Source of the DNA: a virus
Virus record (IMG/VR): IMGVR_UViG_3300027771_000023
Location: 1 to 50,882 of that record
DNA length: 50,882 bases
Reading direction: 5' to 3' (one strand)
Below the pieces are notes generated by a model, which ran no database searches, was not told the origin of the DNA, and was given only the letters and a program-made list of their open reading frames with translations. Shown piece after piece: positions 1 to 50,882 of this stretch. Every line of letters begins with the position of its first letter. Positions within the stretch are counted from its first letter, which is position 1. Made by a program: the position numbers and the translations under genes.

Positions 1-19
1 TATAAATTTCTACTTTCAT
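1..19 (-). CDS. Start of a downstream gene, possibly glutaredoxin (partial)
   Basis: Only the first six codons (MKVEIY) lie in the window; the gene continues off the left edge. The ATG ends at 19 and is preceded by a good ribosome site (AAAGGA, minus strand), so a real start is likely. It lies 18 nt after the nrdA stop. The M-K-V-x-I-Y opening resembles phage glutaredoxins, which often follow nrdA and reduce ribonucleotide reductase. Six residues cannot prove this; another short protein is possible. Confidence 0.35.
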
Positions 20-37
20 TTCTTTATCCTTTATTAA

Positions 38-1867
38 TCAGCCCTCACAGGCCACACACGAATCTTGATCTACATCAGCAGATGATGGACTCGCAAAATC
101 TTGTAATGCATCACGAGCAACTTTCAATGATACATTTTCTGCCTTTTGTGAACTTTCTGTTCTTAGGTAGTACAGACCCTTAGTTCCTAACTTCCATGCA
201 GCAAAGTGACTTCTATGTAAGTCTTTCTTGTCTGCGCCTGATGGGAAGAATAGGTTTAATGATTGTCCTTGACAAAGATACTCTTGTCTATCTGCGGCCT
301 GTTCCACTAACACCATCTGATCAATCTCAATTGCTGTTTTGAAAACATCTTTAACCTTTTGTGACAAAAACTCAAGATGTTGGACTGAACCACCATGAGT
401 AATAATATCTGACCAAACTTCGTCTTGGTTCCTACCAATCCTTCTTAGTTCTTGTTCTAAGTACTTGTTCTGCACTAAGTGAGAACCAGCGCGTGTACGA
501 TGCGTATATGCATTCGCCTTTGATGGTTCAATAGATGGAGAAGTTCCTACAATGATACTAGAGTTTGCATTAGGAGCAATCGCAAGTAGATGTGCATTAC
601 GTCTACCAGTACCTCTCATATCAGGAGCCTCACCCTTCTCTGAACCTATGTTAACAGTTTCCTTGACTGCGCTGTCTTTGATATACTGGAACACCTCACG
701 ATTCAGTTCTCTTGCTTCTAGTGAATCAAAAGGAACTCTCTTCTTATGTAAGAGTGAATGCCAACCCATTGCACCTAGTCCAAGACTACGTTCTTGAGTT
801 GCAGAATATCTTGCACGACTAATCTCATCACCAGCATTGTCAATAAAGAATTGCAATACATTGTCTAAGAATCGAATGAGGTCTGCAACAAGATTTGAAT
901 CTTTCCACTCATCATATTTCTCTAAGTTAAGAGAAGATAAACAACACACGGCAGTCCTGTCTTCTGATGTAGGAAGATGTATTTCATTGCACAAGTTAGA
1001 ACCATGAATCTTCAATCCCTTGGCTCTCATCGTATGCGGTAACGCACGATTAGCTGTATCAATGAAGTTAAGGTATGGTTCACCTGTACGATAACGCACT
1101 TCCAAAATCTGTTGCCACAAACTTCTGGCAGGCATACTTTCACGAACAGTATCTTCATGTGGGTCTTTAAAGTCCCATATCTCATTTCGTTCTACTGCTC
1201 GCATGAAGTTATCTGTGATATTGATTGCATGGTGCAAATTTAAGTTCTTACGATTGACATCACCTGTAGGTACTCGCATGTTAAGGAACTCTATCAGGTC
1301 GGGGTGTGAGACATCCATATACGCCGCGTAAGAACCTTTACGAGTTCTACCCTGTCGATATGCCGTCATATCTGCGTCTACAGTATGTAAAAACGGCATT
1401 GGGCCGGGGGCCTTGTCAGAGATGGCACGAATGTCACTCCAATGTCCACCAACACCACCACCCTTAACAGACAACCATCGTAACTCTGCTGAGTGGTCGA
1501 TTAGTCCTTCAAGTGAATCAGGTACATAAGTTAAGAAACATGAGATTGGTAACGCCTTTGCTTTAGTGCCAGGCATAGGAGCGTTTGATAATACTGGGGA
1601 TGCAAACATGAAGTGACCTTTAGACACTGCATCATAGATACGTTGTGCAAGGTCTAAGTCGCCATTACAATATGCAACTGACGCCCGTGCATATGCTTGT
1701 TGGGGTGATGCTTCTTGTTCTGTACAATAATAATCTTTTAGAAGTTTATACGCTTGTTCACTTAAATCCTTATCTCTTGTTTTATCTATTCTTATACCAA
1801 GGTGGTCATGACCATTGTCTACCTCAGTCTTTGGGAAGGGTAGTATAACTTCTGCAAGACTTTTCAT
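38..1867 (-). CDS. nrdA: Ribonucleoside-diphosphate reductase, class I alpha subunit
   Basis: 609 aa. Reduces ribonucleotides to deoxyribonucleotides for phage DNA synthesis together with a beta (radical) subunit that is not in this window. Visible active-site features: Cys110 in PISCFL, the NLCNE motif (Cys293, Glu295), the second redox Cys at 308/309 in VCCLSSLNL, a paired Tyr in KGLYYLRT for radical transfer, and a C-terminal shuttle pair SCVACEG. It is shorter than bacterial NrdA (about 760 aa): the N-terminal ATP-cone is missing, so allosteric dATP shut-off is probably lost, as in some other phage enzymes. The start at 1867 has a GGAGAA ribosome site. The leader region overlaps the original end of primase gene 61. 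The class I assignment is secure. Confidence 0.94.
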   Translation of the reverse strand: MKSLAEVILPFPKTEVDNGHDHLGIRIDKTRDKDLSEQAYKLLKDYYCTEQEASPQQAYARASVAYCNGDLDLAQRIYDAVSKGHFMFASPVLSNAPMPGTKAKALPISCFLTYVPDSLEGLIDHSAELRWLSVKGGGVGGHWSDIRAISDKAPGPMPFLHTVDADMTAYRQGRTRKGSYAAYMDVSHPDLIEFLNMRVPTGDVNRKNLNLHHAINITDNFMRAVERNEIWDFKDPHEDTVRESMPARSLWQQILEVRYRTGEPYLNFIDTANRALPHTMRAKGLKIHGSNLCNEIHLPTSEDRTAVCCLSSLNLEKYDEWKDSNLVADLIRFLDNVLQFFIDNAGDEISRARYSATQERSLGLGAMGWHSLLHKKRVPFDSLEARELNREVFQYIKDSAVKETVNIGSEKGEAPDMRGTGRRNAHLLAIAPNANSSIIVGTSPSIEPSKANAYTHRTRAGSHLVQNKYLEQELRRIGRNQDEVWSDIITHGGSVQHLEFLSQKVKDVFKTAIEIDQMVLVEQAADRQEYLCQGQSLNLFFPSGADKKDLHRSHFAAWKLGTKGLYYLRTESSQKAENVSLKVARDALQDFASPSSADVDQDSCVACEG

Positions 1868-1888
1868 TTTTTGTAATTCTCCATTTAT

Positions 1889-1985
1889 CTAATTTGTGCG
1901 TTTCCATGAACTGAAAACAGTTTGTGCTTTTAACCCCTGATGGGAGTTACTATGTATAATACCTAAAATCTCGCCTGACGTTTTA
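1889..1985 (-). pseudogene. 61: Detached C-terminal tail of primase gene 61
   Basis: If one copy of the 16-bp tandem repeat at 1986-2017 is removed, the primase frame runs on for about 31 more codons to a TAG at 1889-1891. The added tail contains EILGIIHSNSH, GLKAQ and VFSSWKR, which looks like the usual end of T4-like primases (a GL-x-A and a final W-K/R element). The restored protein would be 338 aa, close to the 342 aa of T4 gp61. In the sequence as given this tail is not translated in frame with the primase. Either it is a real frameshift mutation or a sequencing/assembly error. Confidence 0.75.
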
Positions 1986-2921
1986 CCAGAGAGAATCATA
2001 TCCAGAGAGAATCATATCGTTTATGTCCTTTTCTTTTATCGTACTTGGCCACAAACATACCTTATATCCCTCTTCTATAAACTTTTCAATTTGTTTACAA
2101 ATTTCTGGATTTCTAGGTTCGTTGTCTGGTACAAGTACTGCTTTATTTTTGAACTGAGGTACACGCAAGTCACTCTGCGCGACTGCAACAGAGTTTTCTA
2201 GGAACATAGAATCAAATGGCCCTTCAGTAACATAGATGGTACTGTTAGGGTCAACCTTATTCATCCCAAAGATTTTGGGATATTCTGTGTCCAGAATGAT
2301 TGTAATGTACTTCTGCTTTTCGTCACCAAATGATCTACCTTGAAAGGCAAATATTTGTCCGTTCTCCTTACGAAAGGGGATAATCATTCTAGGATGATCT
2401 CCGTCCAATACAGGGAACTTATTGTGGACTTGGGTGTTGACGAACTCATAAAACTTAGGACTGAAATATATATCATTCCAAGCATCTCTAGGCAGTGATC
2501 TTTCCTCTAAAAACGCAATAGCTGGATGATTATTTTTCAATTCTGCAAAAGTTTTTAAATCACCTAATCTAGATTTAAATTTAGGTGCTGTAAAATCAAA
2601 TACAGGTTTGGGTGTCTTGTATGCACCCTTATATGGAGTACCATTAGTACCCTCTTTGTAGCGTTCCATCACATACTCTTTGTATAGATTTGAATCTACA
2701 TACTCAATGAGTTTAGCAACAGTTGTGCCCATAGAACAGTTATGACATTTAAAGAACAAATCCTGCTTCTGAGCGTAAACAAAACCACGAGCTTTGTTCT
2801 TCTTTTTACTAGAATCCCCACAGTACGGGCAAGAGAAGTTCCACAAGTTATTATTTTTCTTGGAGAAGTTTCTGAGGCGTGAACCGATAAGGGAGACATA
2901 TTTGGTATCAATGTAATTCAT
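1983..2921 (-). CDS. 61: DNA primase (T4 gp61-like), C-terminus altered by frameshift
   Basis: 312 aa as read. Makes RNA primers on the lagging strand with helicase gp41. The N-terminus has a zinc ribbon (CPYCGD, Cys31/Cys34, and CHNC, Cys59/Cys62). The middle has TOPRIM-type acidic motifs (YVTEGPFDSM and LVPDNEP). The start is taken at the ATG ending 2921 because the zinc ribbon then sits as in T4 gp61; an upstream extension would run through the promoter at 2928-2956. The last six residues after DMILSG come from a 16-bp tandem duplication that shifts the frame and removes about 31 residues. The sigma-70 promoter is so close that its transcript would begin at or near the ATG. Confidence 0.88.
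   Translation of the reverse strand: MNYIDTKYVSLIGSRLRNFSKKNNNLWNFSCPYCGDSSKKKNKARGFVYAQKQDLFFKCHNCSMGTTVAKLIEYVDSNLYKEYVMERYKEGTNGTPYKGAYKTPKPVFDFTAPKFKSRLGDLKTFAELKNNHPAIAFLEERSLPRDAWNDIYFSPKFYEFVNTQVHNKFPVLDGDHPRMIIPFRKENGQIFAFQGRSFGDEKQKYITIILDTEYPKIFGMNKVDPNSTIYVTEGPFDSMFLENSVAVAQSDLRVPQFKNKAVLVPDNEPRNPEICKQIEKFIEEGYKVCLWPSTIKEKDINDMILSGYDSLW
1986..2017. repeat. Perfect 16-bp tandem duplication inside primase gene
   Basis: Two exact adjacent copies, 1986-2001 and 2002-2017 (minus-strand unit GATATGATTCTCTCTG). Because 16 is not a multiple of 3, it changes the reading frame of gene 61. The protein shows the trace of the duplication: DMILSG is followed by YDSLW. Confidence 0.97.
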
Positions 2922-2927
2922 ATGACT

Positions 2928-2956
2928 ATGATACACTAAAGACACCACCTTGTCAA
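2928..2956 (-). promoter_or_regulatory. Sigma-70-type early promoter for primase/nrdA
   Basis: Minus strand: -35 TTGACA (2951-2956), 17-bp spacer, -10 TATCAT (2928-2933). The start point would fall about at 2921, which is the A of the primase ATG, so this promoter may give a leaderless or nearly leaderless message. Confidence 0.75.
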
Positions 2957-2962
2957 GAGATT

Positions 2963-3418
2963 TTACATCATTGCAGGAAGAATTTCTGTAAGTGCAAAAC
3001 CACACACAATGGAACCGCCGATAATGACATAACGCCACTTCTCAAGCACCCCAACTCTGGTGGATAGTTCATCACGCAAGGTCTTGAAGTAAGCGTCTGC
3101 GGTTTGATTGTGTTGATTCATTGCGTCTACTAAACGCCTTTCCATATCCAGAATACACTGTTGATTGTCTTTTGCATTAGTGGATATACGGGAGTGTAAC
3201 TCTTGTACTGTGTGTTTAAAGTCGTTTTCTTGTTGTTCTAATTGGTCTTCCTGACGCATTAATTTTTCCTCATGGACTGCCATGATCGTATGCAAAGCTT
3301 GTGATACATCAGCTATCTTCTCTATAGCAGAATCTAACCTGAGATGTATATGTTTCATCTCAGTGACTTCTCTTTTCAGAAGTGCTACTTCTGTATCTAG
3401 ACTTTTAACTGTTGCCAT
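2963..3418 (-). CDS. Coiled-coil protein with C-terminal membrane anchor
   Basis: 151 aa, no family recognised. Residues about 5-125 are rich in Glu, Gln, Lys and Leu with heptad-like spacing, suggesting a long coiled coil. Residues about 129-148 (VIIGGSIVCGFALTEILPA) form one hydrophobic segment near the C-terminus. The likely topology is a cytoplasmic coiled coil anchored in the inner membrane. The start at 3418 is an ATG overlapping the end of the preceding small membrane protein by 14 nt, so the genes are probably translationally coupled. It is the last gene of the lipase/spanin cluster, so a role at the membrane during lysis or superinfection exclusion is possible, but this is inference from position only. 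Confidence 0.75.
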   Translation of the reverse strand: MATVKSLDTEVALLKREVTEMKHIHLRLDSAIEKIADVSQALHTIMAVHEEKLMRQEDQLEQQENDFKHTVQELHSRISTNAKDNQQCILDMERRLVDAMNQHNQTADAYFKTLRDELSTRVGVLEKWRYVIIGGSIVCGFALTEILPAMM

Positions 3419-3719
3419 TTTGCATGTTCTTTATCCGATCTTGCATTTCTACCATCTTAACTTCTTGTCGCCAAAGACGAGCTTCTAACTCATCCATCTT
3501 CTTAGTAACAGATGGATACTTCTTTCTCCAAGCATCTTCGGGTTGTCTTAACCATTTCCAGTTATATTTATCAACTAAGTAATCTACAAACTGATCTATT
3601 TTTCCGTAACACCAAATACCCATGTGGGTATCTTTGAAATATGCAAGGAATGCTGCACCAAGCAATGCGCCAATTATACTGGTATAAATCCAGAGTGTAC
3701 TATCAAATATTTCCATCAT
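3405..3719 (-). CDS. Small membrane protein, N-terminal TM segment
   Basis: 104 aa. The ATG at 3719 is chosen because it overlaps the lipase stop (ATGATG over TGA), a classic coupled start; a GTG five codons upstream is possible. Residues about 8-27 (LWIYTSIIGALLGAAFLAYF) make one membrane segment, followed by a charged, Trp/Lys-rich tail with a short coiled coil at the end. The layout (N-out, C-in, one TM) resembles small phage lysis or membrane proteins, but I recognise no family. Its neighbours are the lipase upstream and the coiled-coil membrane protein downstream. Confidence 0.75.
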   Translation of the reverse strand: MMEIFDSTLWIYTSIIGALLGAAFLAYFKDTHMGIWCYGKIDQFVDYLVDKYNWKWLRQPEDAWRKKYPSVTKKMDELEARLWRQEVKMVEMQDRIKNMQNGNS

Positions 3720-4411
3720 CGTCCAAGCGTCCACTTAACATAGTTCTGTATACCATGATCTTTGATACCATCTAAGGCATCACTTCTCCAACCTCTCCAC
3801 CTGTCCTTAATCATTTGCCATAATGTTAGTGTTCTTATGTTACCATAAAAATTAATGTATGTCAAGAGGCCATGGTGTTTATATCCCATTAAAAATAATG
3901 GTACTTTTGTTACAACATCATTGTTGTTCACAACTCTGTGATGTGGGGTTTTAATGTTCTTAACGAAACTCCGAGTACCAACACGGGGAGAACCAAATGT
4001 AGTTAGTAGTTCTACATCTTCCATTTCTTCAAACCTTGAACATGCAATAGTTGCCATAGCAGCACCTAATGAATGTCCAGTGATGTAGAATTTCTTTCTA
4101 GAGTGTTTACTTCTATGTGATACTAGTTGGGCGTATAACTTATTTAGTTCACCAGCAAATCCAGAATGGACTAAACCATGTGTCATGGAGAAACGGGGTA
4201 TTGCATTCAAGTCTGCTATAAGGTCAGATAGTTCATTTGGTTCTGTTCCTCTGAAACAAAGAATATACTCATTCTTATTCCATACTGCATGACATTGTGC
4301 GCCATCTCTACTGAAGTACTTATGAGTGTACCCCATTTCTTTACACTTTACTTTTGCCTGTTTACCATCTAGGTATGCATTAGCTGCCAGTTGCGACATT
4401 AGATGTATCAT
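3716..4411 (-). CDS. Class 3 lipase-like alpha/beta hydrolase
   Basis: 231 aa. Contains the nucleophile elbow GHSLGAAM (Ser114), an upstream oxyanion strand with FRGTEP, a conserved-type FGSPRVG after the elbow, an acid in NNNDVVTKVP (Asp165) and a final His in IKDHGIQNY (His219), so the full Ser-Asp-His triad of fungal-type class 3 lipases is present. Expected activity: hydrolysis of ester bonds in lipids. There is no signal peptide, so it would stay in the cytoplasm until lysis or reach membranes from inside. The ATG at 4411 follows an AGGAGAA ribosome site. It lies directly after the spanin lipoprotein (32-nt overlap), suggesting that it attacks host membrane phospholipids at lysis; the actual substrate is unknown. 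Confidence 0.85.
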   Translation of the reverse strand: MIHLMSQLAANAYLDGKQAKVKCKEMGYTHKYFSRDGAQCHAVWNKNEYILCFRGTEPNELSDLIADLNAIPRFSMTHGLVHSGFAGELNKLYAQLVSHRSKHSRKKFYITGHSLGAAMATIACSRFEEMEDVELLTTFGSPRVGTRSFVKNIKTPHHRVVNNNDVVTKVPLFLMGYKHHGLLTYINFYGNIRTLTLWQMIKDRWRGWRSDALDGIKDHGIQNYVKWTLGR

Positions 4412-4796
4412 CACTTTCTCCTTTAGTTGTTACTGCCTTCTCATAGTATAGAATAATCTGTTTTTGTTGTTCTATATATCGTCTTAACTCTGCAATATTT
4501 TTTGATAAGTTCTCGTAGTCCTTTACAGATATAGCAATGTATGAATCTATTCCGTTCTTAGCTTCGAATTCTCTTTTGAATTCTTCTAAATTCTTGTCTG
4601 GTGATACAACATGGATAGTTATATCATTCAACTGTACTGTCTTGGGATGTGCTACAATAGGAATCTGTCTCTCAACAACCTTCGTAACAGTTACAATTTT
4701 GGGTTCTGGGATTAGTGATGAACAGCTAGTCAGCAGTACTGCTGCTGTCAGAACTAGTAATAGACACAAGGTCGTCCCATAGTTTGTCTGTCGCAT
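4380..4796 (-). CDS. Outer-membrane spanin-like lipoprotein (Rz1-type)
   Basis: 138 aa. The N-terminus is a lipoprotein signal: Arg, a hydrophobic run (LCLLLVLTAAVLL) and the lipobox LTSC, with Cys25 the lipidated residue. The rest is hydrophilic, with a coiled-coil-like stretch near the C-terminus (NIAELRRYIEQQKQ). The ATG at 4796 has a good AGAGGA site; a TTG six codons upstream is less likely. The gene starts inside the end of the inner-membrane partner (71-nt overlap), which is the typical nested or overlapping layout of o-spanin and i-spanin genes. At 138 aa it is longer than lambda Rz1. The inferred role is joining inner and outer membranes for the last step of lysis. Confidence 0.7.
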   Translation of the reverse strand: MRQTNYGTTLCLLLVLTAAVLLTSCSSLIPEPKIVTVTKVVERQIPIVAHPKTVQLNDITIHVVSPDKNLEEFKREFEAKNGIDSYIAISVKDYENLSKNIAELRRYIEQQKQIILYYEKAVTTKGESDDTSNVATGS

Positions 4797-5124
4797 TTTG
4801 CATCCTCTTTTCAATTAAGCCAGGCTTCTTATTAGCTAGCAGAGTCAGATTGTGTTTGTTAAGGGTTGTTCTAAGTTGATCCCCATACTTCTCTGAAGTC
4901 TGCAAGTCCAAAGCAAGTTGATTCGTTAATTGATTCAATCTTGCAGTGTCCTCACCCATCTGTTTGATAGTCGCTTGGTTTGTTTCATTAGCAACTTCTA
5001 GTTTTGCGTTGTTCTCACGCAAACTTGCAATTGTATTTTGGGTGGTGTCATAATAGTACTTAGCACCATATGCTGCACCACCCAATAAACCAACTACAAT
5101 AAGAATTGCATATAGTTTAAACAT
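4726..5124 (-). CDS. Inner-membrane spanin-like protein (Rz-type)
   Basis: 132 aa. It has one N-terminal membrane segment (AILIVVGLLGGAAYGAKYYY) and then a long Gln/Asn/Leu-rich coiled coil (about residues 30-90), the architecture of i-spanins, whose periplasmic coiled coil contacts the o-spanin. The start at 5124 overlaps the stop of the 53-aa membrane protein (TAATG). It overlaps the lipoprotein gene at its 3' end. The function is inferred from architecture and gene overlap, not sequence similarity. Confidence 0.7.
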   Translation of the reverse strand: MFKLYAILIVVGLLGGAAYGAKYYYDTTQNTIASLRENNAKLEVANETNQATIKQMGEDTARLNQLTNQLALDLQTSEKYGDQLRTTLNKHNLTLLANKKPGLIEKRMQNATDKLWDDLVSITSSDSSSTAD

Positions 5125-5285
5125 TACTCAGCCTTCCACATTGTCCAAATACCATACGCTACTGTTAGTCCAGCAACTAGTTTGGCAAGTGGAGCAACAA
5201 AAAGAACCAACAGTCCAAGTGCAACACATACACCTCCATCCATTGTTGTTCTTTCCTTCAGTCGTTTATAAATCCATGCTCTCAT
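5124..5285 (-). CDS. 53-aa hydrophobic protein, holin-like
   Basis: A short open frame from ATG at 5285 to TAA at 5124. The protein has a charged N-terminus (MRAWIYKRLKERTTMDGG), then a long hydrophobic stretch (VCVALGLLVLFVAPLAKLVA and on to about residue 49) that could make one or two membrane passes, and ends WKAE. The stop overlaps the ATG of the i-spanin-like gene, so the two are coupled. Being small, hydrophobic and directly upstream of spanins, it is a candidate holin or antiholin. No endolysin is in the window, so the lysis assignment is inference. Confidence 0.65.
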   Translation of the reverse strand: MRAWIYKRLKERTTMDGGVCVALGLLVLFVAPLAKLVAGLTVAYGIWTMWKAE

Positions 5286-5296
5286 AATTTTCCCCC

Positions 5297-5689
5297 TTAA
5301 AATTTAAGTTTCTGATCACTAGTTTTAAAGTCTTTCTTTCGCATTACAGTCTTTGCAATTAAGTCCAGTTCTTTACCATCCCATTTCAATACAAACGGCA
5401 TGTTAACATCCGTCTGCATATCATTTAGGACTGCTTCAGCATCTGGGCCAAGTTGTGCAATCTTTTTACCATGCGTCTTACGAGACTGTTTGAACATACG
5501 AATAAGTTCTGCTACAGTGATCTGCTTCTTATTTCTTTCATCATTCACCCTATCTAAGAAGTGTCTGGTAAATTCAACATCAATACCCACACTCTTATAT
5601 AGTCTATCTGCATACTTCTCAACACCATCTAAATCTTGTTTAGTAATCTGTTGTTCTGATAACGACTTAAACTGGTTGAAACTTTTCAT
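5297..5689 (-). CDS. Putative packaged/prohead protein with capsid-targeting leader
   Basis: 130 aa, no enzyme family recognised. The N-terminus MKSFNQFKSLSE resembles the T4 capsid-targeting leader (M-K-x-F/Y-x-x-F ending in L/I-x-E), with likely cleavage by gp21 after LSE. The remainder is mixed alpha/beta with a central basic helix (RMFKQSRKTHGKK). The strong ribosome site (AAGGTAAAG) supports the ATG at 5689. It lies at the end of the late prohead block, before the lysis cassette. I infer that it enters the prohead core; its function there is unknown. Confidence 0.7.
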   Translation of the reverse strand: MKSFNQFKSLSEQQITKQDLDGVEKYADRLYKSVGIDVEFTRHFLDRVNDERNKKQITVAELIRMFKQSRKTHGKKIAQLGPDAEAVLNDMQTDVNMPFVLKWDGKELDLIAKTVMRKKDFKTSDQKLKF

Positions 5690-5690
5690 G

Positions 5691-6227
5691 TTACTTTACC
5701 TTAGACATTGCAAAACTAGCAATCTTCATAAAGTCGGCTTTGCTTCCGTTTATAAGTTTACTTATTTTATCTTTGTTAGATTTACTTACCGCATCAAAAA
5801 CCTGTGTTACAGCAGATGCAGTATATAAGTCAACTTTCATAGAACCATCTTTAAACTTAATAGACTTGTTCTGTTTGTTTTTTACAATGTTCTTTAAAAC
5901 ATCCACGTTGTCTTCAGCAAGAAGATATTCGTGTTCTCTGTTAAGAGTGTTTTCTTGTACTTTTGCGGCAAGTTTAGATTGAGCTCTTGCTTCTCTTTTT
6001 GCCTTCAACTCACTCATACGACTGTAGAACCCTCTTGCTCCTTTAGTTCTAGCATCATATGGTGACTTTTCTTTCTTCTTTTTCTTTAAGTCTTTCTGAT
6101 AACGTACATCTGGTGGCATTGAAACTCCACCACCACCACTATTGTTAGCTGGTGCATCTTCGTTCTTGATACCCAATAATGGGTCATCATAAAACTTCTT
6201 CATTATTTTATTGAATTCTAATGGCAT
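5691..6227 (-). CDS. Lys-rich conserved phage protein, unknown function
   Basis: 178 aa. It has a Gly/Asn linker near residue 30 (NNSGGGG), then a strongly basic stretch (DLKKKKKEKSPYDARTK and ELKAKREARAQSKLAAK), then a helical C-terminal part with alternating Lys and Asp. The start at 6227 has a TAGGAGAT site and overlaps the stop of the next upstream gene by one base. The high Lys content and the late block suggest a DNA-binding or head-filling role. I recall similar hypothetical proteins in T4-like marine phages, but no function. Confidence 0.7.
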   Translation of the reverse strand: MPLEFNKIMKKFYDDPLLGIKNEDAPANNSGGGGVSMPPDVRYQKDLKKKKKEKSPYDARTKGARGFYSRMSELKAKREARAQSKLAAKVQENTLNREHEYLLAEDNVDVLKNIVKNKQNKSIKFKDGSMKVDLYTASAVTQVFDAVSKSNKDKISKLINGSKADFMKIASFAMSKVK

Positions 6228-6838
6228 TATAAATCTCCTATGTCCAATTCCTTTATATCCTCAGAAGATATAAAAATCTTCTGTTTTGTTCTATTGTGAA
6301 TCACAGCAAATACATCTATGCCTAGGATAGTGTCGGCTGGTGGTGTATCCTCAAATACTTCAACTTCATCTCCCTCAAGAGCGTCAAAGTCTTCCTGATC
6401 TTCATCTGTTATAATAACATCCTGTGTTAGTGTATAAATTCCTTTCGACAACTTACCATTGTCTAGAGTAACTTCTTCTACAATAGTGTTATCAAGTTCA
6501 ATATTATTCTCTGATAAGTATTTAATGAATTCTTTCTCAAATACTTGAGGGTCTTCAATGTGTTCCTTAAATGTGTCTTTCAACAAAAATAGTGCAGCCG
6601 CATACGTTCCTACTCTGGAGCGTAAGCCGGGCACTTTCAGAAATATTTTCTTGATGTTAAATACGAGTTTGTGCAGTATAGTATACGCACTTTGTTCACT
6701 TGCTTTATAAAGTTTTTTGTCTGTCCTGTTACCCTTCTCATCAATGATACCCATCTTAAAGGCATCAGTCTTGTTAAATGGCTGTGTTAACAGTTTAACA
6801 AAACGATAAGTGACAAACATGTCTATTGCTCTACCCAT
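6227..6838 (-). CDS. Conserved T4-like phage protein, unknown function
   Basis: 203 aa. The N-terminal half is helical and basic (FVTYRFVKLLTQPFNKTDAF); the C-terminal half is very acidic (ITDEDQEDFDALEGDEVEVF) and ends in a small beta-rich segment. The ATG at 6838 follows AAGGAAAC and overlaps the stop of the next upstream gene. It forms a tightly packed set with the two flanking genes. I believe this trio recurs in T4-like marine phages near head or baseplate genes, but no activity is known to me. Confidence 0.7.
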   Translation of the reverse strand: MGRAIDMFVTYRFVKLLTQPFNKTDAFKMGIIDEKGNRTDKKLYKASEQSAYTILHKLVFNIKKIFLKVPGLRSRVGTYAAALFLLKDTFKEHIEDPQVFEKEFIKYLSENNIELDNTIVEEVTLDNGKLSKGIYTLTQDVIITDEDQEDFDALEGDEVEVFEDTPPADTILGIDVFAVIHNRTKQKIFISSEDIKELDIGDL

Positions 6839-7200
6839 TATAGTTTCCTTAGAACTTCTTTGATGTGAACATCTTCATGGATGTCCATTAGTTCTGTCTC
6901 AGTCAACATACCTAGAAATGCCATAAAGGTTTTCAGAGTTGGCCAGTAGACAGGTTCTATCTTAAATATTAGTAAGGTAGCACCAGCATCAGTACCGAAT
7001 ATATTACTAATGACAATCATGTGATTCAGTATCAGGCGTTCCTTTAGTTCACCACCTTCGTGATACTTCCTAAACAAACGCTTTAGATACTTGAATCGTT
7101 TCATATCATCTTCGAATTCGGGTTCACCTTCACACTGTGGATTGTTGTAATGTCGCATAGCGAACATTCTAACATTATCGTTAGTAATCTTTTCAAACAT
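6838..7200 (-). CDS. Conserved T4-like phage protein, unknown function
   Basis: 120 aa, mainly helical. It begins MFEKITNDNVRMFAMRHYNN, then an acidic/basic helix pair, then a hydrophobic stretch (ILNHMIVISNIFG) and the ending EVLRKL. No catalytic motif is visible. The ribosome site is weak, so translation may depend on the upstream message. It resembles small conserved hypothetical proteins of T4-like marine phages that I recall without a function. Confidence 0.65.
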   Translation of the reverse strand: MFEKITNDNVRMFAMRHYNNPQCEGEPEFEDDMKRFKYLKRLFRKYHEGGELKERLILNHMIVISNIFGTDAGATLLIFKIEPVYWPTLKTFMAFLGMLTETELMDIHEDVHIKEVLRKL

Positions 7201-7214
7201 AATATGTTAACCAG

Positions 7215-7751
7215 TTAAACGATTTTGGTTTTTACGAAATGTGTTCCATTAGTTATAACGTGTTCAATCTCTAAAGAAAGACCACCTTCAACTTTGTGGG
7301 AAATACCATCATCATTGATGTCATCTCCATTTCCATCTTTACCGAATCGTCCACCATACTGCGTCATTGGCATTGATTGTTTACCTGCCTCAGACAAGGT
7401 GACATCACCAAAAGTAAGTCCCAACTTTTCTAGTCGATCTCTTACTATATTCAAAGCGTGTTCTGGCATCAGATATTCCATCTGACCCATTGCACCTAAG
7501 AATGAATTGATTCTATCAATTGTCGTGACATCACCAAAAGTAAGTCCCAACTTTTCTAGTCGATCTCTTACTATATTCAAAGCGTGTTCTGGCATCAGAT
7601 ATTCCATCTGACCCATTGCACCTAAGAATGAATTGATTCTATCAATTGTCTTGGGGTTAGCAATATCATTAACTCCATCATCACCAGATTTAAGGTGAGC
7701 AGCCATTTGATGGTCTTGATATGACTCATTGAACTTGCTAAAGTTTTTCAT
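7215..7751 (-). CDS. Putative prohead protein with duplicated 42-aa segment
   Basis: 178 aa. The N-terminus MKNFSKFNE resembles the capsid-targeting leader seen on neighbouring genes. A 42-residue unit, including TIDRINSFLGAMGQMEYLMP, occurs twice in a row, identical at both DNA and protein level. One copy would give a 136-aa protein. The C-terminal part has an acidic D/N-rich stretch (GKDGNGDDINDDGISHK) that could bind metal, followed by a beta-rich end. An AAGGAAT site supports the ATG at 7751. Its role is unknown; the late block and the leader suggest packaging in the head. Confidence 0.7.
   Translation of the reverse strand: MKNFSKFNESYQDHQMAAHLKSGDDGVNDIANPKTIDRINSFLGAMGQMEYLMPEHALNIVRDRLEKLGLTFGDVTTIDRINSFLGAMGQMEYLMPEHALNIVRDRLEKLGLTFGDVTLSEAGKQSMPMTQYGGRFGKDGNGDDINDDGISHKVEGGLSLEIEHVITNGTHFVKTKIV
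7399..7650. repeat. Perfect 126-bp tandem duplication (2 copies)
   Basis: Copy 1 is 7399-7524 and copy 2 is 7525-7650, identical at every base and in frame (42 codons). There is no degenerate third copy. It could be a very recent duplication or an assembly artefact. Confidence 0.97.
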
Positions 7752-7936
7752 TTAAGTTTATTCCTTTTTGACGTAGAAACTTTTGTAGTTTCTTCAACTT
7801 CAAAGTCCTCTACATTTGCATTAGGATTAACCGATAAAATTTCTTGAAGTGTTCCATTAGATTCGCTTTGATGCTCATCCCATGTTACAATTTTCTTCGT
7901 TGTCGGCATCCCATTTGCGCCCATACGTTCAGACAT
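7748..7936 (-). CDS. Small hypothetical protein (62 aa)
   Basis: The start is set at ATG 7936 (MSERMGANGMPTTKK) because a near-perfect AAAGGAGAT site precedes it; the longer open frame reads into the upstream gene and is unlikely. The protein is hydrophilic, with an acidic middle (VEDFEVEETT) and a basic end (SKRNKLK). Its stop overlaps the start of the duplicated-segment gene (ATGA-type, 4 nt). No family recognised. Confidence 0.6.
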   Translation of the reverse strand: MSERMGANGMPTTKKIVTWDEHQSESNGTLQEILSVNPNANVEDFEVEETTKVSTSKRNKLK

Positions 7937-7947
7937 AATAATCTCCT

Positions 7948-8394
7948 TTATGCTACTGCACAACCAACATTTGATATAACTAACCAACTGCTGTTTGTAA
8001 ACAGACAAGTTACTGTATCACCTACATCTTGGAATGTGATAGTTGTTGCACCAGTAAGTGCAGCAGGGGTAACAACAGAGTTTCCACCATCAGTAATCAT
8101 GGTAAGAATTTTAATCTGTCCATTGGTTCCGTTTGCCATTGACCCAGCATGAGTACCAGCAGTGGTGTTGATATGCGTGATGGATTCCGCAACTGAAATT
8201 ACTTCGGTTCTTCCATCACATAAATGAACTGTGTCATCCAATGCAATATATGTTGGAATGTTATTGAAAAAGTTTGCAACTGTTAACTTCTTGTTAACTG
8301 GGTTGCCACTTGGATCATCAATAACGTGTAATAAATCTTCTGCGGCAATGCCTGCACCAAGATCAGCTAGAGCAGTGATTTTCTTATCTGCCAT
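7948..8394 (-). CDS. Virion structural protein, fibre/decoration type
   Basis: 148 aa. It opens [13 protein letters not shown] and contains [19 protein letters not shown], an opening I associate with marine phage structural proteins. The rest is Thr/Gly/Val-rich, beta-type sequence with no catalytic motif. The CAGGAGAAT ribosome site supports the ATG at 8394. Probably a tail-fibre or head-decoration component; the exact position in the particle cannot be told from sequence. Confidence 0.65.
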
Positions 8395-8424
8395 TTTTAT
8401 TCTCCTGTTTAATTGTTAAAACCC

Positions 8425-8682
8425 TCAACTCAACACCGCATTAACTGCGACATTATCGTCTTGCGAGGGAATGCTACTGTCGGGACTCGACTCGCTTAAT
8501 AGGTTTAGGAACGCATCACATTGTTGGATTGCACCATTTAAGGCATTACCCTGTGAAACTACCTGTACCTTCATTTTCTCCAATTCATTCAGACGATCTT
8601 GAATCTTCTCAAGATCGTCTTTCAGAACTGATTTCCTACTTTCAATTTCACTAACACTTAGTGTCTTTTCATTCTTTTTCAT
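8425..8682 (-). CDS. Short coiled-coil protein
   Basis: 85 aa from ATG 8682, placed 5 nt after AAAGGTG. Residues about 10-60 form a strong heptad pattern (SVLKDDLEKIQDRLNELEK), so it is probably a coiled-coil oligomer; the C-terminus is Ser/Asp-rich. It has its own TATAAATA late promoter at 8708-8715 and lies between two structural genes, which suggests a small virion or assembly-chaperone role. Function unknown. Confidence 0.65.
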   Translation of the reverse strand: MKKNEKTLSVSEIESRKSVLKDDLEKIQDRLNELEKMKVQVVSQGNALNGAIQQCDAFLNLLSESSPDSSIPSQDDNVAVNAVLS

Positions 8683-8707
8683 AATCACCTTTAATTACTT
8701 ACATACT

Positions 8708-8715
8708 TATTTATA
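8708..8715 (-). promoter_or_regulatory. T4-type late promoter
   Basis: TATAAATA on the minus strand, 26 nt upstream of the coiled-coil gene start at 8682. It matches the T4 late -10 element read by gp55-containing polymerase. Unlike a chance hit, it lies in the short gap between genes. Confidence 0.7.
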
Positions 8716-9750
8716 CTACGCTGCGGTTACTGTTAGCGCCTTCTGTGCAACAGCGGTTGTTGCCAATATTGCAGCAGTACCTACTAAGGTTGAAGTTGCT
8801 TGTTGAGCAAGTCCTGTACCAGCCAATAAGATGTCTGGAGCAGCTTCATAACCAGTACCAGCGGCATTGACAGCAAGTGACGCAACTGCAAGTGTTAAGT
8901 TGAATGTTGCATTAGCACCAGAACCAGCACTTACTGATTGTTGGCCAATACCAGTAACACCACCAGCGATTGCAGAGTAGACGCCTGGAGCAGCAGCCTT
9001 AGGTGCTACTGTTAATACTGCACCACCAGCTACAGTTAGGATTGTTAGTACTGCGGTAGTACCCGTACCAAATCCGTTTGCAATAGTAATTTCTTGTCCA
9101 GCAGAGTATCCTGTACCACCAGCAACAACTGTTGCGCTGAATACTTTTGCAACCAAGGTGTTAACTGTACCAGCAGTTAAAAATGCGGTATTAGTATCCA
9201 CAGTAGCAGTTGGGAAGGTTGTAGAACCAGTAGTTGCAGCTGCAATCGTGATTGAACCTAACTTATCAAGGTTAGCAGAAGTAATACTACCACTATTCAA
9301 TGCAAGTGCGGTCGCAGATGGCGAACCACCACCAATTTTCAGTATATCATTTGTAGAAACAGTTTGTGACGCTTTAGTAAAGCGTATCGTGTTTGTTCCC
9401 GAACCAGCTGAGTAGTCTAGTGTATAATCACCATCACCATCAGTAGATTGGTTGCCATTGTCAACTGTCAATCGTGGCACGCCTGCAACAATAACTTTCT
9501 CGTTGAATACTGCATCAACTGTAATAGTTCTTGATCCATTGACTAAAGCAGAAGTGATAAAAAACACTTCTGTGACATCGGGGGCATTTAGTCTACTACT
9601 TAATCCACCAATAGCACAAATGACTTCTTCAAGTCCTTTACCATTTAATTGTGTCCAACCACCAGCAGTGGCAAACACTTTTCTTTTTTGTACAGCAGTA
9701 AGCCATTTAGGTTTTGCTTCATCTGCATCTCTTGTTCCCCATAGGGCCAT
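8716..9750 (-). CDS. Virion structural protein, Ala/Thr/Val-rich repeats
   Basis: 344 aa. The N-terminus (MALWGTRDADEAKPKWLT) is an opening I recall from T4-like marine phage structural proteins. Residues about 60-150 look like a beta-sandwich (FNEKVIVAGVPRLTVDNG); the C-terminal half is low-complexity Gly/Ala/Thr/Val with repeated GTGYSAG/GTGYEAA elements, typical of fibrous or surface-exposed phage proteins. The AAAGGAGAACG site supports the ATG at 9750. A GATAAATA box (late-promoter variant) lies at 9780-9787. Probably a fibre or decoration protein. Confidence 0.65.
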   Translation of the reverse strand: MALWGTRDADEAKPKWLTAVQKRKVFATAGGWTQLNGKGLEEVICAIGGLSSRLNAPDVTEVFFITSALVNGSRTITVDAVFNEKVIVAGVPRLTVDNGNQSTDGDGDYTLDYSAGSGTNTIRFTKASQTVSTNDILKIGGGSPSATALALNSGSITSANLDKLGSITIAAATTGSTTFPTATVDTNTAFLTAGTVNTLVAKVFSATVVAGGTGYSAGQEITIANGFGTGTTAVLTILTVAGGAVLTVAPKAAAPGVYSAIAGGVTGIGQQSVSAGSGANATFNLTLAVASLAVNAAGTGYEAAPDILLAGTGLAQQATSTLVGTAAILATTAVAQKALTVTAA

Positions 9751-9782
9751 AATCGTTCTCCTTTAAGATTTTACTCTTCTAT

Positions 9783-10295
9783 TTATCTAAATCCAATTCT
9801 CTTCAATTGAGAAATGGTGTTGTTGGGGGATGTATGATGAATCCCAATACCGCCGGCGTTCTCCCATTCTTTGATATTTTTGATATAATCATCAATCAAT
9901 ATGTTAGGTTGATTACCAGTTGTGGCATATCTTTGCTTGTCTGCTCTCTTTACGAGATTAACTCTACCAGTAGGTTTGGCGTTTTTGGACAACCAAGCCT
10001 TCTTGCCAGGCCTACTGTTCCCATCATTACTAGAGTATGCAGATAAAATGTTTGCTTTATATTTGTTAATAAACTTCCACATCTTTTCGCTGCCGGGCAT
10101 CCAAGGTAAGGTATGCCAAAAATCTTTCATACCTCGTATGTCTTCCCAGCGCTGTTCTTTTTCAACTTTATCAAATTGTTTACCAGTAAGGTTCTTATAC
10201 CCACCTAGTAAATCAACAATAACCATATCCATGTCACAGTAAATGTCTGGCAACTCTTTTTCTGAAATTTGTGTGAGTTCCACAAGACGTTTCAT
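9783..10295 (-). CDS. HAD-type 5'-nucleotidase-like phosphatase with capsid-targeting-like leader
   Basis: 170 aa. The HAD motif I is IYCDMDMVIVDLL (Asp21 nucleophile, Asp23). Near the C-terminus NILIDDYIKNIKEW matches the acidic motif of 5'(3')-deoxyribonucleotidase-type HAD proteins. The middle has PWMPGSEKMWKF, where a helical cap is expected. Expected reaction: removal of phosphate from a nucleotide or another small phosphate ester. The leader MKRLVELTQISE resembles a capsid-targeting sequence cut after ISE, so the enzyme may be packed in the head. A good AAAGGAT site precedes the ATG. Substrate unknown. Confidence 0.75.
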   Translation of the reverse strand: MKRLVELTQISEKELPDIYCDMDMVIVDLLGGYKNLTGKQFDKVEKEQRWEDIRGMKDFWHTLPWMPGSEKMWKFINKYKANILSAYSSNDGNSRPGKKAWLSKNAKPTGRVNLVKRADKQRYATTGNQPNILIDDYIKNIKEWENAGGIGIHHTSPNNTISQLKRIGFR

Positions 10296-10297
10296 GT

Positions 10298-10942
10298 TTA
10301 ATCCTTTTCTTTGACATTTACATCGACTTTAGACATTGGCTGTCCTGTCATCGTTGTTCCATCTTTATCTTCAACACATGCACCTTCATGGGCTTCTTTA
10401 CCGCAATCTTCACACATGACTTTTTTCTTTCCATCAGACTTATCAGCAGCTTCGCCCCACATGGTACTGATTGCACTAGAATATCTTTGCATAATCATCG
10501 ACTTCTGCATGTCATCACTACTGTAGTCAGCATTACCTTCATCTAATGACTCTGTACCTTCAGTGTCAGCAGACTCATCTACTTGATAATCTTCTACCTT
10601 ATACTTCTTGCCAGAAACTACAAAGGTCTTTTCACCCTTTTCTTTTGCAGCATTAAGTGCGCCAGTGAATGCATTACCTTCTTTTTTGGCGATTGACTTA
10701 GAGATTGCCTTACGCTTCTTGTGTAAGAACTCATCAGAACTATCAGTGTCACCATCGTTGTCGATGTCTTTGTCTTTACGGTCATCAAACTTCTTTTTAA
10801 CTGCTTTAGGTTGAACTGCGTCCAAGCCTTCACCATCGTCAGACTTATTGTTTTTATTTGTTTCTTCCAGTGAAGCCATGCTAAGTGCGTTAGCTACAGC
10901 ACTCTCAAGACTTTCTGGTTTTGTTGTGAGATACTTAGCCAT
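10298..10942 (-). CDS. Prohead core-type protein with EF-hand loop and Cys cluster
   Basis: 214 aa, hydrophilic. Residues 59-70 (DIDNDGDTDSSD) fit a canonical 12-residue EF-hand calcium loop (D-x-D-x-D-G-D-x-D-x-x-D), followed by a basic helix (EFLHKKRKAISKSI). Near residues 125-135 lies EGTESLDE, a segment repeated in the next gene upstream and fitting a prohead-protease site (L-x-E). The C-terminus has CEDCGKEAHEGAC, a possible zinc knot. Gene order and composition suggest a prohead core or internal protein processed during head maturation. Ca binding and processing are inferred. Confidence 0.7.
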   Translation of the reverse strand: MAKYLTTKPESLESAVANALSMASLEETNKNNKSDDGEGLDAVQPKAVKKKFDDRKDKDIDNDGDTDSSDEFLHKKRKAISKSIAKKEGNAFTGALNAAKEKGEKTFVVSGKKYKVEDYQVDESADTEGTESLDEGNADYSSDDMQKSMIMQRYSSAISTMWGEAADKSDGKKKVMCEDCGKEAHEGACVEDKDGTTMTGQPMSKVDVNVKEKD

Positions 10943-10943
10943 T

Positions 10944-12698
10944 TTAATCTTCCTTATTATTTAATTTATTAAGTGTTTGTTTTGCTTTTGCAATTTGCAA
11001 CTGCAACTGAGCAATACGAGTGATTTTACGATCATCTTGATTTTGTTCAGCGTCTTCATGTTTAGCACCTTTGTTGTTAAACATACCCAGAGAAATAGTA
11101 GATTCTTCAAATTCTTCAGAACCCCATCCTTCTACGATCTTTTTCTTAGCAAAATAGTCTGCTATTGCTTGTGCAGTATTAAAAGACTTTTGTCCCTTTA
11201 CACCTGTAATAGATGCGAAGAAACTATCTGAACCACCATCAAAGTCAGCAGTTCCTATTTCCTTACCTTTGAGCATGATTTTGATATCATCACCTTTTTT
11301 GACTATCTTGTATTCTCCCTTACCAGCAAGAACTTTTTCGTCAAGTGGCAGAGAGTGTTGTCCAGATTTCCGAACCTTCTCTGCATCCTTCATAGTCTTG
11401 TAAGGTTTGCCTACGTTTACAAACTTACCTTTAGTCATAACCTGTACTTGGAAACCTGAGTCACCGAGTTTATCAACACCTAAATTCTTACGAATTTTGT
11501 CTTGATTGCGATTACCCAAATCAATGATACGAATTGTGCCTTCTTTAGATGCTTCATCCATCTCAGAATCTTTCATTATAGAACCATCGGGCATTCTGTG
11601 ATGTCCAGCTGGTACTTCATCTTTCTTAGAATTCATTTTACCATATGATTCATTCATTGAATCCCAATAAGAGGCGACATCCTGTTCTGTACCATGTCTT
11701 TTAACGAAGTCTTTCTTTGAAATTTTGTCATCCATACCATGAGTATATGCTTTGATAAAATCTTTCTTTGACAATTCTTTAGCAGTGCGTTTCTTATCAT
11801 CTGCACGTTTGTCTTCATTAACATCATCCACAGACTCTTTGTACATGTTTAACTCAAACGAAGTACCAGTGTTGTAAACCTGTACTTGAATGCCTTTACC
11901 ATTCTTACCCTTTAATCGGTATGAGTTGGTTTTACCATTCTTTGGTTTAGCTGGGCCCATTGCAACCTTATCGTCAATTTCATTTGGGTCGATTTCGATT
12001 CCAAATTTCTTCTTTGCGTATTCATATGAATGTTGCATAGCACCAGAGAATGTTTTGTGGTACAAGTCATACTTCTCATCTAATGATTCAGTACCTTCTT
12101 CAAATGATTCATTCTTTTGCCCTTCACTTACTTTTCTATCAACCTGTTCCCAAATATCATTTACCTTACTAAGAAGTGCCGACATCTTCTTCATCTCTGA
12201 GTCAACCTTAACAGTTAAGTTAATAGTTTTGTTAAGAGCACTGCCTGGCTTTAAAACTTTCATTAGTGTATTTAAAGATTTGTCAGTATCCTTCCACGGA
12301 AAAGACAAAGTAACATCTTCATCTAATGATTCAGTGCCCTCTTCAACTGATTCATATGTCAATCCGTCTACCAATGAATTGATTGTTTTGAAATCAAGTT
12401 TCATTATCTTTGCAATTTCTTTAGCAGACTTACCCATCTTAATGTGGTGATGAAGTTCTTTCATCCTACCTTCTTGCATATCAACATCTTCGTTCTGTTT
12501 CTTCAGAACTGCGGCAACTTTAGGATTATCAGACAACCCACTCTTAATCTTTTCGATAGCATCAACTGCACCCGACATATTATTGCCAGCATATCGCTTA
12601 TCTGAAGCGATACCAATTGCCATCTTAATTTCCTTTGCAGAGAATCCTTCACGGACTTGCTCTAGAGCCTCATTCATGCTCATACCATATCTTGTCAT
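10944..12698 (-). CDS. Modular prohead/internal protein with repeated LDE cleavage-like sites
   Basis: 584 aa, apparently several small domains joined by acidic linkers. The linkers contain ESVEEGTESLDED (LDE at 125-127), ESFEEGTESLDEK (206-208) and LPLDEK (452-454), all fitting the T4 gp21 rule of Leu/Ile-x-Glu. The first part (MSMNEALEQVREG, then a possible helix-turn-helix GKSAKEIAKIMKLDFKTINS) could bind DNA. The last part is a Gln/Lys coiled coil. Tandem linkers suggest a polyprotein cut into separate internal proteins in the prohead. The AGGAAAAG site supports the start. No enzyme motif is seen. Confidence 0.65.
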   Translation of the reverse strand: MTRYGMSMNEALEQVREGFSAKEIKMAIGIASDKRYAGNNMSGAVDAIEKIKSGLSDNPKVAAVLKKQNEDVDMQEGRMKELHHHIKMGKSAKEIAKIMKLDFKTINSLVDGLTYESVEEGTESLDEDVTLSFPWKDTDKSLNTLMKVLKPGSALNKTINLTVKVDSEMKKMSALLSKVNDIWEQVDRKVSEGQKNESFEEGTESLDEKYDLYHKTFSGAMQHSYEYAKKKFGIEIDPNEIDDKVAMGPAKPKNGKTNSYRLKGKNGKGIQVQVYNTGTSFELNMYKESVDDVNEDKRADDKKRTAKELSKKDFIKAYTHGMDDKISKKDFVKRHGTEQDVASYWDSMNESYGKMNSKKDEVPAGHHRMPDGSIMKDSEMDEASKEGTIRIIDLGNRNQDKIRKNLGVDKLGDSGFQVQVMTKGKFVNVGKPYKTMKDAEKVRKSGQHSLPLDEKVLAGKGEYKIVKKGDDIKIMLKGKEIGTADFDGGSDSFFASITGVKGQKSFNTAQAIADYFAKKKIVEGWGSEEFEESTISLGMFNNKGAKHEDAEQNQDDRKITRIAQLQLQIAKAKQTLNKLNNKED

Positions 12699-12727
12699 TT
12701 TACTTTTCCTATATTCATGGGTTAATT

Positions 12728-14596
12728 TTAGCCTTTCATTAAGTCTGTTACTGACTTACCAGACCAAAACTTACAAGACCAATAACCAGCGGTAGTCTTA
12801 TCCTTCTTTTGATCACAATTGTGTCTAGCACGAAATGCTTTTCTTCTTGCAGGGTCATCACGTTTTATTTCCATATTCGGATCACCAAATTCTACTTTAA
12901 CGACATTTCCTTTATCGTTTCTTACATAAACTTTGTACTTCTTAACATCACCCTTTGTTGGGTTATTTAGTTCTTTTCCACTCTTATCATCCTTTTCAGT
13001 CATTTCACCCCAAGCATTCTGAAGTTGGACTGATTCTCCCCGAACTTGTTTTGCGAGGTCGGCATCTGCCTTTCCCCAAGTTCCAGAAGATTTGGTAACA
13101 AAAGAGTTAACTCTTGCAAAGGCCCACTGTTGTGGTGTTGTGCCTGGGCGGTGTCCCGTCTTCCATGCAACCATACCCCTGTCGTATACTTTCTTGAGAA
13201 TACCATATGGCATACCAGACTTTTCTGCTTTCGTAACAAGTCCTTCAATCTTCTCATCTAATTGAAACTCTTCTTTTGGTACACAGTTAGGAACAGTCTT
13301 GCCATTCTTAGTCTTTGTACCAACTTGTTTGTGAGTGTCCCAACAAGGGTCATCCTCACCAAACATCTGCTTGAACTTCTTGGTGTGCTTAGATGGTTTA
13401 GTATCTGCATCCTTATCGCCTGGCGCTGGGCCATCTTTGGATTTTGCAAAATGTGCTGCACGTTTCTTCTTAGTCGAAACAGACATCTCATCACCATCAG
13501 CATCCTTTGCATAATACTTTGCTGGTTCTGTACCTTTTCTATCTTTAATATCTTTGTCTTGCTTTACGCCTTCGTACAACCGACTATATGTTCTTGCCAA
13601 AGTCCTTCCATCAATACCACTGAATGTTTTTGCAATCTTTGTTGCATAGTATAAAATGTCATGGGAAAGGTCGTTCTCTTTTTTCTTTCTATCAATTACT
13701 GTCTTGAGGACTTCTGCGGCCTTCTCATATCCTTTCTTCTTTGTAGTCTTTGAAATGACTTGGCGAATAAGTTCACCTGTAGACATTTCATCCAGTTCAT
13801 ACAACCACTTCTTATGAGTAGTTCCATCTTCTTCTGAGAAGACAAGATAATTAGTACCTCGGCGAATAATCTTACCACTCACACCACTGTATGATTCAGT
13901 AACACTATCTCCGATATTCAGTATCTCTCCACGAATATACATATCGCGAGCAACATCTTCTTCAGTGAATGTTTCTGTTCTGGGAACAAAAGACTCACGA
14001 ACTCCCATGAACTTACGAACATCTTTAAATAGAGACATTCCTTGTCCAAACCCTTTGGGAAGTCCATTCTTGAAAGAATCGTAATCATCAGATATTGCTG
14101 CGGCTCTCATCTTAGATGCAGACATACCAGACACACCTTCTGAATCTGGGTCACGTTCACCAGCAGAGATAACTTGAATGTTTTCAAACTCGTAGTATCC
14201 GTGTCTACCTTCCATTTTGTTGTACTTCTTGAGCAATCCATCAAACTCTGATACACGATCAGAACCCACAACCATTATTACTGAGGTGTGTCCTTTGTGG
14301 TATAATGACACCGCAATCTCAAATACCTGCCTTGACTTATCAACCAAGATATTTCTAGCATGTTTTGGGAACATCTTTTTCATGTATGCGACTTTCTTCA
14401 CATAGGGAAGAGGGTCTTTCTTTGCATTCTCTGAATGAGATACAAAGACATAATAAGGAGCACCAGCATTATTTGATGACTGTTTTGCAACTGCGTCCAA
14501 TAACTTTTCGTGTCCTATAGTGGGCGGATTAAATCTACCGAATGTAAAAACACAAGTATCGCCACGAGCTTCCGTAATATCCTTAAAACTTCTCAT
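12728..14596 (-). CDS. Nucleotidyltransferase (NMNAT/cytidylyltransferase superfamily) with C-terminal phage domains
   Basis: 622 aa. The N-terminus MRSFKDITE resembles a capsid-targeting leader (cut after ITE). Residues 15-30 (CVFTFGRFNPPTIGH) carry the G-R-F-x-P-P-T-x-G-H nucleotide-binding signature of this superfamily, and MSASKMR (158-164) matches the second (I-S-x-x-x-R-type) motif. After it come an acidic region (YELDE, 266-270), a charged linker, a likely protease site FQLDE (444-448), a domain containing KSGMPYGILKKVYDRG and ARVNSF (about 450-510), and a C-terminal Cys-containing domain ending CKFWSGKSVTDLMKG. Expected chemistry: transfer of a nucleotidyl group, perhaps to NMN or another phosphate. 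The fused C-terminal domains may be prohead core parts. The start overlaps the upstream stop. Confidence 0.8.
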   Translation of the reverse strand: MRSFKDITEARGDTCVFTFGRFNPPTIGHEKLLDAVAKQSSNNAGAPYYVFVSHSENAKKDPLPYVKKVAYMKKMFPKHARNILVDKSRQVFEIAVSLYHKGHTSVIMVVGSDRVSEFDGLLKKYNKMEGRHGYYEFENIQVISAGERDPDSEGVSGMSASKMRAAAISDDYDSFKNGLPKGFGQGMSLFKDVRKFMGVRESFVPRTETFTEEDVARDMYIRGEILNIGDSVTESYSGVSGKIIRRGTNYLVFSEEDGTTHKKWLYELDEMSTGELIRQVISKTTKKKGYEKAAEVLKTVIDRKKKENDLSHDILYYATKIAKTFSGIDGRTLARTYSRLYEGVKQDKDIKDRKGTEPAKYYAKDADGDEMSVSTKKKRAAHFAKSKDGPAPGDKDADTKPSKHTKKFKQMFGEDDPCWDTHKQVGTKTKNGKTVPNCVPKEEFQLDEKIEGLVTKAEKSGMPYGILKKVYDRGMVAWKTGHRPGTTPQQWAFARVNSFVTKSSGTWGKADADLAKQVRGESVQLQNAWGEMTEKDDKSGKELNNPTKGDVKKYKVYVRNDKGNVVKVEFGDPNMEIKRDDPARRKAFRARHNCDQKKDKTTAGYWSCKFWSGKSVTDLMKG

Positions 14597-14988
14597 TTTG
14601 CAGTTCCCACTTCTTTAACCTTTTTCAGTCTTTCTAATTCTTTCAGTCTAAGGGAAACCATAAGCTTCTTTGCAATCTTTTTAACTGCTGCACCCTTAGT
14701 CTTCATAATCCGATTGTCAAGATTCTGTCTCTGCATTAGAGATAGATTCGCATAATCATTTGCATCCATACCAGCAAACTTTTTAATAATAAGTTGTTTT
14801 GCCGCTTTGTTCGCACGTTGTTTTATCTTACCTTCAGGCGCTTTCTTTAATGCGTTTCTTGCCTTCTTAGCCTTAAAGGCAGAAGACTGAGCCATCTTCT
14901 TCATTCTTTGACCCATCTTACGTCTTGCCGCAACAGATAATGCCTTACGTTCAGTCAGATTTAATATTAAGTCATCAAATGTTATCAT
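14593..14988 (-). CDS. Basic internal/head protein with capsid-targeting-like leader
   Basis: 131 aa, very Lys/Arg-rich and helical (RRKMGQRMKKMAQ, KKARNALKK). The leader MITFDDLILNLTE could be a capsid-targeting sequence cut after LTE. A small, basic, prohead-directed protein fits an internal protein that binds packaged DNA. Its stop overlaps the nucleotidyltransferase start (ATGA type) and its start overlaps the upstream stop, so three genes are coupled. No enzyme motif. Confidence 0.7.
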   Translation of the reverse strand: MITFDDLILNLTERKALSVAARRKMGQRMKKMAQSSAFKAKKARNALKKAPEGKIKQRANKAAKQLIIKKFAGMDANDYANLSLMQRQNLDNRIMKTKGAAVKKIAKKLMVSLRLKELERLKKVKEVGTAK

Positions 14989-16235
14989 TTATCCCATGCC
15001 TTGATTGCAGTAAAGTTGTTAAAACTAAACTCCATTCTGTCTACTAGTTTAACTGCATCTCCAGATACTCTATCAATTGCAACATATCCTTCTGGATTAG
15101 TAACTTTGAATCCATTTGCAGTTTTAATAAAGGTATCAGTCAATCCCTTAACACTATTTAGTTTGCTTACAACTCCCATCTTTGCGTCAACCAAGTGTCC
15201 TTGGAATGCAATGATGTTCTCTAAATTCTTGGTGTGCTTCTTTACTTCACGAAGATACTCAGTCTGAAGATTAGTGTATTTATCCTTACCCTTATCACTC
15301 TTTACTTTGTCTATTTGTTTCTGGATTGCATCAAATACCCACTTCTCGTATCCCTTTGCATGTCCTCTAGGGTCAGTAATCTTTGCGCCTTGACGAACCT
15401 TACTATTATTGTACGTCTTTAACTGAGCACCAGCAAGTGTTCCTGAGAATACTTCTTGTAGTTTTAAGAACTTGTTCAATAATGGTGCGTTTATTTTAGC
15501 AAAGGTAGAACCAGCAGATGATAGAGATTTAGTAACGGCCGTAGTTTCACTTGCAGTCATTGTCGCCTTACCAGATACGTCCTTATAAGTTGCATCATCC
15601 ATCCATACAGATGAAGGTGTAGATAGTTTACTAATGTTTGCACCGAAGTTTGCTTTCATTGCTTGCAAGTCACTACCAGCATATGTGGTGTGCCATACGA
15701 CACCAATCTTAGATGATTTGATTTTCTTACCCAAATCCGATTTAACATCAACTGCATAGACGATAGTGTTTGGTTGGAATGTATAGTAACTATTACCTTC
15801 AATACTTGTTGTCTCAACATCTTCAGAAGTGTACATTAAGTCACCCTGTAAAACATCTTTGATACCTAACTTGGAGAATTCTGCAAGTGCAATCTTAAAC
15901 TTACTATTCAATCCACCAGAGAGTCCATCGTCATCAATCTCTTGTGAAGTCTTGTATAGTTTTGGAGTTGCGTTGAATACTGATTTCTTTGCAACAAAGA
16001 ACTTGCCATCAGATGGGTCGATACCAGCAAAGATTGCTGGAGCACCATCCCACTTTACTGTCATGTTTACAGATGAACGTGCTTCTCCTGCAAGCATGTC
16101 TCTTAGAGAACGAACAAAGTTAATTGCAGCCCTACCGCCAGGCACACCAAAGTTTAGAATCTCATCTTCGATATGTTCTAGGTGAAGGTTCTTTCCACCC
16201 TTGTCTTCTGTTATGAATGAATTGAAGTTAATCAT
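14985..16235 (-). CDS. Ligase-like (covalent nucleotidyltransferase fold) protein with capsid-targeting leader
   Basis: 416 aa. The leader MINFNSFITE ends in I-T-E, a prohead-protease site. The core has an ordered set resembling nucleic-acid ligase/capping-enzyme motifs: KWDGAP (61-66, motif I with Lys61 as candidate nucleotidyl acceptor), FVAKKS (80-85), QGDLMY (130-135), IVYAVD (158-163) and GVVWHTTY (178-185). The rest (about 190-416) is helical and unassigned. The family may be known as a phage hypothetical family; I infer a ligase-like fold from motif order only. If active it would use ATP or NAD to adenylylate itself and possibly join nucleic-acid ends. The TTAAAGGT site supports the start. 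Confidence 0.65.
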   Translation of the reverse strand: MINFNSFITEDKGGKNLHLEHIEDEILNFGVPGGRAAINFVRSLRDMLAGEARSSVNMTVKWDGAPAIFAGIDPSDGKFFVAKKSVFNATPKLYKTSQEIDDDGLSGGLNSKFKIALAEFSKLGIKDVLQGDLMYTSEDVETTSIEGNSYYTFQPNTIVYAVDVKSDLGKKIKSSKIGVVWHTTYAGSDLQAMKANFGANISKLSTPSSVWMDDATYKDVSGKATMTASETTAVTKSLSSAGSTFAKINAPLLNKFLKLQEVFSGTLAGAQLKTYNNSKVRQGAKITDPRGHAKGYEKWVFDAIQKQIDKVKSDKGKDKYTNLQTEYLREVKKHTKNLENIIAFQGHLVDAKMGVVSKLNSVKGLTDTFIKTANGFKVTNPEGYVAIDRVSGDAVKLVDRMEFSFNNFTAIKAWDK

Positions 16236-16236
16236 T

Positions 16237-17397
16237 TTATACCTTTAAAGTCGTGAAATCACACATCATTCGGGTGGGATATCCGTCTTTTCCTTGCGTG
16301 TCTCTAATGTTAAGTTTAAACTTATAGTATGGTGAACTCATCTCCATATCAATTCTTTTTCCTTTACCTGTCTTACCACCATAGTATACAGTACATGTTC
16401 CAACTTTCGCGGCCGCTTTCATTGCTGCTTCATCCATTTTCTTAGATAAAACTTGTCCTTTCATTTTATGAATTACATGATAACCATATCCAATACCGCT
16501 TTCTAGTAACTCTTTCATGGCTGAAGAATTAGGACGGGTAGTTACTTTGCCACCATCAGTTTTAACTTCATCATTAAAAATGGTACAGAATCTTTTGTTA
16601 TCAATACCAAATAAGTCTAATAATTTTTTGCCATCGCTATTTTTAATTTCACCCTTGTCTATTTCTGATTGACGTAATTTAGTTCTAATGCCGACATTGA
16701 AGAATGTAGTGGTAGTTTCAAACTTTAGACTTAAAAATATTTTCTCACCATCATCTTTTTCAAGAGTAATATCAGTAACACTATTACCTATATCTTTACC
16801 ACTACCTTTAGTATTTGTAAGATTTATTTTACCACTAAAGTCTAAAGGTCTTTTAGTATTCTCACCACCTACTACATTTACTTTTAACCATTTAGATTCA
16901 CTTAATTTGTAGGTTTTATCCAAATCTAAAATGGCATTTAACGTATCCTTATCTTCTACAGCATCAACTCCTTCTGCAAACCATTTGTTCAGAGCAGTTG
17001 CAAACTGACTCTCAAATGCATTACCTCTGTTATTGCTACCACGATTACCTTTAGAACCATTACCAAATTTTATACGGATTGTTTTAAGATCAGCTCCAGA
17101 CTTTATACCACTTACATCATAAGTCGATTTAAGGGTTCTAGATACATTAATATCTTTAGGTTTTTTTAAATCTATATTGATAGGAGTATCATCACCCCTA
17201 CCTTTAAGATAATTGAATAATTTAATAACATCACCAACACTTTCATGTGGCCAGTCGGCAAGAGTTTTAGATATTTCTTCTTCAGATTTTGGGAAAAAAG
17301 TATATGCTTCGCCCAAGTAGTAATGAACTTTTGAGACATGGTTAACTTTTTCAGTCACCATAGGATTAAGCTGTCGATAATACTTCGATACGGGCAT
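16237..17397 (-). CDS. Possible PD-(D/E)XK nuclease-like phage protein
   Basis: 386 aa. A Gly/Asn-rich segment (NGSKGNRGSNNRGNAFESQF) precedes a helix with Glu129, then TDITLE (Asp209) and IFLSLKF (Lys225). The E...D...(S)xK spacing fits a restriction-endonuclease-like fold, but the match is weak. The C-terminus repeats beta-strand sequence and ends MCDFTTLKV. It is the first gene after a TATAAATA late promoter at 17438-17445 and has a GGAGAAATTG site. Its position beside capsid-targeted enzymes suggests late expression and head association, although its own N-terminus (MPVSKYYRQLNPMVTE) fits the leader less well. Confidence 0.55.
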   Translation of the reverse strand: MPVSKYYRQLNPMVTEKVNHVSKVHYYLGEAYTFFPKSEEEISKTLADWPHESVGDVIKLFNYLKGRGDDTPINIDLKKPKDINVSRTLKSTYDVSGIKSGADLKTIRIKFGNGSKGNRGSNNRGNAFESQFATALNKWFAEGVDAVEDKDTLNAILDLDKTYKLSESKWLKVNVVGGENTKRPLDFSGKINLTNTKGSGKDIGNSVTDITLEKDDGEKIFLSLKFETTTTFFNVGIRTKLRQSEIDKGEIKNSDGKKLLDLFGIDNKRFCTIFNDEVKTDGGKVTTRPNSSAMKELLESGIGYGYHVIHKMKGQVLSKKMDEAAMKAAAKVGTCTVYYGGKTGKGKRIDMEMSSPYYKFKLNIRDTQGKDGYPTRMMCDFTTLKV

Positions 17398-17437
17398 TCT
17401 TCAATTTCTCCATGTGTACAAATATATATTACTATTC

Positions 17438-17445
17438 TATTTATA
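17438..17445 (-). promoter_or_regulatory. T4-type late promoter heading the prohead block
   Basis: TATAAATA on the minus strand, 41 nt upstream of the gene starting at 17397 and just after the end of helicase 41. It separates early replication genes from late virion genes. Confidence 0.75.
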
Positions 17446-17456
17446 ACGAAACGTAC

Positions 17457-18854
17457 TTAGAACTTCATATCATTGAACTTTGCATACCTCGCATGTTGTC
17501 CCTTGTCAAAGCCCGGCGTATCGTCTTGGCCACTATCATTAATGTCAGATTGTGCCTCTTGTTCACAATCATACAACTTCATTTTACTTCTGTCAATACC
17601 TACTACGAATCTTTTGTTTGTACCCAAATCATTATAACGATTCTTTAACTGTTTAATCATTAACTGATTTAGTCCTTCTAACTCTTCAGTAGAGATTAGT
17701 GCAAACATCAAGTCAGCAGTTGCAGGCAAACCAAACGACTCAGAAGTATCTTCTAGTCCAACATCAGAGTTTGCAAAACCGCCACGGGTAGTTTGAGTTG
17801 CAGACATGATGGGAAGGTTTGTTTCAACAGCAAGTCCACGAAGTTCTTCAGCGATTGCCTTAATATAGAAGTATGAACCCACACTTGCATTACCCTTGAA
17901 ACGAGATGAACTACAAATATTCAGATAGTCAATAAAGATAATATCTGGCATGAATGATTTCTTTAGTTGTAGTTCTTTAATCAAACTACGAAAGTGTCCA
18001 GAGTGAGCAGATGCAGTTGGGTATTCCTTGATAACAAGTCTACCATTAGTCTTAGAGTTAATCTTCTCAACCTTAGACTCAAACATTTTCTTGGGTAGAT
18101 TGTGCAAATCATCCATAGAGATATTCATCAGGTTAGCATCAATACGTTCTGCAATGCGTTCTTCTGCCATCTCCATAGTAATGTATAATACGTTCTTACC
18201 TTGCATCAGTGTTGCTGCAGCCATGTGACACATGAACAATGATTTACCAACACCAGTACCAGCAAGGGCAATGTTCAAGGTTTTGTTTGGAAGTCCACCT
18301 TTGGTAATCTTGTTGAAATACTCCAAGTCAAATTCTAGTTTCTCTTCTTTCTTGTGATAGAACTCAAAGCGTTCATCTGCATTTTCAATATAGTCATGTC
18401 CAATGTTTTGATCAAAACCTACTGCAAGTGCTTCAGATAGAATGGATGGAATTGCTTCTTGGGTGTGTTCCTTGTCTTTACCCTCAATAATATTGATACC
18501 ATTAAGAATTGCATTGTATACCGCCTTGTCCTTACAGAACTTTTCAGTGGTATTCACTAACCATTGCATATCAACTTCAGCTTCTTTGAGAGATTCAATA
18601 ACCTCAACAACCTTCTGAAATTCAGTACCATTCAAATCTTTCCTGTTATCAAGTTCAATAGACAGAGTTTCTTTGGTGGCCATCGACTTGTATTTATCCA
18701 TGAAGTTGTAAATCTCTTCAAAGATAATGCGGTCAATGCGGTCAGTTTTGTCTTGAAAGTATTCACCTCTAATGAAAGGTAGCACCCTGCGGGCATAATC
18801 CTCATTGAAGATTAAGTTACTAAATATTGTCTTTTCTATTGTCATCATTTGCAT
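17457..18854 (-). CDS. 41: Replicative DNA helicase (T4 gp41, DnaB-type)
   Basis: 465 aa. RecA-fold helicase that unwinds the fork and works with primase gp61. Walker A is GTGVGKSLF (199-207); Walker B is in DIIFIDYLN; a DnaB-type SATQTTRGG and the C-terminal KNRYNDLG segment are present. Length and motif order match T4 gp41 (475 aa). The ATG at 18854 lies within the end of the upstream small gene (35-nt overlap); the second in-frame ATG pair a few codons later could also be used. It is in the same operon as the 110-aa gene behind the promoter at 19179-19207. Confidence 0.93.
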   Translation of the reverse strand: MQMMTIEKTIFSNLIFNEDYARRVLPFIRGEYFQDKTDRIDRIIFEEIYNFMDKYKSMATKETLSIELDNRKDLNGTEFQKVVEVIESLKEAEVDMQWLVNTTEKFCKDKAVYNAILNGINIIEGKDKEHTQEAIPSILSEALAVGFDQNIGHDYIENADERFEFYHKKEEKLEFDLEYFNKITKGGLPNKTLNIALAGTGVGKSLFMCHMAAATLMQGKNVLYITMEMAEERIAERIDANLMNISMDDLHNLPKKMFESKVEKINSKTNGRLVIKEYPTASAHSGHFRSLIKELQLKKSFMPDIIFIDYLNICSSSRFKGNASVGSYFYIKAIAEELRGLAVETNLPIMSATQTTRGGFANSDVGLEDTSESFGLPATADLMFALISTEELEGLNQLMIKQLKNRYNDLGTNKRFVVGIDRSKMKLYDCEQEAQSDINDSGQDDTPGFDKGQHARYAKFNDMKF

Positions 18855-19152
18855 CTTTTAATAACCCACTTTTATCTAAATTCTGTTCTATTAATTCATG
18901 TAATATATCACCAATCAGATTGAAAAAATCTTCAGTGAAAAATTCCTGTCCGAGTCCATTAGAGTCTAGTAGATTCCACTCAAATTGTAAAGAGGCTGAA
19001 TCGTTTTCTTCATCTTCATTAATGGTAACTTTACCATACTCGTATACAACACCTTGCCATTTTCCTGCTTTATCTGTAAGCCCTATACCTGTCCAAGTTG
19101 AACCCTTGTTTTCTACATAGGTATAATACTCACTCATATCTTTTTTAGACAT
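18820..19152 (-). CDS. Hypothetical acidic protein (110 aa)
   Basis: A small protein starting MSKKDMSEYYTYVENKGSTW; the middle is beta-rich and acidic (INEDEENDSASLQFEW) and the C-terminus is helical and amphipathic (IGDILHELIEQNLDKSGLL). It has a TGGAGAAT ribosome site and a perfect sigma-70 promoter about 27 nt upstream, and overlaps the start of helicase 41. The position suggests an early replication accessory role, but no family is recognised. Confidence 0.7.
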   Translation of the reverse strand: MSKKDMSEYYTYVENKGSTWTGIGLTDKAGKWQGVVYEYGKVTINEDEENDSASLQFEWNLLDSNGLGQEFFTEDFFNLIGDILHELIEQNLDKSGLLKDANDDNRKDNI

Positions 19153-19178
19153 AATTAATTCTCCAGTTTCTAGATACC

Positions 19179-19207
19179 ATTATACTTGTTTTGTTGATGC
19201 TTGTCAA
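19179..19207 (-). promoter_or_regulatory. Sigma-70 early promoter for the 110-aa gene and helicase 41
   Basis: Minus strand: TTGACA (19202-19207), 17-bp spacer, TATAAT (19179-19184); both hexamers are perfect. It lies directly downstream of the uvsX terminator. Confidence 0.88.
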
Positions 19208-19230
19208 GTGATTTGTTGAATATAGAATAA

Positions 19231-19260
19231 AAAACCCCTTGAAGTTTTCTTCAAGAGGTT
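19231..19260 (-). terminator. Rho-independent terminator after uvsX
   Basis: Minus strand: 12-bp stem (AACCTCTTGAAG / CTTCAAGGGGTT, with one T-G pair) around an AAAA loop, followed by a T run. It lies 16 nt after the uvsX stop. Confidence 0.88.
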
Positions 19261-19276
19261 TCTGTTGGTTGTGCAG

Positions 19277-20344
19277 TTATGCATCTGTACTAGGTGGTTC
19301 ATCCTCTGGGATGTCCTCAACTTCTGGTACAAATTGTCCATACTTGAACTCTTTACCAGCGGCAACATCAAGTTGCTGCATTACTTCATCTGTAAAGTAT
19401 TTCTCTGGATTGTTATTGATAGTCTTACCAAAAGTTTTTGTACCATCAGGAAGAACAACTCTAGTTGATACAGCAGTGAAGATACCATACTTTAAAGCCA
19501 GTTCTAGCAGTCCATAATACCTGTCTAACCCACGTTCATACATCAGACGTACATCAACCATCTTATGCTCTATGGTCAAACGAGATTTAGCATTCTTACA
19601 GTGAATAATGTTACCAACAACAGCAGTTCCATCCTTTTCTTTCTTCTTAGAAAGATATACAATAGATGATGCCGCATACTTCAGTCCAGAACCACCACCC
19701 ATTTCTTTAGTGGGGAACATAGAACCAACTACATCGTATGTATGATTAGTAACAAGCATAGGTACTTTTGCTTTACCTAGTTTCAGTGTCAGTACACGAA
19801 AGGTAGCCTTGACTATCTGTGCCCGAGTCATATCTTTGGTTTCTTTACCCTCAGCAGTATCTTCTACTTCTTTTGTTGTAGATAACATACCAAGTGAATC
19901 AAGACATAACATCATAGGAGCACGTTGTCCTTCTGGTGTTTCCAAGTACTTATTTAGACAGTTCAATGACTGTGTTCTAAATTCCTGTACTGTGGTTACT
20001 GGAAGAATAACCATTCTCTTTGTGTCGATACCCTTATCAATTATCATCTGTTGAGTAATAGCAGATTCAGACTCAAAATACAACACACCAGCTTCTGGGT
20101 TTGCATCAAGGAATGACTTAACCATGCCTAGAATAAAGAACGTCTTACCTGTGGCACTCTCGCCTGCAATAGCCGTGATCTTGTTTGAAGCAAGTCCACC
20201 ATAGATACTACCAGATAATAATGCATTGAATATGTAAGAACCAGTGTCAATAAACGAATCTACATCCCCTGCCTCAACACCTTCACTTACTAATGCAGCG
20301 TATTCATTGCCCGCTGTCTTGGCAATATCTTTCAAAAAATCCAA
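19277..20344 (-). CDS. uvsX: UvsX recombinase (RecA-like)
   Basis: 355 aa. Strand-exchange protein for recombination-dependent replication and repair, loaded by UvsY. Walker A is [10 protein letters not shown] (61-70), Walker [12 protein letters not shown], and the DNA-binding-loop region includes [15 protein letters not shown]. The C-terminus is acidic ([13 protein letters not shown]), as in RecA proteins. The start is TTG at 20344: the opening (M)DFLKDI matches what I recall of marine UvsX proteins and an AAGGAGAT site lies 7 nt upstream. It follows the MazG gene directly and ends in a strong terminator. Confidence 0.94.
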
Positions 20345-20752
20345 TTATAAATCTCCTTCATTTCTGTTTTCAGAACGAAACGAATCAAACCCATCAGGAT
20401 AACGGGATTCAAGTTTCTCTGTGTTCATATATATGACTTCCTCAATATTGGTATCAAGAGCAATACATGCCTGAACAAGATACCACATGATATCACCTAA
20501 CTCCCGTTTGGCGTGCCATACTGTATGTTCATCCATAGGTTTCCCTTGGAATAAACACTTCTTAACGATCTCAGTAAACTCACCCGATTCTGCACTCAAA
20601 CCCATTGCAGCTGTGATTAGACGTTCTGGTGGAACACCAAACTCATCAATTACATCTAAGGCATCACCAAACGCATCTGGGTCTTTAGACTCATCACTAG
20701 TAACCTCATCAACAAAATGTTGATAGTCCAGTAATAAATTTGTGTCAGTCAT
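20345..20752 (-). CDS. MazG-like nucleotide pyrophosphohydrolase
   Basis: 135 aa. The MazG motif appears as GLSAESGEFTEIVKK (about residues 50-64, acidic metal ligands) followed by ELGDIMWYLVQACIAL (the E-x-x-D helix). Expected reaction: cleavage of NTPs or dNTPs, or related alarmone-like nucleotides, to the monophosphate and pyrophosphate. A single MazG domain dimer is typical of phages. The start at 20752 has GAAGGAGATACG and its own perfect promoter. It is the gene just upstream of uvsX, with one shared transcript. The physiological substrate is unknown. Confidence 0.85.
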   Translation of the reverse strand: MTDTNLLLDYQHFVDEVTSDESKDPDAFGDALDVIDEFGVPPERLITAAMGLSAESGEFTEIVKKCLFQGKPMDEHTVWHAKRELGDIMWYLVQACIALDTNIEEVIYMNTEKLESRYPDGFDSFRSENRNEGDL

Positions 20753-20785
20753 ATCGTATCTCCTTCAAATTTCAATTCAATGTAT

Positions 20786-20814
20786 ATTATACCACGTTAT
20801 ACTCGTTGTGTCAA
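20786..20814 (-). promoter_or_regulatory. Sigma-70 early promoter for MazG-uvsX
   Basis: Minus strand: TTGACA (20809-20814), 17-bp spacer, TATAAT (20786-20791), both perfect. The -35 overlaps the stop of the Sm-like gene. Confidence 0.88.
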
Positions 20815-21119
20815 GAGAGAATAATACTCTTTTGTGGAGTCTGAATTCCAGTAGTCTGTGTCAACCACCCCGTTGCTATTTCAGGCATTGTCTCTACGAC
20901 AAATGTGACACCACTCTTGTTAAACTCTAGAAGAGAATCAACCTTCACTCCCGTCATACAGACACCATCAACTAGTGCCACACCTTGTTCATTAACTTGC
21001 ACTAAACGAGGTCGTTCTATAGTGTAACTAGTATCATCAACTGAGATGAGTCGGCCTATTACTTCAGCTCCGTTCATAAGCACTAAAGTCACTACTTTGT
21101 TTTCCATATTTTCCATCAT
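20811..21119 (-). CDS. Sm/LSm-like RNA-binding fold protein (copy 1)
   Basis: 102 aa. The N-terminal 50 residues fit an Sm1-type motif: VVTLVLMNGAEVIGRL followed by SYTIERPRLV. This is the L-x-x-G-x-E-V-x-G pattern of Sm/Hfq proteins, which form rings and bind RNA. A second gene at 36333-36734 has the same pattern, so they look like paralogues. The ATG at 21119 follows AGGAAAAT. It has its own promoter (21169-21197) and a leader hairpin at 21137-21155. RNA binding and ring assembly are inferred from the fold pattern only. Confidence 0.65.
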   Translation of the reverse strand: MMENMENKVVTLVLMNGAEVIGRLISVDDTSYTIERPRLVQVNEQGVALVDGVCMTGVKVDSLLEFNKSGVTFVVETMPEIATGWLTQTTGIQTPQKSIILS

Positions 21120-21136
21120 ATTTTCCTATGTGATTG

Positions 21137-21155
21137 GAGAAGTAATACACTTCTC
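21137..21155 (-). promoter_or_regulatory. Leader hairpin before Sm-like gene
   Basis: Minus strand GAGAAGT-GTATT-ACTTCTC: a 7-bp perfect stem with a 5-nt loop, in the 5' leader just upstream of the ribosome site. There is no T run, so it is not a terminator. Its core resembles the leader hairpin at 25027-25047. Confidence 0.6.
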
Positions 21156-21168
21156 ATTAGTTATAAAC

Positions 21169-21197
21169 AGTATACAGTATAAACTGGGTGTTGTCAA
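21169..21197 (-). promoter_or_regulatory. Sigma-70 early promoter for Sm-like gene
   Basis: Minus strand: TTGACA (21192-21197), 17-bp spacer, TATACT (21169-21174). It lies between the cmoA-like gene and the Sm-like gene. Confidence 0.82.
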
Positions 21198-21220
21198 CAA
21201 GTTTTGCGTTATTGATTTAT

Positions 21221-21916
21221 TCATTTTACTGCCATTGCTCCTACGAACATATGATTTCTCCAAAAAGGTTGGACATCCACAAACCCAGCAGCATACAACA
21301 TGTTACTTAATTCATTCCAAGTGTTTGGTTTCATCATATGCCGTAATGTTCTTTCTTTGTCCATAATATCTTCTGTATCAAAAGACTGTCTCTTATAATC
21401 ATAATAGTTGAATGTAAGCATATCTTGGAATACTGCATTCTCACAGATTGTCTTTTCTGAAAAGATAAAGGCCCCACCATCATTTAACCCATCATATATG
21501 GTTTTTAAAACTGTAAGTCTATCTCTTTTTGGCATAAATTGTAAAGTAAAGATAGACGTTACAAGAGATGCGTTTTCAATAGTTGTGTTACGAATATCCT
21601 CCAATCGAAAATCTACAGAACACCAAGGATGTAATTCGGCTAACAAACCTTTGCGTTCTTCTAAATCATCAAAAAAACCTTCGGCAATTTCAACTCCAAT
21701 GTAGTTTGCATCACAACAGTGATCTTGGTTAGCCTCCAACATACGTTGTGTTAGTTTACCAGTTGAACACCCAATGTCATATACATTAGTTCCGTCTTCA
21801 ACAAAGTAACGGGACATTGCAATTACATCTTCTAGAAGATTACCATAGCCACGAATACTCTTTTCGATGTGTTCATCAAAACCTTCTTCTCTGTGTGCAA
21901 ATGTAAAATCAGCCAT
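21221..21916 (-). CDS. cmoA: CmoA-like carboxy-S-adenosyl-L-methionine synthase
   Basis: 231 aa. E. coli CmoA converts SAM and prephenate to carboxy-SAM (CxSAM). The match to CmoA as I remember it runs the whole length: FDEHIEKSIRGYGN (E. coli: IQRSVPGYSN), NVYDIGCS (45-51), DIRNTTIENASLV, FTLQFMPKRDR, YDGLNDGGAFIFSEK (141-155), YDYKRQS and a later KERTL (187-191), which may supply the CmoA carboxylate-binding Arg. This pattern separates it from ordinary SAM methyltransferases. The start is ATG 21916 (MADFTF), with GGAGAAG upstream; a longer frame from 21955 lacks a good site. It overlaps the DNA methyltransferase stop by 8 nt. No CmoB partner is visible, so the product may serve DNA rather than tRNA modification (inference). 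Confidence 0.88.
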   Translation of the reverse strand: MADFTFAHREEGFDEHIEKSIRGYGNLLEDVIAMSRYFVEDGTNVYDIGCSTGKLTQRMLEANQDHCCDANYIGVEIAEGFFDDLEERKGLLAELHPWCSVDFRLEDIRNTTIENASLVTSIFTLQFMPKRDRLTVLKTIYDGLNDGGAFIFSEKTICENAVFQDMLTFNYYDYKRQSFDTEDIMDKERTLRHMMKPNTWNELSNMLYAAGFVDVQPFWRNHMFVGAMAVK

Positions 21917-23105
21917 TATACTTCTCCAATACTTTTTCATAAACGGATGTTGCAATTGCCTTCATCATTAGTGGCGGCACCATCCTACCAATTCGTTCTG
22001 CCTTCTGATTCCACTTACCTGTAAGTTTGAAATCATCTGGTAGAGACATAATTCTTTTCAATTCACCTAGTGTTAACTTTCTTGGTTCAATCCAATGGAA
22101 TGCCCCAGCAGTTGTATCTGCACTACCCATTGCAGTCAGAGTTGGAGCTGGTGCGTATTGTGACACACGTTTCAGATTGAAGTGATGTCCTTTAGGATGA
22201 TAATCACCACCAGTGAGAACTTTCTCTGGGTCAATTGGCATCTTACTTCCTGTCTGTTTCCAGTATGCAGTATTAGTAAACTTCTCTGTTAGATACTTCA
22301 CCTCTTCTGCATCATATTCCAAACCAACCATCACATCCTTGACAGGTATAACTATATTACTTGGGTCTGGGAATAGTGTTGATAGTGACATAAAGTTTAA
22401 TCCAATAGAAGATAAAACGTCTTGTCTAACTGCAATAAAAATAACCCTTGATCTAGTTTGTGAAACACCATAGTATCGACTATCTAAAACTTGGGCGCAC
22501 ACCTCATATCCAATCTCTTCAAATGTATTAAGAATTTTGTTGAAATATGTCTTGGCCTCACCTATAGTCAATCCTTTTACATTCTCTGCAATAATTACTT
22601 TAGGTTTAATTTCTTCAGCAATACGCAAGAACTCAAAGAACAAGTCTTCAATGTTTTCTACTGTCTTCCCGTCAGAATAGTTTTTAGTTTGATTCCAACC
22701 ATCAGAATGTTTACCACTTACCTTTTCGATTGTAACATTACCAAACAAGTCTATACGTTCTTCTTCATGTATATTGTGTGACAATTTCCCTGCGACACTA
22801 AATGCAGAACATGGGGGTGACCCATCAAGTATGTCTAACTCACCAACACCAATACCAGCTGCATCAAGGAAATCTTTACCAGACAGTTCCTTGATATCGT
22901 CTGGTAATATTACAGTGTCAGGATAGTTCTCAGCATATGTGTTCCGCCCCTCCAGCACGAACTCATTTGCCACAAGGACTTTACCCCCTGCAAGTTTATA
23001 ACCACAGGATGAACCGCCCCCACCAGAAAATGTTGATATCACAGTAAATTTGTTTTGTGCAGACGCATCATATACGTCTTGTAGGTTATAAGGTACATAT
23101 TTCAT
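21909..23105 (-). CDS. C5-cytosine DNA methyltransferase with Arg in motif X (candidate carboxymethyltransferase)
   Basis: 398 aa. All C5-MTase motifs are present: I ISTFSGGGGSS (24-33), IV DGSPPCSAFS (94-103, catalytic Cys99), VI IIAENVKGL (ENV 174-176), VIII SQTRSRVIF (QxRxR, 216-220), a target-recognition region at about 230-345, and motif X RIGRMVPPLMMKAI. In ordinary enzymes motif X reads G-N-x-V-P; here the Asn is Arg374 (codon AGG, 21984-21986). Asn to Lys/Arg at this position is the change I recall making a CpG enzyme accept carboxy-SAM. With cmoA next door, the likely product is 5-carboxymethylcytosine (inference). It overlaps both neighbours. An ordinary methylase against restriction remains the alternative. 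Confidence 0.93.
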   Translation of the reverse strand: MKYVPYNLQDVYDASAQNKFTVISTFSGGGGSSCGYKLAGGKVLVANEFVLEGRNTYAENYPDTVILPDDIKELSGKDFLDAAGIGVGELDILDGSPPCSAFSVAGKLSHNIHEEERIDLFGNVTIEKVSGKHSDGWNQTKNYSDGKTVENIEDLFFEFLRIAEEIKPKVIIAENVKGLTIGEAKTYFNKILNTFEEIGYEVCAQVLDSRYYGVSQTRSRVIFIAVRQDVLSSIGLNFMSLSTLFPDPSNIVIPVKDVMVGLEYDAEEVKYLTEKFTNTAYWKQTGSKMPIDPEKVLTGGDYHPKGHHFNLKRVSQYAPAPTLTAMGSADTTAGAFHWIEPRKLTLGELKRIMSLPDDFKLTGKWNQKAERIGRMVPPLMMKAIATSVYEKVLEKYNG

Positions 23106-23920
23106 ACAAAAAACTCCTCTAAAGTGTCCTTACTATTTAGCGTGTTCCAATCTCTACATATGTCCATTATTCTACTCCTGTTCTTAAAGTTTACTGTCGG
23201 ATCATCTATCAATGATTCGAATAACTCTATTATACCAGAATCTATCTGTAAATTCAAGTGGTTTTTCACTTTTCCTATCAATTTAAATTCATCAAACGCA
23301 TTCCTTACATGGTGCTTCTGAAAGGGTTTATTCAATTCATCCCAACTCTTACTATAGAAAAACTTCTTAACACTATCCGTTAAGTATGGTGTAATGAACT
23401 TTTTGTTATGTGAGTCTGAAACTTTTCGATGCTGCAAATAGCCAGCACAATTCTCAGGCAGAAAATAATTATCTCTAAACTTGTCAAACAATTCTTGTGT
23501 ATGTTTGAAATGCATCATTGCCTTTTTACTGAGACCATAATACCCATCAGCGGCCCAGCCTGACAAAACTTCCGTTTCCTCTATTTGACCATACGCATAT
23601 AGAAATGGATATACACACTCAAAATGGGTCTTCTTTCTAGAGCCCAATTTTACTAGTCTATGGAAATCTTCAACCAGATTATTAGTTGGAACTTTGATGC
23701 CTGTAAATTCCCACTTACAAATTTCAGCAATCTCTTTTGCCTTTATGTAGTCATATGACTCATGCGTATCTAAGCAAAAGCTATATGCGTGAATTATTTT
23801 ACCTAATCTTTGTGCAGCGAATGCTACTGAAATTGAGTCAGCACCGCCAGAAAGCAGCACTGCACATTTGTCAGAATCAGATACTTTACTAATTTCATTT
23901 TCTAACAGTTTGTCAATCAT
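23102..23920 (-). CDS. Asparagine-synthase-like PP-loop ATPase without glutaminase domain
   Basis: 272 aa. PP-loop CAVLLSGGADSISVAFA (SGGADS at 24-29) and the AsnB-type second motif LSGWAADGYYGLSKKAM (119-135), then ITPYLTDSVKKFFYS and FQKHHVRNAF, which match the C-terminal synthetase domain of asparagine synthase. The N-terminal Cys-nucleophile glutaminase domain is absent, so ammonia must come from elsewhere. The known chemistry of the family is ATP activation of a carboxylate to acyl-AMP and amidation. In this operon a carboxylate on the base would be a natural substrate, giving 5-carbamoylmethylcytosine (inference). It overlaps both neighbours by ATGA. tRNA-type or queuosine-type PP-loop enzymes are less similar. 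Confidence 0.8.
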   Translation of the reverse strand: MIDKLLENEISKVSDSDKCAVLLSGGADSISVAFAAQRLGKIIHAYSFCLDTHESYDYIKAKEIAEICKWEFTGIKVPTNNLVEDFHRLVKLGSRKKTHFECVYPFLYAYGQIEETEVLSGWAADGYYGLSKKAMMHFKHTQELFDKFRDNYFLPENCAGYLQHRKVSDSHNKKFITPYLTDSVKKFFYSKSWDELNKPFQKHHVRNAFDEFKLIGKVKNHLNLQIDSGIIELFESLIDDPTVNFKNRSRIMDICRDWNTLNSKDTLEEFFV

Positions 23921-25002
23921 ATATCAAGACGTTCCCATGGCTTCCCATCAATACCAACAAGATCAATCTCTTTAGCAGTACCTTCATCATTATTAATTCT
24001 TTCTACATCTTGAGCAAAGAAACCATTAAAAGTTAAAGGAAATCTTCCCTTACTTCTTGTTTCAACTTCAGATATTGGCATATCAATATAATATGAAACC
24101 CATTTATTAAACATAGGTTCCATACGATCAAATTCTTCACATATTTCTTTACGTTTAATATCAAGAGTTTTAGGATTGGGTTCATCAACCCAAGTCGTGA
24201 GATATACCTTTTGAAAACTATTCTTTACACTTAAAGTCATTCCATCCCAAAAAAAGTTTTTCAATGCAGTAAACTTTCGAGCATAACCAAAAGATGTAGT
24301 CTTTTCGTTCTTCATACCCTCAAATGGTAGATTTAATCTTGTGGCTTCTTTCTTTGCTCGACTTGTACTCAATGCTTTCATAGTAGACCAACGAGAGATG
24401 TGTTCTTTACGAAGCGTTTTTAAGATAGGTTCGTGCCATTTGGGTTTGCTACGACATATTAGTTCAAGGTATTTGAGGATTGCCTCATCAGTATCTACAA
24501 TGAGGTTACTAACAACAGCATTAACTACAGACTTTAAGATAGTAGTTTTGGAATTTGCAACCGCTGGTGCATTGTGTTCTTCATCATCATTAGAATTACA
24601 TTTGAAAACCTCAAGCTTCATTTCTGTATCATACTCAACTATATCATAAATTGCAGTTTCCCAACTAAGCCTGTCTTGAGCAGCATTTCTTCCATAACCA
24701 ACTATTCCTTTAAACATTTTAGGATCATCTTTATCTACAATAATTGCTTGTGGTGGTTTTGTATACAAAAACCCTACATTTGAATAAGAGTTCTCTATTC
24801 CATCAACACGTTCTTCACCAGAATCTTCTTCACGAATTTGTTCTGAAATTTTGAATGACACTTTAGAACGATTTAATACAAGACGTTTCTTAAATGTAAT
24901 GCCGGGGAACAATGGTTTCCCATCAGTTCCTAATTGCATATAGTACATTTCTGGTGGACATTCTCTAAGCGACCTATCTAGGTCAAACTGTATTTTAGTC
25001 AT
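23917..25002 (-). CDS. ParB/Srx-fold-like protein, first gene of the modification operon
   Basis: 361 aa from ATG 25002, placed after a strong AAGGAGGA site; the longer frame starts inside the leader. Residues about 80-160 resemble a ParB-type domain: PPQAIIVD, then GIVGYGRNAAQDRLSW (the G-x-x-R-x-x-A core, Arg105), AIYDIVEYD, and NDDEEHNAPAVANSK. The remainder (about 165-361) is helical and unassigned. ParB-fold proteins use CTP or ATP, or act as nucleases or kinases; phage members occur near DNA-modification genes. Possible roles: DNA specificity, a nucleotide-dependent step, or regulation. The match is by eye and moderate. Confidence 0.6.
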   Translation of the reverse strand: MTKIQFDLDRSLRECPPEMYYMQLGTDGKPLFPGITFKKRLVLNRSKVSFKISEQIREEDSGEERVDGIENSYSNVGFLYTKPPQAIIVDKDDPKMFKGIVGYGRNAAQDRLSWETAIYDIVEYDTEMKLEVFKCNSNDDEEHNAPAVANSKTTILKSVVNAVVSNLIVDTDEAILKYLELICRSKPKWHEPILKTLRKEHISRWSTMKALSTSRAKKEATRLNLPFEGMKNEKTTSFGYARKFTALKNFFWDGMTLSVKNSFQKVYLTTWVDEPNPKTLDIKRKEICEEFDRMEPMFNKWVSYYIDMPISEVETRSKGRFPLTFNGFFAQDVERINNDEGTAKEIDLVGIDGKPWERLDI

Positions 25003-25026
25003 ATTTTCCTCCTTATTGGTTATGAC

Positions 25027-25047
25027 AAGGTAGTAATATACTACCTT
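25027..25047 (-). promoter_or_regulatory. Palindromic leader element of the modification operon
   Basis: Minus strand AAGGTAGTA-TAT-TACTACCTT: a perfect 9-bp inverted repeat with a 3-nt centre, between the promoter and the ribosome site. There is no T run. It may be a repressor operator or an RNA hairpin controlling translation. Confidence 0.65.
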
Positions 25048-25082
25048 CTTGGTAATAAAAGAAATATTCAATTATTACAGTT

Positions 25083-25111
25083 ATTATACTACTTTTTAGC
25101 GCCCCTGTCAA
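25083..25111 (-). promoter_or_regulatory. Sigma-70 early promoter of the modification operon
   Basis: Minus strand: TTGACA (25106-25111), 17-bp spacer, TATAAT (25083-25088); both hexamers are perfect. It lies between the polymerase stop and the ParB-like gene, so the four-gene operon can be expressed early and apart from gene 43. Confidence 0.9.
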
Positions 25112-25116
25112 GAGGT

Positions 25117-27648
25117 TTATCCAAAAAAGTCTTCTAATGTTGTTTGTGTTCCATAAGAACGATCTATATCCCATCCAATCTGATTCATAATAAAAGTCAA
25201 AGGTTCTACGAAGGCCTTGGCATACTGCGTATCATAATCTATATAACGATGAATATCAAACTCTGGTGGAAGTTTAGTTATAAAGGATATAACATTTGAT
25301 GACATAGGATTAGGAGTTCTCAAGTGAATGAACTTAATCTTTTCTCCGCCTTTGATAAGAGGATACTTGTGTGTCAGTTTATTCTTCTTGGCAAAATGAT
25401 TGTATAGCAGACTTCCACGACAGTGCATGGGAACACCCTTCAGAAAAATACTGGAACTACTACTCCATTTATCAAGTCCATTAACAGAACGAGGAAATGC
25501 AATGTCTTCTACTGGTAACTTCATAAACTCTTCTCTGAAGTCAATGATGAAATCGTTCACATCTTGTTCTGTACCAGACATGATAATCTTTAGACACTCT
25601 TTAAGTTTACTACGACAAGGTGCTGGTGTACTACTTTTGACCGCCTCCACGCCCATTATTTTGAGTTTAGGTTCTTGGTAACGTACACCTTCCATATCCC
25701 ATACATTTAAGATGTACCGCTTCTTTGCAGTCCAGATACCTTTGTCGGCAATTGCCTCCCGTCCCATTTCCATCTTCTGGCGATAGGCATTTACATATGT
25801 AGCAAGGTCTTGATAACATGAATCAATAAAAGGTTCGATTTTCTCTTTAGCAATCTTATCAAGGAAGTCAACCACCCTGAGTCGATATGAATCCTCTGAC
25901 TCAGCATCTCTCTTCGTAAGCACCTTACTAACAAGTTCATCAAACCTAATGTACACCGAATCTGTATCTGATGCAATGACATAATCCACTCCTTCACTTT
26001 TCAGCAGTTTATTCAAGTAACCATTCAGTGCCTTTTCAATCCACCGAATAGCTAGTTGGCCAGAAGTTGTAATACCTTCTGCAATCTTTAAATCATAATA
26101 CCTAAACCATTCATTACCAATCGCACCATAAGCAGAGTTCAAGGAAATCTTTCGTGCCATCTGGATGTTCTTAAAACGAGATACATCGTTTAGGTACTTA
26201 GAGTCTTTAGTATCTTCATATTGTTGTTGAGCAACCAACATCTTCTTTTTATAGATAGTACGATCATTGTACATCTCTTGCATTATCTCAGGTAAGAACC
26301 CTTGTTTCTTTGTTCTGAACAATGCACCATTTGGTGTCCGAGTAACTTGTGCGGCTGGTAACATAGACAAGTCTATCTTTTTTTCCAACATGTCATCAAT
26401 AGTATTGTCGTTGTAAGGCATAGACTGAGGCATCAACATCTCTGGTGAAATATTGTATTGCATAATCAGGTGAGGATACAGTGAGTTCAAGTCAAAAGAC
26501 ATTACCCATTTATGCTGTCCAACCTGTGGGTCTTTGACATATGCACCAACATATTTCTCACCCTTAGATTCGCTTCTTGGTTTTGTTGGGATAACAATCT
26601 TCTTTCGTAGAAGATGGTTGTAAATCAACACATCCCAATACTTAACTGAAGTGAATGCATCAGACATATTAACCTTAGCCTCATACGTCATAGTAAGAAG
26701 TAAGTCAATCAACTTCATTTTAGAGTCGAGTCTATCAACCAATTCAACGTCCATAATGTTGTAGTCAATAAAAGATTGATAGTCTTTCTGATACCAATCA
26801 CTGAATGTATCGTAGGGATTTTCATCCTTACGTTGTCCAAGTTCGACATGAGCAATGTGGTCAAGACGATACGACTCTTGGTTTGTGTATGTGAATTTCT
26901 TGTACAGTTGTAGGTAGTCAAGATTATTGACACCTAAGATTTCAAACATTTCTGTCTTCTTACCAAACCCACTGTTCACCATGCGTGACTGAACAACACC
27001 CCAAGGAGATAGACGTTTGACAGCCTCTTCACCTAACTGGGAAGTTATTCGGTTGCAGATGTAGGGAAGGTCAAAGAACTCTGTGTTCCAACCAGTAATA
27101 ATATCAGGATGATCTGCATCCCACCATCCAAGGAACCTTGCAAGAAGGTCACGTTCAGTAGGACAATGAATATAATCTACATCATCCCTACTGTTTTTGT
27201 AGGGATGCATACCCCATACGATAAACTTGCCAGTGCTGTGGTCTTTGACAGTGATAGACAGCATTGGTTCTGCTGCTTGGTCTGCATGGGGGAATCCGTT
27301 CTCACATTCCACCTCAATATCTATCGTGACAATCTTCAGTTGTTTTGAATCAAATTCAATTTGTCTTGGATACTTTTCAGATAGATATGTGTAAGGGAAT
27401 TGGTTCATTCCATACACAAGATGTGGTTGAGACTGATACTGTTCAATAAATGATTTCGCCTCCTTAATAGAAAGGAACTTCATTGGATTGACGTTTTTAT
27501 CGTCTAAGGTTTTCCAACCAGTTTCTTTCTGTACAGGAACGTAGAGAGTAGGCTCGTACTTCACTTTAAAGTTAGTACGAACACCATTCTCTACGGCACG
27601 AACAAGCAGTTGATTGCCCCATTGGGCAACGTGTGTGTAAAAGTTCAA
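25117..27648 (-). CDS. 43: Family B DNA polymerase (T4 gp43)
   Basis: 843 aa. The exonuclease domain has TIDIEVE; polymerase motif A is SLYPHLIMQYNIS, motif B KISLNSAYGAIGN, motif C ASDTDSVYI. The C-terminus TTLEDFFG is a sliding-clamp-binding peptide. Replicates the phage genome with clamp 45 and loader 44/62. The start is placed at TTG 27648 ((M)NFYTH) with GAGG upstream, because related polymerases open this way and no ATG exists nearby; a TTG six codons earlier is the alternative. There is no sign of inteins or introns. It is transcribed from the promoter at 27675-27703. Confidence 0.95.
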   Translation of the reverse strand: MNFYTHVAQWGNQLLVRAVENGVRTNFKVKYEPTLYVPVQKETGWKTLDDKNVNPMKFLSIKEAKSFIEQYQSQPHLVYGMNQFPYTYLSEKYPRQIEFDSKQLKIVTIDIEVECENGFPHADQAAEPMLSITVKDHSTGKFIVWGMHPYKNSRDDVDYIHCPTERDLLARFLGWWDADHPDIITGWNTEFFDLPYICNRITSQLGEEAVKRLSPWGVVQSRMVNSGFGKKTEMFEILGVNNLDYLQLYKKFTYTNQESYRLDHIAHVELGQRKDENPYDTFSDWYQKDYQSFIDYNIMDVELVDRLDSKMKLIDLLLTMTYEAKVNMSDAFTSVKYWDVLIYNHLLRKKIVIPTKPRSESKGEKYVGAYVKDPQVGQHKWVMSFDLNSLYPHLIMQYNISPEMLMPQSMPYNDNTIDDMLEKKIDLSMLPAAQVTRTPNGALFRTKKQGFLPEIMQEMYNDRTIYKKKMLVAQQQYEDTKDSKYLNDVSRFKNIQMARKISLNSAYGAIGNEWFRYYDLKIAEGITTSGQLAIRWIEKALNGYLNKLLKSEGVDYVIASDTDSVYIRFDELVSKVLTKRDAESEDSYRLRVVDFLDKIAKEKIEPFIDSCYQDLATYVNAYRQKMEMGREAIADKGIWTAKKRYILNVWDMEGVRYQEPKLKIMGVEAVKSSTPAPCRSKLKECLKIIMSGTEQDVNDFIIDFREEFMKLPVEDIAFPRSVNGLDKWSSSSSIFLKGVPMHCRGSLLYNHFAKKNKLTHKYPLIKGGEKIKFIHLRTPNPMSSNVISFITKLPPEFDIHRYIDYDTQYAKAFVEPLTFIMNQIGWDIDRSYGTQTTLEDFFG

Positions 27649-27674
27649 ATGTATTACCTCAATCAATTAAGATC

Positions 27675-27703
27675 ATTATATAGTATTTTGGGGTAAAAGT
27701 CAA
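27675..27703 (-). promoter_or_regulatory. Sigma-70 early promoter for DNA polymerase 43
   Basis: Minus strand: TTGACT (27698-27703), 17-bp spacer, TATAAT (27675-27680). The start point would be about 27668, giving a leader of roughly 20 nt before the TTG start. Confidence 0.85.
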
Positions 27704-27715
27704 TAGAAAAATAGG

Positions 27716-28120
27716 TTATAGTTCCCGTTTTTTTCCAATGTTATATTTTGTCTCCAAATCCCACTCGTTCTTTTCCTTAAAGGAAATAACTTTGATTTGT
27801 GACAATGGTGCTTTTGGTTCTGCTTCACCGATTATTTCGATTAGTCCCCAATCACTTAAAAGAACTGATATTGAGTTCCTTCGAGCCACATCATTCTCAG
27901 TGATGTTTGTTTCCTTACCATCAAGGGCAAACAACTCTTTAAAATGTACAATGTAATACCTACCTTGTTTATGTAGGATATGACATGATTGGTACAACTT
28001 TCTCTCTTTGCGAGAGGCGACACCTATACGAGATAGTGTCTCACGAACCTTTAAGAAGTCATCAGGTTCTTTTAGTTTTACTTCTAGCATCCTGTCAGGT
28101 CGCCATTCAATTTCTTCCAT
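27716..28120 (-). CDS. regA: RegA translational repressor
   Basis: 134 aa. The region FLKVRETLSRIGVASRKE, KLYQSCHILHKQGRYYIVHF and KELFALDGKETNI is the hallmark of T4 RegA, which binds the ribosome-binding sites of early messages and shuts off their translation. The start is ATG 28120 with AGGTGG five nt upstream; a GTG three codons earlier is less likely. It overlaps the end of gene 62 by 14 nt. Gene order 44-62-regA-43 is as in T4, apart from the HNH insertion. Confidence 0.95.
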   Translation of the reverse strand: MEEIEWRPDRMLEVKLKEPDDFLKVRETLSRIGVASRKERKLYQSCHILHKQGRYYIVHFKELFALDGKETNITENDVARRNSISVLLSDWGLIEIIGEAEPKAPLSQIKVISFKEKNEWDLETKYNIGKKREL

Positions 28121-28505
28121 TTTTTCCACCTTTAATCAAACTATCCTTAATAGTTTGTATTTGTTCATTATTAAGTACCGATAGAGCAACCTTCGCCTTC
28201 TCATTACTATAACCATAATACTCTTTAATACAATCCAAATCATCTAACTTTTCTGCCTTAACCCAAGGCGCGAATCGTTTCTTTGATCTAATAGTATTTA
28301 GTAAAAAATCATACTGTAGTTTTGCGTCAAGGTGGTGACGCATATTCATTTCATTAACGAACATAATGGTTTCATGGAAAGGAGATAGACACCTATTGAC
28401 AACATAGGCTGGATACTTCTTTTCCCACATAGGATCATCTGAATCCATCAGATTTTCCTTAGTGTGATTGATTGAGTTGAGGTAATGCTTTAGTTCATAT
28501 GACAT
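28107..28505 (-). CDS. 62: Clamp loader small subunit (T4 gp62)
   Basis: 132 aa. The opening MSYELKHYLNSINHTKENLM and the ending SLIKGGKNGRN agree with T4-like gp62 as I recall it, and the context (after 44, before regA) is exact. It forms the 44/62 complex that loads clamp 45. It is shorter than T4 gp62 (187 aa), as in other marine relatives. The start overlaps the end of the HNH gene (11 nt). Confidence 0.85.
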   Translation of the reverse strand: MSYELKHYLNSINHTKENLMDSDDPMWEKKYPAYVVNRCLSPFHETIMFVNEMNMRHHLDAKLQYDFLLNTIRSKKRFAPWVKAEKLDDLDCIKEYYGYSNEKAKVALSVLNNEQIQTIKDSLIKGGKNGRN

Positions 28506-28890
28506 TGTACGACTCGTATGTATTTGTATTTTTAAAATTATCTGATGGAGTAGTCCATCTTAAATTAGAAGATTTTGCATTTTGTCTATCCCTATCAATA
28601 TGGTCTATATCACCATGAGTAAAGTAGAAATCAAACCTTTCTTTATACATAAATTGTTCCCATATGTCTTTTCTCAAAAATGATGGACACGGAAAATCTA
28701 AATGAGTTAGTGCAACTGCTCTGTGGACATAAGTATTTTTTCTTACACCATCAATATTAAAAGAAAATGATGGATACTCTTTTCTTGGATATAATTTTAA
28801 TTGATTAAGTCTATCTCTATTAAATACTCTCCCATAATTACTAATAAGATAATTAGGTTTTAATGGGTAAGGTTTCCATAACTCTTTCAT
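28495..28890 (-). CDS. HNH homing endonuclease with NUMOD4 domain
   Basis: 131 aa. The N-terminal ELWKPYPLKPNYLISNYGRV is a NUMOD4 motif; VHRAVALTH and DIDHIDRDRQNAKSSNLRWT form the HNH catalytic region (His-Asp-His and Asn). Such free-standing endonucleases cut alleles lacking the gene and spread by repair. It sits between genes 44 and 62 with a 4-nt overlap upstream and an 11-nt overlap downstream, so it entered without breaking translational coupling. It is more AT-rich than its neighbours by eye, consistent with transfer. Confidence 0.9.
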   Translation of the reverse strand: MKELWKPYPLKPNYLISNYGRVFNRDRLNQLKLYPRKEYPSFSFNIDGVRKNTYVHRAVALTHLDFPCPSFLRKDIWEQFMYKERFDFYFTHGDIDHIDRDRQNAKSSNLRWTTPSDNFKNTNTYESYNVI

Positions 28891-29825
28891 TTGAATTGCA
28901 CCTGTGACATAACCTCAATCATAAACGCTTGCATGTTTATGTCTTGGTCTGCAACAAATGCTGATTTGTATTGATAGTCTGCAACTGCCATAACCATGTG
29001 TGGAATGGTACTTGGTGCGATAACATCATACAGTGTATCGTAAATCTTACGAAATATTTGGGCAGGGTCGTTGTCTAGATTGTTTGCAATCCAAGTCCGA
29101 ATACCTTTAAAGTCTTTCGCCTTGAGAAGTGGAATCAAGTCCTTCATATTCGATTCTAAGATGTTAACAAGTATACCACTGTCAATCATACCAGAAGCAG
29201 AATATCTTTGCAATTCGTTTAGAACCCTACGCCAATCTGGAAAATGAGTCATCACCAGTTGTTGTACAACCTTAGGCTGATACTCAATGTTCTGTTCTGC
29301 AAGAATGTTTTGCACACGTTTGTAGAACTCTCCAGCAAGTTTAGGTTTGTCTGACTTGGGTATCTTAAATACCACACCAGAACACCGACTATGCAAAGGT
29401 TCGATAATTCGGTTCTTGAAGTTACAAGTAAGGATGAATCCACAGTTGTTGTGGAACTCCTCAATAAACCCACGCAATGCTGGTTGTGTGGATTGTGGAT
29501 TGAGATAGTCTGCCTCATCAAGAATTACAAACTTACGATTACCATCCATAGAGACAGTACTTGCAAAGTTCTTAATCTTGTTTCGCAATACATCAATGCC
29601 TGATTCTTCAGAACCATTAATCAACATATAGGTTGCACCGATTTCTTCAAGCATTGCTTTTGCAACAGTTGTCTTACCGACACCAGCCCCACCAGACAGT
29701 AGTAGATTTGGAATCTGTTTATTATCTACAAACTGTTGGAAGGTTTTCTTCAAGTCTTCAGTAAGAACACACTCACTGATTGTTTTCGGGCGGTATTTCT
29801 CCACCCATAGATTCACATCATTCAT
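28887..29825 (-). CDS. 44: Clamp loader large subunit (T4 gp44, AAA+ ATPase)
   Basis: 312 aa. Opens WVEKYRPKTISECVL; Walker A is SGGAGVGKTT (44-53), Walker B FVILDEADYL (DEAD box), sensor/arginine finger PLHSRCSG. Uses ATP to open clamp 45 and load it on DNA. Length matches T4 gp44 (319 aa). It lies 21 nt after gene 45. The ribosome site is weak (TAGG, long spacing). Confidence 0.95.
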   Translation of the reverse strand: MNDVNLWVEKYRPKTISECVLTEDLKKTFQQFVDNKQIPNLLLSGGAGVGKTTVAKAMLEEIGATYMLINGSEESGIDVLRNKIKNFASTVSMDGNRKFVILDEADYLNPQSTQPALRGFIEEFHNNCGFILTCNFKNRIIEPLHSRCSGVVFKIPKSDKPKLAGEFYKRVQNILAEQNIEYQPKVVQQLVMTHFPDWRRVLNELQRYSASGMIDSGILVNILESNMKDLIPLLKAKDFKGIRTWIANNLDNDPAQIFRKIYDTLYDVIAPSTIPHMVMAVADYQYKSAFVADQDINMQAFMIEVMSQVQFK

Positions 29826-29846
29826 TATATAATATACCTATTCAGT

Positions 29847-30512
29847 TTAGGAAGCTTCTAGAGCAATAAAGTATTCAATCGGTTTTGTCATGTTAGTGAA
29901 ACGTGATATACCTTTCGAAGAAACTTCGACTTTGTAATCACCAGAAAGTAGTTTAAGATTCTCTACCTTAAAGTAGTGAGTAAAATCAGCAGCAGGTGAG
30001 TTCTCACCAACCTTAATTGCAAAGTCGTTTGAAGTTTCATTCTTACGATCTGTTACAGTTAGATTGATATCACCACCAGCAACACCCTTTAATACTACAT
30101 CAGGTACACCAAGTACAGCAGATGCCTTTTGGATTTGATTGAAGGTATCTTGTGTAAAGACAAACTCCACATCAACAGATGGCATTTGGATTTCAGTTTT
30201 TGGTGTTGTTACAACAGATGGGTCACTGAAGAAGTAATTCAATGAACTACCACCACCCTCTTCATTCAATTTTACAGACTGTGCTGCGAAATCCAGTGTT
30301 GGACTTTTGAATAATGAAAGTGCAGACAAGAATTCATTCAAGTCATAGATTGCAAATTCATCAGAAAAAGTATCTGGAATAGTTGCCTTAGCCACAATGT
30401 TTCTCATTGCAGACATAGTGTTAATCGTGTTACCAGATTTCACTAGAAGGTTTTGGTTAATGGTTGAAAAGTTCTTTAGAACGTCCCGTGTTTCACTGCT
30501 TAACTGCATCAT
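29847..30512 (-). CDS. 45: Sliding clamp (T4 gp45)
   Basis: 221 aa. Opens MMQLSSETRDVLKNFSTIN and ends KPIEYFIALEAS, as in T4-like clamps; the length equals that of T4 gp45 (228 aa) within a few residues. It forms the trimeric ring that holds polymerase 43 on DNA and, in T4, also activates late transcription with gp33 and gp55. The start at 30512 has GGAGAATAAATT and overlaps the upstream stop. Confidence 0.93.
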   Translation of the reverse strand: MMQLSSETRDVLKNFSTINQNLLVKSGNTINTMSAMRNIVAKATIPDTFSDEFAIYDLNEFLSALSLFKSPTLDFAAQSVKLNEEGGGSSLNYFFSDPSVVTTPKTEIQMPSVDVEFVFTQDTFNQIQKASAVLGVPDVVLKGVAGGDINLTVTDRKNETSNDFAIKVGENSPAADFTHYFKVENLKLLSGDYKVEVSSKGISRFTNMTKPIEYFIALEAS

Positions 30513-30814
30513 AATTTATTCTCCGTTGTGTCGTGATTATGTAGTGCCATTATACCATAATGGATCACCTTTAGCAAGTCATTTCTGTTCTTGCCTTCTT
30601 TCTTTCCGTATCGTTGTGCATACTTGAGTATGTTACCGATACAAAATCCTTCGCCATGTCCAGAATCTATTATAAATTCTGTGGCTTGAAATTTGTTGTG
30701 GGAGTAGTGGGAGTCGTAAGTTTTATCTATGTACTCTGCGATATCCAGAAGTATTTTATCTTCTGAATATTTGTATTCAGTAGTTTTAATTGGGTATATT
30801 TTCAAATCATTCAT
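30509..30814 (-). CDS. DUF3310/SaV-like phage protein
   Basis: 101 aa from ATG 30814 (MNDLKIY). Contains KFQATEFIIDS, GFCIGNILKYAQRYGKK and NDLLKVIHYGIMALHNH, which match the nucleotide-kinase-associated DUF3310 family as I recall it (the CLGN-x-x-KY-x-x-R-x-x-K-K pattern). Function is not established; members occur beside nucleotide and replication genes. It is the first gene behind the promoter at 30837-30865; an earlier possible start lies inside that promoter and was rejected. It overlaps the clamp start by 4 nt. Confidence 0.75.
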   Translation of the reverse strand: MNDLKIYPIKTTEYKYSEDKILLDIAEYIDKTYDSHYSHNKFQATEFIIDSGHGEGFCIGNILKYAQRYGKKEGKNRNDLLKVIHYGIMALHNHDTTENKL

Positions 30815-30836
30815 CCTATATTCAATTGGTACACAT

Positions 30837-30865
30837 ATTATAACATAAAAGAACGCCCCTGTCAA
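30837..30865 (-). promoter_or_regulatory. Sigma-70 early promoter for the DUF3310-45-44-62-regA operon
   Basis: Minus strand: TTGACA (30860-30865), 17-bp spacer, TATAAT (30837-30842), both perfect. The -35 hexamer is exactly the loop of the terminator hairpin at 30851-30874. Confidence 0.9.
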
Positions 30866-30874
30866 GAGGCGTTC
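30851..30874 (-). terminator. Terminator after hsp20, overlapping the next promoter
   Basis: Minus strand GAACGCCTC-TTGACA-GGGGCGTTC then TTTT: a 9-bp GC-rich stem (one T-G pair) with a short T tail, 14 nt after the Hsp20 stop. Its loop is the -35 box of the following promoter. Confidence 0.8.
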
Positions 30875-30888
30875 ATCACTTTATTGCA

Positions 30889-31326
30889 TTATTTAATTTT
30901 GATGGTGCGAGGCTTCTTGTCTTCTGGGACAATTCTTTCCATATGTATAGTTAACATACCATCTGCCATAGATGCATCTTTAACTAACATATCTTCGGAT
31001 AGTGTGAATCCACGCCTGAAGTGTCGTGCTGAGATACCTTTGTGTAGATATTCTTTCTCAGAGACTTCTGATGTTTTGAGATCAATTGATTCGATTGATA
31101 ACTTATCTTCTACCATTCGAATTTCAATATCGTCCTTTTTAAAACCAGCCACAGCAAGTTCAATAATGTATTCGGTATCAGATACCTTAATAACATTGTA
31201 TGGTGGATACTTTGGTTGTGGTTCAAAAAGTGATGGTGCGGTTAAACTGTCGAACATTCTATCAAAACCGATAGAGTAAGTGTTGATTCTAGAAGGGTCT
31301 AGACCAGACATTATTTGCTTTTGCAT
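30889..31326 (-). CDS. Small heat-shock protein (Hsp20/alpha-crystallin)
   Basis: 145 aa from ATG 31326 (MQKQIMSGLD) with AGGAGAAAT upstream. The alpha-crystallin domain spans about residues 35-135: YNVIKVSDTEYIIELAVAGF, FRRGFTLSEDM, and DGMLTIHMERIVPE; it ends with an I-x-I-type tail (RTIKIK). An ATP-independent holdase that keeps unfolded proteins soluble; T4-like marine phages often carry one. It is driven by the late promoter at 31387-31394, so a role during assembly of virion proteins is likely. Confidence 0.93.
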   Translation of the reverse strand: MQKQIMSGLDPSRINTYSIGFDRMFDSLTAPSLFEPQPKYPPYNVIKVSDTEYIIELAVAGFKKDDIEIRMVEDKLSIESIDLKTSEVSEKEYLHKGISARHFRRGFTLSEDMLVKDASMADGMLTIHMERIVPEDKKPRTIKIK

Positions 31327-31386
31327 TTGATTTCTCCTATTAAGCAAGATTATTGTTACGATACCCGTAAAACGGCATATCAACAC

Positions 31387-31394
31387 TATTTATA
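31387..31394 (-). promoter_or_regulatory. T4-type late promoter for hsp20
   Basis: TATAAATA on the minus strand, 61 nt upstream of the hsp20 start, directly after the hairpin that follows the DUF932 gene. Confidence 0.75.
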
Positions 31395-31403
31395 AGAACT
31401 AGA

Positions 31404-31423
31404 AAGAGGTTTTTCAACCTCTT
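31404..31423 (-). terminator. Probable terminator after the DUF932 gene
   Basis: Minus strand AAGAGGTT-GAAA-AACCTCTT, an 8-bp perfect stem with a GAAA (GNRA) loop, followed by a short TCT only. It lies 14 nt after the stop, but the weak T run makes termination uncertain. Confidence 0.55.
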
Positions 31424-31436
31424 CATAATTTATTTG

Positions 31437-32393
31437 TTATGCAGTCTCAGCATACTCAATTGCTTTATCTAAAGCAGTTAACTTAACCTTGCGGTTACGT
31501 CCATACCATGCAGACTGTAAACGGCCGTCATTAGAACGACCTTGTAGGTGGTCAGTCATGTTTGTGACTGAGTTGAATGCAGTCCACCAAGAACCTTGGG
31601 CGAACTCTGCGCCAGGCTGAACATCTAAGTTTTCAAAGGCAAGTTTTGCATTACGAGAAGTGAAAGGAACCTTACCATTCTCAACCTTAGCAGGAGCACC
31701 AAATACTTCATTAAAGTACTGAGTTACATTCTCTGCGGTGTATCGTTTTCCACCAAGAAATGCAGCCATTGACTTGTATTGTTGCATCTTCTCACGAGCA
31801 ATACCCATCTGATCTTTAACTTCAGAAGCATCAAACGCCTTGCGGTGGTTTACAGTTACCATCTTATCTGAATTTTGTGATAGAGAAAGAGTAAGAGTGT
31901 TATTACATACAACACGAATTGGTGTCATACGAATGTTAAGTGCCTTACCGAATTGATGTGGGTTTGTAAATAAGAAGTAGTTTTCAGTAACATCACCCTT
32001 AAACAATTCAAAAGACTCTTTAGTCTTGGCAAGTGCCCAAACCATTTGTCCATCTTTGAGTGAACCAGCAGTGTGCATTTCCATATCACCTGCCATTACA
32101 TACTCATGGAAGAATTCAAATGCTTCTGAGTTTTGTACTGGATTCCAACCTGTACCGACAACATCTAATACTGAGTTGTCTGAAGTGCGAACTAACGCCT
32201 GTTTGTTTTTAATTGGAACACCTTGTGCAGTGACAAGTGGTTGCTTTTCAACACTCCAATCAAGTCCTGCTACCTTTTGAAACTGGTCAGGAGTCAACTC
32301 CTGTTCTACTTTAGTTCCTAGTCCATGCCAAGGAAGTTCCCCAACATAGGCCATTTGAGCTTGTCCTGCAATCATTTCTATTTCGTGTGACAT
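31437..32393 (-). CDS. DUF932 phage/plasmid protein
   Basis: 318 aa from ATG 32393 (MSHEIEM). Contains YVGELPWHGLGTKVEQEL, VGTGWNPVQNSEAFEFF, GQMVWALAKTKESF, FLFTNPH and RVVCNNTLTLSL, the signature segments of DUF932 (phage/plasmid-like protein TIGR03299), a family found in phages and plasmids with no settled function; links to DNA recombination are suggested only by context. It has two tandem early promoters upstream. The ribosome site (GGGAAAA) is moderate. Confidence 0.85.
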   Translation of the reverse strand: MSHEIEMIAGQAQMAYVGELPWHGLGTKVEQELTPDQFQKVAGLDWSVEKQPLVTAQGVPIKNKQALVRTSDNSVLDVVGTGWNPVQNSEAFEFFHEYVMAGDMEMHTAGSLKDGQMVWALAKTKESFELFKGDVTENYFLFTNPHQFGKALNIRMTPIRVVCNNTLTLSLSQNSDKMVTVNHRKAFDASEVKDQMGIAREKMQQYKSMAAFLGGKRYTAENVTQYFNEVFGAPAKVENGKVPFTSRNAKLAFENLDVQPGAEFAQGSWWTAFNSVTNMTDHLQGRSNDGRLQSAWYGRNRKVKLTALDKAIEYAETA

Positions 32394-32429
32394 AATATTT
32401 TCCCGTTTGTTTTTTACTTTAGTATAACC

Positions 32430-32458
32430 ATTATACATGTTTTGACAACAATTGTCAA
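32430..32458 (-). promoter_or_regulatory. Sigma-70 early promoter P1 of DUF932 gene
   Basis: Minus strand: TTGACA (32453-32458), 17-bp spacer, TATAAT (32430-32435), both perfect. Confidence 0.88.
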
Positions 32459-32568
32459 GATGTTTTCAAAACTAAATTAGACTTTTATATACTGTCCACT
32501 TCGTTCTTTTCATCTTATGTAACCATTATACCATTGTTTTTACAACAAGTCAAGATGTTTTCAAAACT
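32454..32568. repeat. Duplicated promoter unit (20-bp perfect repeat cores 95 bp apart)
   Basis: GTCAAGATGTTTTCAAAACT occurs at 32454-32473 and again at 32549-32568. The similarity extends leftwards through both promoters (TAACCATTATAC in each), so a segment of about 50 bp containing the promoter has been duplicated. Confidence 0.85.
32525..32553 (-). promoter_or_regulatory. Sigma-70 early promoter P2 of DUF932 gene
   Basis: Minus strand: TTGACT (32548-32553), 17-bp spacer, TATAAT (32525-32530). A diverged copy of P1, 95 bp upstream of it. Confidence 0.85.
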
Positions 32569-32575
32569 TTTTTAG

Positions 32576-32728
32576 TTATTGAGCCCCCACATCAGCTGAA
32601 CGCACACGAACTAAATGTGTAATATCTGAAGGATCAGTACGCACCATTGGTTCGCATTGTTCAATCACTCCACCCTTATCAAGAAATTCTTGAATTAATT
32701 CTTCTGGTGTATTAACTTCTCTAGTCAT
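32576..32728 (-). CDS. Small hypothetical protein (50 aa)
   Basis: ATG 32728 to TAA 32576: MTREVNTPEELIQEFLDKGG and so on, ending SADVGAQ. A strong CAAGGAGAAG site precedes the ATG. Its start overlaps the stop of the 40-aa gene (8 nt). The pattern EELIQEFLDKGGVIEQC resembles short conserved phage peptides I have seen without function. It ends a 46/47/55 early-middle operon. Confidence 0.6.
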   Translation of the reverse strand: MTREVNTPEELIQEFLDKGGVIEQCEPMVRTDPSDITHLVRVRSADVGAQ

Positions 32729-32843
32729 CTTCATCTTCTCCTTGAGTTTCTAGCAAGTCTTTTAACTTGTATATAATTTCTTCGACAGTACTTAAATCTT
32801 TTTCGTTTTCTGTGTCTATTTCTACTTCTATTTTAATTTTCAT
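32721..32843 (-). CDS. Small acidic hypothetical protein (40 aa)
   Basis: ATG 32843 to TAG 32721: MKIKIEVEIDTENEKDLSTV, then a helix IYKLKDLLE and an acidic end EDEDD. It lies 10 nt after the gene 46 stop and overlaps the next small gene by 8 nt, consistent with real coupled translation. No family recognised. Confidence 0.5.
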   Translation of the reverse strand: MKIKIEVEIDTENEKDLSTVEEIIYKLKDLLETQGEDEDD

Positions 32844-32853
32844 TGTTTAAACT

Positions 32854-34563
32854 TTATGTCACCAAATGTGAGAAATTCTTTTCTTTCTTGAACTGGACAA
32901 CACTTCTAAACTTATCAAACAGCATGTCCTGTTTATGTGATATAACAAACACGTTCTGGTCTGAGAACGTATCTAGGATTTTAAGGAAGTCATCTGTACC
33001 AGAACCATCCAAAGAAGAATCAAAGATTTCATCTAGGATTAGTAGGTTTGTGTTGGTAGAGTTCTTCATCTTGGCAATGGCACGCCATGTGAATAGTAGA
33101 GCCAAGTCAATACGCATCTTCTCACCTTCAGAGAATGATGCATAGGAAAACTCATCACGGAATCGTGACTTGATTGTTTCGTTGAAGTTCTCATCTAGGT
33201 TAAACTGTACATAGAAGTCCATCGAACTGAGATAGGTATTCACTAACTTGTTCATAATTGGCAAGTACTGTTTCACTATCTTAGTCTTGATACCACTATC
33301 CTGTAGTAGATTACGAGCAACATCTACATAGAACTTGTCTTCGTTTAACTTAGACTTCCGTTCTTCAATAAGGGAAATCTTACCCTTCAGTTCAGCCAAC
33401 TTGTTCTTATCATCATCAGACACAGAACCTTGTGTATAGGTTTCGATATCCTTCTCTAACTTAACATTGAACTTCTCCAACTCGCTGATAGAAGAACGTA
33501 TCTTTGCAATCTCTACATCATGTCTGCGAAGTGTAGTAAGATTGTCCTTAATTACATTCAGTCGTTCTTGTTCGTCATTCTCCATTCTATTAGCATCAGC
33601 AATCGCATTATCAAGTTCTTCAACTTTAGAGTTCCTTGCATTAATCTGCGTCTGTTTTGTTGCATCAGTGATATCCTGTTCGCATGTTGGACACTCTGCA
33701 TTACTCTGGAAAAAGTTAATTTGACGTTCATGTTCGCCTCGTTTATTAGACAATGCAGCTTCTGTTCTACTGAGTTTTCTAATCTTTTCTTCTAACCTAA
33801 TCTTCTGTTCACTATCAAACGATAACGCCTCTTTCGCATTATCCAAAGATACAATTTGTCCTTGTTTGGTTTGGATGGAAGAATCATTTGAGGAAACCTT
33901 AGATTTACTCTCTTCAATGATTGAAGATTTGTTCTCTATAACATCCTTAATGAATCTTTCTTGCAGTGATGCCTTCTCTCTTGTAAGTTCATATGTCTGT
34001 TCAGTGTTCCGAATATCCTCGTTAAGTTCTTTTGTTTGACTCTTCAATAGGAAGTTCATCAATGAGAAAATCTTAATGTCTAGGATATCCTCTACAACCT
34101 CACGGCGGGCCTTTGTTGTAAGTTGCATGAATGGTACAAAGGTAGAGGAACCTAGTATAACAACCTGTGTGAAAGAACGATAGTTCAATCCCATAATCTG
34201 TTGTTCTAGATACTTCTGATAGTCTCTGGCGTTTGCGTCTTGGTTAATCATTTTACCATTAACCCAAACCTCAAATATATTCGGCTTAATACCCCGAATA
34301 ACCTTAACCTCTTTACCACCTACATTGAATTCAACCTCAACAACAGCAGCACCATTATTCACAGTGTTGACAAGTTGTTTCTTGGATATATTTCTGAAGG
34401 GTTTATTAAAGAGTCCAAAACACAGAGCATCAAGAATGGTAGACTTTCCAGCACCATTCTCTCCAATAATCAAAGTGGACGAAGTTCTGTCCAGCTGTAT
34501 TTCAGTCATATTATTGCCAGTCGAAAGTAAATTCTTCCAGCGTACATATTTAAAAGTAATCAA
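32854..34563 (-). CDS. 46: Recombination endonuclease subunit gp46 (SbcC/Rad50-like)
   Basis: 569 aa. Walker A is IGENGAGKSTILDAL (Gly34-Ser41 core), followed by a long central coiled coil, a zinc-hook CPTCEQD, the ABC signature SEGEKMRIDLAL and Walker B LLILDEIFDSSLDG. With gp47 it resects DNA ends for recombination and degrades host DNA. The start is TTG at 34563, overlapping the gp47 stop (TTGA), so translation is coupled; no better ATG is nearby. Length matches T4 gp46 (560 aa). Confidence 0.95.
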   Translation of the reverse strand: MITFKYVRWKNLLSTGNNMTEIQLDRTSSTLIIGENGAGKSTILDALCFGLFNKPFRNISKKQLVNTVNNGAAVVEVEFNVGGKEVKVIRGIKPNIFEVWVNGKMINQDANARDYQKYLEQQIMGLNYRSFTQVVILGSSTFVPFMQLTTKARREVVEDILDIKIFSLMNFLLKSQTKELNEDIRNTEQTYELTREKASLQERFIKDVIENKSSIIEESKSKVSSNDSSIQTKQGQIVSLDNAKEALSFDSEQKIRLEEKIRKLSRTEAALSNKRGEHERQINFFQSNAECPTCEQDITDATKQTQINARNSKVEELDNAIADANRMENDEQERLNVIKDNLTTLRRHDVEIAKIRSSISELEKFNVKLEKDIETYTQGSVSDDDKNKLAELKGKISLIEERKSKLNEDKFYVDVARNLLQDSGIKTKIVKQYLPIMNKLVNTYLSSMDFYVQFNLDENFNETIKSRFRDEFSYASFSEGEKMRIDLALLFTWRAIAKMKNSTNTNLLILDEIFDSSLDGSGTDDFLKILDTFSDQNVFVISHKQDMLFDKFRSVVQFKKEKNFSHLVT

Positions 34564-35624
34564 AGTTCTAAGTCACTCGCTTCTAAGTATAACGATTTCA
34601 TCATTGAAGTCAATCTGACTTTATTCAAGTCCACATCCAACTCATCAATATATCGCTCCAACACTGTCATAGTGTCTTCTGCATTTTCAACAATAGCATC
34701 ATCTACATTAGATGCATCCAATTCAGAGAAGTCTTCAACAATCTTCACCTCATGGGCGCCTGCATCCGACAACACTCTATCGACAAATCTATCGAACTGA
34801 TAGATGTCTTTTTTATTAACAACTACTATTCTAACATACTTATCCCGTAATGTCAAGACATTGAAGTCAGAAAAATCTGTTATTGTATCATCGTAGTATA
34901 CTTTTTCGAAGATTGTGTAAGGGTTGATTATACGTTCTAAATCCCTAGTGGTAGTATCAAATACATGGAATCCTTTAGGGCAACCATAGTCGGCCCAAGT
35001 CATTTGGTAAGTATTACCTAAGTAAAATACTTGTCCATCATCAGACTTCTTGTGGAAGTGTCCACTGAATACTGTATCGAATTTCTTTAGGAATCCTTTA
35101 TCATACCCACCTTCTGCTTTGATACCAGAATGCATCTCGAAACCATTAATCTCTAAATGTCCAAGTGCAACTTGTGCTGGGGTATTTTTGATATGTTCCA
35201 TTGTTTCTGCATAATTCTCTGGACAAATCCAAGGAATAAAACATATGGGAGTTCCATCAAACTCTACTGTAGCAGCTGATGGATATGTGTGGATGTTGGT
35301 GAATTTACCATTAATCAACTCTTCTAGGGAGTTAACTTCATTGGTGTTCTTATAGAAGGTATCGTGATTACCAACCAACATGTGGAGGGTAATACCTAAG
35401 TCCTCATGTTTTTGTAGGAACCTTTCACGAAAGTCTTTGGCAATCTTATAGGAGACAAACTTACGTCTGTCCATAACATCACCACCATGAATAACTGTGT
35501 CTATGCCAGACTTTTCTAGGTATGGGAAATACGTTTCTTCCCAAAATTTGTAGAAGTAGTCATTAAAAAAGAGATTGTCATTTCTAGCTCCAAAATGGGT
35601 ATCAGTTATTAGTGCTATCTTCAT
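34560..35624 (-). CDS. 47: Recombination endonuclease subunit gp47 (SbcD/Mre11-like)
   Basis: 354 aa. Metallophosphoesterase motifs in order: ITDTHFGAR, VIHGGDVMDRR, LVGNHDTFY, ALGHLEINGFE and FSGHFHKK. It is the nuclease partner of gp46. Length matches T4 gp47 (339 aa). It starts inside the end of the gene 55 homologue (23-nt overlap). Confidence 0.95.
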   Translation of the reverse strand: MKIALITDTHFGARNDNLFFNDYFYKFWEETYFPYLEKSGIDTVIHGGDVMDRRKFVSYKIAKDFRERFLQKHEDLGITLHMLVGNHDTFYKNTNEVNSLEELINGKFTNIHTYPSAATVEFDGTPICFIPWICPENYAETMEHIKNTPAQVALGHLEINGFEMHSGIKAEGGYDKGFLKKFDTVFSGHFHKKSDDGQVFYLGNTYQMTWADYGCPKGFHVFDTTTRDLERIINPYTIFEKVYYDDTITDFSDFNVLTLRDKYVRIVVVNKKDIYQFDRFVDRVLSDAGAHEVKIVEDFSELDASNVDDAIVENAEDTMTVLERYIDELDVDLNKVRLTSMMKSLYLEASDLEL

Positions 35625-36165
35625 TTATTTGTACATCCTTATCATCATAAAAATTCTCAAGACCTTTCGGTTCTTTCTTCACTTTCTTCTTTGGTTTATA
35701 TACCGCTTCATCGGGTAAGAAGTTCTTCTGTAGATACTCTACATATCCAGCAGCTGCTGAATCACCATCCATCATCACATCAATATTCATATTAGAAATG
35801 ATTTGGTGTTTTACATGTTGTTGCTTTTTCTCTTTTGCAATCCTTCTAAGAAATGCATAGTAAATAATTTGAGTAAAATATGCAAAAGGGTTTTTGGATT
35901 TCTCTGGATTGAAGTTACTACAGTATTGTAAACAGTTCTCTATTCCATCTGAAATCATTTCATCTCTATAGGTATAGTTGATGAAGTTTGGCCGATACGA
36001 TAGATGATTTGCAATCTTTAAAAAACACTCACCTATGTAGTTGGTAACTGGCGGTTGTGGGTCGCCTAGTTCTTCAGCGTCTTTGCATTTGTCTTTCCAC
36101 TCTGCCATTGCGGCAAGAAAGTCTGCATTGTTGACGTAGTGAACACCCTTTTTCTTTTTAGTCAT
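35602..36165 (-). CDS. 55: Late-transcription sigma factor (T4 gp55)
   Basis: 187 aa from ATG 36165 (MTKKKKGVHYVNN) with GGAGTT upstream. Segments YTYRDEMISDGIENCLQYC, NFNPEKSKNPFAYFTQIIY and AFLRRIAKEKKQQ are the sigma-2-like core of gp55, which directs host RNA polymerase to TATAAATA late promoters. This agrees with the nine such boxes in the window. The C-terminus is acidic/basic mixed, where T4 gp55 contacts clamp 45. Expressed from the sigma-70 promoter at 36210-36238. Confidence 0.93.
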   Translation of the reverse strand: MTKKKKGVHYVNNADFLAAMAEWKDKCKDAEELGDPQPPVTNYIGECFLKIANHLSYRPNFINYTYRDEMISDGIENCLQYCSNFNPEKSKNPFAYFTQIIYYAFLRRIAKEKKQQHVKHQIISNMNIDVMMDGDSAAAGYVEYLQKNFLPDEAVYKPKKKVKKEPKGLENFYDDKDVQINEDSTNN

Positions 36166-36209
36166 TATAACTCCACATTCCGTTGCTTGTATTTTGCAAC
36201 TATTCATAT

Positions 36210-36238
36210 ATTATACTTTAATTACACAGGTTTGTCAA
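36210..36238 (-). promoter_or_regulatory. Sigma-70 early promoter for 55-47-46
   Basis: Minus strand: TTGACA (36233-36238), 17-bp spacer, TATAAT (36210-36215), both perfect. The 5' leader contains GTTGC / GCAAC, a 5-bp inverted repeat. Confidence 0.9.
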
Positions 36239-36274
36239 TAGATTAATTTATTTAACTTTATTTTGCAAAACCTA

Positions 36275-36303
36275 TTGACAGAGTTTAGAATCCTTGTTAT
36301 AAT
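36275..36303 (+). promoter_or_regulatory. Plus-strand sigma-70 promoter (divergent)
   Basis: Plus strand: TTGACA (36275-36280), 17-bp spacer, TATAAT (36298-36303), both perfect. It faces away from the gene 55 promoter and reads into the antisense strand of the Sm-like gene and uvsW. No plus-strand gene follows. A very similar promoter lies at 49979-50007. Confidence 0.85.
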
Positions 36304-36332
36304 AGCTGTGTTAGAGAGAAAGTAGTTTAAAT

Positions 36333-36734
36333 CTAATGTACTGTTTTAGACATTGGAGTATCAAACTGTTCCAATGCTTCTTCCATTGCAATCTCATCTA
36401 GATCATCATTAGTTGCTTCCATCCAGATAGAATCCTCATCAAACTCATTCTGCATCTTTGTAACACAATACTCGTAGAACTTAGATAGTCCTTCAGACGC
36501 ACCACACATTAACATAACACTATTCTTATTAATACGGAATACTGATTCCTCAGAGAAGTGTATCCATCTCTTGAATGATATAGATTCTTCAACACCATGT
36601 CGTGTGTACACAGGCTCTGAAATAACTAGTAATGGATTCTCTATTTCGTATATCACAGACTCTTCTGCACTAGTAACCTTACACACTATCTCTTCGCCAC
36701 TATTTAACTTTAAAATTATATTCTCTGCAATCAT
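36333..36734 (-). CDS. Sm/LSm-like RNA-binding fold protein (copy 2)
   Basis: 133 aa. The N-terminal ENIILKLNSGEEIVCKV followed by SVIYEIENPLLV is the same L-x-x-G-x-E-(V/I)-x-x-x pattern as the protein at 20811-21119, so the two are probably paralogues with an Sm-like fold. The C-terminal third is acidic (EATNDDLDEIAMEEALEQF). It overlaps the uvsW stop by 4 nt (ATGA type), so it is co-translated with uvsW. RNA binding is a prediction. Confidence 0.6.
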   Translation of the reverse strand: MIAENIILKLNSGEEIVCKVTSAEESVIYEIENPLLVISEPVYTRHGVEESISFKRWIHFSEESVFRINKNSVMLMCGASEGLSKFYEYCVTKMQNEFDEDSIWMEATNDDLDEIAMEEALEQFDTPMSKTVH

Positions 36735-38206
36735 TTTACTTTTATCCTTGTAATTTCGTAGTCAAACTCTTCCTCTGCATATATATTTATACGTTCTTGA
36801 AAATGATTTATTGTGAAGTTGCGTTTAGACTTGTGTGAGAAGTCATCTGCAATATCAAAAAGAGTAGCACTATCCTTAGTCTCACTCTTACGCAATCCCC
36901 TACCGATACTTTGTAGAGTACGAACTCTAGATTTACTAGGACTAGAGAAGATAATATTGTGTAGATTACGAATGTTAATACCAGTAGAGAAAGTACCATA
37001 AGATGCAACAATGATAGCATCCTTCTCGTTCTCTGTAATCGCACGAATGTCTTCCCTAGTCTTAGTGTCTGTCCCACCATAAACGTAGAATACCCTTCTA
37101 GTGGTAGCCGATCGAATCATCTCATGTAAGATGTTTCCATGTTTCTCTACGAATTGGAACAATACTAGTGTATTACCTTTTAGAGTAAGTGTCAAGTCTT
37201 TTATGAACTTATTTCTCTTTGCGTGTGTTACTATGTAATCCATCTCATCTTGATAGTTCATACCCTTAACAATCTTACACTCTTCATCAGAGTAAGTCAT
37301 AACCAAAGCTTTAATCTTAAATGAAGCAAGTGTCTTTGAATCAATCAACTTCTTTGTGGTTATAACTTTCTTCAGAGAACCAAACAGTCCTTCTAAAACT
37401 AAACGATGTGTTTGCATACCATCAAGTGTACCTGTCAAACCAAAACGATACTTACACTGATCTAGGTTAGTCAAGATAGAAGTCAAAGACTTTGCTTTAA
37501 ATAGATGAGCTTCATCACCGATAACCAATCCAAAACAGTCAAAGTATGACTTGGGCATTTTATACAGTGATTGCCATGTGGATATAACTACAGGATGTGT
37601 AACCTCTCTGTCATGTCCACTATACACCTTCTGCATGTTACCTTCACTCCAGCCATAATCAACAAAGTCTGAGTACATCTGTTCGACTAATGATGTTGTA
37701 GGAACAAGTATTAGTGTCCTGTCCTGTGGCTGTTCTCTCATCAGTAACTTATAGTACCTGACAAGAATATAGATTATGAGTGACTTACCCGAAGCAGTAG
37801 GACTAAGCAACAAAGCACGATGTTTTCTAATGGCAAAATCCACGGCATCCACTTGGTAGTCGCGTGGCACAATAGGGTTTCCTCTAGCTTTAAGCTTAAG
37901 TCCAGTGATGAACCCATTGAGTATTTCTCTATCCAGTTGTTTTTCATCTTTTAACTCCTTGCTAATTTCATATGGTTCTTCCCAATCCTCTAACCATTTC
38001 TCTAGGTATCCTAGAAGTCCAAGGTAAAGTTCTCCCGTTTGTGGAGAATATAGTCTTATTTTTCCATCCCATATCCGATTGCGATATGCCGGCATAAACT
38101 TAGCGCCAGGCACTTCGAATGTGAAATGGTCTGATAACGAACGAGCAGTAGAGGGTTCAGCTGATACTTCTAAGTACACCTCATTCTTCTTTGTAACTTT
38201 TGTCAC
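36731..38206 (-). CDS. uvsW: UvsW helicase (RNA-DNA and DNA helicase)
   Basis: 491 aa. The UvsW N-domain (about 1-95) includes VPGAKFMPAYRNRIWDGKIR; Walker A is LLSPTASGKSLI (133-144), then GDEAHLFKA (DEAH), GLTGTL and the motif VI SIGRGLRKS. It unwinds R-loops and branched DNA and, in T4, turns off origin-primed replication. Length matches T4 UvsW (about 500 aa). It lies directly after uvsY with no gap. Confidence 0.95.
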   Translation of the reverse strand: MTKVTKKNEVYLEVSAEPSTARSLSDHFTFEVPGAKFMPAYRNRIWDGKIRLYSPQTGELYLGLLGYLEKWLEDWEEPYEISKELKDEKQLDREILNGFITGLKLKARGNPIVPRDYQVDAVDFAIRKHRALLLSPTASGKSLIIYILVRYYKLLMREQPQDRTLILVPTTSLVEQMYSDFVDYGWSEGNMQKVYSGHDREVTHPVVISTWQSLYKMPKSYFDCFGLVIGDEAHLFKAKSLTSILTNLDQCKYRFGLTGTLDGMQTHRLVLEGLFGSLKKVITTKKLIDSKTLASFKIKALVMTYSDEECKIVKGMNYQDEMDYIVTHAKRNKFIKDLTLTLKGNTLVLFQFVEKHGNILHEMIRSATTRRVFYVYGGTDTKTREDIRAITENEKDAIIVASYGTFSTGINIRNLHNIIFSSPSKSRVRTLQSIGRGLRKSETKDSATLFDIADDFSHKSKRNFTINHFQERINIYAEEEFDYEITRIKVK

Positions 38207-38635
38207 TTATACAACACCATCTACAAATTTACGCCACTCTATTGCGTTTTTGATTTCCCAATTACGAGTGCCGACTTGTTTCAGAATACGTTCACAAGTA
38301 TCTTGACATACCTTGAAGTATTCTACTTTTTGTTTTGCTTTGATCAAGTCAATATCAGAATCCAGATATATGTGCAAGTCTGCTTTAAGTATTTTATGAT
38401 CGAATGGGTTGTCACGATAAACTGAAGCGTCAGACTTACCTCCATAGTACTCCCATTTATTTCTATAGAGCACATGATACTCGCCCTGTTTTAAGAGAAC
38501 TAGTTGTCTGAAGTTGTTGTATATGGTTAGGTATTTTTGGTGAAGTGATGCAGACTTCATAGACTCATCACCGAGTTCTAAGTTGTCCATCTTCAAGTCG
38601 TGTGCGGCTGATGCCTGCAAATCATCTAGTGTCAT
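38207..38635 (-). CDS. uvsY: UvsY recombination mediator
   Basis: 142 aa. Opens MTLDDLQASAAHDLKMD and contains YRNKWEYYGGKSD and ERILKQVGTRNWEIKNAIEW, as in T4 UvsY (137 aa). It loads UvsX on single-stranded DNA covered by gp32. It lies behind the late promoter at 38750-38757 and the structured leader at 38657-38744. Confidence 0.92.
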   Translation of the reverse strand: MTLDDLQASAAHDLKMDNLELGDESMKSASLHQKYLTIYNNFRQLVLLKQGEYHVLYRNKWEYYGGKSDASVYRDNPFDHKILKADLHIYLDSDIDLIKAKQKVEYFKVCQDTCERILKQVGTRNWEIKNAIEWRKFVDGVV

Positions 38636-38656
38636 AATATTTCCATGTTATAGAGT

Positions 38657-38744
38657 GTGAACAGGGTCAATCGAACTTACTGTTCTAAATATTCTCTTCT
38701 CAGAGAAGCAACTACGGGTGTCTAAGTCAAAATCCCCTGTTCAC
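38657..38744 (-). ncRNA. 88-nt foldable RNA at the start of the uvsY transcript
   Basis: The two ends are a perfect 10-bp inverted repeat (GTGAACAGGG with CCCTGTTCAC, minus strand). Inside lie a second pairing GACTTA/TAAGTT (one G-T) and an apical hairpin TTCTCT-GAGA-AGAGAA (6 bp, GNRA loop). The 5' G (38744) lies 6 nt after a TATAAATA box, where a T4 late transcript should begin. It has the length and a TTCGATT like a long-arm tRNA, but the T stem and D arm do not form, so it is not a tRNA. It may be a 5' leader structure or a stable small RNA. Folding was done by eye. Confidence 0.55.
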
Positions 38745-38749
38745 TATCT

Positions 38750-38757
38750 TATTTATA
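38750..38757 (-). promoter_or_regulatory. T4-type late promoter upstream of uvsY
   Basis: TATAAATA on the minus strand, placed so that the transcript would begin at about 38744, the first base of the 88-nt foldable RNA. Confidence 0.7.
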
Positions 38758-38776
38758 ATGATTTAATACTTTGGAT

Positions 38777-39346
38777 TTAAAGAACCTCAACTGAATAAGT
38801 ATCATAATTCATAGTTATTGTAGAAGTTAAATTTTGTGCTTCTACGTCCTTGGTGTCAAAATTCATACCAGCAAGAGATGTTGGATATGCATTCTTAAAG
38901 GTAATTTTTATGACAGGATTATTCTTGTTAGACATAATGGTTAAGGTTGCATCACTTGCTAGTGACGCCAAGCTTGCATTGACAGATGGTACAGAAGTTC
39001 TTATAGATGATGCGTCTGTAATAGCATTATCAAACTGTTCAGTACTTTCTGGAAAACCAATACCTACCATCCAATCATGTATTTCACGCCAATTGGATAA
39101 GTCCTCTTGTACATTAAATGACAACTCAATGGGTTCATAATTAATAGTGTCGCCCATCATAGGAAGAGAAGTGAATCTAGTGTTTAATACTGCGTCACCA
39201 GAAAATGCAATGCCTGGCAAGTTTGCTTCAGTGATGAAGTACTCTGTATTAGGTATCTTTAAAATAGAGAACTTAAACTGAGTTGGACGAGCCATATCAT
39301 AGTTAGTGGGTTGTCTATTTAATGGATTTTTATTAACAGTTGCCAT
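38777..39346 (-). CDS. Tail-tube (gp19-family)-like structural protein
   Basis: 189 aa. MARPTQFKFSILKIPNTEYF, EANLPGIAF and PIELSFNVQEDLSNWREIHDW follow the same plan as the tail tube at 45171-45701 (QFKV..., ATSLPGQTI, EFETWTT, MEKWMSG), so it appears to be a distant member of the gp19/gp54 tube fold. Possibly a baseplate-tube initiator or a virion protein of marine T4-like phages. It lies between gene 23 and uvsY, has its own late promoter (39374-39381) and a TAAGGAAAA site. Confidence 0.65.
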   Translation of the reverse strand: MATVNKNPLNRQPTNYDMARPTQFKFSILKIPNTEYFITEANLPGIAFSGDAVLNTRFTSLPMMGDTINYEPIELSFNVQEDLSNWREIHDWMVGIGFPESTEQFDNAITDASSIRTSVPSVNASLASLASDATLTIMSNKNNPVIKITFKNAYPTSLAGMNFDTKDVEAQNLTSTITMNYDTYSVEVL

Positions 39347-39373
39347 TGGTATTTTCCTTATTTTTCATACAAC

Positions 39374-39381
39374 TATTTATA
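39374..39381 (-). promoter_or_regulatory. T4-type late promoter for the tube-like gene
   Basis: TATAAATA on the minus strand, 28 nt upstream of the start at 39346 and immediately downstream of the gene 23 terminator. Confidence 0.78.
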
Positions 39382-39385
39382 AGAC

Positions 39386-39413
39386 AAAAAAAAGGAGAAC
39401 TCGAAAGTTCTCC
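39386..39413 (-). terminator. Rho-independent terminator after major capsid gene 23
   Basis: Minus strand GGAGAACT-TTCG-AGTTCTCC followed by eight T: an 8-bp perfect stem with the very stable UUCG loop. A textbook terminator, 22 nt after the gene 23 stop. Confidence 0.93.
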
Positions 39414-39435
39414 CTTTATATCAATAAACCGAAGT

Positions 39436-40752
39436 TTACATGATGTTGGTTACTTGTACTCGTCTGTAGTATACGTTGTCGTTAGCAGTCATTGCACCAC
39501 TACGAACAGTTGCACCGCCAGCAAATGGATTTGCTGTCATACCATAACGGGTCTTGAAACCAATCTTAGGTTGGAAGTTAGACTCACCAACCGCACGAAC
39601 CATCTGAAGAGGAACGTATGGGCAGTAGAACATACCAGCATCGTAAGGTGAAGTACCTTTGTAGCCAACTACGAAGAACTGTTTTGCAGCTCCGTTAGCA
39701 GCGTAGGGGTCGATATACACTTTGAAGCGTCCGTTTAGAACACCAGCAAATGTGTTACCAGAATCATCAACATTCAAGTTGTTGCTTAGGGCAGGAGCAT
39801 AGTCCAACTGTCCAGCCATCTGCAAGGCAGATGCAACATCAGAAGAACAGATAATCATGTTACCCTTTCCTCTACGAGTCTGTTGTGCGATTACGTTAGC
39901 TTCACGTTCTACTTGGAACATTAGTCCCTTAAACTTCTCAACACTCCAACGGCCGTTAGAATCAACGTCCATATCGAAGATACCACCAGCTGCGGTATCA
40001 ACTTGTGCGCCAGGCTTTGCAACTACATACACTGTACGAACAACTTCGCGGTTGATTTCTGCGAGAAGTTCAGTAGAAAGGATGTTTGCAAGTTCTGTCT
40101 CAGCGTCCAAACCATGAATCGCTTTAAGGTCTTGTGCAAGTTCCATTGTGTATTCAGCTTTAAGAGCTCGGGTTGTAGCAGTTACAGTCTGCTTTTCGAT
40201 TGAGAAAGACATCTCAGCGAATGCATTGTTAGCTGCATCACCTAATGCTTCACCGAAAGCAAGACTAGCACCAGCATCAGCAGTATAAGCGCCTGGCGAA
40301 CCATCGTTTAATACAGCAGGGTTAGTTTCACTGTTAGATGAAGTACCTGCACTGCCTGGAATGTTGCTATCAGCATCGTTTGCAGAGAAAGCAGATTCTG
40401 GTTCAGCGTACATTGACTCTGCGCCAGTTTTGCTCTTGAAGCGTGAACGCATTGCAAAGATAAGACCAGTTGGTCCTGTCATTGGTTGCACACCAGCAAT
40501 ATCATAAGCGATAAGGTTTGGCATGGCGCGGCGAACTAGTGAGATCATAATTGGATCCCAGTTAGCTGAACCTGATGAGTTGTTTGCAGGCGCAGCTTCT
40601 GATAAGAAGGCTCCGTCTTCACGCATTGATTTTTCTTGGTTTTCTAAGATAACAGTGGTTACTGCCCTTTTGTAAGCATCACCGATTTTTGGTAAATCTG
40701 TGTGTTCTAGGACTGGCTGCCACTTTTCCTGTAGATGTTCTGTCTGGAACAT
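39436..40752 (-). CDS. 23: Major capsid protein (T4 gp23)
   Basis: 438 aa. Opens MFQTEHLQEKWQPVLEHTDL; ends YRRVQVTNIM. The prohead-protease site is visible as FLSE-A (cut after Glu52), so the mature protein would start AAPANNSS. Inside are PMTGPTGLIFAMRSRF and KGNMIICSSDVASAL, which agree with T4-like gp23. It forms the head lattice. Late promoter at 40784-40791, terminator at 39386-39413. Length is shorter than T4 gp23 (521 aa), as usual in marine relatives. Confidence 0.96.
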   Translation of the reverse strand: MFQTEHLQEKWQPVLEHTDLPKIGDAYKRAVTTVILENQEKSMREDGAFLSEAAPANNSSGSANWDPIMISLVRRAMPNLIAYDIAGVQPMTGPTGLIFAMRSRFKSKTGAESMYAEPESAFSANDADSNIPGSAGTSSNSETNPAVLNDGSPGAYTADAGASLAFGEALGDAANNAFAEMSFSIEKQTVTATTRALKAEYTMELAQDLKAIHGLDAETELANILSTELLAEINREVVRTVYVVAKPGAQVDTAAGGIFDMDVDSNGRWSVEKFKGLMFQVEREANVIAQQTRRGKGNMIICSSDVASALQMAGQLDYAPALSNNLNVDDSGNTFAGVLNGRFKVYIDPYAANGAAKQFFVVGYKGTSPYDAGMFYCPYVPLQMVRAVGESNFQPKIGFKTRYGMTANPFAGGATVRSGAMTANDNVYYRRVQVTNIM

Positions 40753-40783
40753 TTTTAGTTCTCCTTGTTTGAGATTGTAATAT

Positions 40784-40791
40784 TATTTATA
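40784..40791 (-). promoter_or_regulatory. T4-type late promoter for gene 23
   Basis: TATAAATA on the minus strand, 32 nt upstream of the gene 23 start. Confidence 0.82.
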
Positions 40792-40794
40792 AAA

Positions 40795-40812
40795 AACGAA
40801 TCTTTCATCGTT
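40795..40812 (-). terminator. Weak hairpin terminator after scaffold gene 22
   Basis: Minus strand AACGA / TCGTT (5 bp, 8-nt loop) followed by a run of T that merges with the gene 23 late promoter. The stem is short, so termination would be partial. Confidence 0.4.
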
Positions 40813-41978
40813 TAGTCGTTAACTCGCTTTACATTTTTGGTAATCGCACTCATATAAGCACTCATAGCACCAGTGGTATCAAAAGATTCTAGATGCTCTT
40901 CAACATCATCTACTGATTCAGCGACAGTTGTTGCCTTAGGAAAATAACTTTCCTTTAGCGTTTCTAATTTTGCAGCGAAACTTTCTTCCGTTGTAAAATC
41001 TACATCTTCTGCGAGGGACTTAAACTTTTCAGCTTCAGTGTCAGCGAGGTCAGATGAAATTTGCGAAAAGACAGATTCACGAACCAATACGTCTTTTTCA
41101 CTTTTCAATGAAGCGGACTTAGCGATTTGTTCATTCAATTTATCTTCTAGCTCACCAATCTGTGTAGACTGTTGACCTAAAATGTCATACTTCTCGTCTG
41201 GTACATCTATATAGTGTTCTTCAAATAGTGATTTCAAACCAGAAATAAAGTCTTCTGCGATTTCACCCTTCAGTCCACGTTCAATAGCAATTTCATTCTC
41301 TTTCATCCACTCTTCTACAACGTAGTTCATGTATGCATCGACTTTTTCAGTCAATTCAGTTTGAATAGATTCAACTTCTTCAGCAATCTCTTGCGTCTTA
41401 GCTTGTTCAATTCTAACTATTTCGGAACGAAGTTTTGATTTTACAGCAGCTTCAAAGATTGTTGATGCTTTTTCTTTAAATTCTTCAGAAAGGTCTTCAC
41501 CTTGTACAAGTGCAGTTACATCTTCAGAAACATCTACAGTTGATAAACGATCTTCCAAAGTAGCTTCATCTACCTCTTCTGTGTCATCTTCGTCTTCATC
41601 TTCATCGTTGTTCATTGCTTCGTATGACGCTTTCAGTTCAGCTGCTTTCATGCCTTCCATCTTGGAATACATTGCTTTCAACATTTCTGCTTTGGTCATA
41701 TTCTTGCCTTCATCCAGTTCATCACCTTCGTGATTGAGTTCAGAGTCTTCTTTGGTTTGCTTAGGGGCCGCTGCCTTTTTAGACTTTGCAGATGCCTTCT
41801 TACCTATACTGTCTGTTGAATCTGGTTCAACTACAGCTTTACCCAAATCTTCTACTTCACCCTCTGGCTTTTCCATCGAATCCCCTTTACCAGCACCATC
41901 GGTAACTTTTTTTGCTTCTTCAAGCTCCAAACTTACCTGTGCTTCCAGTTCTGCGATTGTCTTGTCTAGTTCTGACAT
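40812..41978 (-). CDS. 22: Prohead scaffold core protein (T4 gp22)
   Basis: 388 aa from ATG 41978 (MSELDKTIAELEAQV) with AAGGAGATC upstream; the longer frame crosses the late promoter and is rejected. Highly acidic with Lys-rich segments and long coiled coils (EIVRIEQAKTQEIAEEVESI), the composition of gp22. It contains several L/I-x-E sites (for example DELDEGK), fitting its destruction by gp21 during maturation. Position between 21 and 23 is as in T4. Longer than T4 gp22 (269 aa), mainly through an extended acidic/Lys N-terminal region. Confidence 0.9.
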   Translation of the reverse strand: MSELDKTIAELEAQVSLELEEAKKVTDGAGKGDSMEKPEGEVEDLGKAVVEPDSTDSIGKKASAKSKKAAAPKQTKEDSELNHEGDELDEGKNMTKAEMLKAMYSKMEGMKAAELKASYEAMNNDEDEDEDDTEEVDEATLEDRLSTVDVSEDVTALVQGEDLSEEFKEKASTIFEAAVKSKLRSEIVRIEQAKTQEIAEEVESIQTELTEKVDAYMNYVVEEWMKENEIAIERGLKGEIAEDFISGLKSLFEEHYIDVPDEKYDILGQQSTQIGELEDKLNEQIAKSASLKSEKDVLVRESVFSQISSDLADTEAEKFKSLAEDVDFTTEESFAAKLETLKESYFPKATTVAESVDDVEEHLESFDTTGAMSAYMSAITKNVKRVND

Positions 41979-42015
41979 TCGGATCTCCTTGAGTTGTTTT
42001 GTCTTATCATAATCA

Positions 42016-42023
42016 TATTTATA
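42016..42023 (-). promoter_or_regulatory. T4-type late promoter for gene 22
   Basis: TATAAATA on the minus strand, 38 nt upstream of the gene 22 start and just after the gene 21 stop. Confidence 0.78.
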
Positions 42024-42027
42024 ATAA

Positions 42028-42675
42028 TTAAAGTTTCGACATAAATTTAGCGAAGGCGAGTGCGGAAACATTTGACAGTCCCTTTCGTACACCTTCATTT
42101 ATGTCCTGTTTGATTTCATTAACATCTACTTCTCGTAGAATGCCGTTGTTCCAAATCCACTCCTTACCTTCCATAATACCTTCAACGAAGGCTTGTGGGG
42201 CAGAAGGGTCTGCAACAATATCTGCCGCAGTGGCAAGATAAAAATCATTTTTCACATAAGATGCACCGCCCTTAGATTCGATAGACCCCATACCTCTTGA
42301 AGAGACACCAAGTTTACCACCATCTTTGATTAGTGCTTTCGCAATTTCCCCCATCGGAGTTGAGAGCAATTTTGCTTCACCGACAAAGTTCTTTCCATCC
42401 GCTTCCAGTTTTGTGATCATGTGCGATACTCTGTCAAGATTGACAGTAGGGCCTTCTGGATGACCCAGTTCTCCAAACGCACGACCTTCAGCAACAAATT
42501 CTTTGTTATAACGTGCTACTTCTTTAGATAGCACATCCATTGGGTAGACACGACCATTTCGGTTTTTCATGTCTGCCTGCATAAAGATTCCACGAATCTT
42601 CATATCTTTACCACCACCTTCCTTTTCTTCGGTGATGTATTCTACGTCTTGTATAGTTTCTGCAATGAGTTTCAT
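42028..42675 (-). CDS. 21: Prohead maturation protease (T4 gp21)
   Basis: 215 aa. A serine protease of the herpesvirus/phage prohead type: His72 in LGHPEGPT, Ser in KLGVSSRGMG (125/126) and an acid in VADPSAP. It cuts core proteins and capsid after L/I-x-E sites; its own N-terminus has EYITE at 12-16, a likely self-cleavage point. This protease explains the LDE/ITE/LSE sites in the genes at 5-17 kb. Length matches T4 gp21 (212 aa). Confidence 0.94.
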   Translation of the reverse strand: MKLIAETIQDVEYITEEKEGGGKDMKIRGIFMQADMKNRNGRVYPMDVLSKEVARYNKEFVAEGRAFGELGHPEGPTVNLDRVSHMITKLEADGKNFVGEAKLLSTPMGEIAKALIKDGGKLGVSSRGMGSIESKGGASYVKNDFYLATAADIVADPSAPQAFVEGIMEGKEWIWNNGILREVDVNEIKQDINEGVRKGLSNVSALAFAKFMSKL

Positions 42676-42687
42676 TTCAATTCCCCT

Positions 42688-43182
42688 TTAAGGCTGACTA
42701 CCAACGGCTGTACAACTCATTGCAGCAGAACATGCAATAGTATCGCTTGATCTTTTGTCTATAAAAATTACTTGGTTTGCGACCAATACCACTGTTCCAG
42801 CATATGTCTTTGTACAAGTAATCGTATGGTTCTGTGAACTACCATCAGTCAAACTTAATACTACGTTATTTTGTGCATTTTCAAATGTAGTTGCAAGACT
42901 AACTGTATTTGCATCTACCTTCCTAACAAAAAACAATCCAACACCTGCTAACTCAGCAATAACAGTTCCACTACCAGCAGAATACTGAACTTCATCTCCT
43001 GTAATAAAACCATGACTTGAAATTGTAATTGCAGCACCAGCAACAGCAGAAGCTGCGTTAAATGTACCAAGTGGCGCGGCAACAGTAACTGTTCCAGCGT
43101 TAGTCGCATTGACTCTAACTCTTGTTGCTCTACCTATTGTAGACGCGCCTGTTATGGCAGCGGCGGCTCCTTTTAAAATCAT
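42688..43182 (-). CDS. Virion structural protein between 68 and 21
   Basis: 164 aa. Opens MILKGAAAAITGASTIG and ends AMSCTAVGSQP, with a Thr/Val/Ala-rich beta pattern. A middle segment (GSGTVIAELAGVGLFFVRKV) resembles a repeated Ig-like insertion of marine phage structural proteins. I recall similar proteins (MILK-x-AAAAI) inserted at this site in T4-like marine phages; the role is probably a head decoration or vertex component. No catalytic motif. Confidence 0.65.
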   Translation of the reverse strand: MILKGAAAAITGASTIGRATRVRVNATNAGTVTVAAPLGTFNAASAVAGAAITISSHGFITGDEVQYSAGSGTVIAELAGVGLFFVRKVDANTVSLATTFENAQNNVVLSLTDGSSQNHTITCTKTYAGTVVLVANQVIFIDKRSSDTIACSAAMSCTAVGSQP

Positions 43183-43193
43183 ATCAGTATTTC

Positions 43194-43442
43194 CTAAATT
43201 GTAAGCATTTCTTTTTCGAAATAGTCCATAAGTGCCTTGGTAGGTACTTTGAAATTCTTAGAAACACTGTTTATTGTTTTCTCAAAGGTATTTAGGAAAT
43301 CTGTAGGTTTAGAATCCATTTCCTTGAAAATAGCGTCAACAGCCTTCTTCATCTGCGGAGATAATTTCTTATACTCCTTAGATGCTTTGTGCTCGTCATT
43401 CTCTGGTAAGTTCTGTATGAACTGGGAGAGAGTTTTACTCAC
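43194..43442 (-). CDS. 68: Prohead core protein gp68-like
   Basis: 82 aa starting at GTG 43442 (read as Met-SKTLSQFIQ). The opening MSKTLSQFIQNLPENDEHK, Lys-rich and helical throughout, with the position between 67 and 21 suggest T4 gp68, a minor prohead core component that affects head shape. Similarity is positional and compositional more than sequence-based. It overlaps the gp67-like gene by 8 nt. Confidence 0.65.
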   Translation of the reverse strand: MSKTLSQFIQNLPENDEHKASKEYKKLSPQMKKAVDAIFKEMDSKPTDFLNTFEKTINSVSKNFKVPTKALMDYFEKEMLTI

Positions 43443-43611
43443 TATCTTCTACCTCTGGAATGTGATGTGTCACAAAAGTTTGTGCAACATCTACTCTTCT
43501 TTTTTCTAATGCATCACCAACTTTAGAAGCAAGTGCTGTGTTAAAATGTGTTTCTGCTGCAAGGTTGTCACCTGTTGCAATAGAATTCACGAAATCTTGT
43601 ACATTATCCAT
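43435..43611 (-). CDS. 67: Prohead core protein gp67-like
   Basis: 58 aa, ATG 43611 to TAA 43435. MDNVQDFVNSIATGDNLAAE, then THFNTALASKVGDALEKRR and an acidic end IPEVEDSE. It matches a short gp67-type core protein recalled from T4-like marine phages (T4 gp67 is 80 aa) and occupies the gene 67 position directly after portal 20. An AGAGGA site lies 10 nt upstream of the ATG. Confidence 0.7.
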   Translation of the reverse strand: MDNVQDFVNSIATGDNLAAETHFNTALASKVGDALEKRRVDVAQTFVTHHIPEVEDSE

Positions 43612-43612
43612 C

Positions 43613-43620
43613 TATTTATA
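43613..43620 (-). promoter_or_regulatory. TATAAATA box before gene 67
   Basis: A perfect late box on the minus strand, but only 1 nt from the ATG of gene 67, so a transcript from here would start inside gene 67. It would serve gene 68 and beyond, or be a chance match in the ribosome-site region. Confidence 0.45.
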
Positions 43621-43627
43621 TCCTCTA

Positions 43628-45118
43628 TTATTCATCATCTTCTAATTCAGTATCATCTGAATCCATCTCAGACTTATTCTGAGAATCAATTTCACTAATT
43701 TCTTCATCAGTCATTCGAAGAATTTTCTTCTTAACATATTCCTGTGAGAAGTATGTACCAACATACGATTCGATTTGACCAAGCATATCTAGCCTTTCTC
43801 TAAGAATCTCAGCATTCTTGAGTTCTGTAAAGTGTCCATCTTGCAAAAAGTCAAACTGGATATGTTCTTTTAACTTATCCCACTCATCAAGTGCAATAAC
43901 ACCTTTGAGTAGTAGTTGTGTCCTAAGCATATCTGAAAAAACAACTGAGAACTTCTTGCGAAGTCTTCCGACAAACTTGGTAAATTTAAGTTCATCCCTT
44001 GTAATGTTATCAGAACGTCCAATCTGGAATCCAGACTCTTCTGCAAGTCTAGACACTGGAACATTTAGTGAACGATACAGTTTCTTTTGGAAGTATGTGA
44101 TATCATCAATCTCACCAAGGTTTGAACCGCCTGGCAAAGTTGTAATCTCAGTACCCCTACCACCTTCTCTACGAGGTAGCCAGAAGTCTTCCAGCATTGA
44201 CATGTGGTTTCTATCATCTCTAATTTCACCAGTTTTCGCATCGTAAACCATCTTGTTTCGATAACGATTCATCACATCTTTTAGATATGATTCTGCTTTC
44301 ATCTTTGGTAGATTACCCACATCAATATAAAATATACGTCTTTCTGGTGCGCGAGAGATACGATAGATAACTAACGAGTCCTCAATCATACGCAACTGAT
44401 TGACAGGTTTGATTGCCTTGTTTAAATGTGAAAGAACAGCACCCTTAGACATATCAACAAGTCCAGATGGTGCATAGGTAATAGAATCATCAGTAATCTT
44501 TACACCTTGTGTTGCTCCACCAGCTTCACTCCAACCAGCTGGATTGTATAGATAATATGGAGTAACTTTAGTTACCACATCCATACCAGTTGCTTGGTCT
44601 CTTTCTTTATTAGTTTCTCGTACTTTTTTAATCTTACGAGGGTCAACATATCGAACTTCCTTAATACCCTTGCGAGGGTTTTTAGGGTCGATAATTTTAT
44701 GATAGTAAAGTCTACCATCAACATACCATCGTCTGAAAATGTCGTGTCCTTTAGCATTAAAATCTAATAAGTGAAGAACCTCATGGAATTCCTCACGAAT
44801 TTTAGTTTTAATTTTTGGGGAGACAGGCAAACGATCCAACAAAATAGATACTGACATATCCCTTTCATCAGAAACGATTGCTTCATTTGTAATATCTTCT
44901 ATCGCACTATCACACTCTGGTTGTTGTGCAATGTCACGATACCTTTTTATTAACGCAATCTCAGTTTTTTCTTGTCCGTCCATATCTAGAACAGATGCAT
45001 AATGTCCACCGCCTGATACTACATCAAGGGTTCCATCATCAGAAGCAGGGGGAGTGAATCCATCATTCCCCCCTTCCTTACCTGATTTTGTTATTTTGAA
45101 ACCGAATAGTTCCGCCAT
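43628..45118 (-). CDS. 20: Portal vertex protein (T4 gp20)
   Basis: 496 aa. Contains EKTEIALIKRYRDIAQQPEC, AIEDITNEAIV, VRYVDPRKIKKVRE, SLVIYRISRAPERRIFYIDV, GNLPKMKAESYL and FQKKLYRSLNVPVSRL, typical of T4-like gp20, the 12-fold ring for DNA entry and tail attachment. Length matches T4 gp20 (524 aa). The end is acidic (MDSDDTELEDDE). Confidence 0.95.
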   Translation of the reverse strand: MAELFGFKITKSGKEGGNDGFTPPASDDGTLDVVSGGGHYASVLDMDGQEKTEIALIKRYRDIAQQPECDSAIEDITNEAIVSDERDMSVSILLDRLPVSPKIKTKIREEFHEVLHLLDFNAKGHDIFRRWYVDGRLYYHKIIDPKNPRKGIKEVRYVDPRKIKKVRETNKERDQATGMDVVTKVTPYYLYNPAGWSEAGGATQGVKITDDSITYAPSGLVDMSKGAVLSHLNKAIKPVNQLRMIEDSLVIYRISRAPERRIFYIDVGNLPKMKAESYLKDVMNRYRNKMVYDAKTGEIRDDRNHMSMLEDFWLPRREGGRGTEITTLPGGSNLGEIDDITYFQKKLYRSLNVPVSRLAEESGFQIGRSDNITRDELKFTKFVGRLRKKFSVVFSDMLRTQLLLKGVIALDEWDKLKEHIQFDFLQDGHFTELKNAEILRERLDMLGQIESYVGTYFSQEYVKKKILRMTDEEISEIDSQNKSEMDSDDTELEDDE

Positions 45119-45170
45119 ACTATAACTCTCCTAATTTTACCTTACTATTTAGTAAGTATAAAAAGCAGGA

Positions 45171-45701
45171 TTATACACCGACACTAGTAAAGTCAGTATA
45201 TCTCCAAGTTACATCAAAAGTTTCAACTTCACTTACAGTATCGAAGTTCAAATCAATTGGAGCAACAATAGTAGGCCAACAGTTCTTGAGCACATATGCC
45301 TTCAGAACATTGTTGTTTCTATCTAGCTGATGCACTTCCATTTGTGCATAATAGTCAGCTGGATTAGTAACACCTTGACTCGTTTCTAAATCGTTGATAC
45401 CAGACATCCACTTTTCCATTGCATCTCTGAGAGCAAAAGTAGTCTCGTTGATACATGTGGTTGTCCAAGTTTCAAACTCACGGTCGCCAGCAAGATACAG
45501 TGTTCTGCCCCTAAAAGGAACAGGAACTTCTGTAATTGTTTGGCCTGGCAAGCTTGTTGCCTTAATCATAAAACTGGCATTTGCAGCATCCAATCCAGTA
45601 ACAATACCTGCCGGTGCGGCAAGTACTACTTTGAATTGGTTTGCTCTTGCACCACCACCAGCGATATTGGCTTTAAACGCATTAATATTTGCAGTACTCA
45701 T
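45171..45701 (-). CDS. 19: Tail tube protein (T4 gp19)
   Basis: 176 aa. Opens MSTANINAFKANIAGGGARA with NQFKVVLAAPAGI, IKATSLPGQTITEVPVPFRG and MEKWMSGINDLE, the hallmark of gp19, which stacks to make the inner tube. Length matches T4 gp19 (163 aa). The AGGAGGC site is strong; it lies next to the sheath gene with 1 nt between them. Confidence 0.94.
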   Translation of the reverse strand: MSTANINAFKANIAGGGARANQFKVVLAAPAGIVTGLDAANASFMIKATSLPGQTITEVPVPFRGRTLYLAGDREFETWTTTCINETTFALRDAMEKWMSGINDLETSQGVTNPADYYAQMEVHQLDRNNNVLKAYVLKNCWPTIVAPIDLNFDTVSEVETFDVTWRYTDFTSVGV

Positions 45702-45702
45702 A

Positions 45703-47868
45703 TTAGCCTCCTACCTCACTAAATGCTACGCCTGTTCTAACAGCGACAAAACTTAGTGTAATGAAGTTAATTGAACGAGCAGGTTTGATGTAGATATCTG
45801 CAACAAACTCATTTCTATCAATAATTTCACCTGTGTTATTGGTTCCATCACAAACTACTTTAAAGTCTGTAATGCCTCGTCTTCCTTGCACATCTCTCAA
45901 GAATGGTTCAACCATATTTTTGAACTGAGCCTGAGTGAAAGTATCGTTGTATTCAAACAACTGAAACCTTGCAGCAGTAGCGATTGCTTTTTCCAATGTA
46001 AGGAACAATCTACGGACGTTAATTCTATCGAATGAACTTGGACGAGTTAAAGCAGTCTTGTCACCGAATAGAACTGTACCTTGGCCTGGGAATGTAACAA
46101 CTGGGTTTACACGAGCAGGATATAGGATGTCTCGTTGTGTCTTAGTTGGGTTAAACGCAAGTTTAACTGAACCACGAATCTGTCCTCTGTTGTAACCGCC
46201 TGGCGAGAACCAAGGGTCTGAAACATTGTCAGTGTTAGCACATAAACCAGCAATATCACCATTCAAAGGAACATAACGGAATACGTCTGAATACTTGTCG
46301 TACATATACTTGTATCCAGAATCGAATACTGCATACGAAGAACTTGCAAGTCCATCAAAGAACGTCTTTACGTTAGTGGTTTGAGTAGCACTAGAAGTGA
46401 CACCCACTACATCTGCTCTACGAGGAGATATAAACACAACCATATCTCTTCTTGCTTCTGCAAGGGCAATCATTGCTGCTGCGTGTGCAGTACCATCTGT
46501 TGAAGCAGGTGAAGTACCAGCCATAATTAAGTTAACATCAACTGTATCAGCGTCAGAGAAATAATTATATGCAGCAGTTAATTCAGCTACAGTAGCAGTT
46601 GTGTCATCTTGTCCGATAGTTAAAAGGTCAACTAAAGGAAGATGTGCAGCATCAAATACCTTATCAGTACCAGCAGATGTAAGGTTAGTACCCCAATCAG
46701 CAGCACCAGAGGCAGGATGATCCATCCACCAAACATGAGTAGATGATCTATTTAAAACAGTTGGATAGTATGCAGTTCCACCTTGAGGTGTTTTTGCATT
46801 TGGATGCTTGGAAAGGTGAGCGTGAGTTTCGATAACACCACTACCACGATTACCAGCAACATCAACATCGTAACCAGTAAGGCCACCATCTTGGTCATAT
46901 ACTACAATATGCAATTCGTCTTCAGCAATTGGTAAACCTTGACCCTTGGCCCAAGCAGATGTGCCTGGCGCTGAATCAAATAAGTCGTAAAATCTCCAAC
47001 GTCTGCGAATTACAGTGTCGTTAAGAACGATACTTGTTAGTCCACCACCATTCGGATTATCCAATTGACGGATAGTAAGAACGTGTGTTGAGATAGATAC
47101 TACTGAGTACTGTTGTCCAGAAGCTTCTTGGAAGAATACGATATCTCCAACAGAAAACTCTGCACCATCATCTACTGTGATAGCAGTTACACCAACAGCC
47201 GCATTACCTGCCATGTTTACTTTGTTGTCAGCTGGCAAGGTGAATTCATATGCTTCAGCAGAACCACAAGTGGCGACACCGATTGAGTTACCCCATAAGC
47301 CTGGGTACTTAGATGAAAAAGAACCTACACTACCAGAACCATCTGCGAAGTTGTCTTCATAAAACTGGTCGTTAGTTATTCTGATTCCTAATTTAACAAT
47401 AGTATTATTAGAACCAGATGCTGGAGCATCAGTAAATGTAATACTAGTTGTTCCATTAACTGTGAATGCTGTTGTTTTGGTGCCTGCAATAGTCACTTCT
47501 AATAGGGATGCATCTGATACAGCGGTAGACATTGTGAATACTGTTGTAGATGCGTTACCAGTAAAGGTTCCGATTGTTGCCCCGCCGTTTGCTACAGCGT
47601 TACGAGCTCCGTTGTTCGCACGAACTACACGAAGTGCATTGCCATATTCTAAAAAGTTAGCGGCAGTAAACCAAGTTTCAAAGTTACTTGAATCGGGTTT
47701 GCCGAAGGTCTGTACTAATTCCTTCTCATTACCAATTGGTATGATTTGGTCCATTGGGCCTCTTGAGAAGACCCCTGCCAAACCGCCAATTGAAGTAGCA
47801 AGAGCAGGAACCACATTAGTTAGATCAACCTCTTTTGTGAGGACGCCTGGTGATACTTGAAATGCCAT
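45703..47868 (-). CDS. 18: Tail sheath protein (T4 gp18)
   Basis: 721 aa. Opens MAFQVSPGVLTKEVDLTNVV and ends IKPARSINFITLSFVAVRTG then VAFSEVGG; it contains VFRYVPLNGDIAGLCANTD and RRLFLTLEKAIATAARFQLF, the conserved sheath core. The middle (about 100-330) is a variable beta-rich surface insertion. It contracts on infection. Length is near T4 gp18 (659 aa). Late promoter at 47926-47933 and an AAAGGAGAAT site. Confidence 0.96.
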   Translation of the reverse strand: MAFQVSPGVLTKEVDLTNVVPALATSIGGLAGVFSRGPMDQIIPIGNEKELVQTFGKPDSSNFETWFTAANFLEYGNALRVVRANNGARNAVANGGATIGTFTGNASTTVFTMSTAVSDASLLEVTIAGTKTTAFTVNGTTSITFTDAPASGSNNTIVKLGIRITNDQFYEDNFADGSGSVGSFSSKYPGLWGNSIGVATCGSAEAYEFTLPADNKVNMAGNAAVGVTAITVDDGAEFSVGDIVFFQEASGQQYSVVSISTHVLTIRQLDNPNGGGLTSIVLNDTVIRRRWRFYDLFDSAPGTSAWAKGQGLPIAEDELHIVVYDQDGGLTGYDVDVAGNRGSGVIETHAHLSKHPNAKTPQGGTAYYPTVLNRSSTHVWWMDHPASGAADWGTNLTSAGTDKVFDAAHLPLVDLLTIGQDDTTATVAELTAAYNYFSDADTVDVNLIMAGTSPASTDGTAHAAAMIALAEARRDMVVFISPRRADVVGVTSSATQTTNVKTFFDGLASSSYAVFDSGYKYMYDKYSDVFRYVPLNGDIAGLCANTDNVSDPWFSPGGYNRGQIRGSVKLAFNPTKTQRDILYPARVNPVVTFPGQGTVLFGDKTALTRPSSFDRINVRRLFLTLEKAIATAARFQLFEYNDTFTQAQFKNMVEPFLRDVQGRRGITDFKVVCDGTNNTGEIIDRNEFVADIYIKPARSINFITLSFVAVRTGVAFSEVGG

Positions 47869-47925
47869 TGGTTATTCTCCTTTGTGGATTGTTCAATAAT
47901 TTAGTTATTTTCAAACTTACATTGA

Positions 47926-47933
47926 TATTTATA
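47926..47933 (-). promoter_or_regulatory. T4-type late promoter for sheath gene 18
   Basis: TATAAATA on the minus strand, 58 nt upstream of the gene 18 start. Confidence 0.8.
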
Positions 47934-47989
47934 AAAAACTAAGTCTACACTTTTATTTTTTATAGGTTTTACGGCACATAAATAATACT

Positions 47990-48289
47990 ATGTCGGAACA
48001 CTATCAGAAATATAAAGATACCATTAAGAGGGTATCACAGAGAAATTACAGGGCTCGCAAGATATGGGTTAATGAATATCTTGGCGAAAAGTCCTGTCAT
48101 TACTGTGGTGAATCTGAAACCGCCTGTCTCCAGTTCTATCCTCACGAAAAGGATATTCGAAAACTAACTAAAAGAAAAGGGTTGAACGAAGAATCAAGAA
48201 CTGAAGTTAATCAACTAATCAGTGTTTGTAAAGTCGTGTGTTCAAACTGTCATTTAAAACTAGTAAACGATATTATTGATATTATGTAG
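47990..48289 (+). CDS. Small HNH-type endonuclease, only plus-strand gene
   Basis: 99 aa. Two zinc-type Cys pairs, CHYCGE (about 36-41) and CSNCHLKL (about 84-91), frame a central LQFYPHEKDIRK where the usual D-H of phage HNH proteins would sit; here the residues are P-H. The N-terminus is basic (RVSQRNYRARKIW). It resembles short McrA/HNH-like proteins of marine phages. It lies between sheath 18 and terminase 17, opposite to both, so it reached this site as a mobile unit. A CATAAATA box at 47977-47984 is a possible late promoter; no good ribosome site is seen. The missing canonical Asp could mean altered activity. Confidence 0.75.
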   Translation: MSEHYQKYKDTIKRVSQRNYRARKIWVNEYLGEKSCHYCGESETACLQFYPHEKDIRKLTKRKGLNEESRTEVNQLISVCKVVCSNCHLKLVNDIIDIM

Positions 48290-48292
48290 TAT

Positions 48293-48314
48293 GTAGGGTT
48301 CTATAAAACTCTAC
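48293..48314. terminator. Hairpin between convergent HNH and terminase genes
   Basis: GTAGGGTT-CTATAA-AACTCTAC: 8 bp with one G-T, no clear T run on either side. It might act on both strands at the convergent ends but is weak. Confidence 0.3.
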
Positions 48315-49954
48315 CAATCAGATTCATAACTTCGTACTACTGGACTCCATCTTTGTCCGTATTCATCAACAATGTTATCCTCATAAGGAGACTGTACACC
48401 ATCGTCCAAGAATCCAAATGGGGCCATATCTTGCTCTAGTTGATTCTGTTGGTCTGAATACATTCTAGCACGAATGTCATCGTCTGTTAACTCTTTGAAA
48501 TATGTTTGTTGTATCATCCACCCGAACAATACACAACACATTGCCAAGTCATCTGAATGTCCCTCTTCTGCTTCATAAGAAGAGCCTTTAAGGATAAAGG
48601 TAGATAACTCTTTAATTAGTTCATAGTCATTGATAATTAACTTGTCTGATTCAATAACTTGTTTAATATTGGAACAACCCATCTTTTTAACTGCTTTGGT
48701 TGTTCGTACACCCAACTGCGCTTTGCCCCCCGAAAACCCTCCACCAAGCACCTGACCTGCACGACCACGCATACTTGCCATGATAAGGTTCTCGTACTCC
48801 AAGTCAAACTGTAGAGCAGTCGCAACTTGTTCGCCAATGTCATTTACTTCAACTAAGACGTATGCATTGTTATATGCGAGTGCAACATCACTAATAATGT
48901 TTGGATATAGTAATGGTTTAATCTCATTGTTACGATACTTAGCAACAATCTTATAGGGGACTGTTGAAACATCAAAGACAATAAATGCAGAGTAATCATT
49001 CTTTGTTCCTCGAGCCACGTCAGCAATAAGAACGTAGGTTCCATTGGGTACTGGACGTTCATGCATATCCAACCCAGCATTTGATGTAATAGGATTGTGG
49101 AATGCCATTGTCTTAATCTTGGCAGGGTGGATAAGAGTGTTTGCAGAACCTAAGAACTCACACTCAAACTCTCGTTGAAATTGTTCTAGGGATGTGTTTG
49201 CAATTGTTTCGTCACGCCACTTTGCGTCCCTGTTGGGTATTTGACTCCAGTGAACATCTATAATATTATAGGAGTTTCTTTTGTTCTCTGCGTCAGTCCA
49301 CAACTTATAAAACATATTCCCATTGGGAGTTGATACGATAACAACTTTAGTAGAAGTACCAGATGATATTGTAGGGTATACAGAACTAAAGAAGTCTTCT
49401 GCTACGTTCTGTGGAACGAATGCAAACTCATCTAAGAATAGCATGTTGTATGAACCACCACGAACTGCACTGGATGATGTAGACGAAGCAACAACTCTAG
49501 AGCCGTTCTCTAAGTCCACAGAACCCTTGTTCCAAGAGACAACTCCTTGTTGTAACCACTTAGGTAGGTTCTCGTATGCAAGTTGAAGTCTACCAAGAAT
49601 ATCTCTCGCGGTTGCAGCTTTGTTAGCAAGGATTGCAACATTCATGTTTGAATTAAATAGAATGTAGTGGAGTACATAAGAGACAAGTGTGGTAGATTTA
49701 CCAGACTGTCTTGGCAACTTACAGATAGTAAATCGGTTTTCGTGTATTGTGTTTACAATGTCTTCTTGGAAGTCGTACAGTTCAAAAGGAACAAGGCCTA
49801 AATCAAGTGATACAATCTTAATGTAATTCTTGATAAAGTATATGGGGTCTTCCATACACTTCTGATACTCAAGAATCTGCCCCTTCTCCCAATTAACAGG
49901 AACATTTGATTTCTTGAGTAAGGGGTTTCCGAGGTAGTGTTCGAAGTCAGTCAT
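48311..49954 (-). CDS. 17: Terminase large subunit (T4 gp17)
   Basis: 547 aa from ATG 49954 (MTDFEHYLGN); an upstream in-frame start at 49990 is less likely. Walker A is LPRQSGKSTTL (Ser/Lys at 84-87), Walker B MLFLDEFAFVP. The nuclease domain has VLIADVARGTKNDYSAFIVF (Asp), VLVEVNDIGEQV and EEGHSDDLAMC. It cuts concatemeric DNA and pumps it into the head. Length is near T4 gp17 (610 aa). A CATAAATA box lies at 50055-50062. Confidence 0.96.
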   Translation of the reverse strand: MTDFEHYLGNPLLKKSNVPVNWEKGQILEYQKCMEDPIYFIKNYIKIVSLDLGLVPFELYDFQEDIVNTIHENRFTICKLPRQSGKSTTLVSYVLHYILFNSNMNVAILANKAATARDILGRLQLAYENLPKWLQQGVVSWNKGSVDLENGSRVVASSTSSSAVRGGSYNMLFLDEFAFVPQNVAEDFFSSVYPTISSGTSTKVVIVSTPNGNMFYKLWTDAENKRNSYNIIDVHWSQIPNRDAKWRDETIANTSLEQFQREFECEFLGSANTLIHPAKIKTMAFHNPITSNAGLDMHERPVPNGTYVLIADVARGTKNDYSAFIVFDVSTVPYKIVAKYRNNEIKPLLYPNIISDVALAYNNAYVLVEVNDIGEQVATALQFDLEYENLIMASMRGRAGQVLGGGFSGGKAQLGVRTTKAVKKMGCSNIKQVIESDKLIINDYELIKELSTFILKGSSYEAEEGHSDDLAMCCVLFGWMIQQTYFKELTDDDIRARMYSDQQNQLEQDMAPFGFLDDGVQSPYEDNIVDEYGQRWSPVVRSYESDW

Positions 49955-49978
49955 AATGTAATAAGTTCCTAAAATGTC

Positions 49979-50007
49979 TTGACAGAACAAAACATCCTTG
50001 TTATAAT
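49979..50007 (+). promoter_or_regulatory. Plus-strand sigma-70 promoter near gene 17 start
   Basis: Plus strand: TTGACA (49979-49984), 17-bp spacer, TATAAT (50002-50007), both perfect. It shares ATCCTTGTTATAATAG with the promoter at 36275-36303 and similar sequence further downstream. It reads into the antisense strand of the gene at 50058-50693. Confidence 0.85.
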
Positions 50008-50057
50008 AGGTATGTACCTTAGAAAGAACAGTTTTATCTATTCAATCTTTAAACTAT

Positions 50058-50693
50058 TTATGCATCTACCAAACTAACAAAAGATGGGTCTACTGGGTTT
50101 AAAGATGACCATCCATGAGTAACTTTGTTAATTTCCACATTAGATGTAGTTGTTTGCGGGCCATAAGTCACAACACCTTCAGCTGATGTGTGTTTCACTT
50201 TACTAGTTTCAATCATTGGATGATTCTGATATGCAATGATTCCATCTAAAGTTGTCAATGCACTAATAGCACTAATAGCAGATTCTTTTGATTCCATCTC
50301 TGTGTAGATTGCTGCAGCGTGATAACGAATTCTATCTGGAACAGCAGTTCCACCCTTTGAAGCTCTACTCCAATACCAATCAACATCACCCTGTAGTGAA
50401 GAGACTTGAGATTTAACTGAATCCATCATTTCTGATTTTAACTGAGCAACATCCTTTGCTACTCCAGCGTAAGTACCAACTATAGTTCCATCAACTTCGG
50501 CGCGAGTCAATGCACCATCAGAGTAGTAGCGTGAATCTAGACGAACCTCACTGTATGGTTTTACGCCAATTGCAGCAAGTTCTTCTTTTGACCATATCGT
50601 AAAAATGTTGCGAGGATATTGAATCCCTGCAATAGTTAACCCTCTGGCCCTGTTTACTATAAAACCTATTTCTGTATTTCCAACGAACCACAT
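50058..50693 (-). CDS. Tail-fibre-associated structural protein
   Basis: 211 aa. Opens MWFVGNTEIGFIVNRARGLT and contains IQYPRNIFTIWSKEELAAIG, an attachment-type segment. The middle has DWYWSRASKGGTAVPDRIRYH and a helical bundle, as in DUF4376-type tail proteins; the C-terminus is beta-rich (ETSKVKHTSAEGVVTYGPQ). Probably a tail-fibre assembly or adhesin-linked protein; the neighbour upstream is also fibre-type. TAGGAGAAAC supports the start. Confidence 0.65.
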   Translation of the reverse strand: MWFVGNTEIGFIVNRARGLTIAGIQYPRNIFTIWSKEELAAIGVKPYSEVRLDSRYYSDGALTRAEVDGTIVGTYAGVAKDVAQLKSEMMDSVKSQVSSLQGDVDWYWSRASKGGTAVPDRIRYHAAAIYTEMESKESAISAISALTTLDGIIAYQNHPMIETSKVKHTSAEGVVTYGPQTTTSNVEINKVTHGWSSLNPVDPSFVSLVDA

Positions 50694-50722
50694 AGTGTTT
50701 CTCCTAAATTGTGATTGCCCTG

Positions 50723-50882
50723 TTAGCGAGCGTTTGTGTGTTTAAATGGATTTTCTGCAAATGCTATAAAGATGTAAGTCTGATTGTTTGTGTTTAATCG
50801 ACTATTTGAGTTCATCATCCTAAACCCATTTGATAGGAAATCAGTTTCATGCCCAGAGCCGTTATATTCTTGGCTATTACTA
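50723..50882 (-). CDS. C-terminal end of a virion/fibre protein (partial)
   Basis: The last 52 codons of a gene whose start lies beyond the right edge; stop TAA at 50723-50725. The end FLSNGFRMMNSNSRLNTNN then TYIFIAFAENPFKHTNAR resembles the closing domain of marine phage tail or lectin-like proteins (NGFK-x-R...YIYMAFAE-x-PF). It is 5'-truncated by the window. The function, probably host binding, is inferred. Confidence 0.65.
   Translation of the reverse strand, partial: SNSQEYNGSGHETDFLSNGFRMMNSNSRLNTNNQTYIFIAFAENPFKHTNAR

Follow-up and report, generated by a model that had tools for sequence, protein, structure and literature searches.

A candidate cytosine carboxymethylation operon with a ParB-fold gene in a marine T4-like phage

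The closest described system comprises CmoA, CmoX, and CmoY and was reported in Synechococcus phage S-B43 by Yang et al. (Nat Commun, 7 December 2025; PMC12783734). In this phage, CmoA is an active carboxy-SAM synthase, and the cytosine transferase SpCmoX produces 5-carboxymethylcytosine (5cxmC) in GC sites from carboxy-SAM only. The carboxylate is held by Arg350 of SpCmoX, with an R350N mutation leaving the enzyme dead. S-B43 CmoY ligates glycine, and the resulting 5gcxmC is present in phage DNA (PMC12783734). A survey in the same study found 5,615 candidate CmoX, 2,251 ligases, and 1,660 ParBc genes, some of the ligases featuring a glutaminase domain (PMC12783734). The engineered, CpG-specific M.MpeI N374K is similar in that the use of carboxy-SAM by a C5-methyltransferase is made possible by a positively charged residue at the corresponding site (PMC12783734), while the enzyme described below is natural and carries Arg. 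An earlier note on the present DNA had named an engineered enzyme as the nearest precedent; this is out of date, as the natural system has been in print since December 2025. Until then the route was absent from known natural systems, and it is here confirmed from raw sequence.

The window, meaning the whole stretch of DNA analysed, is an IMG/VR record of 50,882 bases with a T4-like gene set (polymerase, UvsX/RecA-type, helicase, clamp loader, RegA, terminase, and tail sheath genes), and the carrier of the operon is a marine T4-like phage. Just after the polymerase gene, on the minus strand, lie a ParB-like gene (ORF4), cmoY, cmoX, and cmoA, overlapping by 4, 4, and 8 nt. The coordinates (Table 1) bear out the earlier description of four overlapping genes behind one perfect sigma-70 promoter. 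The same three enzymes are found in S-B43, where CmoA, CmoX, and CmoY are 59% (over 99% of CmoA), 58%, and 48% identical to those of the window, and the two loci also have in common the diagnostic Arg, a glutaminase-free ligase, and a neighbourhood of replication genes with MazG. They differ in gene order, which is CmoA, CmoY, CmoX in S-B43, and in the ParB-like gene, which was not found in the S-B43 cluster. Furthermore, the window CmoX features an insertion after the catalytic loop that is missing from SpCmoX. While S-B43 infects Synechococcus, the window gp43 is closest to that of a methylotroph phage, with 77% identity to Methylophilales phage Melnitz as opposed to about 54% at most for cyanophage polymerases. 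The window operon is a further example of the published camouflage system and not a new kind of system. With it the 5cxmC route reaches a phage that, by its replication genes, is nearest to a marine methylotroph phage.

Table 1. Positions of the operon, its flanking features, and the second ligase of related loci (window positions unless a locus is named).
Feature	Position	Strand	Remarks
CmoA, carboxy-SAM synthase homologue	21221..21916	-	ATG preceded by GGAG; TTG start at 21955 also open
CmoX, predicted DNA cytosine C5-carboxymethyltransferase	21909..23105	-	PF00145 1e-52; SPPC at residues 96-99; R374
CmoY, stand-alone PP-loop (SGGxDS) AMP-forming amide ligase	23102..23920	-	PF00733 1.5e-10; no glutaminase domain
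ORF4, 361 aa, ParB-N/sulfiredoxin-type N-terminal fold (predicted)	23917..25002	-	ATG preceded by AGGAGG; fold at residues about 38-200
Sigma-70 promoter, TTGACA-17 nt-TATAAT	25083..25111	-	12/12 match; between DNA polymerase gene and ORF4
Promoter of next gene	21169..21197	-	near-perfect, 11/12; bounds operon downstream
Family B DNA polymerase (gp43)	25117..27666	-	directly upstream of operon; marks conserved genomic slot
Second PP-loop ligase	L091:4299-5189, L092:1092-1982, L191:178-1068		overlaps CmoY start, in place of ParB-like gene
Second PP-loop ligase	L014:361-1380, L015:564-1583, L016:2916-3935		overlaps CmoY start, in place of ParB-like gene

The operon is real and not an assembly accident, because the same operon occurs in contig L008 with a single amino-acid difference, in CmoA, and because its genes are under purifying selection (dN/dS of about 0.06-0.20 for CmoX, CmoA, CmoY, and the ParB-like gene against relatives where dS is unsaturated). 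It is conserved across many viral contigs and appears functional by all sequence tests made. Perfect sigma-70 sites, defined as TTGACA and TATAAT with a spacer of 16-18 nt, occur 8 times in the window while 0.08 were expected from first-order Markov simulations, and the 8 sites are therefore very probably genuine phage promoters. They include minus-strand sites at 36238, 32458, 30865, 25111, 20814, and 19207. Many replication operons of this phage seem to run from near-ideal host promoters, and the perfection of the promoter is uninformative on what the enzymes of the operon do.

The operon very likely carboxymethylates cytosines of the phage DNA, with an amine cap added afterwards. In the proposed pathway, CmoA would convert SAM and host prephenate to carboxy-SAM. 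CmoX would flip a cytosine out of the helix, Cys99 would attack C6, and the carboxymethyl group would be moved to C5 to give 5-carboxymethylcytosine, with Arg374 holding the carboxylate of carboxy-SAM; the target would probably be GC dinucleotides, as for SpCmoX. CmoY may then join an amine to the carboxymethyl group, glycine being the first candidate, and the ParB-fold protein, which probably binds DNA and/or nucleotides, would assist the enzymes on phage DNA as an accessory. Resistance to host restriction is the likely benefit. The three enzyme steps have been shown biochemically in the S-B43 homologues and we infer them here from homology and conserved residues, as we infer the ParB step. 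Carboxymethylation from CmoA through carboxy-SAM and CmoX is well supported because the enzymes are homologous to those proven biochemically in S-B43 and the diagnostic Arg is present, and the earlier proposal that CmoA feeds carboxy-SAM to the methyltransferase is borne out by the same S-B43 homology and R374 (PMC12783734). The whole reading, in which CmoA, CmoX, a ligase, and a ParB-fold accessory hypermodify cytosine in the replicating DNA of the phage itself, is in our judgement likely. Enzymes of this kind provide site-selective chemical handles on DNA.

The window CmoY has 272 residues, and residues 1-267 of its predicted structure (pLDDT 91.9) match the synthetase domains of beta-lactam synthetase (Z 22.9) and human ASNS (Z 22.6). 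The motif residues common to SpCmoY and the family are kept (K96, K97, E101, D125, G126, K132, K133, R149, K202, R206, H221, and R250), and their retention speaks against a possible, if doubtful, variant of the same pathway in which CmoY attaches an amine other than glycine, either another amino acid or a polyamine. Such a variant would fit the identity of only 48% and the replacement of Ile and Cys of SpCmoY by W122 and S94, the former showing that the pocket is not identical. Ammonia is an unlikely amine, as is a final base of 5-carbamoylmethylcytosine. CmoY does have the asparagine synthetase fold, PP-loop synthetases that use free ammonia, such as NadE, exist, and a glutaminase-fused ligase occupies the same slot in relatives L129, L137, L142, and L146. 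However, the window enzyme aligns to the synthetase half only, an N-terminal class II glutaminase domain with Cys2 was found neither in it nor adjoining it, and it has SGWAADG where the glutaminase-fused relatives have the AsnB-type SGEGSDE. Its identity to the glycine ligase is also well over the clustering level of about 30% used in the survey (PMC12783734). The lack of a glutaminase together with the altered motif makes it likely, judging by sequence and model, that CmoY uses an amino acid, with glycine as first choice. Of the step suggested earlier for the PP-loop enzyme, ATP-dependent amide formation is therefore supported in kind, while plain amidation to 5-carbamoylmethylcytosine is not favoured, since the window ligase has no glutaminase and groups with the glycine ligase and since the glutaminase-fused ligase is found in separate relatives. 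Among these, L129 resembles Streptomyces phage TurkishDelight, and both resemble the window, in having a ParB-like gene, a CmoX with the Arg, and CmoA. Their ligase differs from that of the window in carrying an N-terminal glutamine amidotransferase domain (by annotation in TurkishDelight, by Pfam in L129), and for this reason it probably adds ammonia.

For CmoX, the cofactor residues F25, E47, F48, and D69 of SpCmoX correspond to F26, E48, F49, and D70 of the window enzyme. R374 corresponds to the carboxylate-binding R350; it is invariant in the A4 alignment, and an equivalent Arg is kept in 128 of 130 related CmoX sequences. It is very improbable that this protein, despite belonging to a C5-methyltransferase superfamily of which many phages carry ordinary members, is a SAM-dependent 5mC methyltransferase beside a CmoA devoted to tRNA modification, given the presence of R374, a best match by far to crystallised SpCmoX (PDB 8YF3; 480 bits, E 3e-143) as opposed to only 58-74 bits for HhaI and HaeIII, the inability of SpCmoX to use SAM, the 8-nt overlap of cmoX with cmoA, and the finding that an Arg-less homologue, in Melnitz, stands in a genome without CmoA. 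A pattern-based scan of bacterial and archaeal genomes confirmed no relative of CmoX. PADLOC gave generic methyltransferase matches, and thus no defence system is claimed.

The window CmoA keeps the equivalents of Tyr39, Asp62, Gly64, Asp117, and Lys198. Against TIGR00740, which has a curated cut-off of 193.3 bits, it scores 120.5 bits (9e-35) and SpCmoA 115.6 bits; being below the cut-off, it is not classed with the bacterial enzyme of tRNA modification. In E. coli CmoA the carboxylate is bound by Arg199 (PMC3663124). This residue was considered as a diagnostic and rejected: Glu stands at this position in the window CmoA, in the proven SpCmoA, and altogether in 89 of 90 phage CmoAs, so it cannot support the call. 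With Arg199 absent and the score below the cut-off, the window CmoA is assigned by its resemblance to SpCmoA rather than to the bacterial enzyme.

The slot after the DNA polymerase also holds a homologous C5 transferase in Melnitz (L004:4010-6191), where Leu replaces the Arg and the adjoining gene encodes a TET/JBP oxygenase (PF12851, 3.6e-11, above cut-off) instead of CmoA, which was not found anywhere in the 141.5 kb genome. Phage TETs reportedly occur together with C5-methyltransferases (Burke et al. 2021, listed among the references of PMC11347163). In Melnitz the modification chemistry of this slot appears to have switched. More broadly, CmoA is present in the locus for 122 of 133 sequences with Arg (R-type) and for none of the 58 with Leu (L-type), whereas a TET/JBP-like gene accompanies 50 of the 58 L-type sequences; CmoA and a TET-like gene occur together at a single R-type locus, L130. 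On the tree of the two types a single change suffices, so the counts are not independent evidence. The pairing of R with CmoA and of L with TET is one event rather than 190 independent ones, consistent with the Arg rule but not proof of it. Several diverged phages (TurkishDelight, PaBG, AD1, and Mcat8) likewise combine R with CmoA. The association of a single Arg-to-Leu difference with the exchange of CmoA for a TET-like oxygenase as partner is testable. In two Staphylococcus phages (L179:4950-7468 and L181:5947-7646), CmoA lies beside a C5-methyltransferase that lacks Arg at the R350 column. This enzyme has GSPC in place of SPPC and possibly binds carboxy-SAM in another way; in L179, a CmoY-like gene lies between the two. 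In Dickeya phage AD1 (L168:2881-5010), the CmoX homologue seems to hold an intein inside SPPC, directly before the catalytic Cys, and would therefore be active only after splicing.

The ParB-like label given to ORF4 in the earlier note proved right by predicted structure; Pfam returned no match to ORF4 at E<=1, the gathering score of PF02195 was not reached, and only two of its relatives match that family, weakly (best E 0.006). In the AF2 model (pLDDT 74.7), the N-terminal domain superposes on KorB (Z 11.5, 139 residues aligned, rmsd 2.7) and on CTP/CDP-bound ParB (Z about 10.5, 94 aligned, rmsd 2.1), and as modelled it belongs to the ParB/sulfiredoxin fold superfamily. Two residues, G102 and R105, hardly vary within the family. 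Relatives were not recovered with a broad profile, since conserved stretches are lacking, and a narrower one found 7 loci. A distant relative in phage Sf-CH8 lies near 2OG-Fe(II) oxygenases in a genome in which no CmoA was found, and thus the role of ORF4 is probably not restricted to carboxymethyl chemistry.

A search for cmoA-dcm-asnB clusters, proposed earlier as a check, found them widely in viral contigs. Across 159 CmoX-family loci, in which some contigs are counted more than once owing to the overlap of two scans, the partners were CmoY and CmoA (77 loci), CmoA without a ligase (28, partly on truncated contigs), CmoY alone (19), ParB, CmoY, and CmoA (16), a second PP-loop ligase with CmoY and CmoA (7), ParB and CmoA (5), a glutaminase ligase and CmoA (5, L117 being only a fragment), ParB and CmoY (1), and none (1). 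The ligases differ even among the closest relatives of the window CmoX. In L091, L092, and L191 (CmoX 93% identical), the second ligase replaces the ParB-like gene; L129 (80%) has the glutaminase ligase; and in L009 (84%) the ParB-like gene directly precedes CmoX with no ligase between. The ligase slot, compared by sequence, is therefore swapped on a short time scale, and the tail on the base probably differs between close relatives as a result, which is testable. The second ligase features a GDGADTLLG motif, is closer to asparagine synthetase, and has no glutaminase; a search of its own placed it in such operons at 6 of 6 loci. With two ligases in tandem, the tail on the base could become longer. 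It is a tentative idea that the slot is a modular one for amide tails beside a constant CmoX-CmoA core, filled by a glycine-type ligase, a glutaminase-fused ligase, or a tandem pair. The window phage or its 93%-identical relatives would then carry undescribed tails, such as a glycyl tail with the second ligase capping its new carboxylate, and the ParB-fold protein would serve as a nucleotide-gated loader that other DNA-modification modules also use. The swapping of ligases and the Leu/TET slot of Melnitz go beyond the main text of the S-B43 study (PMC12783734).

Two further arrangements were seen among the relatives. Dickeya phage AD1 (L005:3156-5855) has a DUF1611 gene (PF07755) between cmoA and cmoY, which may supply or alter the amine. 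Several loci, including L040, L058, L079, and L081, have two complete tandem CmoX genes, both with the Arg, that may read different sequence contexts.

Follow-up and report, generated by a model that had tools for sequence, protein, structure and literature searches.

The closest described system is that of Synechococcus phage S-B43, for which Yang et al. (Nat Commun, 7 Dec 2025; PMC12783734) characterized the three proteins CmoA, CmoX and CmoY. According to the main text of that paper, S-B43 CmoA makes carboxy-SAM with a kcat tenfold above that of the E. coli enzyme, CmoX (PDB 8YF3), whose Arg350 binds the carboxylate, carboxymethylates the C5 position of cytosine in GC sites, and CmoY joins glycine. 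Carboxy-SAM is contacted in CmoX by F25, E47, F48 and D69, C98 is the nucleophile, and the wild-type enzyme takes carboxy-SAM only. Both 5cxmC and 5gcxmC are formed by the S-B43 enzymes, in vitro as well as in E. coli cells; 5gcxmC also occurs in native phage DNA, and carboxymethylated DNA resists HhaI. The same report gathered 5,615 candidate CmoX sequences from IMG/VR v4, UniProt and MGnify, described ligase clusters with differing active-site residues and raised SAM depletion as an open question; its introduction states that bacterial CmoA homologues serve CmoB. In E. coli CmoA, Arg199 binds the carboxymethyl group through a salt bridge, while N132, N90 and other residues bind the remainder of the cofactor (PMC3663124). 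Beyond PMC12783734 we found no other literature on phage CmoA or CmoX in the sources covered, most subscription papers and all bioRxiv preprints being outside their scope.

The DNA analysed here, a whole 50,882-base IMG/VR contig from a marine phage referred to throughout as the window, carries homologues of all three proteins in the order CmoY-CmoX-CmoA (Table 1). We interpret these genes, with high confidence, as a cassette for DNA hypermodification that follows the published CmoA-CmoX-CmoY scheme. It is a further example of that pathway and not a new system, and the contig may already be within the CmoX set of PMC12783734. The identity of the genes, their order, their key residues and their co-conservation were observed directly. 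A first-pass annotation of this DNA had recognized CmoA and the overlapping C5-MTase but had not picked up the ligase gene, CmoY.

Table 1. Positions of the cassette genes and of the open reading frame adjoining them in the window
Feature	Position	Strand	Remarks
CmoA, predicted carboxy-SAM synthase	21221..21916	minus	231 aa from ATG 21916; S-B43-type phage clade
CmoX, predicted DNA cytosine C5-carboxymethyltransferase	21909..23105	minus	398 aa; SPPC 96-99, Arg374 in motif X
CmoY, predicted ATP-dependent amide ligase, asparagine-synthetase C-domain type	23102..23920	minus	272 aa
Open reading frame without assigned role	23917..25071	minus	384 aa from TTG; alternative ATG at 25002

The CmoA reading frame was confirmed, and its homology and fold extend over the full length of bacterial CmoA. 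The CmoA profile TIGR00740 matches the translation at E 2.9e-36 over positions 13-239 of 239; only three PDB sequences match at E <= 0.001, all of them CmoA/YecO (best 3e-27), and the six top PDB fold matches of the AlphaFold model (mean pLDDT 88.1) are likewise CmoA/YecO chains. The five motifs named in the first pass (RGYGN, YDIGCS, FTLQF, GGAFIFSEK and YDYKR) are all present. Identity to S-B43 CmoA is 59% over 229 aa by BLASTP, and 69 of 50,697 named phage records match the window protein at E <= 1e-5. As read by eye, GGAG lies just 5' of the start codon given in Table 1; the longer reading in the list of open reading frames, from an upstream TTG, would give 244 aa. The overlap with the C5-MTase reading frame, which had also been noticed before, amounts to 8 bp.

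On sequence grounds this overlapping C5-MTase is a clear CmoX. Its best solved relative is the S-B43 enzyme itself (8yf3_A, E 3.2e-143), with 58% identity over 392 aa by BLASTP. Motif X reads ERIGRMVPP, and Arg374 occupies the place of Asn304 of HhaI. The S-B43 residues F25, E47, F48, D69 and C98 are all kept as F26, E48, F49, D70 and C99, and S95-P-P-C98 and R350 are kept as SPPC 96-99 and R374, so that both search criteria of PMC12783734, the SPPC motif and an Arg350 equivalent, are found in the window protein. Two insertions relative to S-B43 CmoX were detected, one of 17 residues after SVAGK and one of six residues near 328-333. The earlier idea that the carboxy-SAM is meant for DNA is therefore supported and very probably right, the MTase being a CmoX in which Arg374, the cofactor residues and the catalytic Cys are kept; it is no longer new, as it has been shown in S-B43 (PMC12783734). 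The observed/expected ratio of GC in the window is 0.91, a slight depletion that is uninformative as a modification footprint and speaks neither for nor against a GC site.

CmoY overlaps CmoX by 4 bp. The protein matches PF00733 (E 1.5e-10), contains an SGGADS PP-loop and shows no match to a glutaminase (GATase) domain in Pfam. Its model (pLDDT 88.9) resembles beta-lactam and asparagine synthetases, with a TM score by query length of 0.71 to both 1mc1_A and 1ct9_D. BLASTP gives 48% identity over 263 columns to S-B43 CmoY, which is 271 aa long, and 58 of the 50,697 named phage records match at E <= 1e-5. Among the matches listed, S-B43, S-B05 and RB11-B have all three proteins near 48-59% identity. 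Upstream, the 384-aa reading frame overlaps CmoY by 4 bp through an ATGA junction and a homologue of it adjoins the cassette in some relatives; it is perhaps in one transcription unit with the cassette. It gave no match in Pfam, PHROG or NCBIfam, and a ‘gp32-like’ label for it is without support.

How might the three proteins act together? By analogy with the S-B43 proteins, we expect the same activities in the window proteins, GC as the target site and, probably, glycine as the amine joined by CmoY. CmoA would convert SAM and host prephenate into carboxy-SAM. CmoX, in which the motif-X Asn is replaced by Arg, would transfer the carboxymethyl group from carboxy-SAM onto C5 of cytosine, in GC sites if it follows the S-B43 enzyme. 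CmoY would then activate the carboxylate with ATP, and an amine, most likely glycine, would be joined to it. DNA modified in this way would resist some host restriction enzymes.

The last step may differ between relatives. IMG/VR was scanned with each of the three proteins, and the 80 best loci were kept from 191 relatives of CmoX, 423 of CmoA and 258 of CmoY (loci are designated L). The ligase slot before CmoX varies even where CmoX itself shares 77-93% identity with that of the window. It may hold SpCmoY-like ligases with 46-85% identity to the window CmoY or, in 4/80 loci by best match, a glutaminase-type synthetase; those of L073 and L086 have 474 aa each, and the domain was confirmed by Pfam for L073. 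In L046 the slot shows a weak ParB-like match, below the cut-off, and elsewhere it contains unassigned proteins or no ligase was found. It is possible, although we think it unlikely, that the cassette works but that CmoY adds another amino acid, ammonia or another amine, giving a final base different from that of S-B43. This variable slot would fit such a reading, as would the ligase clusters with other active-site residues in PMC12783734 and the lower conservation of CmoY compared with the other two proteins (48% versus 58-59%). The window CmoY, however, is of the same type as that of S-B43 in size, in fold, in its place next to CmoX and in that no glutaminase domain was found, and glycine is the amine that we favour.

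The surroundings of the cassette vary as well. The window DNA polymerase shares 77% identity with its counterpart in the Methylophilales phage Melnitz, the closest named phage, and at most 54% with those of the cyanophages listed. Considering loci with more than 2.5 kb upstream, a polymerase lies upstream in 27/41 CmoX loci and in 40/48 Melnitz-type loci; the clamp loader and gp41 helicase, which also served as neighbourhood markers, were labelled by eye. A NUMOD4/HNH homing-type endonuclease gene is found at window positions 28495-28890, directly before the clamp-loader-like reading frame, also named by eye. In L437, L438, L440 and L441, genes for a Tet_JBP oxygenase and for a glycosyltransferase of the TET-associated type (PF20691; e.g. 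L075:5998-10809) lie in the neighbourhood of CmoX and CmoA, and no match to CmoY was found within these four loci, whose four contigs perhaps represent two phages by the pairwise figures. On the contigs of L075 and L076, both of which were scanned, CmoX is the only PF00145 gene. Of the six loci found with that TET, four also contain CmoX and CmoA; in L442 the sequence breaks off ahead of their place, and L439 carries the TET and glycosyltransferase but no CmoX. On these counts, the pair as an obligatory partner of CmoX is a mere lead.

Four slot contents are seen in close relatives. CmoA/CmoX may be accompanied by a ligase of glycine type, by one of glutaminase type or, with no ligase, by a TET oxygenase and a TET-associated glycosyltransferase nearby; the fourth content is a pair of Leu-type MTase and TET. 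We speculate, with considerable doubt, that the slot behind the DNA polymerase in these T4-like marine phages serves as a plug-in position for cytosine-modifying genes that gives different final bases in sister phages, oxidized and glycosylated carboxymethylcytosine included, and that the amine in the window need not be glycine. Two further arrangements were observed. In the cyanophages S-CRM01 and RN05-S (L003 and L004), CmoA and CmoX are adjacent with no match to the window CmoY at E 1e-5; their final base may be carboxymethylcytosine, or a different ligase may act. In Moraxella phage Mcat8 (L088:3869-5576; 40.7 kb), an Arg-type C5-MTase adjoins a very divergent CmoA-like gene, and the notion that the Mcat8 CmoX relies on a host CmoA is accordingly wrong.

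Co-conservation ties CmoA to CmoX. In the CmoX-anchored set, the 80 best of 191, CmoA is present in 79/80 loci and a CmoY-type ligase in 56/80; the sole locus without CmoA (L068) is truncated by the end of its contig. Anchoring on CmoA (80 best of 423) recovers CmoX in 79/80, the miss (L157) having 6 bp upstream before its contig ends, and anchoring on CmoY (80 best of 258) recovers it in 74/80. In three of the CmoY loci without CmoX (L167, L189 and L208) the sequence ends within 110 bp; in L204, L205 and L207 there is no CmoX in 3.8-4.0 kb downstream, and only 0.2-1.0 kb is visible upstream. In these last three loci CmoX may sit further upstream or at another place, or the ligase may act on a different base. 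The motif-X Arg is present in every locus scored, namely 80/80 CmoX-anchored, 79/79 CmoA-anchored and 62/62 CmoY-anchored, a further 12 CmoY loci not being covered there. Contigs recur among the three sets, which do not represent independent lineages, and the counts, taken from near relatives, partly reflect descent. As a control we used the Melnitz-type C5-MTase family (80 best of 178 loci, L235-L314), a single family whose uniformity is partly descent. At the motif-X position, where Asn is usual, Leu occurs in 80/80 of its loci; in the flanks, which extend to at most 3.5 kb, CmoA or CmoY was found in 0/80 and a TET/JBP oxygenase in 65/80, with 11 loci lacking it and four too short.

Could CmoA instead feed tRNA, raising cmo5U34 through a host CmoB next to an ordinary 5mC enzyme? 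Bacterial CmoA homologues do serve CmoB (PMC12783734), and the host could provide it. Nevertheless we consider this very improbable, as the MTase carries the Arg associated with carboxy-SAM in place of Asn, CmoA stands beside CmoX in 79/80 of the CmoX loci described above, wild-type S-B43 CmoX uses carboxy-SAM only (PMC12783734), and the window contains neither CmoB (no match to TIGR00452) nor a detectable tRNA gene. The first-pass observation that CmoB is missing thus holds for the window, and no CmoB match was found either in the three virus records from relatives that were searched (203.8, 49.2 and 44.6 kb). The window is probably a fragment, since it has 50,882 bases compared with the 141 kb genome of the closest named relative, and the phage may carry a cmoB elsewhere. 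That CmoA is kept mainly as a SAM drain against SAM-dependent host defences, with DNA carboxymethylation secondary, takes up the SAM-depletion question left in PMC12783734, but selection for a SAM drain alone would not be expected to couple CmoA so closely to an Arg-type CmoX, and we give this equally little credence.

If the window CmoA supplies CmoX, as we propose, it would do so with an altered cofactor site. Relative to the E. coli enzyme, E stands in place of R199, I in place of both N132 and N90, E in place of D89 and L in place of A70, while Y39, D62, G64, S66, D117, I118, F137 and E164 are common to both. The ‘full-length agreement’ with CmoA claimed in the first pass consequently stands for homology, fold and motifs; it does not extend to these five changed residues or to the TIGR00740 score, which at 119.8 bits is below the NCBIfam cut-off of 193.3 bits; the nine further phage or virus records tested, among them S-B43, all fall short of it too. 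S-B43 CmoA has E, L and L at positions 199, 132 and 90, and E occupies position 199 in 72/72 IMG/VR loci with a near-complete CmoA (out of 80 kept). Other phage CmoAs have R (Pseudomonas PaBG and Erwinia SNUABM_23), Q (Staphylococcus F1), A (TurkishDelight) or E (Mcat8) there. Among bacterial CmoAs, in a sample that leans to E. coli kin, R199 is found in 109/110 and N132 in 110/110. This sample is made up of the 80 best of 579 relatives found with the E. coli protein as bait, together with the top 30 of 76 matches from 200 genomes belonging to one phylum; a search of bacterial genomes with S-B43 CmoA had yielded no confirmed relative, and the E. coli protein was used in its place.

Phylogeny had been recommended as a check in the first pass. 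In a tree of 53 rows the window and S-B43 CmoAs fall within a 17-row phage clade (support 100/99), and 31 bacterial rows lie across a branch with support 100/99; the placement of the long branches of Mcat8 and TurkishDelight is unreliable. We file the window protein with the S-B43-type phage clade and not with bacterial CmoA because position 199 is E, as opposed to R in 109/110 bacterial proteins. Judged by its residues, this clade has a rebuilt carboxy-SAM site. Compensation for R199E by an Arg shifted by +4 (E203 of E. coli to R) is not established: the window, S-B43, S-CRM01, RN05-S, Staphylococcus phage F1 and TurkishDelight all have R at position 203, yet the residue varies among the 72 IMG/VR loci (R in 48, K in 13, Q in 11). 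The main text of PMC12783734 makes no mention of Arg199. Loss of the CmoA binding residues had been put forward as grounds for rejecting the assignment; Arg199 is indeed lost, yet that test would have misled because the active S-B43 CmoA is also without it. A note of caution follows: Arg199, an accepted CmoA signature residue, is dispensable in the S-B43-type phage clade, since E199 is also present in the active S-B43 enzyme.

What does the cassette add to the published pathway? It extends the December 2025 report of carboxymethylcytosine as a natural, widespread phage base to another lineage: its closest named relative is a phage of a marine methylotroph, not of Synechococcus. Moreover, the hypermodifying step differs between near relatives at this locus, which makes the locus a practical place to seek new amide or oxidized bases. 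The altered CmoA site, the ligase exchange at a fixed locus and the neighbourhood of TET and glycosyltransferase were not found in the main text of PMC12783734.

The window was compared with four known systems. Like E. coli CmoA (4GEK, 4IWN), its predicted carboxy-SAM synthase has the CmoA fold and eight of the cofactor-site residues; it differs in sharing 31% identity, in belonging to a separate phage clade and in having no CmoB partner seen in the window. The OM43 phage Melnitz (MZ577098) carries modification genes in the same interval, between polymerase and MazG/UvsX, but these are a Leu-type MTase 39% identical to the window CmoX and a Tet_JBP oxygenase (L087:4001-6185), and no CmoA match was found in the 9.2 kb of Melnitz examined. 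Engineered M.MpeI N374K (PMC12783734) resembles the window CmoX in that the motif-X Asn is swapped for a basic residue, a change that lets the former accept carboxy-SAM; that enzyme, however, is engineered, has Lys and acts on CG, whereas the window enzyme is natural and has Arg, and S-B43 CmoX uses GC. The nearest counterpart is S-B43 (MN018232), with the same three proteins, the same named CmoX residues and three overlapping genes on one strand. The two differ in gene order, A-Y-X there and Y-X-A in the window, their proteins are 48-59% identical, and the core genes of the window point to a non-cyanophage relative.

Follow-up and report, generated by a model that had tools for sequence, protein, structure and literature searches.

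A DNA hypermodification system based on carboxy-SAM (Cx-SAM) was described in Synechococcus phage S-B43 (Yang et al., Nat Commun, December 2025; PMC12783734). According to that paper, CmoA of S-B43 makes Cx-SAM, and SpCmoX carboxymethylates C5 of cytosine in GC sites, with Cx-SAM rather than SAM as its cofactor. CmoY then couples glycine to 5cxmC. In the crystal structure 8YF3, Arg350 of SpCmoX, which corresponds to Asn304 in M.HhaI, touches the carboxymethyl group, or carboxylate, of Cx-SAM, and the R350N variant lost activity with SAM and with Cx-SAM. Using the criteria of an SPPC sequence and Arg350, the authors catalogued 5,615 CmoX candidates, often accompanied by CmoA, ligases or ParBc proteins. 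They also cite an engineered enzyme, M.MpeI N374K, in which a basic residue in place of the motif X Asn permits the use of Cx-SAM.

The window, by which we mean the whole analysed stretch of 50,882 bases, is a virus record from a marine phage. It contains T4-like replication genes (DnaB-like helicase, UvsX, DNA polymerase, clamp, clamp loader and translation repressor), and its observed/expected ratio for the GC dinucleotide is 0.915. Elsewhere in the window, an exact tandem duplication (126 bp x2, 100% match, positions 7399-7650) lies within the ORF at 7215-7751.

Four overlapping genes on the minus strand of the window encode a ParB-fold protein and homologues of CmoY, CmoX and CmoA (Table 1). 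The overlaps are 4 bases between the ParB-fold gene and cmoY, 4 bases between cmoY and cmoX, and 8 bases between the end of cmoX and the start of cmoA. As in S-B43, in whose region (MN018232) the cmoA, asparagine synthase and MTase genes are adjacent, all three cmo genes are present, with similar sizes and with an Arg at motif X of the C5-cytosine methyltransferase (MTase). Identical residues amount to 230/372 aligned (62%) for CmoX, 136/230 for CmoA and 129/268 for CmoY. However, the gene order differs (cmoY-cmoX-cmoA in the window, cmoA-cmoY-cmoX in S-B43), and no ParB-fold gene is annotated beside the S-B43 genes. In addition, the window CmoX has a segment of ~17 residues after motif IV that is absent from SpCmoX, so that its site preference may differ.

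Table 1. Positions of the features discussed, in the window and in three further loci
Feature	Sequence	Position	Strand	Details
cmoA, carboxy-SAM synthase homologue, 231 aa	window	21221..21916	-	4gek 1e-27; phrog_4752 2e-63; 59.1% to SpCmoA
cmoX, C5-cytosine MTase homologue, 398 aa	window	21909..23105	-	PF00145 1.1e-52; 8YF3 E=3e-143
Motif X codon AGG, Arg374 (CCT on + strand)	window	21984..21986	-	corresponds to SpCmoX Arg350, M.HhaI Asn304
Cys99 codon, motif IV catalytic nucleophile	window	22809..22811	-	corresponds to SpCmoX Cys98 (alignment); position computed from residue number
cmoY, asparagine-synthetase-like ATP-dependent amide ligase, 272 aa	window	23102..23920	-	PF00733 1.5e-10; phrog_26038 4e-33; 48.1% to SpCmoY
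ParB-fold protein, 361 aa, first gene of the overlapping set	window	23917..25002	-	AlphaFold2 model vs ParB/KorB
Gly-type C5-MTase adjoining cmoA	L086	9461-10468		
Gly-type C5-MTase adjoining cmoA	L087	8648-9646		
Gly-type C5-MTase adjoining cmoA	L148	4989-6008		

The MTase belongs to the PF00145 family, as judged by its Pfam match and by motifs I (FSGGGG, residue 26), IV (PPC, residue 97), VI (ENV, residue 174) and VIII (QTRSR, residue 216). Arg374 sits within ERIGRMVPPLMMKAIA, and a profile alignment places it in the column that holds Asn in M.HhaI (GNSV) and Arg in 8YF3 (GRMV). The original prediction held that an AGG codon puts Arg in place of the motif X Asn while the remaining catalytic motifs stay intact; translation and alignment bear out both statements. 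It also described C5-MTases generally as having G-N-x-V-P, but Asn is not universal here: many of the related bacterial MTases have Met, so the family does not strictly require Asn.

Arg occupies this position in 80/80 viral contigs found with the window protein (77-100% identical), which rules out a sequencing error. The same conservation bears on the alternative that the MTase has decayed or lost its function. Apart from the missing Asn, we found nothing that favors decay, and the 398-aa open frame, the retention of all motifs and the invariant Arg in close homologues speak against it. We regard the chance of decay as negligible, in line with the original prediction.

Among solved structures, 8YF3 is the best match by sequence, and the runner-up has an E-value of 7e-20. 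An AlphaFold2 model of the window CmoX (18 sequences, pLDDT 87.3) superposes on 8YF3 with a Z score of 47.0 and an rmsd of 1.7 over 332 aa, while the next chain has a Z score of 32.1. The model is cofactor-free, and the expected contact between Arg374 and Cx-SAM derives from 8YF3, with which Arg374 is in register by sequence alignment. A model with Arg374 away from the sulfonium substituent, one of two outcomes named beforehand as contradicting the carboxy-SAM reading, thus did not arise. SpCmoX residues Phe25, Glu47, Phe48, Asp69, Ser95-Cys98 and Arg350 correspond to F26, E48, F49, D70, S96-C99 and R374 in the window, and all are identical. Hence, every Cx-SAM contact named in the text of Yang et al. 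is kept, as are the SPPC sequence and the Arg used to recognize CmoX candidates.

The prediction that Arg at motif X admits Cx-SAM by means of its carboxylate is consistent with the Arg350 contact in 8YF3. As a simple switch, however, it is too strong: R350N is reported by Yang et al. to accept neither cofactor, and Lys occurs at this position in MTases without a detected cmoA. Cx-SAM as the cofactor of the window CmoX is well supported, and we infer from the S-B43 homologue that the enzyme is a Cx-SAM-dependent DNA cytosine carboxymethyltransferase.

Several other known systems are related. M.HhaI and other SAM-dependent C5-MTases share the fold and catalytic motifs, but have Asn at motif X and use SAM. 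M.MpeI N374K is engineered, has Lys and acts at a CG site, whereas the window enzyme is natural and has Arg; that both residues are numbered 374 is a coincidence. The M.MpeI variant reportedly makes 5cxmC at CG. Synechococcus phages S-CRM01 and RN05-S also have cmoA-cmoX with Arg, but, unlike in the window, cmoY was not found in the stretches read. The E. coli CmoA/CmoB pathway is related to the window by its CmoA, but its acceptor is ho5U in tRNA, by way of CmoB (PMC12783734).

The window CmoA is homologous to solved CmoA proteins, matching 1im8 (6e-27) and 4iwn (2e-26) in addition to E. coli CmoA (4gek). Its match to NCBIfam TIGR00740 (1e-34, 120 bits) lies below the equivalog cut-off of 193.3 bits. 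Given that the biochemically proven SpCmoA also scores below it, with 115.6 bits, this cut-off is unsuited to phage CmoA proteins.

Adjoining cmoX, the window CmoY has an Asn-synthase-like ligase domain (PF00733 at residues 11-131) and a weak QueC match, and a Pfam search detected no glutaminase domain in it. CmoY might join an amine other than glycine, such as another amino acid, to the product of the same CmoA-CmoX chemistry, which would lead to a different final base. An identity of just 48% to SpCmoY is compatible with this idea. However, this value is above the ~30% identity threshold of the ligase network given by Yang et al., and CmoY, having no glutaminase domain, is not of the ammonia type. 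We therefore consider a different amine unlikely and glycine the probable substrate.

The 361-aa product of the first gene has no Pfam or PHROG match. Residues 39-198 of its AlphaFold2 model (11 sequences, pLDDT 84.1) resemble ParB-family proteins, namely KorB (8qa9_B; Z 11.4, rmsd 2.7, 139 aa) and M. xanthus ParB (Z 10.6), and thus have a ParB-like fold. Yang et al. noted ParBc genes close to many CmoX genes. We rejected the idea that the upstream ParB-fold gene is a general partner, because its family occurs in 9/45 close loci that have more than 2.3 kb upstream. That the protein guides or gates modification is possible but unsupported.

We conclude, with a probability of roughly 0.93, that the cmoA, cmoX and cmoY genes of the window form an operon with which a T4-like phage hypermodifies its DNA; Cx-SAM-dependent carboxymethylation of cytosine would be followed by the joining of an amine. 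The Arg, the gene set, its conservation and the structural match were observed directly. By analogy to the S-B43 homologues, from which we take all enzyme activities, the GC target and glycine, CmoA would convert SAM and prephenate into Cx-SAM. In CmoX, Cys99 would attack C6 to form a covalent intermediate, and Arg374 would hold the carboxylate of Cx-SAM, such that the carboxymethyl group is transferred to cytosine C5, probably in GC sites, yielding 5-carboxymethylcytosine. CmoY would use ATP to activate the carboxylate and form an amide, with glycine as the probable amine. A genome modified in this way would resist host restriction or other host nucleases.

With this gene set, the phage very probably adds first an acidic group and subsequently an amino acid to cytosines of its DNA. 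The carboxy-SAM reading itself is not new, as it was published by Yang et al. in December 2025. Given that the same chemistry is known from a related cyanophage, the window is a new example, not a new kind, and with it the pathway of Yang et al. extends to a further T4-like phage.

To compare the motif X residue with the presence of cmoA, MTase loci were drawn from viral contigs, bacterial genomes and phage records, and the residue in the Arg374 column was scored in each. The tally comprises 222 loci with a scorable MTase, including the window. Arg occurs with cmoA in 163 loci and without it in 7, several of which are cut off by a contig end and one of which (L135) is a doubtful fragment. Gly occurs with cmoA in 9 loci. 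The other 43 loci have no cmoA, and their residues are Met (26), Asn (14), Lys (2) and Leu (1). We called cmoA with a purpose-built HMM at a score of at least 40 bits; many viral matches, at 70-100 bits, are less certain.

Some loci were handled separately. Five MTase pieces below 100 bits were dropped before the tally (L102, with Arg; L107, with Leu; L140 and L142, with Met; and the second, Asn-type MTase of L210, a locus with cmoA and an additional, Arg-type MTase). L144 has no residue at the column, and L088 and L091, which have no matching C5-MTase, are outside the tally. The seven staphylococcal viral loci represent four contigs, since each of the pairs L145/L151, L146/L149 and L147/L150 is a single contig.

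Asn beside cmoA, which had also been named as a finding that would contradict the carboxy-SAM reading, occurs in 0/172 cmoA-bearing loci. Arg at this position is more than a chance occurrence. The expectation that Arg or Lys is conserved beside cmoA held for Arg (163/172), but the remaining 9/172 have Gly, and both Lys loci are without cmoA. Thus, the motif X residue is a strong but not sufficient marker of carboxy-SAM use, and this one residue could serve as a good, though imperfect, genomic marker.

Clustering at 70% identity resulted in 81 clusters, with Arg and cmoA in 51, Arg without cmoA in 3, Gly and cmoA in 3, and other residues without cmoA in 24 (one cluster held both Lys and Met); Fisher's exact test, which ignores ancestry, gives p = 3e-14. 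When loci chosen by means of cmoA or the staphylococcal search are removed, the corresponding numbers for the remaining 72 clusters are 46, 3, 0 and 23 (p = 7e-16, ancestry again ignored). These p values overstate the evidence, because the tree has too few independent contrasts to yield a significant test. The tree of 61 rows, built with the trait column masked, thinned at 60% identity and excluding pieces below 150 bits, L090 and L135, requires 4 changes for Arg. It contains 3 independent contrasts on supported branches (4 if Gly is grouped with Arg), and over 200 random pairings an average of 2.7 were in the expected direction, with a median p of 0.25. The association of Arg with cmoA thus partly reflects shared ancestry.

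These data also bear on the alternative that the window MTase is an ordinary SAM-dependent C5-MTase, in which Arg is a neutral replacement and cmoA serves tRNA or some other purpose. Related MTases without cmoA do tolerate Met, Lys or Leu at motif X. However, the most similar enzyme that has been assayed uses only Cx-SAM (PMC12783734), cmoA overlaps cmoX, no tallied cmoA locus has Asn, and a CmoA-CmoX fusion exists. Moreover, CmoY makes sense only given a carboxylate. We consider a neutral Arg very improbable, and retain the reading of CmoX as a Cx-SAM-dependent enzyme.

The Gly-type MTases are an exception. In staphylococcal phages vB-SscS-F1 and SPbeta-like, cmoA is located beside a C5-MTase with Gly at motif X (VVGGVINQ), and a CmoY-like gene is also found in phage F1 and in viral contig L148. 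These staphylococcal MTases form a distant C5-MTase lineage (~21% identical). Of the relatives with no cmoA in the stretch read, the nearest, from Psychrobacillus phage Perkons (L236), is 49% identical and has Asn (AGNSIE), and the PT1-1 and BM15 MTases also have Asn. Hence, a second lineage has also lost this Asn in the presence of cmoA, yet its replacement is not basic; this exception seems to be new.

Gly-type enzymes lack SPPC and Arg, and would therefore have been missed by the published search. We found no discussion of the Gly type, of fusions or of prophages in the main text of Yang et al. or in listings of related papers; the single mention of a fusion in PMC12783734 concerns ParBc and methyltransferases. 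The Gly type beside cmoA could be a second class of carboxy-SAM-dependent DNA MTase. If so, there would be two structural solutions, and more enzymes that can equip DNA with a carboxyl handle. We see about an even chance that DNA C5-MTases came to use carboxy-SAM by more than one route, always at this motif X position: as the Arg type, the staphylococcal Gly type and an Arg within the Met-type clade (L108).

Natural Lys at motif X (IGKSVPP) occurs in Rhodoferax and Nitrosomonadales metagenome-assembled genomes (MAGs; L112, 8001-9059, and L113, 3893-5005). We considered these enzymes as natural counterparts of M.MpeI N374K, but cmoA was found in neither MAG, although the MAGs may be incomplete. 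A large clade of bacterial C5-MTases has Met (GMSVPP) and no cmoA in the locus (L109-L111, L115-L118, L120-L131 and others). The MTase of Methylophilales phage Melnitz (L004, 4010-6194) falls within an Arg-rich group but has Leu; the stretch read contains no cmoA, and the next gene encodes a Tet/JBP oxygenase (PF12851, 3.6e-11). Locus L178 has Asn and no cmoA.

Several genes are fused into single ORFs, which supports a joint action of CmoA, CmoX and CmoY. CmoY-CmoX fusions occur in a SAR116 MAG (L095, 7002-9140), where the CmoY part is detected by PHROG and a purpose-built HMM, but not by Pfam, and in Bradyrhizobium jicamae (L097, 6984-9122). A CmoA-CmoX fusion in Reichenbachiella faecimaris (L108, 7059-9383) has Arg, inside a mostly Met-type group.

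We rejected a cellular, non-viral CmoA-CmoX system in Hymenobacter and Telluribacter, because ORF lists, read by eye, have terminase-like genes adjoining these loci, which are probably prophages. The terminase check covered these two genera; further loci come from Spirosoma, Bradyrhizobium, Endozoicomonas and Reichenbachiella.

Three further loci have unusual features. The CmoX of Erwinia phage Y3 (L090, 30409-32538) is interrupted at the motif IV catalytic Cys by an intein-like insert (PF14890, PF13403). In Alcaligenes phage Afa-NA1, a CmoA homologue (L091, 9917-10669) occurs together with annotated DNA adenine methylases, and we found no C5-MTase within the 20.7-kb stretch; carboxy-SAM might have another acceptor in this phage. 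Finally, a CmoA homologue (L088, 7917-8711) occurs in a record labelled as a phage from human faeces, where the neighbouring genes, inspected by eye, resemble a biosynthetic and ABC transporter cluster, not phage genes.
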